Origin: Candidatus Woesearchaeota archaeon | GTDB taxonomy: Archaea > Nanobdellota > Nanobdellia > Woesearchaeales > UBA10216 | DNA length: 34,303 nucleotides | Assembly: GCA_016935265.1 (NCBI GenBank) | Contig: JAFGRH010000022.1 | Coordinates: 1 to 34,303 of the forward strand | Reading direction: 5' to 3' | In this document: positions 1 through 34,303 of the stretch, piece by piece | Layout of the letters: each line of letters opens with the position of its first letter | Position numbering within the stretch: the first letter of the stretch is position 1 | Made by a program: the position numbers and the translations under genes | Notes under the pieces: model-generated | What the model saw: only the letters and a program-made list of their open reading frames with translations | Databases searched by the model: none | Told to the model about the DNA's origin: nothing

Positions 1-58
1 GAGGAATAACTCCCGCCACAGAAAACCTTTTAAATAACCCGCTTTTTTCGTATTTCCC

Positions 59-754
59 ATGGCAGAAGCTAAAACATTGCAGAAGGCAAAGAAGAAGAAA
101 TGGTATCCAATACACTCAAAGCTATTCAATGACGCATTGCTTGGCGAAACCCTCGCCACAGAGGCGAATGATCTGATTGGAAGGGTTGTAAGCGTGAACC
201 TTGCTACGCTTGCAGGCGATGTTAAGAGGCAGTCAGTAAGCCTGCGCTTCAGGATAAGCTCGGTAAAGGAAGGCAAGGTCTATGCAGATGTCATAAGCTA
301 CCTTACTTCAGGCTCTGCGATAAGGCGCCTTGTGAGACGGAATGTTGAGAGGGCGGACATTACATCAGTCTGCGAGACTCTGGACAAGGTTCGCGTTAAG
401 ATTAAGGTTTTCCTGCTTACAAGGTCAAAGACAAGCGGCAGCGTCCTGCACTCACTTCAGAAGGAGTGCCTTGGAATGCTTGCGAAAGAGATCGGAAAGA
501 TTGAGTACGGCGACTTTGTCTGGTCGCTTATTGAGCACAAGCTGCAGTCAGAGCTCAGGAAGGGCCTCAGCAAGATTTACCCTCTTAAGGCTTTTGAAAT
601 CAAGATGTTCAACGTCGTGAGCGGTGAGCAGGCGGAGAAGAAAGCCCCTAAACAAGAAAAGGCTCCTTCTAATGAAGAAGTTAATGTCGAGCAGGAGGAA
701 AAACCCTCTAAAGCAGAGAAGGCTCCTGCGAAGGTGGCCAAAAGTGCGAAATAA
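59..754 (+). CDS. rps3ae: 30S ribosomal protein S3Ae (eS1)
   Basis: 231-aa ORF with eS1-type sequence (KKKKWYPIHSKLFNDALLGET..., RRLVRRNVERADI); low-complexity Lys/Glu/Ala C-terminal tail; TATA-like tttaaataac just upstream. Confidence 0.93.
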   Translation: MAEAKTLQKAKKKKWYPIHSKLFNDALLGETLATEANDLIGRVVSVNLATLAGDVKRQSVSLRFRISSVKEGKVYADVISYLTSGSAIRRLVRRNVERADITSVCETLDKVRVKIKVFLLTRSKTSGSVLHSLQKECLGMLAKEIGKIEYGDFVWSLIEHKLQSELRKGLSKIYPLKAFEIKMFNVVSGEQAEKKAPKQEKAPSNEEVNVEQEEKPSKAEKAPAKVAKSAK

Positions 755-1088
755 GGCGTTAATCGGCCTGACAGAGCTCGTTAAGTTGGTTAATGGTGAC
801 AAATCTAAAAAAGTTGTTGCCAGAATCGACACAGGCGCCACACAAAGTTCTATTGACACATCACTTGCAACGCGGCTTAACCTCGGCCCGATAATAAGCT
901 CCAAGATTGTTAGGAGCACCCACGGCACAACGATGAGGGCAGTTGTCAAAGCAAGCGTTGTCCTTGCCAAGAGAAGGATACGTGCCAAATTCAATGTTGC
1001 AGACAGGAGGCACATGCGCTACAAGGTCCTTATAGGCAGGAACGTCCTCAGCGGAAAGGGCTTCCTTATTGACCCTGACAAAAAATGA
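744..1088 (+). CDS. RimK-associated retropepsin-like protease (Zn_protease/RimB-like, ATP-grasp partner)
   Basis: Within ORF 624..1088; the likely start is GTG at 744 (VRNKALIGLTELVKL...). DTGATQSSID aspartyl-protease-like motif; adjacent to rimK. Confidence 0.8.
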   Translation: MRNKALIGLTELVKLVNGDKSKKVVARIDTGATQSSIDTSLATRLNLGPIISSKIVRSTHGTTMRAVVKASVVLAKRRIRAKFNVADRRHMRYKVLIGRNVLSGKGFLIDPDKK

Positions 1089-2158
1089 AAGCAGCACTGC
1101 TTAGCGGAGGGAGCATAAGCTCAAAGTGGACCTTTGAGGCAATGAAGAAGCACTTTGATGAGGTTGACGACCTCAGGATTAAAAAAATCGAGGTCGTGAT
1201 GGCAGGCAAGTCCCTTGAAGTCCTGTACGAGGGCAAGCCCCTTCCCCACTACGACTGCATATACGCAAAGGGATCTTTCCGATACGCATCTGTGTTGAGG
1301 ACCCTTACCTCAGTCCTTTACGGCGAAACATATTTCCCTCTTACCCCCGTCTCCTTCAGCCTCGGGCATGACAAGCTCCTTACGCATCTTGAGCTCCAAA
1401 GGCACAAGATACACATGCCAAAGACTTACGTTGCCTCAACTGATTCGGCAAAAGCGATACTCGACAAAGTCTCATATCCGATAGTAATGAAGTTTCCGAG
1501 CGGAACCCAGGGCAAGGGCGTTATGTTTGCAGACTCCTTCAGCTCTGCCTCTTCAATGCTTGACGCGCTTGTTGCGCTTAAGCAGCCATTCATAATACAG
1601 GAATACATTGAGACTAGCGGGGTTGACATAAGGGCTATTGTCGTTGGCGATAAGGTTGTTGCATGCATGAAGAGAAAGGCTGTTGAGAAAGAGAAGCGCG
1701 CCAATATCCACGCAGGCGGAAAGGGCGAGCCATACTTTGCAAGCCCTGAGGTCAGGAAGCTTGCAGTAGATACAGCAAAGGCAATAGGCGCTGAGATATG
1801 CGCTGTTGACATTCTTGAGTCGCCGAAGGGTGCGCTCGTTATCGAGGTTAACCTTTCTCCAGGCCTGCAGGAAATAACCACCGCAACAAAGACAGACGTA
1901 GCTTCAAAAATCGCGAAGTACCTTTACGACAGGACTGATGAGTTCCTGTCATCAACAAAAAAGACTGGCGCAGCAAAAATAATGCAGGAGCTTGGCATAG
2001 AAAAAGATGAGGAAAACCCGCTTATAACAACCCTTGACATGCGCTCAGGACGCATACTGCTCTCAAAAATCCTTACAGACAAGACAGGGTTTGACGACAA
2101 GTCTGATGTGGTGATAAAAGCAGAGAAAAATAGGCTCTTAATAGAGAAGTTCAAGTAG
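1085..2158 (+). CDS. rimK: RimK-family ATP-grasp glutamate ligase
   Basis: ATGA overlap with the preceding gene; ATP-grasp motifs (YPIVMKFPSGTQGKGVMFADS, QEYIETSGVDIRAIVVGDKVVACMKR, VIEVNLSPGLQEI). Confidence 0.85.
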   Translation: MKAALLSGGSISSKWTFEAMKKHFDEVDDLRIKKIEVVMAGKSLEVLYEGKPLPHYDCIYAKGSFRYASVLRTLTSVLYGETYFPLTPVSFSLGHDKLLTHLELQRHKIHMPKTYVASTDSAKAILDKVSYPIVMKFPSGTQGKGVMFADSFSSASSMLDALVALKQPFIIQEYIETSGVDIRAIVVGDKVVACMKRKAVEKEKRANIHAGGKGEPYFASPEVRKLAVDTAKAIGAEICAVDILESPKGALVIEVNLSPGLQEITTATKTDVASKIAKYLYDRTDEFLSSTKKTGAAKIMQELGIEKDEENPLITTLDMRSGRILLSKILTDKTGFDDKSDVVIKAEKNRLLIEKFK

Positions 2159-3658
2159 CTATTTCTTCAGGTCAGGCCTCCAAAGCCTTCCTATCTTGTA
2201 GCGTTCCTCCCACTCTTTCATGTAAGCCCTGATTGAGTCAGGCACCACATTTTTCAGGAACGCTGACTTGTTCACAAGCTTCTCCATCTTTTCCTCAAGC
2301 CCCTTGCTTAGCTCGGCGTAAAGGTCCTTGTCCGCATAAACCAGCCCTTTCTTCAGCCTCCAGTATGCTGGCGTCCCCCTCGGCGCCAGGACAAGATAGC
2401 CTCTCTTGCCGTTTATCAGCTTTGAGAAGGTATTCATCCCGCGGTGCACGTCCTGGTGGTTGGCAAGGTAAACTCCGCCTTTGGGGCCGCTCGGGTCAAG
2501 TATTATCATGTCATCCCCCTCAATGCCTACGCATATGGCATAGTGTGCCTTGTCGTTTTCTATTGTAGGGAAGACCACTTTCTTCTTGAAATCAACAATC
2601 ACCAGCGCGCCGTCATAAAGCCATGACTTCAGCTCCTGCTTCAGGTCCATTATTTTGTTGACAGGTATCCAGTGGCCGAGCACTTTGCCGTCAGTAACTT
2701 CCTCAATTGCCTGCTTTAGCATTTCAGGGTGCGTGCCTTTTCCGACCTCTGTCCCTGACATTGACGCAATCTTGTCCTGGTCTATCCCCTTGTGGCCGAA
2801 TATTGACAAAACCATCTGCGCGCATGCAGGCCCGCAGTGGCTTGGCCTCTGCTCTACAAAGTGGTTCTTTATCTCCTCAAGGGCGTGCAGCTCAGCCTTT
2901 ATCTTTTCAAACTTCACTTCTTTCTTGAGAAATTCCTTGTTGGGAATCCTGAGAAGATAGCCTGAATCAGTGTTTATTGTCGTGTCTATGTTTGATACGC
3001 TCGTTATTTCGCCTGCCTCGCCGTTAACCACTATCCTGCTGCCCGGCTTGAAATTGCCCACTCCCTTTATGTAAAGCCCTGCTACTGCGTTCTCTATTAT
3101 GCCCCTGAAGCCGAAGAAAGCAAGAAGGGCTATTATTACGAAGGCGCTGTACACGACTACCCTTATGATGGCATTCAGCGCAGAGGACTGGAAGCCAAGA
3201 ATTGACATTACAAGTTCTATGATTACGACGTAAAGGAAAAGCTTCATTACAAACATGATTACCTTAAGGGTCTGCTTTTTTTCGTAAGCCCCCGCATAGT
3301 CAACTATGCCTATGGTGAGCAAGACCCACTCAATCAGGTTTGTTATGAAATTCACAGTTATTATTCCAAGGATAAGCAGCAGTATTGCGGTAAATATGTC
3401 GGGCAGGTAGCTCAGAGCTGTGGTCAGCATGTCGCTTACAGCCCCTGACTTCAGGTAAGCAAGGGCAGCAATTATCGTAAGAGTCATTATGAAATACCTT
3501 ACTGCCTTCAGCTTCCTGTCAACGTCAAGCTTCACAATCTTCCTTCTCGCCCTGTAAATGATAACAAGAATCCTGGTAATGATGTGCGCCAGCGCAAAAC
3601 CTCCGGCAAGTATTATCAGAGAAATTCCGAGTCCCATCCAGGTTTCATCCAAAGCCAT
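2159..3658 (-). CDS. MscS-like membrane channel module fused to a C39/papain-like peptidase domain
   Basis: Multiple N-terminal TM segments, MscS-type beta segment (FKPGSRIVVNGEAGEITSVSNIDTTINTDSGYLLRIPNKEF), then PSHCGPACAQMVLSIFG ... AHYAICVGIEGDDMIILDPSG (Cys/His/Asp arrangement of C39-like peptidases). Confidence 0.8.
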   Translation of the reverse strand: MALDETWMGLGISLIILAGGFALAHIITRILVIIYRARRKIVKLDVDRKLKAVRYFIMTLTIIAALAYLKSGAVSDMLTTALSYLPDIFTAILLLILGIITVNFITNLIEWVLLTIGIVDYAGAYEKKQTLKVIMFVMKLFLYVVIIELVMSILGFQSSALNAIIRVVVYSAFVIIALLAFFGFRGIIENAVAGLYIKGVGNFKPGSRIVVNGEAGEITSVSNIDTTINTDSGYLLRIPNKEFLKKEVKFEKIKAELHALEEIKNHFVEQRPSHCGPACAQMVLSIFGHKGIDQDKIASMSGTEVGKGTHPEMLKQAIEEVTDGKVLGHWIPVNKIMDLKQELKSWLYDGALVIVDFKKKVVFPTIENDKAHYAICVGIEGDDMIILDPSGPKGGVYLANHQDVHRGMNTFSKLINGKRGYLVLAPRGTPAYWRLKKGLVYADKDLYAELSKGLEEKMEKLVNKSAFLKNVVPDSIRAYMKEWEERYKIGRLWRPDLKK

Positions 3659-3784
3659 GGCTAAAGTGCCTCTTCATAAATATAAAAATCTTTCTAAGTT
3701 ACAAACTCAATTACTGCCCTTCTTTATTTTTCAGTAGTTAAAAACATTATTATATGCTTTTATTTAAGTACTGCTTAGTGCAAA

Positions 3785-3795
3785 CGTTTAAATAG
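3785..3795 (+). promoter_or_regulatory. Archaeal TATA box (aaacgtttaaatag) for the coiled-coil/secretion operon
   Basis: TTTAAATA about 30 nt before the 3823 start codon; same consensus found before many genes in this window. Confidence 0.6.
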
Positions 3796-3822
3796 CTTGT
3801 ACTTTATAGTGAAAGTGGTAAT

Positions 3823-6153
3823 ATGCCCATAAAACCCCAGAGCGTAACTACAGAAGCAGACCTTCTGCTTGGACTTCTCAGGCAGGTCAAAGAGATAACA
3901 CTTAAGGAAGCTGCACAGCGGCTTAAAATACCTGTCCCTACTCTTGAGGCCTGGGCTACTTTTCTTGAGGAAGAGGGCGTTGTCTCCATGAAGTACAAAT
4001 TCACAACACCATATCTTTGCTATGTTGAAGAAAAGGAGAAGAAGAAAGTTCCCAAGGCTCCTGTTGAAACAGCCCCCCCTCCTGCAAAAGAGACTGATTC
4101 TTTCCAGGAGATCCACCGCAGGATGCAGGAAATGCAGCAAATGCTTGAGACGATGAACAGCTCTGCGAAGAGCGGGGAGTTTTCCAAGGTGCCTGACTTC
4201 TACACCATAATAATGTCCAACCTTAAGGCGCTTCGCGATTTCATCCTTGAAAAGTCCCACTGGCTCCCGCTTGACAAGAAAGCTGAGTTTGACACTCAGC
4301 TGAAGAGCGTAGAGTCAGGAGCCCAGAGCGCAAGCTCGCTTGTTGACGAGGGCAAGTTCGAAGAGGCACAGTCAGCCTATTCTGAGCTTGTTTCCCTGCT
4401 TGCGAACGTCCTTAACAGCATGCACTCATCATATGATGAAGGAAAGCAGCAGCAGGTTGCTTTGGCAGCAGGCTCAACCGAAATTTCAGAGCTGCTTGAA
4501 AAGGCATATGACCTGATGAAGCAGGGCAAGATTGAGGAGGCAAAGCAGGTTTACAGGCAGCTCGACGGAATCTACAGGAGGATGCACGCGGATTATGCTG
4601 AAAAAAAGCGCGGACTTGAGGGCGATCTTGCAAAGCTGAACAAGGACCTTTCAACCAACATAGACCGCAGGAACATTGCAAAGGTAAAGCAGGGCTCAAA
4701 GGTCATAGAAGGCTTCCTTAATGACTCAAGGAAAGCCATGAAGAAAGAAGACCTTCAGGGAGCAGAAAAGAGCTACCTTGCTGCCAAGCAGGTATTCAAC
4801 TCCCTCCCGCAGGGTTTCCTCACGCAGAAAAGGCACCTTCAGGAAGGGCTAATAAAGGCATATGAGGAGATAGCAGTTGTCCGCGAAAAAGTAATGTCTG
4901 CAAGGTTTAAGGCTGCAGAAATCAGCATATCAGGGCTTCTGAAAAAAATCTCAGATCAGCTTAAGTCAGGGCAGGTGAGAGCTTCTGTTGAAACATACAA
5001 CCAGGCAAAAACAACCTTCGCAAAGATGCCGCCCGGCTTCATAACAGAAAAGCTCGCCCTTCAGGAAAAGCTCATGAGCGCTTACAACAACCTGGTCTCA
5101 ATATACAATGTAAGCTCCTCAAACGAGATGGGGCAGAAGATGAACAGGATAAGGCAGCTCATCTCAAGGATGAAGGCAAGCATAAGGGCTGGAAGCGCAG
5201 AGGACGCATCAAGGACCTATTCAGAAATAAAGGAGATTTACGGCTCGCTGCCGCTCGGCTTCATAAAAGAGAAGACACAGCTTCAGGACGAGATACTGAA
5301 GGAATACGAGCTCCTTGTCAGGATTTCAGGAGAGAAGCTTTCAAAGGACGTCAAATTAAAGGTAGAGGAGATTAAGGAGCTCCTTGAAGAGGCTTTATCA
5401 TACGCCAAGAGGGGCGATTACGACGTTGCAGAGGAGATGTACTCGCAGACAGTCGTTCTTTACAACAAGCTCCCTCCCGGCTTCATCCAGAGCAAAGCAA
5501 TGCTCAGGAGCAAGATGCTTCTCCTTTACAAGGACATAATAATGAACTCTGACAGGACCGCCATGGAGGAGCTTGACAAGGCAGCCGTTGCAAAATACCA
5601 CGAAATAATGAAGATTCTCGTTGAATCAAAGCACCATATTGCAAAGGGGCACTTTGACCTTATTGAGCCTGCTTACAAGAGCATGGTCATGCTGTTCGAG
5701 GAGCTCCCCATAGGTTTTGTGCAGAAAAGCACAAAGCTCTGGGAGAAAATAAAAATAACAAGCGACGAAGTCAAGCTGTACAAAAAAGTTCAGGGTCTCC
5801 CAAGGATTGTCTCAAACTCAGAACTGAGGGCTGCCCTTAACGAAGTTTACAAGCTAAAAAATTACGTGGCAAGGAACTGCATTGAGGATGCAGAGCTGCT
5901 GAAATACGTGGAGGCAAGGTACAGCCAGAACCTCCAGAGGCTCATGGCAAGAAAGCCGAGCCCTCCTTCAGTAGAGATGCAAAGGCCAGCTCATGCGCCC
6001 CTTCCGCACCAATCAACGCATTTTCCCGCCCAGCCTATGGGGCCGCAGCCGCTAACTTCCCCTGCGCAGGAGAAGGAAATGGCGGATTTGCACAGAAAGA
6101 TAGGCGAGCTTCAGACAAAGGCAAGGCCGCAGGTAACCATGCCTGCCCATTAA
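3823..6153 (+). CDS. wHTH-like N-terminal domain plus long alpha-helical repeat protein
   Basis: 776 aa; N-terminal helix-turn-helix-like segment (EITLKEAAQRLKIPVPTLEAWATFLEEEGVV) followed by five LPxGFxxxKxxL repeats at roughly 74-aa spacing. Confidence 0.8.
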   Translation: MPIKPQSVTTEADLLLGLLRQVKEITLKEAAQRLKIPVPTLEAWATFLEEEGVVSMKYKFTTPYLCYVEEKEKKKVPKAPVETAPPPAKETDSFQEIHRRMQEMQQMLETMNSSAKSGEFSKVPDFYTIIMSNLKALRDFILEKSHWLPLDKKAEFDTQLKSVESGAQSASSLVDEGKFEEAQSAYSELVSLLANVLNSMHSSYDEGKQQQVALAAGSTEISELLEKAYDLMKQGKIEEAKQVYRQLDGIYRRMHADYAEKKRGLEGDLAKLNKDLSTNIDRRNIAKVKQGSKVIEGFLNDSRKAMKKEDLQGAEKSYLAAKQVFNSLPQGFLTQKRHLQEGLIKAYEEIAVVREKVMSARFKAAEISISGLLKKISDQLKSGQVRASVETYNQAKTTFAKMPPGFITEKLALQEKLMSAYNNLVSIYNVSSSNEMGQKMNRIRQLISRMKASIRAGSAEDASRTYSEIKEIYGSLPLGFIKEKTQLQDEILKEYELLVRISGEKLSKDVKLKVEEIKELLEEALSYAKRGDYDVAEEMYSQTVVLYNKLPPGFIQSKAMLRSKMLLLYKDIIMNSDRTAMEELDKAAVAKYHEIMKILVESKHHIAKGHFDLIEPAYKSMVMLFEELPIGFVQKSTKLWEKIKITSDEVKLYKKVQGLPRIVSNSELRAALNEVYKLKNYVARNCIEDAELLKYVEARYSQNLQRLMARKPSPPSVEMQRPAHAPLPHQSTHFPAQPMGPQPLTSPAQEKEMADLHRKIGELQTKARPQVTMPAH

Positions 6154-6183
6154 ATATTTTTCCCTGGAGATTAAGAGGTGAAT

Positions 6184-7641
6184 ATGGCAGGAGAGAGGGA
6201 TGTCAATACACTTGATTCCTACAAGATAAACGTAAGCGGAATCATAGTGGACGTGACAATCTATACAGAAGAAGAAGAGTCCGTGCCTATTTACAACATA
6301 TCAATACTCAACATAAGCCGCGCTACAAAAATACTTCTTGCCAAGCTCAGGGAGGAATTCGTATCAAGGATAAATGTAGGCGCCATAGAGCTTTCCGAAG
6401 AGACAGGATTTGAGGACATAAAGGAAAGGTTCAAAGAAGAGATTCTCGTTCTCATCAAGAAGTACTTCCCGAACATAGACCAAAGGACTTCAGACCTCCT
6501 TGTCAACCACGTTATCCAGCAGAACGTAGGGCTCGGCAACATAGAAATTCTTCTGAAGGATGCGAACCTTGAGGAAATAGTTATCAACAGCGCAGAGGAG
6601 CCTGTCTGGGTCTACCACAGGAAGCACGGCTGGCTCAAGACAAACGTGATGCTTGACAACGAGGCAAGGATAAGGCACTACGCGACAATAATAGGAAGGG
6701 ATGTCGGAAAGGAAATAACCCTCCTAAAGCCCCTTATGGACGCCCACCTGAAAACCGGGGACAGGGTTAACGCTACCCTGGCGCCAATATCAACAGACGG
6801 CAACACAATAACGATAAGAAAGTTCTCTGAAAAGCCTTGGTCCATAACAGACCTGATAAAAAGCAGGACAATGAACTACGACACAGCAGCATGGGTGTGG
6901 CTTGCGATACAAAACGAGCTCTCCATGCTAATATCTGGCGGAACAGGCTCAGGAAAGACATCAACGCTGAACGCAATTGCAAACTTCTTCCCGCCAAACC
7001 AAAGAATAATATCCATAGAGGACACAAGGGAGCTTACCCTTCCGAACAACCTCCACTGGGTGCCGCTGGAAACAAGGCTTCCGAACCCTGAAGGCAAGGG
7101 CGAAATCACAATGCTCGACTTAGTGGTAAACTCGCTGAGAATGAGGCCTGACCGCATCATAATGGGCGAGATAAGAAGGAAGCGCGAGGCAGAAGTTTTG
7201 TTTGAAGCGATGCACACAGGCCACTCGGTATATGCGACGCTGCACGCCAACAACGCCGAGGAGACAATAACAAGGCTCACAAATGCGCCCATAGAGGTCC
7301 CAAAGGCTGTCATAAGCGCGCTTTCCCTCATCCTTGTCCAGAACAGGAACAGGCGCACAGGCTACAGGAGGACTCTCCAGCTTGCTGAAATAACAAGCAA
7401 GGGGGACGCCGAAGTCCTGATGCAGCTTGATGTTGCAAAGGACACTTTCAACTATATCAAGGCGCCAAAGCGCGTGGTTGAAACGCTTAACCTTTTCACA
7501 GGAATGACCAGTCAGCAGATAGATGACAACCTTAAGGAGAAAAAAAGGATACTGAGATGGCTTGTCGAGAAGGACATAACTGACGTTCACAAGATAGGGC
7601 TCATTGTATCAAAGTATTATGCCGGCAAGCTAAAGATTTGA
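6184..7641 (+). CDS. Type II/IV secretion ATPase (TadA/VirB11/FlaI-like)
   Basis: Walker A SGGTGSGKTSTLNAI, ISIEDTREL, MGEIRRKREAEVLFEAMHTGHSVYATLHANN; ATG at 6184 preferred over GTG 6178 because gaggtg lies just upstream. Confidence 0.92.
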   Translation: MAGERDVNTLDSYKINVSGIIVDVTIYTEEEESVPIYNISILNISRATKILLAKLREEFVSRINVGAIELSEETGFEDIKERFKEEILVLIKKYFPNIDQRTSDLLVNHVIQQNVGLGNIEILLKDANLEEIVINSAEEPVWVYHRKHGWLKTNVMLDNEARIRHYATIIGRDVGKEITLLKPLMDAHLKTGDRVNATLAPISTDGNTITIRKFSEKPWSITDLIKSRTMNYDTAAWVWLAIQNELSMLISGGTGSGKTSTLNAIANFFPPNQRIISIEDTRELTLPNNLHWVPLETRLPNPEGKGEITMLDLVVNSLRMRPDRIIMGEIRRKREAEVLFEAMHTGHSVYATLHANNAEETITRLTNAPIEVPKAVISALSLILVQNRNRRTGYRRTLQLAEITSKGDAEVLMQLDVAKDTFNYIKAPKRVVETLNLFTGMTSQQIDDNLKEKKRILRWLVEKDITDVHKIGLIVSKYYAGKLKI

Positions 7642-7642
7642 A

Positions 7643-8476
7643 TTGGTGGTTGCAATCGATATTGTAAAGATTTTTTTAAGGTATTATCCGGGCTTGAAAA
7701 GAACGCTTAGGATAGCGCATATAAAGGAGACTCCTGAAAAATTTGTAAAGCATTCGCTTCTTCTCTCGCTCTACATTTCAATTGGTATTTGCGGAGCATT
7801 CTTCTTGTTTTTCTCAAAGAGCTTTGACAGCCGCCTTGATGCGGTTGCCCTGCTTCCTCTCGTATTCCTCCTTTCAAGCTTCCCTGTTTTCTTCTTCATG
7901 ATGCAGACGCCCAAGGGCAATATAAGGAAAAGGCAGCGGGAGATGGACAAGTACGTCCTTTTCACAGGGCGCTACCTCCTCGTGAAGATGGAATCCGGAA
8001 CGCCACTTTTCAACTCAATCATAGACGCATCGAAAAGTTACGGCGTATCAGGCAAGTATTTCAAGGAAATACTTGATGACATAGCTGCAGGCACGAACAT
8101 AGAGGATGCCCTTGAAAATGCGCGCGAATACAACTCATCCGCCTACTTCAAGAAGATACTCTGGCAGCTGGTAGCTTCAATCAAGACCGGAACAGACATA
8201 ACAAACGCGCTGAGAAGCACCCTGAAAGTAATTGCAGACGACCAGATAATTGAAATCAAGAAATACGCGAAAAAGCTGAACGCCCTTATGCTTTTTTACA
8301 TGCTCATAGCCTGCGTCGTTCCCTCCCTTGGCGTTACCCTTTTCCTCCTCGTCGCAAGCTTTCTTGAGCTTGACCTCTCGCAGGCTTTCCTCTTTGCAGT
8401 GCTTTTCTTCCTTGCAATGGTACAGGTAATTTTCATCATAATGGTAAGGTCAATAAGGCCGGTAATGGAACTATGA
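7643..8476 (+). CDS. Type II secretion F-domain membrane protein (TadC/FlaJ-like), copy 1
   Basis: Immediately downstream of the ATPase, TTG (7643) or GTG (7646) start; ESGTPLFNSIIDASKSYGVSGKYFKEILDDIAAGTNIEDALENA typical of T2SSF. Confidence 0.8.
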   Translation: MVVAIDIVKIFLRYYPGLKRTLRIAHIKETPEKFVKHSLLLSLYISIGICGAFFLFFSKSFDSRLDAVALLPLVFLLSSFPVFFFMMQTPKGNIRKRQREMDKYVLFTGRYLLVKMESGTPLFNSIIDASKSYGVSGKYFKEILDDIAAGTNIEDALENAREYNSSAYFKKILWQLVASIKTGTDITNALRSTLKVIADDQIIEIKKYAKKLNALMLFYMLIACVVPSLGVTLFLLVASFLELDLSQAFLFAVLFFLAMVQVIFIIMVRSIRPVMEL

Positions 8477-9504
8477 ACCTGAAAATAATATTTTTGGAGG
8501 AATTCGGCAGGGCTTTCATACCCAAAAAGTTCAGGCCCCACCTCAGGCAGTACCTCCTGAAAGCAGGCATCGTAGAGGTGCCCTACAGGATTATAGGCGG
8601 GATGTTCTACCTGAGCATACTCGCAACTCTCATAATCTACCTGCTTAAGGTATACCCTCTTTTCGAGGAATCAGGGCTTGTTAAAGTCTTCTTTTACACG
8701 CTCGGAACATGGGTTGCGCTGCCTCTCGGCTTTGCCAGCGCTTTAGCCCTAATCTTCTATTTCTACCTTGACATGAAGATATTCAACCGCACCAAGAGAA
8801 TGGAGGAGGTTCTCCCTGACTTCCTGAGGTTTGTCGCTGAGAACCTGAAGGGAGGGATGCCTTTCGAGCGCGCCTTGTGGAGCGCAATCCGCCCTGAGTT
8901 CGGGGTGCTTGCCAATGAAGTCAGGCTTGCCGCCAAGAAAGTCATGACAGGGGAGGACGTTGACGAAGCCCTGAGGGAATTCACAAGCAAGTACGACTCA
9001 CCCACTCTTAGAAGGTCATTCGACCTCATAATAGAGGGCATGAAGGGCGGCGGAAAAACCGCTTACCTCATAGACCGCGTTGTTGAGGACCTTGAGGAAA
9101 CCAGGGAGCTTAAGCAGGAGATGAACGCAACAAACCTTTCCTATGTGATATTTGTTTCCATAATAGTCCTTGCCGTTGCGCCTGCACTCTTCACGCTTTC
9201 ATACCAGTTCCTGATGATACTTATAAGCATCGGCGGCAGGCTTGAGGGCGTGCAAACGCAGGGTGTTATGGACTTCGCCATGAACTTCGGGAATGTTGCG
9301 CTTGACCCGGACTCATTCAAGACCTTCTCGCGGCAGGCGCTCGGCGTTCTTTCTGTTTTCTCAGCCATGATAATATCCCAGATAAGCAGGGGAAACATAA
9401 AAGGCGGCATAAAATACATACCGGTGTTTCTCGCAATCACACAGGTAATTTATATTGGCCTGATGTGGGTTGCTGACAAGGTTTTCGGCGGGCTTATGAC
9501 ATGA
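8473..9504 (+). CDS. Type II secretion F-domain membrane protein (TadC/FlaJ-like), copy 2
   Basis: ATGA overlap; EVLPDFLRFVAENLKGGMPFERALWSAIRPEFGVLANEV...ALREF typical of T2SSF/TadC. Confidence 0.85.
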   Translation: MNLKIIFLEEFGRAFIPKKFRPHLRQYLLKAGIVEVPYRIIGGMFYLSILATLIIYLLKVYPLFEESGLVKVFFYTLGTWVALPLGFASALALIFYFYLDMKIFNRTKRMEEVLPDFLRFVAENLKGGMPFERALWSAIRPEFGVLANEVRLAAKKVMTGEDVDEALREFTSKYDSPTLRRSFDLIIEGMKGGGKTAYLIDRVVEDLEETRELKQEMNATNLSYVIFVSIIVLAVAPALFTLSYQFLMILISIGGRLEGVQTQGVMDFAMNFGNVALDPDSFKTFSRQALGVLSVFSAMIISQISRGNIKGGIKYIPVFLAITQVIYIGLMWVADKVFGGLMT

Positions 9505-9598
9505 GGAAAAATATTTAAATGAACGGCTATTTAACAATAAAAAACAGTTTTTCTTTTTTTGGATAGCTTCTATATATCGATAGGCAGGGGGTTTTAAA

Positions 9599-9769
9599 AT
9601 GACAGATGCAGACAATGTTGAGAAAGAGCTAAGTGAAGTGAGGAAGAGGCTGCTTACGCTTGAGTGGGACAAGAAGCACAACCAGCTCAATGCCGGCATG
9701 GAATCGCATTACGAAGAGCTTAAGACCAAGTGCAAGGAACTTGAGAGCATGAAGGAGAAGCTCAAATAA
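9599..9769 (+). CDS. Small 56-aa coiled-coil protein, hypothetical
   Basis: MTDADNVEKELSEVRKRLLTLEWDKKHNQLNAGMESHYEELKTKCKELESMKEKLK*, preceded by caggggg and an upstream TATA-like tatttaaat; not in the ORF track because of length. Confidence 0.6.
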   Translation: MTDADNVEKELSEVRKRLLTLEWDKKHNQLNAGMESHYEELKTKCKELESMKEKLK

Positions 9770-10100
9770 TCTTCAGCTTTCCTGTTATTTCATCAATCTT
9801 TTTTTCATCAGCAGGCCCTATGCCTAAGCAGGTTACTGTTCCCGGCTTAAGGACAGTCTTTCCCGCATCCTTGATTATTGCAGTTACCAATCCTTTCTTA
9901 GCTGCCATTTTTTTCAGCCTGAAAAGCTCGGTCCTGTTCTCGGCCCACACAGCAATTTTCTTGCCGCCTTCCTGGACCCACTGCTCAATCTCCTCTGACT
10001 TCATTGCGGCATCCACCGCAGCATGCGCAACCTGAACAGCCAGTTTCCCCTTAGGCAGATTGAGGTCCTTCCTTACAGCTATTACGAGCTTTTGGGCCAT
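9762..10100 (-). CDS. pth2: Peptidyl-tRNA hydrolase, Pth2 type
   Basis: MAQKLVIAVRKDLNLPKGKLAVQVAHAAVDAA...KPGTVTCLGIGPADEKKIDEITGKLKII is characteristic. Confidence 0.95.
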   Translation of the reverse strand: MAQKLVIAVRKDLNLPKGKLAVQVAHAAVDAAMKSEEIEQWVQEGGKKIAVWAENRTELFRLKKMAAKKGLVTAIIKDAGKTVLKPGTVTCLGIGPADEKKIDEITGKLKII

Positions 10101-10186
10101 GCCAATAGCTCTCCAGTAGGCATTTATTAACCTTTCCCATTTTTGACAAAGGTTTAAATACTTGCTTAGCCTACTGCCAGTGGGGA

Positions 10187-10333
10187 ATGAAAAGCTACAA
10201 GAGAAAGGCGAGGTTGCTCCAGGCGAGTACCGAATTGTGGCGCGATTACAGCTTTTTGCAGAAAAGCGGCGACTTTGTCTTCATGCCAAGGTCGCTCTAC
10301 AGGAAGACATTGAAAACAAGAAACTTCAAGTGA
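10187..10333 (+). CDS. 48-aa basic hypothetical protein upstream of alba
   Basis: MKSYKRKARLLQASTELWRDYSFLQKSGDFVFMPRSLYRKTLKTRNFK*; ATG lies downstream of TATA ggtttaaatac; stop is 5 nt before the Alba ATG. Confidence 0.6.
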   Translation: MKSYKRKARLLQASTELWRDYSFLQKSGDFVFMPRSLYRKTLKTRNFK

Positions 10334-10338
10334 TAATC

Positions 10339-10620
10339 ATGGCATCGGACAACGCAATCTTTATAGGGACAAAGCCGTTCATGAACTATGTAACTGCAGT
10401 AGTGATGCAGTTCACGACAAAAAATGCCGAGGAGATAATTCTGAAGGCAAGGGGCAAATTCATAAGCCGGGCAGTAGACGTTGCCGAAGTGGCAAGAAAA
10501 AGATTTCTCGAGGGGCAGGTCGACATAAAGACCATAAACATAGACTCAGAAGAGTTCAAGAACAAGGAAGGCAGGCAGGTAAGGGTTTCCACAATCGAGA
10601 TAACGCTTGCAAGGAAATAA
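10339..10620 (+). CDS. alba: Alba family DNA/RNA-binding protein
   Basis: MASDNAIFIGTKPFMNYVTAVVMQFTTKNAEEIILKARGKFISRAVDVAEVARKRF; internal start at 10339 preferred over the ORF-track start at 10162. Confidence 0.92.
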   Translation: MASDNAIFIGTKPFMNYVTAVVMQFTTKNAEEIILKARGKFISRAVDVAEVARKRFLEGQVDIKTINIDSEEFKNKEGRQVRVSTIEITLARK

Positions 10621-10622
10621 TT

Positions 10623-11201
10623 CTAAGCCAGCAGCCCATAAATCCTCGGCGCAACGCTAGTAAAAACCCACACGTTAAATGCTATGTGCGTCGCTATGAA
10701 AAGAATTGTCCTTTCTACCCTGCTGCCAAGGAAAAGGTAGCCGGCAGCTATTATCGCGTCGTAAATAACTGTCAGGATTATCCCTGCCCAAGTAATTCCC
10801 ATCCCCGAGAATACGGGAACAAGAAAGCTCACGGCAATTATTGCTATGAAGGAAACAAATGTGGCGTGGGTAAAGTGCGCCGTAAAAAGGAAAGCGAAGA
10901 AGAGCGATACAACCCCCACAACTGCTGCCGGAATCGTCCCGTAAAGGAGCCCTGTTATCACTGTTCCCATCATCACAAGCTCTATTCCCAGCGATACCCT
11001 GATAGCCCTGTTATAGAGAAGCGAGACAGCGCCTATTGCCGCAAGCGCAGCCATTACCGCGATTCCCTTTATGTAGCTTATTCCAAAGAAAAGAGCTATC
11101 CCCAGCGAAACGCCTATTATAATAGATGCCTTGTCTTTCCAGAGGTCCTTAATAGTAAGAACCTGCTTCCTTGACCAGTTCCTTAGCTCATCCCTTTTCA
11201 T
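10623..11201 (-). CDS. Polytopic membrane protein, tandem paralog A
   Basis: MKRDELRNWSRKQVL... start at 11201; shares NRAIRVSLGIELVMMGTVITGLLYG with the two neighbours. Confidence 0.75.
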   Translation of the reverse strand: MKRDELRNWSRKQVLTIKDLWKDKASIIIGVSLGIALFFGISYIKGIAVMAALAAIGAVSLLYNRAIRVSLGIELVMMGTVITGLLYGTIPAAVVGVVSLFFAFLFTAHFTHATFVSFIAIIAVSFLVPVFSGMGITWAGIILTVIYDAIIAAGYLFLGSRVERTILFIATHIAFNVWVFTSVAPRIYGLLA

Positions 11202-11202
11202 T

Positions 11203-11781
11203 TTATCCAAGCAGCTCAAGCAGCTTTGGCGCAATTACAGCGAAAACCCAGATGTTGAAAGGTATGTCTGTTGCGGCAAAAAGAAAGGACTTCCACGGCT
11301 GGCTCCCGAGCAGTATGTAGCCCGGCACAATTATCACGTTATACAGAATAGCCATGAGTATCCCCAGTGAGGTTATGCCCATCCCCTCAAATAGCGGTAT
11401 TGCTATGCTTACTGCCCCCAGCCCTATGAAAGATACCAAAGTGGAGTGCTGGAAGCTCTGGTTGAACACTTCAGCTGCAAAAAGCGCTACAGCTCCCACA
11501 AAAAAGGCTGCCAGCGGGCCGTAAATCACCCCTGCAAGCACCGTCGAGAGCACTATGAACTCAAAGCCGAGCGAAATCCTGACAAACTTATTGTAAAGCA
11601 GCGAGGCAAACCCGAGCAGGATAAGCAGGAGCAGCACTATCCCTGCCTTTACGTATGCCCAGAAAAAAAGCAGCAGCGCAAGGCAGATAACAGCCAGAAA
11701 AACCAGCCTTTTCCTCTTCTTAAGCTGGTCATACCTGAAAACTCGTTCCTTTGCCCACTTCCTGATTTCATTTCTTTCCAT
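11203..11781 (-). CDS. Polytopic membrane protein, tandem paralog B
   Basis: MERNEIRKWAKERVF... start at 11781; NKFVRISLGFEFIVLSTVLAGVIYG parallels paralogs A and C. Confidence 0.75.
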   Translation of the reverse strand: MERNEIRKWAKERVFRYDQLKKRKRLVFLAVICLALLLFFWAYVKAGIVLLLLILLGFASLLYNKFVRISLGFEFIVLSTVLAGVIYGPLAAFFVGAVALFAAEVFNQSFQHSTLVSFIGLGAVSIAIPLFEGMGITSLGILMAILYNVIIVPGYILLGSQPWKSFLFAATDIPFNIWVFAVIAPKLLELLG

Positions 11782-11806
11782 TTTAAAAAGAGCGGGCCTG
11801 CTGGGA

Positions 11807-11893
11807 CTTTCATGCGGCAATCTCATGACGTTATGCACGAAGCGCACCGGTCGGCTTCACGCCGACCTAACGTCCAGGTGGAGTTTGCCACCT
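11807..11893 (-). other. 87-nt tRNA intron in the T-loop (position 59/60)
   Basis: Bulge-helix-bulge-like junction: TTCA(54-57)/TGAA 4-bp helix, bulges AA|A and AG|T; then helix GTGGCAA/TTGCCGC; inner GACGTTA/TAACGTC closing hairpin GGTCGGC-GTGAA-GCCGACC and hairpin TGCGC-TTC-GTGCA. Confidence 0.78.
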
Positions 11894-11914
11894 TTTGAAC
11901 CCAGATTACATGGT

Positions 11915-11929
11915 TTCTGCGTAAAAGCA
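11915..11929 (-). other. 15-nt tRNA intron at about 37/38 in the anticodon loop
   Basis: 22 nt lie between CGTGG and CCATG; removing TGCTTTTACGCAGAA leaves the 7-nt loop CTTCGGA (anticodon TCG). The bulge-helix-bulge is imperfect (CTTC vs GCAG, one mismatch). Confidence 0.7.
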
Positions 11930-11990
11930 CCGAAGCCACGTGTGCGATCCTGGTTACACCACAGGCCCGTGCAGCGAGGAAACTGCGCAC

Positions 11991-11999
11991 TATAAAAAA
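11991..11999 (-). promoter_or_regulatory. TATA box for the tRNA-Arg gene
   Basis: Minus-strand TTTTTTATA ending 22 nt before tRNA G1. Confidence 0.5.
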
Positions 12000-12007
12000 C
12001 CTGTGCT

Positions 12008-12592
12008 TTATGCGGTCATCAAAAACAGCACAGGCTCCCCAAGAACCCTGAATATTACGAAGTTGAACACAAAGTTTCCTGTCAGGAAGAAAACAAGCTT
12101 CATCCTGAGCTCAACATCCGGCTGTATCATGTAGAGCGGCTGGGCAATTACATTGTAAACCACCACTCCAAGCATGCCCGCCCAGAATATGTTAACGTTA
12201 TATCCTGCAGCTATGGCAGCGGCTATGCCGGCAGATGCCCTCGCAGGAATGTAGCCGATTACAAAAGCGTCAATTGCGGACGAAGCAATCTCCGCGGCAA
12301 TCGTAACAACTATGCCGAAAATCGCCCCTGCCCAAATGCCGTAAACATAGCCGACAAGGACTGTTCCGAACGTTACAAGCTCAAAAGCAGGCGGTATCCT
12401 GATTACGCGCTTGTAAACCTGCGAGAACGTTCCAGCTAAAGCAAGAATCCCTATGCTCACAATAGCCCTCACCTGGCTCGTGAAGAGCATAGCAGCAGCA
12501 ATAACCAGCAGGCTGATGATAACAGCCTTCTTGTTCCTCCTGCCCCACCTGTAAATCCTTCTGGCAAACTCAGGAACACGCTTCTTAACCAT
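12008..12592 (-). CDS. Polytopic membrane protein, tandem paralog C
   Basis: KRVIRIPPAFELVTFGTVLVGYVYG parallels paralogs A and B; basic N-terminus followed by TM helices. Confidence 0.75.
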   Translation of the reverse strand: MVKKRVPEFARRIYRWGRRNKKAVIISLLVIAAAMLFTSQVRAIVSIGILALAGTFSQVYKRVIRIPPAFELVTFGTVLVGYVYGIWAGAIFGIVVTIAAEIASSAIDAFVIGYIPARASAGIAAAIAAGYNVNIFWAGMLGVVVYNVIAQPLYMIQPDVELRMKLVFFLTGNFVFNFVIFRVLGEPVLFLMTA

Positions 12593-12637
12593 GCATTAAT
12601 TACTGTAAAGAAGCCTATAAAAATTTTCTCAAAAAAT

Positions 12638-13297
12638 TTATCTGCTAAAAATCCTGCTTAAAGCGCCAGGCGTCCTGTAATCCTTTTTTTCCTCCATCGG
12701 AAGTGTCAGGTATTTCCTGCTTTCACCCACCTTTTTGAGAAGCGCATCAAAGTTTCCCAGCCTGTCGAAAATTTCCTCAAAAGCCTTTAAGGGCATTTTC
12801 ATTGTTTTTGGCTTTTTCCCCTCTTCAGCCTCACCTACTGTGCGCACATCAGCCAGTTCCGAAGGCTCTTTAAGGGCAGCGTAGGTAGCAAAGCGTATGT
12901 CCCATTCAACCGTTTCTTTTCCAGCCTCGCCATGGTTGTTCCGCGCTACTTCTGCCACTAAGCCGTTGTAATGGGCAAAAGCGCCTAATTTGCTTCTGCC
13001 CCCATTCTCCAAATAATGTATTAAAGTGTCAAGGGCTATGTGGTAAGAAATCATGTTTTCTGTCAGCTGGGAGCCCGGCTTAAGCCGCCTCAGCTCTTCT
13101 CTTATTATCCCCCTAGCTTTTTCGTAATCCCCTATACCTGCCAGTGCATAAGCCTCAACAAGCCTTGCCGCAGGAAGCTGTCCCGGCTTTTTGTAGCTGT
13201 GCAAACTTGTCTCTTCTATCTCTATGACATCCCTTGCCACTTTTTTGAACCTTCCTGCCAGGAGGTCGTCAATTGCGTCTTCTATTAGCATATCCAA
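12638..13297 (-). CDS. Hypothetical TPR-like helical protein
   Basis: 219-aa ORF; helical repeats (ARLVEAYALAGIGDYEKARGIIREELRRL). Confidence 0.65.
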   Translation of the reverse strand: MDMLIEDAIDDLLAGRFKKVARDVIEIEETSLHSYKKPGQLPAARLVEAYALAGIGDYEKARGIIREELRRLKPGSQLTENMISYHIALDTLIHYLENGGRSKLGAFAHYNGLVAEVARNNHGEAGKETVEWDIRFATYAALKEPSELADVRTVGEAEEGKKPKTMKMPLKAFEEIFDRLGNFDALLKKVGESRKYLTLPMEEKKDYRTPGALSRIFSR

Positions 13298-13367
13298 GCC
13301 GGTTGCAGGCTTCCCTTTAAAAAAATTATCACAAAGCTTTTAAAATCATTAACCGCAACTTGTCCGC

Positions 13368-14804
13368 ATGACAAAAAAGGAAGAAAAGAACATCGGAATA
13401 ACAGTCAAGAAATCTGACGACTTCTCCGAGTGGTATACGCAGGCAGTAACCAAGTCCGACCTTGCAGATTATACTTCTGTATCCGGGTGCATCGCGCTGA
13501 AGCCTTACTCTTACGAAATCTGGGAGAAAATAAAGGAAGTCGTCGATTCAAAGCTGAAAAAGCTCGGCGTGAAGAACTGCTACTTCCCGATGTTCATTCC
13601 GGAATCGCTCCTGCAGAAAGAGGCAGACCATGTTGAGGGCTTCAGCCCTGAGGTTGCATGGGTTACGCACGGCGGCGACACAAAGCTTGGCGAAAGGCTT
13701 GCGGTAAGGCCGACTTCAGAAGCCATAATGTATGACTCATATTCAAAATGGATAAGGAGCTGGCGCGATTTGCCACTTAAGCTTAACCAGTGGAACAACG
13801 TAGTAAGGTGGGAGTTCAAGCACCCAGTCGTGCTTTTAAGAACAAGGGAATTTCTTTGGAACGAGGGGCATACTGCCTTCGCAACAAAGGAGGAGGCAGA
13901 GAAGGAAATCGAGCAGGTAATGGCTCTTTACCAGGACGTCTGCGAGAACTACCTTGCGCTCTACGGCATCTCAGGGAAGAAGACAGAAAGCGAGAAGTTC
14001 GCAGGCGCTGTCTACACCAAATCAATAGAGTACCTCCTTCCAAGCGGCAAGGGCGTGCAGGGTCCTGATGCCCATCACGACGGCCAGAACTTTGCAAAGG
14101 CTTACCAGATACAGTTCCTCGACAGGGAAGAGAAGAAAAATTACGTCTGGCAGAACACCTGGGCAATAACCACAAGAATGATTGGGGTTATGATTGCTGT
14201 GCACGGCGATGACAAAGGGCTGGTCCTTCCGCCAAGGCTCGCTCCGATACAGGCTGTCATCGTTCCCATATACACAGCATCAAAAAAAGCAGAAGTAATG
14301 AAGGCAGTTGACTCTGCCGCAAAATCACTGAAGAAATTCTCTTTGGAGGTAGACGACCGAGACTACTCCCCCGGCTGGAAGTTCAACGAGTGGGAGATGA
14401 AAGGCGTTCCTGTCAGGATTGAGATAGGACCGAGGGATGTTGAAAAAAACCAGGCAGTCATCGTAAGGCGCGATAACGGGAAGAAGGAGTTTGTGCCGCT
14501 AAAGTCACTGGCTGCAGGCGTTGAATCAACCCTTGAGGAAATCCAGAAAAGCCTTCTCGCAAAATCAAGGAAATTCCTTCAGGACAACATAGCCGAGGCT
14601 TCTGCAATGAAGCAGCTCGTTGACTCAATCAAGGCAGGCAAAATGGCTCGAGTCTTTTTCTGCGGAAATCTGAAGTGCGAAGAGGAGATTAAAGACAAGA
14701 CTGGCGGAGCAACAGCAAGGTGCATACCTTCTGATGCAAAGAAGGGCAAGTGCGTCCTTTGCGGAAAGGAAGGGCAGACCACCTACTTCGCCAAAGCGTA
14801 TTAG
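13368..14804 (+). CDS. proS: Prolyl-tRNA synthetase, archaeal type
   Basis: NIGITVKKSDDFSEWYTQAV...LAVRPTSEAIMYDSYSKWIRSWRDLPLKLNQWNNVVRWEFKHPVVLLRTREFLWNEGHTAF; C-terminal CxxxCxxE/CxxC segment. Confidence 0.96.
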   Translation: MTKKEEKNIGITVKKSDDFSEWYTQAVTKSDLADYTSVSGCIALKPYSYEIWEKIKEVVDSKLKKLGVKNCYFPMFIPESLLQKEADHVEGFSPEVAWVTHGGDTKLGERLAVRPTSEAIMYDSYSKWIRSWRDLPLKLNQWNNVVRWEFKHPVVLLRTREFLWNEGHTAFATKEEAEKEIEQVMALYQDVCENYLALYGISGKKTESEKFAGAVYTKSIEYLLPSGKGVQGPDAHHDGQNFAKAYQIQFLDREEKKNYVWQNTWAITTRMIGVMIAVHGDDKGLVLPPRLAPIQAVIVPIYTASKKAEVMKAVDSAAKSLKKFSLEVDDRDYSPGWKFNEWEMKGVPVRIEIGPRDVEKNQAVIVRRDNGKKEFVPLKSLAAGVESTLEEIQKSLLAKSRKFLQDNIAEASAMKQLVDSIKAGKMARVFFCGNLKCEEEIKDKTGGATARCIPSDAKKGKCVLCGKEGQTTYFAKAY

Positions 14805-14827
14805 TGCTTACTTTACTTGAACTGCAG

Positions 14828-14922
14828 TTGTCGGCTCGGTTGCTACGCAACTCATTTTTCTCCCCCTTACCTTTTGAAGGGGAGAGAAAAATGACCTTGG
14901 CGACGCCAAGGCGAGCCGGCAA
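14828..14922 (+). ncRNA. Candidate structured RNA / palindromic element: four-way junction
   Basis: 11-bp closing stem TTGTCGGCTCG/CGAGCCGGCAA (one T-G) enclosing three directly abutting hairpins: GTTGC-TAC-GCAAC (14839-14851), TCATTTTTCTC/GAGAAAAATGA extended by CCCCTT/AAGGGG with one bulged A (14852-14894), CCTTGGC-GAC-GCCAAGG (14895-14911). Confidence 0.65.
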
Positions 14923-15020
14923 AAGCAAGAACTCAACAGTGAGACTACCGCATCAAAAAGCTTAAATACAAGCTTGCTAACGGCTTTTCCTAGTACGTGC
15001 ATCAAAAGGGGGTGGAACGT

Positions 15021-15131
15021 ATGGATAGGATGAGCCTGTTAGAGGACTTAAAAGAGCGCATTATGAGCCACAGCAGCGTAACAGATGAGTCAGCTGCCAT
15101 GGAGATAGCGCGCAGGTGGGCTAATACTTGA
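15021..15131 (+). CDS. 36-aa microprotein
   Basis: MDRMSLLEDLKERIMSHSSVTDESAAMEIARRWANT*; RBS-like gggggtgg and upstream TATA cttaaatac. Confidence 0.5.
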   Translation: MDRMSLLEDLKERIMSHSSVTDESAAMEIARRWANT

Positions 15132-15161
15132 TTTTCGTTTAAATACGTCCCTGCGCAGTAT

Positions 15162-15178
15162 AGAAACATTTAAATACT
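15162..15178 (+). promoter_or_regulatory. Strong archaeal promoter gaaacatttaaatac before the first pilin
   Basis: BRE/TATA-like consensus recurring at 10151, 16314, 26142 and 31170; a second copy at about 15138. Confidence 0.6.
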
Positions 15179-15233
15179 ACTTCTTCGAATAGTAGAGTAA
15201 AGATTCAACTTTAAAAAAAGGAGGCGATAGATA

Positions 15234-15746
15234 ATGGTAAAAAAAGCTCAGGCAGCCATGGAGTTCCTGATGACGTATGGCTGGGCCATACTCGTTGTTC
15301 TTGTGGTTATTGGTGCTTTAGCATATTTCGGCGTATTAAACCCGCAGACTCTGCTGCCGGAGAGATGCGAGCTTCAGCAGGGCTTCTACTGCAGGGACTA
15401 TCTTATCAGTGAAGCAACAGACACTATAACAATGAAGCTTGAGAACGGCAGGGGCCAAGGGATTATGGTTGGCGTAGTTAATGCCACAGGCGTTGGAGAA
15501 TTAGCAGGCGTTCAATGCTACAACGAAACATTTAAGCTTTGGAGCTGGGCGGGCAAGGACGGCAAGCACCTTACCAACGGTGAATCTGCTGAGTTTGTAT
15601 TGTATTGCCAACCTAACTCCTTCGAAGGCTTAGCAAACAGCGGAAAGAAGAAGTTCGACCTTACCGTTAGTTGGTACCAGGACGATTCGACTCCTTCGTT
15701 CAACCACACCATGACTGGCCAGCTGTTGGCTAACATAGAAGAATAA
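15234..15746 (+). CDS. Class III signal peptide pilin/archaellin-like protein
   Basis: MVKKAQAAMEFLMTYGWAILVVLVVIGALAYFGVLNPQTLLPERC. Confidence 0.85.
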   Translation: MVKKAQAAMEFLMTYGWAILVVLVVIGALAYFGVLNPQTLLPERCELQQGFYCRDYLISEATDTITMKLENGRGQGIMVGVVNATGVGELAGVQCYNETFKLWSWAGKDGKHLTNGESAEFVLYCQPNSFEGLANSGKKKFDLTVSWYQDDSTPSFNHTMTGQLLANIEE

Positions 15747-15791
15747 GCTTTTTTATTTTTCATCTTTTCTTTTTTCCTTTCCTAGGTTAAA

Positions 15792-16295
15792 ATGTCATCA
15801 AAAGCCCAAGCATCAATGGAGTTTCTTCTTGTCTATGCCTGGGCAATACTTGTTGTTCTTGTCGTTGTCGGCACTCTGGCTTACTTCGGCGTACTTAATC
15901 CAGAAATAATAATCCCTGAAAGATGCCACCTCAGCCAGGGCTTTTACTGCAAGGACCACATACTCTCCGCAGGAGATGATGAGCTGATTCTCCAGGTAAG
16001 GTACGGCGTCGGCCCTGACGCGCTTCTGACAGAGGCTTACGCAACAAACCAGAGAAGGGGCATCTACTGCGAGAACATCAGCCTTAAGGACCTTACCTAC
16101 GGCAAAAATAACGGCTTTTACGTCAAAAGCGGGGACTTGTTTGAAATACTGCTAAGGTGCGACCCTTTTGACGATGACCTTGCTGGCTCAACCAAGGAGA
16201 GGTTTGACCTTAAGCTTCTTTGGCACAGGGTTGATTCTGAAACTTCCTACACCCACACGGCAGAGGGCCAGCTCTTTGCCATGATAGAGGAATAA
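15792..16295 (+). CDS. Class III signal peptide pilin-like protein, paralog of the preceding gene
   Basis: MSSKAQASMEFLLVYAWAILVVLVVVGTLAYFGVLNPEIIIPERCHLSQGFYCKD. Confidence 0.85.
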   Translation: MSSKAQASMEFLLVYAWAILVVLVVVGTLAYFGVLNPEIIIPERCHLSQGFYCKDHILSAGDDELILQVRYGVGPDALLTEAYATNQRRGIYCENISLKDLTYGKNNGFYVKSGDLFEILLRCDPFDDDLAGSTKERFDLKLLWHRVDSETSYTHTAEGQLFAMIEE

Positions 16296-16360
16296 TTCTT
16301 CTTTTACATAAACATTTAAATAAGGCTAACCAATTTAACACTGCTGAAAAAGAGGTAACC

Positions 16361-17962
16361 ATGAAAGGCCAGGTGTCTGTTGAGCAGTTAATCCTAACAG
16401 TAGTAATCATGATGATGATTGTGCCTGCAGGCTATGTCTTCTACAAGTATTCCGAGCGCTCAAGCAGGCAGATAGGCGAGTCCCAGCTTGACAGGCTGGG
16501 GCACGAGATAGTAACCGCTGCAGAAAGGACTTACTATATGGGAGAGCCGTCACGAGTAACACTTCAGGGAACGATGCCTGACCACGTAACCTCAGTCAGG
16601 ACATACTCTGAATGGGACAACAGCATTAACGAAATAATATTTACTGTTGAGGTAGAAGGCAGGGAATCTGAGTTTGTCTACCCCTCCCCTGTTAACCTTA
16701 AGGGGCTTTTCATGAAAACAGATGCAAGCCCCGGCACAAAAAAAGTTTACATTGAGGCGTTCAGGGCAGCTGACGGAACTCTTTTCTCTGCAGTGAACTT
16801 CGGAAGCAGGTGCCCGCCCTCAACAGCATACGACCTTGACGGCGACTGCGTAGTGGAGGCATCTGTTTCAAATCCGGATGACCTAAACGAGATTACCGCA
16901 TGCTACGGCAAAGCAAAAACAAACGTAACGTGGGACCCAGACTGGGAAACCTGCTTCTATGCGGACTTCGACGGCAACTGCCTCATAGACTTAAATGACG
17001 GCTTCATACTCGAAAGCCACGACGGAGAAAGCATAGCTGACTGCATCCCTCCCGGAAGCGTGCCGCAGGGCGGCTACTGTGATTTTGATTACGACTGCGT
17101 ATCAGGTCTCTTCTGCTCCGAAGAGGATAATGTCTGCTGCGATGCAGAGTGCGACGGACCCTGCATCAGCTGTGACTGGGCTTCTTTTACAGGAACGTGC
17201 ACTAACCTTCCGCCCGGCCACACAACCAGCGAGTGCAATGTATATAACTGCCCCACCCTTTTATCAGGCTGGGACGGCAATGACTGCGCTGCATACACAA
17301 ACACAAACCCTGCTAAAAATGGCGCATGCAAAGCAGGCGGCTTGTGCAACGACATAGATGACGTCTGCTCAGGAACAGACGTTGTCGCAAAGTGCGGCAG
17401 CGCAGAGTGCAAAAGGCCTGGAACTGACATATGCAGGCAGGGCGACCCGAAGTATTTTGTTGACGACATTAGCGATGTCTGCTACGTAAACAGCGACCCA
17501 AGCGAAGGCACCTGCCCGGGCGGCCAGACCTGTGACAGTACAGGAACCTGTTCAAGTCCTCCTTGCATCGGCCAGCCAGACACCGCTTGGGGAGCAGGAC
17601 CGCTTGGCTGTGACGCTGCAGACCAGCGCTGCTACGACGAGGATTGCGTTACTTGCGGCGGCTGGATGAGCCAGGTAGCCGGAACGTGGTACTGCTGGTA
17701 TCAGGGTGCTTCCGCTGGCATGTCATGCACTGAAACCTGTGCAGCCCATGACGGGCCCACTCCAGGCACCTGCAGCTGGAACACATTAGGCACTTTTTGC
17801 TCGGTTACCAGGCACTTTTGGCCGAGCTGTTCATGCTCGACTACCGGCACATTGCTTGTATACCGAACACCCTCAAACCAGTGTTACCAGAATAGCGGAT
17901 CAACCACAAACTGTGGCTGGAGCAACCCTGACTACTGGCGACAATGCGCCTGCAACAGCTGA
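16361..17962 (+). CDS. Large pilin-like protein with dockerin/EF-hand-like and Cys-rich domains
   Basis: MKGQVSVEQLILTVVIMMMIVPAGYVFYKYSE; YDLDGDCVV...DLNEITACYGK...ADFDGNCLIDLNDGFIL; many Cys-rich repeats. Confidence 0.8.
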   Translation: MKGQVSVEQLILTVVIMMMIVPAGYVFYKYSERSSRQIGESQLDRLGHEIVTAAERTYYMGEPSRVTLQGTMPDHVTSVRTYSEWDNSINEIIFTVEVEGRESEFVYPSPVNLKGLFMKTDASPGTKKVYIEAFRAADGTLFSAVNFGSRCPPSTAYDLDGDCVVEASVSNPDDLNEITACYGKAKTNVTWDPDWETCFYADFDGNCLIDLNDGFILESHDGESIADCIPPGSVPQGGYCDFDYDCVSGLFCSEEDNVCCDAECDGPCISCDWASFTGTCTNLPPGHTTSECNVYNCPTLLSGWDGNDCAAYTNTNPAKNGACKAGGLCNDIDDVCSGTDVVAKCGSAECKRPGTDICRQGDPKYFVDDISDVCYVNSDPSEGTCPGGQTCDSTGTCSSPPCIGQPDTAWGAGPLGCDAADQRCYDEDCVTCGGWMSQVAGTWYCWYQGASAGMSCTETCAAHDGPTPGTCSWNTLGTFCSVTRHFWPSCSCSTTGTLLVYRTPSNQCYQNSGSTTNCGWSNPDYWRQCACNS

Positions 17963-17977
17963 ATAATGAGATAAGCT

Positions 17978-18439
17978 ATGAGCAGAACCATGAAAAAAGC
18001 ACAGGTAGCGACAGAAGCTGCAATCCTAATAACCATCATGACGTTCTTCTTCATAATCTTCCTGCTGGTTGCTTCTAACAGGTACGTCGATATATCCGAG
18101 GGCAAGAGGGACGAGCTTGTCCTTGACCTTGGCTACGTGATAGAGTCTGAGATTGACCTTGCTGCCTCAACCGAATCCGGCTACTACCGCGAGATTGAAC
18201 TTCCTGAAACCCTGCAGGGAATAAACTACTCAATAGAGTTTTACAACTCAACCGAGCTTAAGACAAACTACAGCGTTGTCATCCTGAGAAGCCTTTACTG
18301 GGAGGATGAGGGAGGCTGGCTGCAGAGCTATGAGCACGTAATAAACGTGCCGAGAAACACTTTCGGGACCTTGTGCAAGGGCAAGAACCTTATCCAGCGC
18401 ATTAACCTTACAACAAACCTGACCTGCATCGAGCATTAA
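17978..18439 (+). CDS. Class III signal peptide pilin-like protein
   Basis: MSRTMKKAQVATEAAILITIMTFFFIIFLLVASNRY; N-glycosylation sequons. Confidence 0.75.
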   Translation: MSRTMKKAQVATEAAILITIMTFFFIIFLLVASNRYVDISEGKRDELVLDLGYVIESEIDLAASTESGYYREIELPETLQGINYSIEFYNSTELKTNYSVVILRSLYWEDEGGWLQSYEHVINVPRNTFGTLCKGKNLIQRINLTTNLTCIEH

Positions 18440-18475
18440 CCGAAAGCTTATTAAACGGTAAAAAGGGATATTAGA

Positions 18476-18880
18476 ATGATGAAAAAAGCGCAGACATGGT
18501 CCATGGATGTCCTGTTCGCAGTAGGCATCTTTGTAGCAGGCATTCTTGTCCTTTACTATTTAATAGGCACCGGCGCAGAGTCAGGAATCCCAAGGGAAGT
18601 CGTGGAGGACGGCAAGAAGATTCCTGAGATTCTCAGCACTTCGCAGAACGAGAGCATAGGCTTTTTGCTTGGCGGAAAGGTTAACCAGGACAAGTTGGAG
18701 AACTTTGCCGCAATGGACTATAACGAAACGAAAAAGATTCTTGGCGTGAGCAGCGACTATTGCATCTACTTTGAGGATGATGAGGGCAATGTTGTTAACG
18801 TCTCAGGCAGCGTTATCGGCGTTGGCAGCGGTAAGGGAACCGTAGGGGGGGTAATTTGCGGCAGCGGCGATATCGGCTAG
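18476..18880 (+). CDS. Pilin-like membrane-anchored protein
   Basis: MMKKAQTWSMDVLFAVGIFVAGILVLYYLIG; C-terminal module YFEDDEGNVVNVSGS...GTVGGVICG shared with the next gene. Confidence 0.7.
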   Translation: MMKKAQTWSMDVLFAVGIFVAGILVLYYLIGTGAESGIPREVVEDGKKIPEILSTSQNESIGFLLGGKVNQDKLENFAAMDYNETKKILGVSSDYCIYFEDDEGNVVNVSGSVIGVGSGKGTVGGVICGSGDIG

Positions 18881-18930
18881 CCAAAGATTTATAAATAAGA
18901 AATTATAAGGAAGAATAAAAGAGGTGCTTT

Positions 18931-19308
18931 ATGAAGAAGGCCAGGATAAAAGGTCATGATGACAGCCTTGCTTTGCTTCTTTTCATGCTTTTCCTAGTTT
19001 CTGTGCTTTTCATACTTGACGCAGCAGACAATTCAGAGGAAGTTATCACCTCAGACCAGATTCTGAAAAAGCTTGTTGTAAATGACGCATCTGAAGGCAG
19101 CATCGCCTTTGTCATAAGGGACAGGGTCGACCCTCAAAGGCTCGCTGATTTTGCAAGCAAGGACTACGACCAGATGAAAGAAGAGCTTGGCGTTGATTAC
19201 GACTTCGTGGTTTACTTTGAGGACCAAAGCGGCAACGTTGTACCCTTTGCGGGAAAGTACTGCGTCGGCAGCCCCAAGTCAAGTGTCGGCGGCATCAGCT
19301 GCGGCTAG
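18931..19308 (+). CDS. Membrane-anchored protein, paralog of the preceding gene
   Basis: YFEDQSGNVVPFAGKYCVGSPKSSVGGISCG matches the preceding C-terminal module; one N-terminal TM. Confidence 0.7.
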   Translation: MKKARIKGHDDSLALLLFMLFLVSVLFILDAADNSEEVITSDQILKKLVVNDASEGSIAFVIRDRVDPQRLADFASKDYDQMKEELGVDYDFVVYFEDQSGNVVPFAGKYCVGSPKSSVGGISCG

Positions 19309-19350
19309 CACCACTACTTTTAAATACCCCTTTTCCATATTAGCGGATTA

Positions 19351-19842
19351 ATGGGAAAAAGAGGCTACTTTTTTACTTTGGACGCTTTTATTGCAATGGG
19401 CATACTCGCTGCAGGGCTTGGCGTTTTTTTCCTCTCCCAGCTCTCGGTGGAGGACACAGCCCAGCCTGAGTTCTTCTCTCAGGACATAATAGAAGTATTT
19501 TCAACCACAGACCTCAAGTCAGTTAACAACAGGTATATTGACGAGCACGTAATATCCGGAAACATAACCAACAAGGACAACACCATATTGGAGCAGATAG
19601 GCGAATACTACCACACCGGAAAGATGGGCGAAGCCCAAAACCTTACGATAAACCTCACTTACAACCTCGTTCCAAGCCAGTACAACTTCGAGATATGGTT
19701 TAACGGCGAGCTGCTTCAGAGAAGGGGCGTCCTCACCGACAAAACGCCCGGGCTTTCGTCATCAAAAGCGATGATAACAGGAATAATCAACAGGTCAGTC
19801 TTCTGGGGCCCTTACAAAGCAGAGGTGAGGGTCTGGCAATGA
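19351..19842 (+). CDS. Pilin-like/prepilin-type membrane-anchored protein
   Basis: [32 protein letters not shown]-terminus. Confidence 0.7.
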
Positions 19843-21125
19843 ACAAGAAAGGAGTGTTTTTCACAATCGTAGCGGTATTCATAGTCGGAGCACTGGCGCT
19901 TATGGCTTCCTCCAATGTTTTCTACCTTACCACGCACAAGGTTCCTGTAAACACCTTCAGGGTGCAGTCCGCGGACTACCACCTAAAGAATCTTGAAAAC
20001 GTCCATCTTGAAAGGGCAGTCAGGGCGTCCTCCTACGCGGCAATGCACGCGATTTCAATGCACATGAACTGGACAGTGGAAGATTTTCTGGCTGACAAGA
20101 GCGAGTTAGATGCTTACTTCATCGAGCTTCTTCTGAACGGCACGATAGGAGGGAATGTAATAACGGTGCAGGGCGGCCCAAACCTGATGCAGGACGGAAA
20201 CCTTACCTCAAAGCTGATGGAGTTCGAAAACGCCTCCGACAAAATTAATGCGCTAAACGTCACCTTCTGCAAGGACTACGGCTACCTCCGCTCCTCAATA
20301 AAGCTTTACCAGGACAACTACACAGGCCCCTGGAACTTCGGCGTAAACATAACGCTTAACTACACAATGAATGCCACCATAGCTTACTGGTCAAGGCTTG
20401 TAACAATCCCTGTCAGGGTATCCCTAATTGGGCTTGAGGACCCGCTTTACTTCATCAACACAAACCCCAACAACCTCAACCCTCCCCTGCTGCCGGAGTA
20501 CAGGAATTCCTACTCAGCGGAAATAGTGCCGACCAACATAACAAGGTGGAACGCAACATACCTGCGCGAATTCATACTCAGCCCAAGGGCATACCGCACA
20601 TCAAAGGACGCTCCAAGCTTCTTGATGAGGTTTTACAACGACATCTCGCCATCACCTGAGCTCTGCTGCGGCATAGAGTCAGTAATTGACCCTGCAGTCC
20701 TCGACATTGATTTCTACAGCGTATACACTTCTCCTCAGCTCGAGAAAAGCTACATTGACTGGTGCTTCTTCAGCACAGCTTGCCCACCCGACCAGCCAGG
20801 ACAGCTTTGGAACATAACAGACGTGACAAACTACACTGTCGGCGGCTACTGCAACGCCTTCAAGCTCCACTCAGAGGCAGCAGGGCCTGCTTGGTATAAC
20901 GTATCATCATTCGAGCTAAGCCACGGAGTTCCTGGCGATGCTGACGGAGACGGGATTCTTGATGAAAATGACAACTGCCCGCTTGATTCAAACGCTGACC
21001 AGGCAGATACGGACAGCGATGGCGCAGATGGCGTTGGTGACGTATGCGACAACTGCCCGCTTGATTCAAACGCTGACCAGGCAGATACGGACAGCGATGG
21101 CATTGGTGATGTATGCGATATTTGA
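19839..21125 (+). CDS. Membrane-anchored surface protein with C-terminal thrombospondin type 3 Ca-binding repeats
   Basis: ATGA overlap; [86 protein letters not shown]. Confidence 0.8.
20970..21101 (+). repeat. Tandem 78-bp repeat inside the TSP3 coding region (54-nt identical core)
   Basis: gacaactgcccgcttgattcaaacgctgaccaggcagatacggacagcgatggc occurs at 20970-21023 and identically at 21048-21101. Confidence 0.9.
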
Positions 21126-21134
21126 GGTGATTCA

Positions 21135-21617
21135 GTGCGCATAGATTACGACTCCATAGCTGATTCTTACGATGAGCTATACCGCTCAGAGCAGCTCAAC
21201 AAGCTCCGCATCATTGCCTCCAAGCTGAAAATAACGCCCAAAACAAAAATCCTTGACATTGGCTCTGGGACAGGTCTTTCAAAAATCCTAGGCGGAAAAA
21301 TAACAGGGCTGGAGCCTTCTGAGAAGCTCCTTAAGAAGTCAAAAATAAGGGCTGTAAGGGGCGCTGCAGAGAGCATCCCTTTTCCAGAAAGAAGCTTTGA
21401 CATCGTAATCTCAGTAACATCTGCTCACAACTTCTCTGACAGGGAAAAGGCAATAGCTGAAATGGCGCGCGTCTCAAAAAAAACTGTGGTGATAAGCGTC
21501 CTTAAGGCATCCCGCTTTTCAGGGCAGATTGAGCGCATAATCCCGAAACATTTAATAATAGAGAGCATCATAACTGAACAGAAGGACAGGATATTTTTTT
21601 GCAGGAAAAAGAGGTAA
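21135..21617 (+). CDS. SAM-dependent class I methyltransferase
   Basis: GTG start; KILDIGSGTGLSKILGG...GLEPSEKLL...AESIPFPERSFDIVISV. Confidence 0.85.
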   Translation: MRIDYDSIADSYDELYRSEQLNKLRIIASKLKITPKTKILDIGSGTGLSKILGGKITGLEPSEKLLKKSKIRAVRGAAESIPFPERSFDIVISVTSAHNFSDREKAIAEMARVSKKTVVISVLKASRFSGQIERIIPKHLIIESIITEQKDRIFFCRKKR

Positions 21618-21618
21618 G

Positions 21619-23301
21619 ATGAGAAAAGCGCAAATGGCTGTCGAGTACACTGCTCTCGTAGTCATTGTTCTCACTATTATTGTCCCCGCCGCATACCTTT
21701 TCTTCTCAGAGTCAGAAGAGGACAGAAAGGAGGCTGAGGCAGAAAAGATTGCGGACTTTGCAAACAATGTCGTTACAGAGGCAGAGCGCTTATACTATAT
21801 GGGGCCCGGAGCAAAGACCACGATAAACGAGAAGCTCCCTGCCGGCGTAAAGGCAGCAAGGGTTGAGTCAGACACTGCGGAAGGGGTTCACCAGCTCGTT
21901 ATCGTAACTGCAGATGACTCTTATGTTTTCAATTCTGTCGTGCCGATTGGCGAGGGCTTCGGGAAAGAATCATACGTCGAGGGCACAACAGACTTAAGGC
22001 TTGAAGTAAAAGAGGGTGCTGACGGAGAAGTCTACACCTGGGCAAGCTTTGAAGAAAAGTGCCTTAATGATGAAGACTGCGGCAAAGACCAGAACTGCGT
22101 TTACGGGGAGTGCGTAAGGTGCGACTGCCCCTGCCGCTACTCAGACAACCACTGTATTTCATGCAACTTCATTGACGACTTCATTGGCGGCTGCGGCTCA
22201 GGCTATAAGTGCGTTTACGGGGAATGCGTTGCCCCTGACGGCACAGTTGCCGTTTACGTTCCGCCTGGTGAAACCCTGCTGTTCTACGACGGCTTTGAGT
22301 CCGGCGGCTTTGACTGCGGACAGTGCCAGGATGCTAACTACAACGCTGATGAGTCATGGTACATCTGGCAGGACTCATCCCACTATGGTCCTGAGGTTGT
22401 GAACTGCATGCCTTCAGAGTTATGCGAGGGCCGTGCAGCCTACCTGCGCGGAGGCATTTCCGGTCCTGGAACGTATACTTGCAACAGCGGCGCCACTTCC
22501 TGCACAGGCATCAGCCACAGGGTAAACACAGAGGGCTACGAGAACATAGAGCTCTCATTTTCCCTTGCAACCGGCGCAGACGCTTTGGACAATCCTTTCC
22601 ATGTCCAGTTTTCAGCGACAGGAGGCGTATGGCAGGACCTTGATGTCATCACATCCCCGCCTTCAACCTACAGCGATGTATTTTCATACTCCCTGCCGGC
22701 TGAATGCGATAACAACTACAATGTCCAGATAAGGTTCTGGCAGAGCGAGACCTATAACATAGAGTTCTCATACATTGACGAAGTCCTCGTCACAGGAACA
22801 ACTTTCTCCGGACCCAGCTGCACAGATGACTGCACAGGCGGCGCAACAGAGTGCACTTCAAACACACATTACAGAGAATGCGGCAATTACGACGCAGACG
22901 CCTGCCTTGAATGGAGCCCAGCCATGACCTGCGCTTCCGGCTTCTGCAACGACCTCACCAACCAGTGCGGCATCCTGAGCGGGACGTGGACTTATAGAGC
23001 TCCAAACGGAGCTTGGCAAGTAAACCTCGTCCAGTCTGCCGGAAATGAGGTTATAGCTGTATTGTTGGAAGATATTGGAATTCCTGGGGCAGCTGTTACG
23101 GGAGATTGGATTGTGAATTTTACTATATCTGGACTGAATGTCATTGGCGAGGCAAATAACAGAGCTGATGCTGAAGTCCCTTCAAACTATGTCCTGAATT
23201 ATGAGGGAACAATAATGTCTGGCATGACATTTATAGATGGGGAATTTGAATATCCTTCGGGTTCTGCAGTTTGGTATCCCACTAATTTCACAAAGAACTG
23301 A
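21619..23301 (+). CDS. Large Cys-rich pilin-like protein
   Basis: MRKAQMAVEYTALVVIVLTIIVPAAYLFFSESEED...EAERLYYMG parallels 16361 (AERTYYMG); Cys-rich segment and a beta-rich jellyroll-like segment. Confidence 0.75.
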   Translation: MRKAQMAVEYTALVVIVLTIIVPAAYLFFSESEEDRKEAEAEKIADFANNVVTEAERLYYMGPGAKTTINEKLPAGVKAARVESDTAEGVHQLVIVTADDSYVFNSVVPIGEGFGKESYVEGTTDLRLEVKEGADGEVYTWASFEEKCLNDEDCGKDQNCVYGECVRCDCPCRYSDNHCISCNFIDDFIGGCGSGYKCVYGECVAPDGTVAVYVPPGETLLFYDGFESGGFDCGQCQDANYNADESWYIWQDSSHYGPEVVNCMPSELCEGRAAYLRGGISGPGTYTCNSGATSCTGISHRVNTEGYENIELSFSLATGADALDNPFHVQFSATGGVWQDLDVITSPPSTYSDVFSYSLPAECDNNYNVQIRFWQSETYNIEFSYIDEVLVTGTTFSGPSCTDDCTGGATECTSNTHYRECGNYDADACLEWSPAMTCASGFCNDLTNQCGILSGTWTYRAPNGAWQVNLVQSAGNEVIAVLLEDIGIPGAAVTGDWIVNFTISGLNVIGEANNRADAEVPSNYVLNYEGTIMSGMTFIDGEFEYPSGSAVWYPTNFTKN

Positions 23302-23303
23302 TT

Positions 23304-25436
23304 CTACCATCCATTGCAAACAAGAACGTCATCTACCATAAACATTGCATCCTTATCTCTGCCAAGAACAATATTGTGCCTGTCTGCCTTTTCTTCAATT
23401 AATTCGATGCTGGTTACTTTCTTTTTCTTGTGCCCGTTGATTATAGTATCATTCAGCCTTATCTCAGGAGCGGTCTTTGCTCCACCGTTGACGTATATCT
23501 GGTGCACAGGGCTGACTCTTAATTTCTTGTTTATTATGAAATACCCTTTCTTGCCCTTTACAGCCTGTATTTCGCTAACTTTGTATTTCCCCCATTTCCT
23601 TGTTTTTTTGCTTAGCCCAAACACTTCATCCCCAACTTTAATCTTTTCAATATTCTTCATTCCCTTATCAGCCATCAGCACTCTGGACCCTTTTATGAAG
23701 CAGCCTACAAGCGCACCCTTATTATGCACAAGCACACCATCAGCAAAGAACGTATGCTCTTTCTCAATCGTTTTCAGGTTGTAAGTCTGCACTCTTCCTT
23801 CTACATACTTTATGCTCGCTATCCTGACCCACTGCTTTGTGAACGTCAGCAGCTTTCCTGAAGTTTGCGTATTCAAATTAAACACTTCATCGCCTATCTC
23901 CAGCTTCAAGACCTGAATTGGCGAGTCTTCCATCGTCTTTTCAGGATTCAGGGATGCCCATCCCTTTCTCCCATCCATCTTTCTTACGAAGACAGGGTGC
24001 TCGTCAGTCAGGCGAAGTAAGCCGTCATTCAGCACGAAATACCCTTCCCTGACCGGCGCTTCCAGCTCCAGCACTCTCGCTTCCCTGACATCATTAGTTT
24101 CAGTATCAAAAGAAATCACCATATCGCCTACTTTCACTTCTTCAATATTCCTCTTCCCTTTAGGAGTGTCAATCTTTGTTCCTGCCGGGAAGCAGCATAC
24201 AGGCGGAGGCGGTGGCGGAGGTGGTGCTGGTGTTGTCGACCTTATCTCTCCTTCTGCTTTCTTTTCCTGCCCTCTTGAGTCTTTTGCTGTTATTGTATAA
24301 TCATAAAGCCCGTCCATTCTTATTATGCTGCTGCCTGTCCAAACGCCGTCTTTCTCTTCAAGAACAATTGGGTCTTCAATGCCTTCTATTTGAATGATAA
24401 CGCTCTCCAGGCTAATGTCATCAGAGGCATTAACTGAAATGCTGAAATTAGTGTAAGACTGAACGTCTATTGTTCTTGGGTTCTCTATATCCTTGATTTC
24501 AATGCCCCCTATCCTATAGCTGGCTATCTCAGGGAAGTTGTCTATCTTGGCTGTGAACTCTCCAAGTTCCTTTATTGTTTCCTGCCCCCTTGAATCGGTT
24601 GCTTTCGCCACTATTGTGTGCAGCCCTTCTTCTTTAGGAGCGTAAATATAATTTCCATTATCCTTCCCTATTGGAGTTTCTTTTCCTTCAGCATTTCTTG
24701 CGTAAACCACTAAGCTTTCCAGCTTAACATCGTCCTTTGCCTCTAACCCATTGATTGTTACATTGTCGCCAACATAAACGCTCTCGGGAAGAGTTCCATT
24801 GTAGCTTATTTCAGGCTTGTTGTCTCTTACAGAACTAAAGGTGTCTAATTCCTCAACAGTTTTCTGGCTTCCTGTATCTGTTGCTTCTGCTATTATCTTA
24901 TGGTCGCCTTCTACTTCAGGGCCGTATGTTGCTTCGTACGAGCCATTTTTATTTTTCAGGGTGAGGTTTTCCCTGCCTTCAGGCGTGTTAACATAAGCAA
25001 TAACCTCTTCAATGCCTTTGTCGTCTGTTGCTTTGAAAGTAACCGTAACGTTATCTCCTATGTACACCATATTAGGAACATTATCCTCATAGATTATCCT
25101 TGGCTTCTCATCTACCGGCTCAGGAGTGGTTGTCGTTGGCGTTGTTGTAGTCGGTGTTGTTGTCGTTGGCGTGGTTGGCTTAGTGGTTGTTGGAGTGGTA
25201 GTGGTTGGGGTAGTGGTAGGATTATTGCAATTACAGCCGGCAATAGCAAGCAAAGTAACTAGAGCTGCGGACAAATACGCCATCTTAAGAGGGCTGTAAG
25301 ACCTTCCCGCAGGAAGCTCAGCAGCACTCGGCGCTGCAGCCAAATAATCATCTATGCTAGCCCCGCCTCTGCTCTCTCCCTGATTATCTATTGCGCGCTG
25401 GTCATACAAGTTCCTTTGAAACGGCCTGTCAGTCAT
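23304..25436 (-). CDS. Lipoprotein-like surface protein: Thr/Pro linker, Ig-like repeats, polyproline, tandem Hint domains
   Basis: ALVTLLAIAGCNCNNP lipobox-like; TTTPTTTT linker; repeated VYIGDNVTV...ATDD modules; PPPPPPPP; Hint 1 CFPAGTKI...LTDEHPVFV...HTFFADGVLVHNKG; Hint 2 CFIKGSRVL...VSPVHQIYV...FMVDDVLVCNGW-stop. ATG 25436 preferred over GTG 25445. Confidence 0.82.
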   Translation of the reverse strand: MTDRPFQRNLYDQRAIDNQGESRGGASIDDYLAAAPSAAELPAGRSYSPLKMAYLSAALVTLLAIAGCNCNNPTTTPTTTTPTTTKPTTPTTTTPTTTTPTTTTPEPVDEKPRIIYEDNVPNMVYIGDNVTVTFKATDDKGIEEVIAYVNTPEGRENLTLKNKNGSYEATYGPEVEGDHKIIAEATDTGSQKTVEELDTFSSVRDNKPEISYNGTLPESVYVGDNVTINGLEAKDDVKLESLVVYARNAEGKETPIGKDNGNYIYAPKEEGLHTIVAKATDSRGQETIKELGEFTAKIDNFPEIASYRIGGIEIKDIENPRTIDVQSYTNFSISVNASDDISLESVIIQIEGIEDPIVLEEKDGVWTGSSIIRMDGLYDYTITAKDSRGQEKKAEGEIRSTTPAPPPPPPPPVCCFPAGTKIDTPKGKRNIEEVKVGDMVISFDTETNDVREARVLELEAPVREGYFVLNDGLLRLTDEHPVFVRKMDGRKGWASLNPEKTMEDSPIQVLKLEIGDEVFNLNTQTSGKLLTFTKQWVRIASIKYVEGRVQTYNLKTIEKEHTFFADGVLVHNKGALVGCFIKGSRVLMADKGMKNIEKIKVGDEVFGLSKKTRKWGKYKVSEIQAVKGKKGYFIINKKLRVSPVHQIYVNGGAKTAPEIRLNDTIINGHKKKKVTSIELIEEKADRHNIVLGRDKDAMFMVDDVLVCNGW

Positions 25437-25561
25437 AATGAGCACTCCAGAAGAAACTACTATATAAATATTTCGATTTTGTCACTATGGGTGAGTGGTT
25501 AAAATAGAATTGTGATTGCCTCAACAAAAACTTTATAAAAAACCCTTCCGTAAATATTTGC

Positions 25562-25978
25562 ATGGCTGTAGCTGACATTCAGAAAATCAACTCCCTCGCG
25601 CAGGAGATGCTCCGCAACAACATAGTCGCGACTTCTGAGGAGGCATTTGCAAAGGCAGAAAGCATACTAAACAAGACAGCAGACGTAAAGCCGCTGGAAG
25701 AGAACGAAACCATCATCCAGCTGCAAAAAAACATCCGCTCGCTGCAGTTTGCGCTGAACGATGCCATAAAAGAGCTGGCTGAAACAAAGAAGAAAATGGA
25801 AGGCCTTTCCTACGACATAAAAGAGCTCCAGAAGAGGCCAAAAGCCCCTGCTCCTGAAGTCCAGACAACCATCAGTGAGCCAGTGAAGGAAGAGCCCAAA
25901 AAGCAGACCATAAAGGGGCAGACCTTCTCCCAGGAGGATGTTTCCATTGAGAAGGTTTTCTACTCAGGGAAAAAATGA
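25562..25978 (+). CDS. Coiled-coil hypothetical protein
   Basis: MAVADIQKINSLAQEMLRNNIVATSEEAFAKAESILNK; downstream coiled coil; TATA-like ctttataaaa upstream. Confidence 0.7.
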   Translation: MAVADIQKINSLAQEMLRNNIVATSEEAFAKAESILNKTADVKPLEENETIIQLQKNIRSLQFALNDAIKELAETKKKMEGLSYDIKELQKRPKAPAPEVQTTISEPVKEEPKKQTIKGQTFSQEDVSIEKVFYSGKK

Positions 25979-26127
25979 GCGATGCAGACTACCAGGAAAA
26001 GCTGAGCAACCTTGTTGAGACGCTGAAGAAGACAGGGCTTGCCGCAAGCACAGAGGATGCCATAGAGATAGCAAAGCGCATGCTCACCAAGCGCGACATT
26101 GAGAAAGGCCCTAAGGTTTCTGAGTAA
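25975..26127 (+). CDS. 50-aa hypothetical protein coupled to the preceding gene
   Basis: ATGA overlap; MSDADYQEKLSNLVETLKKTGLAASTEDAIEIAKRMLTKRDIEKGPKVSE*. Confidence 0.7.
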   Translation: MSDADYQEKLSNLVETLKKTGLAASTEDAIEIAKRMLTKRDIEKGPKVSE

Positions 26128-26195
26128 AATACCGAAACATTTAAATATTGTGGATTACCACTCCAGAATAACAATTAATTAGGGGGATGTCAATC

Positions 26196-27872
26196 ATGAA
26201 AAAAATATTGCCAATAAGTTTGATAACATTATTTCTGCTGGCTTTTGTTGCCTTTGCACAGCCTGAGATTAGCGATCCGGGAGACTTTACGATAGATGAG
26301 GGAGAGCCTCTCACCATAAACCTGGCTCTGACCGCTGCAGACAACGGCACTACAAGCCTGGCGAAGAACGTCAGCTTCGGAACATTAAACCCCACCACAG
26401 GCGTGGGAACATCAGCAACGTTCAGCTGGACGCCTTCATACACAGATGCAGGCATTTACTCAGTTACGTTCACAGCGAATGACGACAACTCAAGCGACTC
26501 TGTCGTTGTCCAGATAACCGTAAACGACGTTACAACTTCTTCAATAGACTCACCTGTCGAGCTGAGCCTTGGCGGTGACAGGCAGGCAAGAAGCAACCCT
26601 AACCACGACAGGAAAGAGGACAGGGAAATAAACGTAACTGCTTCAGTCACAATAACAAACACAGGCAGCACAACCCTTACAGGGCTGACAGCAACCTTTT
26701 CCCCAACCAGCGGCTACTCAATGTCAGACATTAACCCGAGCGTTACCTTTGCAGCCGGAACACTTGCCCCTGGGGCAAGCACAACCGCAACGATAACGAT
26801 GAGGGTTCCTGAAAGCCTTGACGGTGTTGACTCTGAATTTAACGAGGCAGCAATGAACGTTGCCACAGTAACATTCAGCGGCAGTGACGGCATTGGCGGA
26901 ACGCCTTCGAGCTCAACACAGATTTACATACAGGCAGAAAACCAGATAGAGATCAAGGACGCTGAAATAACAGTTGACGGCGAATCAGAAAGCCTTGACG
27001 ATGACGACAAGGTAAAGGACCTTAAGCCTGAAAGCGAGATAGAGCTGGAAATCGAGATAAGCAACAATTTCGACGACAAGGAAGACGTCGAGATACAGGA
27101 CATCGTGGTAAGGCTTGAGATAGACGACCTTGATGTTGATGAGGAGGAAGACCTCAGCGACCTTAAGCCAGAGGAAAGAGACACTTTAACCATGAGCTTC
27201 ACACTTGATGACGACATCGAGGACGGCACTTACGAGGGGCTGCTTACTGTTGAGGGAACTGACGAGAACGGCGCCCTTCACGGCGAGTCATGGCGCATTG
27301 AGTTCGAGGTAGACAGGAAGACCCACGAGATAGACATCAAGTCCTTTACCGTTACTCCAAGTACAGTAAGGTGCGAGAACAGCGTTGAGCTCAGGGTGTC
27401 AATAAGGAACATCGGAACGCGCGACGAAGATGAAGTTTCGCTCCACATAGAGAGCGCAGACCTCAGCTTTGGCGATGTAATCAACTACATAGAGCTTGAC
27501 GAGGACGACTCAACCACAAAGACGTTCACAATACCAATACCAAGCAAGCTTAGCGACGGCATAAAGCGCATTATAATATCAACTTACTACAACACAGACG
27601 CCTCAAGCGACCGAGAGACAGTTTTGGTAACAAAGGAAGCTTGTTCCTCAACTCCTGAGCCTGAAGAGGAGGAGGAAGAGGAGGAGCAGGAGCCTGTTGA
27701 CGTCGTGGTCATCCCTCCAGAAGATGACGGCGTTACAGGAGACGTAGTTGCCGAGCCTGTTGTAGAGGAGCCGTTCACAGAGTCATTCGGATACATGGCT
27801 CTGCTCGTGCTGGCATACATCGTAGTGCTCATAGTTGGCATCTACCTTGTGGTAAAGCTGCTGAAGAAGTAA
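26196..27872 (+). CDS. Secreted, membrane-anchored surface protein with Ig-like/CARDB-like domains
   Basis: Signal peptide MKKILPISLITLFLLAFVAFA; acidic beta-rich repeats; C-terminal TM MALLVLAYIVVLIVGIYLVVKLLKK. Confidence 0.8.
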   Translation: MKKILPISLITLFLLAFVAFAQPEISDPGDFTIDEGEPLTINLALTAADNGTTSLAKNVSFGTLNPTTGVGTSATFSWTPSYTDAGIYSVTFTANDDNSSDSVVVQITVNDVTTSSIDSPVELSLGGDRQARSNPNHDRKEDREINVTASVTITNTGSTTLTGLTATFSPTSGYSMSDINPSVTFAAGTLAPGASTTATITMRVPESLDGVDSEFNEAAMNVATVTFSGSDGIGGTPSSSTQIYIQAENQIEIKDAEITVDGESESLDDDDKVKDLKPESEIELEIEISNNFDDKEDVEIQDIVVRLEIDDLDVDEEEDLSDLKPEERDTLTMSFTLDDDIEDGTYEGLLTVEGTDENGALHGESWRIEFEVDRKTHEIDIKSFTVTPSTVRCENSVELRVSIRNIGTRDEDEVSLHIESADLSFGDVINYIELDEDDSTTKTFTIPIPSKLSDGIKRIIISTYYNTDASSDRETVLVTKEACSSTPEPEEEEEEEEQEPVDVVVIPPEDDGVTGDVVAEPVVEEPFTESFGYMALLVLAYIVVLIVGIYLVVKLLKK

Positions 27873-27926
27873 TTCTTCAGCTTTTTTTGCTTTATTTTTT
27901 GTAGCTTTTTCTTGATATAATCATAA

Positions 27927-28036
27927 TTCCGAATATTCTCCGAGAAACTCGAAGATGAGCCCCCTTCTCCGTACATTTTGAGCTTTTTTCAGGGAAAGCC
28001 TTAACTTTATCCTCACCAGCTTATCTGCAGAGGTGA
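27927..28036 (+). repeat. Leader element copy A upstream of ORFan 28043
   Basis: ttccgaata...agcccccttctccg...agctttttt...aagccttaacttt...tctgcagaggtgat matches copy B at 28711-28820. Confidence 0.7.
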
Positions 28037-28042
28037 TGCTGA

Positions 28043-28312
28043 ATGGAAAGACCCGAAGATATTGTGGCTGAAAGTATAGGGCTTTTAAAAGAGCTTAAGT
28101 CTTATAGCAATGCTACATTAGAACTTACAAGCCAAGGCTTAAAAAAAGCAGAATACCTTGCTTCACAGTCTCTGATAAGTCCAGAGCAGTTTGATGCGGC
28201 TAGGCAGTGCGAGGCAAAGGCAAGAACGATTGATTCTAGGCTTTCTGATTACATCTTAGCCGTTGATCAAGGAGAGAGCCCTAAACTTCCATACTTCGCT
28301 GATTTATTATAA
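28043..28312 (+). CDS. Small hypothetical helical protein (89 aa)
   Basis: Good gaggtg RBS; MERPEDIVAESIGLLKELKSYSN... Confidence 0.65.
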   Translation: MERPEDIVAESIGLLKELKSYSNATLELTSQGLKKAEYLASQSLISPEQFDAARQCEAKARTIDSRLSDYILAVDQGESPKLPYFADLL

Positions 28313-28332
28313 GCAGCCTTAAGACTTATAAG

Positions 28333-28368
28333 GCGAAGCTTTAACCCTTCGCCTTGCTTTTCTTATTC
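28333..28368 (+). terminator. Hairpin plus T-rich tract after 28043..28312
   Basis: AAGGCGAA...TTCGCCTT followed by gcttttcttatt. Confidence 0.4.
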
Positions 28369-28409
28369 TAAAAGGGCGTGAGACTTAATCAAATAAATGG
28401 GTGGTTGTA

Positions 28410-28685
28410 ATGGATAAACTTGAAGCACGCCTCAAGGACTTTTACAGGCGCTTTGAAAGGCTGGAAAAGAAAGCAGGTTCAGTTAATCTGCCGGAAGAGT
28501 TCTATTTAGGAATGAAAGCAGTAACAGGAGCGAGAGCGCTATTGTCCGTGCTCGATTCCCAAAAGGTTATACCTGAATTCAGGGCTGAAATACCCTTAAT
28601 AGAAGCGCAGCAGGCAGGCCTTCTCGACACTATTTACTCTAACAGCACTATGACCTATCTCGAGTCCTGCACAGGGCAAAACTAA
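28410..28685 (+). CDS. Small hypothetical helical protein (91 aa)
   Basis: gggtggttgtaATG; MDKLEARLKDFYRRFERLEKKAGS... Confidence 0.6.
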   Translation: MDKLEARLKDFYRRFERLEKKAGSVNLPEEFYLGMKAVTGARALLSVLDSQKVIPEFRAEIPLIEAQQAGLLDTIYSNSTMTYLESCTGQN

Positions 28686-28710
28686 AAATTATTCGGGTTT
28701 CTTCCCCTAT

Positions 28711-28820
28711 TCCCGAATACTTTCCGAACCACCCACAAATAAGCCCCCTTCTCTGCATATCCTTAGCTTTTTCCTTAGCAAGCCATAACTTAAACTCCTC
28801 CCGCATAACTGCAGAGGTGG
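28711..28820 (+). repeat. Leader element copy B upstream of ORFan 28826
   Basis: tcccgaata...agcccccttctctg...agcttttt...aagccataactt...actgcagaggtgg aligns to copy A. Confidence 0.7.
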
Positions 28821-28825
28821 TTACT

Positions 28826-29293
28826 ATGCCGGAATACTATGATGCAGGCATGGGCGGGAGGTTCAGGCTTGATGAGATGATCAGGCATACTTTTGAGATG
28901 GATAAAGTCCTCAGGGATTATGCCAGGAAGCTTTTTGTGGCAAGCACCCACGTTGCTTACGCAGCTCAGGAAGACCCTTCTTCTATTGGGCGGGAAAATA
29001 GGCTGGCCATTATCAAAAGGGCTTTTGAGATGTATGAGGCATCAAAAACGCAGGAGCCTCTCCAAAGGCAGTTTGAGCAAATCTACACTGCACACGCTCT
29101 TCAGGAAGGCTACACTGAAGTTCTTGAAGGCTTCAAATTCGTCGGGAAGAGCATACCTTCAGACATTGAAGATTTTGCCCGGCTTTACGATGAAATGGCA
29201 GGCCTGAATGGGCCGAATGCATCGCTTCATTCCAGCGCGCTCACATTGGAAGCGCTGGCTTTTTTCAACAACCTCTACAACACCCGCAATTGA
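28826..29293 (+). CDS. Small hypothetical helical protein (about 155 aa)
   Basis: gcagaggtggttactATGCCGG; MPEYYDAGMGGRFRLDEMIRH... Confidence 0.6.
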   Translation: MPEYYDAGMGGRFRLDEMIRHTFEMDKVLRDYARKLFVASTHVAYAAQEDPSSIGRENRLAIIKRAFEMYEASKTQEPLQRQFEQIYTAHALQEGYTEVLEGFKFVGKSIPSDIEDFARLYDEMAGLNGPNASLHSSALTLEALAFFNNLYNTRN

Positions 29294-29363
29294 TAATGCC
29301 TTATAACTTATAAGGCGAAAGCTTAACCGTCCAACCCCCTTTCTGATAAGTTGGTGGTTCGCG

Positions 29364-29678
29364 ATGCAAATAGAAGAAGCTTTTGACCTTGCAGATTACG
29401 CGCGTAAAAATGACCTTGTGGTTGTGGTAAGCCCAGGCGTTTCATATTCAGCGGTGGTTCCTGAATGGGAAGATTTCTTCTGCCCAGTCTACAATATTGC
29501 CCGCGCTTACAGGCTTAAAAAGAGGCTTAAGGCAGGTTTAATGCGCGGTAAGAAACTCAGTGAAATAACTTTCAATGGCCTTTTAGAGCTGGATTTTTAC
29601 GAAGTGTTCTTCCTCGCAGGCGCAGATGAAATGCCCGCAGTGCAATACCTCAGGGCGCACAAAACCAAAAGTTTTTAA
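29364..29678 (+). CDS. Small hypothetical protein (104 aa)
   Basis: ggtggttcgcgATG; MQIEEAFDLADYARKNDLVVVVSPGVSY... Confidence 0.6.
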   Translation: MQIEEAFDLADYARKNDLVVVVSPGVSYSAVVPEWEDFFCPVYNIARAYRLKKRLKAGLMRGKKLSEITFNGLLELDFYEVFFLAGADEMPAVQYLRAHKTKSF

Positions 29679-29717
29679 TACACATCTCCCAATAAAGCTG
29701 GTGAAAGAGGTGATTGG

Positions 29718-30071
29718 ATGCGCAAGGTTACTCTCATTACTGTCCTCGTGCTTTTTTTGATACTCTCTTCTTTAGCCTATGCGAAGAGCGTTTCTGAGAT
29801 GGAGGAGGAGCTGAAGCAGGGCATTATTGATTCAGCAAAAGAGAGCGGAATACCAGAAGATATTGTGGAGCGCGCAACAGGCGAAGAAAACACAACAGAG
29901 CCTGCAGCCCCGCCAGATATTGAAGAAATCGTCGCAGAACACCAGGCTCAAGCTGAGCAGGCCGCAGCTGAAGCAGCCGCTATGGCAGCAGCAGAGCAGG
30001 CAGCCCAGCAAGAGGCTGAGAAGGGCTTCTGGCAGAAGCTCTGGGACTTCATCAAGGGGATATTTACGTAG
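29718..30071 (+). CDS. Secreted small Ala/Gln/Glu-rich protein
   Basis: Signal peptide MRKVTLITVLVLFLILSSLAYA; coiled-coil AQAEQAAAEAAAMAAAEQAAQQEAEKGFWQKLWDFIKGIFT amphipathic C-terminus. Confidence 0.65.
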   Translation: MRKVTLITVLVLFLILSSLAYAKSVSEMEEELKQGIIDSAKESGIPEDIVERATGEENTTEPAAPPDIEEIVAEHQAQAEQAAAEAAAMAAAEQAAQQEAEKGFWQKLWDFIKGIFT

Positions 30072-30540
30072 AACTGCTTTTCAGCTTTTTCTCAATTTCT
30101 TTCCTTAGCGCGCTGATGTGCAGCTCGAATTTTAGTTCGAAAACTTTCCAGTTCCCCTGCTTCAGCAATTGCCCCCTGTAATTGATTGCATTCCTTTTCA
30201 GCCTTATTGTCTCAAGAAATTCCCAGTCAAGTTCAAGTTCTGGGTGTTTGAGGCATATGTAAGCGTTTTTGCACTGGTGGTTATCCGCCTCTATCCCGTC
30301 GAACAGGAGATAAGCTTCTATGAGCCCCCTCAGCGATTCATAATACTCTCTGAACACAAATGTCCAGTCCGTGCTGTCTCTTGCAATGCTGCCTGATTTG
30401 CCCTTGATGAATTCAAGGCCTCTTTCAGCAACCTCTTTTATAGACTTTATCAGTTCAGTGTCTTTCTGCTTTTCCTTGATGCTGCCCATGCTGATGCAAA
30501 CATCATAAGTTTTTTCCAGGTCGTCAATCCTTATTCTCAT
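30064..30540 (-). CDS. HEPN-domain protein (putative toxin/partner of the MNT)
   Basis: Helical; LETIRLKRNAINYRG HEPN-like motif; ATGA overlap with the upstream MNT gene. Confidence 0.7.
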   Translation of the reverse strand: MRIRIDDLEKTYDVCISMGSIKEKQKDTELIKSIKEVAERGLEFIKGKSGSIARDSTDWTFVFREYYESLRGLIEAYLLFDGIEADNHQCKNAYICLKHPELELDWEFLETIRLKRNAINYRGQLLKQGNWKVFELKFELHISALRKEIEKKLKSSST

Positions 30541-31091
30541 AGCCTAACCTCTGCGATATCCTGAATCTGCCCCTTGATAACATACCCGTTAATGACGTTT
30601 TTTATCAGCCCTGTCTTCACTTCTTTAATCTCTGCTTTGCCCTCAAAAACGTGCATCTCTATGCGCTTTCCAGTCTTCTCTTCATAAAGTTTCCTGTCAA
30701 AATCCGGAATATTTCCGAGGACAAATATGTCTATGTCAGAGCCCTTATACCAGTCTCCCTTGACGATGCTCCCGAAAAGAATTATTGTCTTTGCCTTTTC
30801 AAGGGATAAAAGCCCTGCTATAAGCCCGCTATTATGCAGCTGTTCAAGCGCGTAAATCCTTTTCCTTGCGTAATAGGTGGCATTGCTGCTTCCGGCAGTA
30901 AAATAAGGGAATTTCCCTTTTCTTTTATTCCTCCTCAAAACACCTTCTTTAACGTACTTTTTCAGCCACTTGTTCGCAACAGCCTTTGTTACATTTGCTT
31001 CCCTGACGACCTCTTCAAAATGCCATTCCTTCAGGGGGCTGTTTTCAAGGATTAGCTTCAAAACATTTTCTTCTTTGCTTGGGCTAGCCAT
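30537..31091 (-). CDS. Minimal nucleotidyltransferase with N-terminal winged HTH (MNT antitoxin-like)
   Basis: GSIVKGDWYKGSDIDIFV = GSX10DXD; N-terminal wHTH-like FEEVVREANVTKAVANKWLKKYVKEGVLRRNKRKGKFPYF. Confidence 0.82.
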   Translation of the reverse strand: MASPSKEENVLKLILENSPLKEWHFEEVVREANVTKAVANKWLKKYVKEGVLRRNKRKGKFPYFTAGSSNATYYARKRIYALEQLHNSGLIAGLLSLEKAKTIILFGSIVKGDWYKGSDIDIFVLGNIPDFDRKLYEEKTGKRIEMHVFEGKAEIKEVKTGLIKNVINGYVIKGQIQDIAEVRL

Positions 31092-31145
31092 ATAGTGGTA
31101 TACCTAAGACATACTATTTAAGCTTTCCCCTTCTTTACAGGTGAC

Positions 31146-31160
31146 CACTACCCAGTAGTG
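31146..31160. promoter_or_regulatory. Inverted repeat CACTAC-CCA-GTAGTG in the divergent intergenic region (candidate operator)
   Basis: Perfect 6-bp arms between the MNT and lipoprotein promoters; additional TAGTG at 31093. Confidence 0.4.
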
Positions 31161-31206
31161 TCAAAAACGAAAGGTTTAAATAGTAGTTTCTTCTGAAGCT
31201 TGAATC

Positions 31207-32847
31207 ATGGCCCTTAACGACCTTGTTGGGGAAACTTGGTATAACAGGCGCTCTAGGGAGATGAATCCCCAGCGCGCTGAGGCAGTTCAGGCTATTGCAG
31301 AGAATCCTGTGAACAAGTCTTACCTGCCGGGCACTATAGCAGCAGTTTCTGTTCTTGCAGCGCTAATCATGGCTCTTACTTCCTGCGGGCCTAAGCAAAC
31401 ACCTACTCCTACAGAGACCACAACTCCCACAGAAACAACTACGACAACCCCCACTTACACAACTACTCCCACTCCCACACCGACACCTACCCAGACCCCT
31501 ACACAGACACCAACCCAGACCACAACTCCAACAAAGACTACAACTCCTACTCCAACACCAACCATTACCCCTCAGTACAACCTCACCGCAGCAAACATAA
31601 CCGTCGAGTACAACATGCAGAACATGTACGATTCACTCATTAACCTGGATGTCAGGAATTCAAGCGATGAAACTTCTCCTGCGTCAAAGCTTGAGGTATA
31701 CCACGGCAGCACGCTTCTTTACAATGCTGACGTTCCTTCCCTCGATGCAGACCAGACTCATTCAGCACAGGTAAAGCTCGAGGACCTTGTCAAAGCAAGC
31801 TTCGCAGGCGGCTGGAGCAACCCTCTTATGCCAGGAGACAAGCTCAAGCTAAAGGTAGTCGCAGACGAAAACGACACAAACTCATCCGATAACAATCTCA
31901 CGCAGGAATCTCTGCTTGTCAGGCCAGCAACCATTCCCGGCGAGCTCTCAGACAACATGCAGTACATAGCAGACTTGGTGCAGAGCAACAAGCTAGTAAC
32001 ATCAAACGAACTCCTCACAGCCCTAAAGCCCTACATCGAGCAAGCGTTTCCGGGGACGAATTATGGGAATGTGCAAATAGATATGAAGCCTATTAGCGAA
32101 CTTGGGGTCGTTACCGGTCTTAGGGGTTATGGCTATGTTCAGTCTCTGGGTTATGACCGCTACAAAATAGTTCTTCAGGAAGGAACAGCCACCCAGCTTA
32201 TTGATCTTTTATCAAGGGAGTTTGGCCGCCCTCTTTTCAATAATGAGACTTCCCTCCGCCATCTTCATCAGAATGTAGGTACACAGACCAGTTTTGAAGG
32301 CAGTGAATTTCCTTCAGTAGGTCTTTCACAGCTGATTCTTCACTACGCTCTTGAAATGGACGGCTTCAGGTTCCTTACAGAAACACCTGCCGGAGGCATT
32401 GCTAAACTCACGAATTTTGATCCATTCCCTCTTACAGAGAATGACACGAATTACGGGAGCGAGCTCAGGATGGGCTATCTGGTTGCCAAAGACATAGCAG
32501 AAAATGCAGGCTATACTGTTTTCAACATTCTTGTTGAGGTTCTTTACGAGGGAACTCTGGCTGAATTCAAGGGCCTTCAAAAAAAATCCGGTCCTGAACT
32601 GGTTTCCTATGTAAATGATCTTTTCGAAAGGCAGAAAAACATTCCGCAAGATGAGATTAATGCTTATATATTGTGGAGCCTTTGGAACACAAAAGTCGAC
32701 AAGCCAGCGGGCTCGCCTATTCCTGAAGATGTGGCTAAGGTCATCGATCCTTCTGGAGATTATGGCGGCAGTATACTGCCTGAATGGGTAACCGCCCTAC
32801 AGCCATTTAACAATCATGTCCGCGGCGTTCTCCCTGCGGGCAAATAA
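31207..32847 (+). CDS. Lipoprotein-like surface protein with Thr/Pro linker and CARDB-like domain
   Basis: SVLAALIMALTSCGPKQTPTPTETTTPTETTTTTP...; ITVEYNMQNMYDSLINLDVRNSSDE; TATA aaaggtttaaatag upstream. Confidence 0.75.
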   Translation: MALNDLVGETWYNRRSREMNPQRAEAVQAIAENPVNKSYLPGTIAAVSVLAALIMALTSCGPKQTPTPTETTTPTETTTTTPTYTTTPTPTPTPTQTPTQTPTQTTTPTKTTTPTPTPTITPQYNLTAANITVEYNMQNMYDSLINLDVRNSSDETSPASKLEVYHGSTLLYNADVPSLDADQTHSAQVKLEDLVKASFAGGWSNPLMPGDKLKLKVVADENDTNSSDNNLTQESLLVRPATIPGELSDNMQYIADLVQSNKLVTSNELLTALKPYIEQAFPGTNYGNVQIDMKPISELGVVTGLRGYGYVQSLGYDRYKIVLQEGTATQLIDLLSREFGRPLFNNETSLRHLHQNVGTQTSFEGSEFPSVGLSQLILHYALEMDGFRFLTETPAGGIAKLTNFDPFPLTENDTNYGSELRMGYLVAKDIAENAGYTVFNILVEVLYEGTLAEFKGLQKKSGPELVSYVNDLFERQKNIPQDEINAYILWSLWNTKVDKPAGSPIPEDVAKVIDPSGDYGGSILPEWVTALQPFNNHVRGVLPAGK

Positions 32848-32899
32848 AAAGGTTTTTATATTAGTTCTGCAAGTTTTAGGGTAAAAAGAGGTATAATAG

Positions 32900-34303
32900 A
32901 TGAAGCTGCTTATATTATCACTGCTTGTACTGGTTTCTTTTGCTGCAATAGGCTTGGCTGATGAGTGCGTTTGCGATATGCCCCCTTATTGCGATGACCC
33001 CTGCTTTGAATACGATCCTGGAGTAAATGAGTATTGCTGCAATGAGCGCGCAGTTGGGAATGAGTGGTGCTGTACTGAGCTTTCCCCTATTCCTGACTGG
33101 TGTAGTGAAGACGAGTGCGCTGCGCCTGATCCACCAAATAATGATTGGTGCTGTTACACTACTAACCCTCCTGCATGGTGCCCTGACCCCTGCACTTCTT
33201 ATCAGGCAGGCGTTAATGAGTACTGCTGTTGGACTGCTACGCCTCCTGGCTGGTGTTGCGCTATCCCAAGCCCGCCTTACTGGTGTTATCCTCCTACGCC
33301 CGACCCTTGTCAGAGTACTAATCCTCCAACTTACTGTTATGATCATGCCCCTTCAGGTCTCGTAATGGTGCTTATTGATGAGGATGAAGGCACTGCCATG
33401 GCGCTATGGGAGAAGACAGTAATTGATCCTGATACAGGCCTGCCTGTAAAGGTACTAGAAGTTAGGGATATGGAATTTCTCACGGCTTTTGGCTTCTATA
33501 AGGGCAGTATTATTCCTAAAATTAATTACGGTATTGACGGTTTGATTGATGAAAAGATTGTCGGCATTTTTGATGCTTACGCTGATCCTGATGACTTTCC
33601 TTCATTGGATGATGCTCTTGCCGCCTTTAATGCAAACGACCCTCTGAGCGGCGCATTCAGCCTTAATGACATGTTGGTTGATTGGCTGATTCTGTTCGGC
33701 ACCGTTGCTGGTGAATACGACCCCACTAACGAGCCTGACGTTTTTTATGACATTAATTTTGCGCAGGGTTCTTCTGGTTCGATGGTTGTTGCTAACGGAG
33801 TCATAAAAACTGACTTAACAAATGCAGAGTACCATCTAGATGATTTTGGTAACCCTGTTCTTGATGACGGCACCATGACCAAGACAGTTGATTACGCTGG
33901 CGGCCATACTTCAACTACGACCACCACTACTAACGCTGAAACAGGCGAAACATCAGAGACTTTCGTTAGCGACGGTCCATGGTATCATCTTGAGATTGAC
34001 GAGTACGATGTGGGGTACTTCACGAACACAGACACCGGTAAGACTTCTGTTGTTGCGCCTAGCGGCTCAACTACTACGACCGACAAATATGGTACTGAAA
34101 CAACCACCAATGTAGACGCAGATGGTAATGTTCTTGTCAAAATCATAGAGTATCCGAGTGGAAGTGCCTCTATCAGCTATGCCGACGGCTCTTCTACAAA
34201 GGTCACGCAGACAGATCACGGCAGTTACATAGCTAATTATCCTCCTCCTGGCTCTGGAGGGACTACTACTGTTCAAGACCCCAGTGGTTGGACTGCTTCA
34301 TCC
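32900..34303 (+). CDS. Secreted Cys/Trp/Pro-rich protein, truncated by the window end
   Basis: ATG at 32900 gives an open frame of 468 codons to the window end; signal peptide MKLLILSLLVLVSFAAIGLA; NEWCC, NDWCC, NEYCC, GWCC repeats; Thr-rich C-terminal part. Missing from the ORF track because no stop is reached. Confidence 0.85.
   Translation, partial: MKLLILSLLVLVSFAAIGLADECVCDMPPYCDDPCFEYDPGVNEYCCNERAVGNEWCCTELSPIPDWCSEDECAAPDPPNNDWCCYTTNPPAWCPDPCTSYQAGVNEYCCWTATPPGWCCAIPSPPYWCYPPTPDPCQSTNPPTYCYDHAPSGLVMVLIDEDEGTAMALWEKTVIDPDTGLPVKVLEVRDMEFLTAFGFYKGSIIPKINYGIDGLIDEKIVGIFDAYADPDDFPSLDDALAAFNANDPLSGAFSLNDMLVDWLILFGTVAGEYDPTNEPDVFYDINFAQGSSGSMVVANGVIKTDLTNAEYHLDDFGNPVLDDGTMTKTVDYAGGHTSTTTTTTNAETGETSETFVSDGPWYHLEIDEYDVGYFTNTDTGKTSVVAPSGSTTTTDKYGTETTTNVDADGNVLVKIIEYPSGSASISYADGSSTKVTQTDHGSYIANYPPPGSGGTTTVQDPSGWTASS

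Follow-up and report, generated by a model that had tools for sequence, protein, structure and literature searches.

A probably spliced tRNA-Arg(UCG) gene with a T-loop intron of a repeated three-hairpin family in a Woesearchaeota-like archaeon

Introduction

The window, which is the whole stretch of 34,303 nucleotides analysed here, carries on its minus strand a tRNA-Arg(UCG) gene interrupted by an intron in the anticodon loop and by a second one in the T-loop (Table 1). This gene is very probably a functional tRNA gene spliced by the endonuclease EndA, with a T-loop intron that derives from a repeated three-hairpin family spread within the genome and recurring across the order. The transcript would fold with a bulge-helix-bulge (BHB) at the T-loop, EndA is predicted to excise both the 87-nt T-loop intron and the 15-nt anticodon-loop intron, and an archaeal ligase is predicted to join the exons. 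The mature tRNA-Arg(UCG) would then read the CGA codon, whose rarity in this genome (11 of the 9498 codons counted) may make the gene a minor one. The T-loop intron itself would be one copy of a three-hairpin family that has spread among the tRNA genes here. The host appears to be a Woesearchaeota-like DPANN archaeon, judging by its ProRS, of which the eight best named relatives are 59–64% identical and all labelled Woesearchaeota.

Table 1. Features of the tRNA-Arg(UCG) locus in the window
Feature	Coordinates	Strand	Basis
tRNA-Arg(UCG) gene, two introns	11793..11968	-	in-silico spliced 74-mer called tRNA-Arg(tcg) by ARAGORN
Exon 1, 39 nt, tRNA positions 1-37	11930..11968	-	sequence, re-splicing; conserved in relatives
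Anticodon-loop intron, 15 nt, at 37/38, imperfect BHB	11915..11929	-	sequence, re-splicing
Exon 2, 21 nt, tRNA positions 38-59	11894..11914	-	sequence, re-splicing, alignment with relatives
T-loop intron, 87 nt, at 59/60	11807..11893	-	re-splicing; identity to tRNA-Lys(CUU) junction region
Exon 3, 14 nt, tRNA positions 60-73	11793..11806	-	sequence, re-splicing, alignment with relatives
TATA-box-like TTTTTTATA, 23-31 nt upstream of the tRNA	11991..11999	-	sequence; inference
T-run directly past the tRNA, possible terminator	11785..11789	-	sequence; inference
BHB central helix, 5' strand TTCA (exon, positions 54-57)	11896..11899	-	sequence, energy
BHB central helix, 3' strand TGAA (intron)	11809..11812	-	sequence, energy
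BHB inner helix, 5' strand GTGGCAA	11885..11891	-	MFE fold
BHB inner helix, 3' strand TTGCCGC	11814..11820	-	MFE fold
Hairpin P1 (AGGTGG-CAAACT-CCACCT), competes with inner helix	11876..11893	-	inverted repeat; 100% paired in three-hairpin alignment
Hairpin P2 (GGTCGGC-GTGAA-GCCGACC)	11849..11867	-	inverted repeat; covariation
Hairpin P3 (GTGCGC-TTC-GTGCAT)	11833..11847	-	fold; 98.6% paired in three-hairpin alignment

The interrupted gene and its exons

A sequence-only reading of this DNA had proposed that removal of 15 nt at 37/38 and 87 nt at 59/60 leaves a 74-nt tRNA-Arg(UCG). Re-splicing by script yields this molecule, and ARAGORN identifies the fully spliced 74-mer as tRNA-Arg(tcg). The acceptor stem GGGCCTG/CAGGCCC, the T-stem CTGGG/CCCAG and the anticodon loop CTTCGGA read in the sequence as that reading gave them, and every stem and invariant loop position of the exons is intact. 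ARAGORN reports no tRNA in the unspliced gene or when the first intron alone is removed; removal of the second intron alone gives a tRNA call with the anticodon loop unresolved. The gene is detected in the whole window neither by ARAGORN nor by Rfam at gathering scores because a removable intron interrupts the T-loop, so that the earlier expectation that tRNA finders miss it holds for these, the two finders compared.

A permuted or split tRNA is excluded, since the exons lie in normal order at one locus. A group I intron was likewise discarded, with no Rfam match to one in the window and an intron of just 87 nt. The tRNA is flanked on both sides by membrane-protein genes on the same strand. 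Three similar-looking membrane-protein open reading frames form a minus-strand tandem (10623–11234, 11203–11847 and 12008–12592), with the tRNA between the second and the third. The GTG start listed for the second (11847) lies inside the tRNA, and the ATG at 11781 is a likelier start.

The exons are 69–76% identical to the tRNA-Arg(UCG) genes of seven relatives, and the anticodon loop is identical in sequence; exon conservation in relatives, which had been named as a test of the gene, is thus borne out. The 15-nt intron at 37/38 is absent from the aligned tRNA-Arg(UCG) genes, and one relative (G005) has its own T-loop intron in this gene, with a sequence different from that in the window. Another test named was a second tRNA-Arg(UCG) gene; none is seen in the assembly, which is 88% complete and so might lack an intact second copy or a further endonuclease subunit.

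Splice junctions

The junction at 59/60 has the form of a canonical 3-4-3 BHB, in which the central helix TTCA/TGAA is bounded by 3-nt bulges (AA|A and AG|T) and followed by a 7-bp inner helix. The sequence-only reading had drawn this motif. The explicit T-loop BHB fold has an energy of -45.8 kcal/mol against -47.0 kcal/mol for the MFE fold and so lies 1.2 kcal/mol above it; that the 4-bp central helix is unformed in the MFE fold counts against splicing as proposed. Compared with dinucleotide shuffles, the T-loop intron region folds much more stably (z = -5.45). At the 37/38 junction, a strict BHB does not appear to form; the pairs read from the sequence are C-G, T-A, a TxC mismatch and C-G.

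Two partners are open to the 5' arm of P1: the other arm of its hairpin, and the 3' end of the intron, with which it forms the BHB inner helix. The mean longest stem for the two pairings is 5.2 and 5.5, against 3.6 and 3.6 in shuffles, so that the P1 hairpin and the BHB inner helix are competing folds. The former lies 5.9 kcal/mol above the MFE in the window.

The gene might instead be a pseudogene, in which a palindromic repeat inserted into the T-loop wrecked the tRNA and splicing was lost. Related three-hairpin copies do also lie between genes, away from tRNAs, and the 37/38 junction is imperfect. However, the exon stems and invariant loop positions have stayed intact and conserved in relatives, introns of unrelated sequence retain BHB pairing at their T-loop junctions, and the same arrangement is found in tRNA genes for Lys, Phe, Asp, Ser, His and other amino acids, for most of which no uninterrupted copy was found in the assembly. 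The pseudogene explanation is therefore extremely improbable.

Splicing endonuclease

A search with PF01974 gives one gene in this genome (G000:C9), coding for an alpha-type EndA of about 177 aa that is closest to the N. equitans alpha subunit and to M. jannaschii EndA. When the EndA is aligned to the A. pernix alpha chain 3p1z_B, gaps face the insertion, and the crenarchaeal-specific loop is thus missing. For the ARMAN-2-specific loop, the comparison covered a whole-chain alignment to 4fz2. Neither a second EndA subunit nor a three-unit chain was found in the 88%-complete assembly with the profile, which a very divergent beta subunit could escape. The relatives with a PF01974 match have one gene each, except for G005, which shows two matches on two contigs covering overlapping complementary parts of the family. 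The look-up of the EndA type, which the sequence-only reading had advised, does not support the broad-specificity endonuclease that it predicted.

In published descriptions, the alpha4 type of EndA is narrow and cleaves only canonical motifs (PMC6379350; PMC4033280). Since most T-loop introns of this genome are canonical, a narrow EndA could process them. A narrow alpha4 EndA accounts less easily for the 37/38 intron and for the two T-loop introns of least length, and the former, which lacks a strict BHB while the EndA found is of the type described as narrow, counts against splicing of the tRNA-Arg(UCG) transcript as proposed.

T-loop introns in this genome and across the order

A permissive tRNA scan combined with a pattern search for interrupted tRNA genes shows that at least 11 tRNA genes of this genome, including the one in the window, have T-loop introns of 14–89 nt. 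They comprise Arg(UCG), Lys(CUU), Lys(UUU), Asp(GUC), Ser(GCU), His(GUG), a Leu(CAG)-like gene, Arg(GCG), Phe(GAA) and two class II genes with odd anticodons. After T-loop splicing, 10 of the 11 are called as tRNAs by ARAGORN, although the anticodon needs care in three of these ten because of remaining introns or an atypical gene; the exception is the Asp gene, in which a second intron is left in the anticodon loop. Read by eye, most of these introns have the canonical 4-bp helix with 3-nt bulges, and the T-loop intron of the His gene is 84 nt long, as the BHB implies. Similar introns occur in different tRNA species of the genome: the T-loop intron in the window and the junction region of tRNA-Lys(CUU) (G000:C65) share 91% identity over 100 nt.

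Several other loci of this genome have unusual features. Two tRNA-His(GUG) genes, L003 and L072 (G000:C57), are separated by about 1.2 kb; one of them has a T-loop intron, and the other is intact. The class II tRNA-like loci L004 (G000:C26:6119-6204), L078 (G000:C53:801) and L011 (G000:C27:907) are given the anticodons GAA, GAA and TAT by ARAGORN, at odds with their long variable arm, and L011 also has an A1-C72 mismatch; these three may be pseudogenes, assembly errors or cases of unusual decoding. The tRNA-Glu and tRNA-Gln-like loci L009 (G000:C58:13280-13382) and L075 (G000:C52:1701) have apparent introns in the D-arm region.

The T-loop-intron signature GGTTCRA..TGRAADTCCC is present in 179 of 288 genomes of the order, against 19 for the control, which is the reversed pattern. 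A phylum-wide draw gives the signature in 78 of 108 genomes of the order and in 7 of 49 others of the class. These counts refer to genomes sampled from the order or the phylum, and because the signature demands TGRAADTCCC, it favours strict junctions and misses relaxed ones. When 50 loci sampled from the order were examined, none was an ARAGORN tRNA before T-loop splicing and 39 were afterwards.

The three-hairpin core

Five introns in different tRNAs of this genome have a core in common. Alignment of the core in the window with introns of families f7 and f10 resolves it into the three hairpins P1, P2 and P3. In this alignment 99.0% of cells are paired, 53 show a change on both sides where shuffles give 14, and the covariation score is 0.527 compared with 0.215. 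The P2 hairpin is paired in 94.7% of cells over 19 different copies, with 34 double changes; these copies were gathered with the loop motif as the search key, and the stem is not part of the key. Among T-loop introns of at least 55 nt, drawn from several families, a hairpin of at least four pairs closed by C-RURAA-G occurs in 12 of 26, against 0.025 expected in shuffles.

When 371 genomes of the phylum are searched with a covariance model of the core, 37 have a match; 35 of these belong to the order, and the matches in the other two are weak. Searched against Rfam, the core-bearing loci match no curated family, the only matches being to tRNA or chance ones below threshold. Short T-loop introns with no core are numerous.

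The pattern of change in these stems allows the possibility that the core is a functional non-coding RNA freed by splicing, for the sake of which the intron is kept. The compensatory changes that preserve P2, and P1 and P3 along with it, point in this direction, as does the excess over shuffles of both pairings open to the P1 5' arm. This explanation is nevertheless unlikely, because core-less short introns are numerous in T-loops and no known RNA family matches; moreover, the conservation could stem from recent copying or from selection on hairpins at the DNA level, and the P2 copies were collected through their loop.

Occurrence and possible spread of the core

Core-like copies are found in introns at T-loop, D-loop and anticodon-loop positions and in intergenic multi-copy repeats, which suggests that the core may be mobile. 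In family f7, one intron has up to 15 blastn matches within one genome; read by eye, these lie mostly in the T-loops of different tRNAs, with some in the anticodon loop or the D-loop and others just 3' of tRNA ends or between protein genes. Core matches number 14 in G057, 9 in G093 and 6 in G170, and several of those in G057 lie about 55 nt from contig ends, as repeats would give.

By blastn over 59 genomes including this one, the intron in the window is confined to this genome; a 19-nt match in G037, in no recognisable tRNA, was taken as chance. The exact core pattern is absent from genome- and viral-contig collections, which may omit this genome and very near ones, and two family-f7 patterns have zero matches in the viral contigs.

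Some copies have distinctive surroundings. At L244 (G238:C61), a tRNA-Pro gene with the element in its T-loop is followed by an apparent second intron and 3' exon, an arrangement that looks like the scar of an insertion at the 3' part of the tRNA. At L295 (G036:C61), a core copy lies between two identical T-arm pieces of tRNA-His and adjoins an intact tRNA-His. The intergenic copies L288, L287 and L290 (G057, G069 and G127) are part of a longer repeat of about 170 nt. C-runs border this repeat: it begins with GCAACTGG/CCAACTGG after the first and, before the second, ends near GAGCAA or GACAA.

A tentative but plausible hypothesis is that the core is a mobile three-hairpin element which uses tRNA introns, above all in the T-loop, as a safe harbour and spreads to tRNA and intergenic sites. 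Insertion would be free of cost to the host because EndA would splice the element out. T-loop introns might also have spread by gene conversion through the near-identical T-arms of tRNA genes, with no dedicated mobility. The shared site at 59/60 and the similarity of introns across different tRNAs of one genome would be expected from such conversion, which does not, however, account for the core at D-loop, anticodon-loop and intergenic sites and is somewhat unlikely. It is very unlikely that a Y1 transposase of the IS200/IS605 type mobilises the core as a REP- or MITE-like DNA element. The core is indeed palindromic, multi-copy and also intergenic, and Y1 transposase genes are present in 8 of 12 genomes searched, but none was found in the incomplete assemblies of this genome, G148, G238 and G225, all of which have copies of the element, and no transposase stood out by eye among the open reading frames beside intergenic copies.

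Significance and comparison with known systems

Counts of tRNA genes in these small-genome archaea are probably too low, which bears on completeness estimates, on codon-reading claims and on ideas of host dependence in DPANN. Non-canonical tRNA introns accompany broad-specificity endonucleases according to the textbook rule, and this rule is put to the test by T-loop introns that are common in a lineage whose genomes each gave only a single alpha-type EndA gene. The presence of the core in introns at three tRNA positions and between genes offers a handle on how tRNA introns move. In the open-access literature, which leaves most subscription journals outside its scope, T-loop introns on such a scale in Woesearchaeota-like DPANN were not found; searches for tRNA introns of Woesearchaeota or DPANN yielded only group I introns in rRNA and papers on other subjects. 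The 59/60 position and the spread of introns are known from Crenarchaeota; new here is a three-hairpin core that is absent from Rfam and present in introns of several families.

Position 59/60 is a listed site of non-canonical tRNA introns in Crenarchaeota and Nanoarchaeota (PMC4090602). The introns described there resemble those in the window in this position, in BHB logic and in the occurrence of several introns per gene, whereas here the host is a Woesearchaeota-like DPANN archaeon with one alpha-type EndA gene found, and the T-loop introns are order-wide and in part share a three-hairpin core. Transposition of tRNA introns in Thermoproteales (Fujishima et al. 2010, as cited in PMC4090602 and PMC4033280) is similar in that very similar introns occur in different tRNAs of one genome; the present case differs in phylum, in its conserved structured core and in having related copies between genes and just past the 3' ends of tRNAs. 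Circularly permuted tRNA genes of Thermofilum pendens and Cyanidioschyzon merolae are joined at 59/60 (PMC3218864), with a BHB at the identical T-loop position. The exons here are in normal order, so that the interruption is an intron and not a permutation of that kind. The mobile-element model of tRNA gene disruption in Caldiarchaeum (PMC3293823) likewise links intron gain with mobile DNA, and the apparent second intron and 3' exon downstream of tRNA-Pro at L244 adds to the likeness; unlike in that model, neither an integrase nor a plasmid was identified here.
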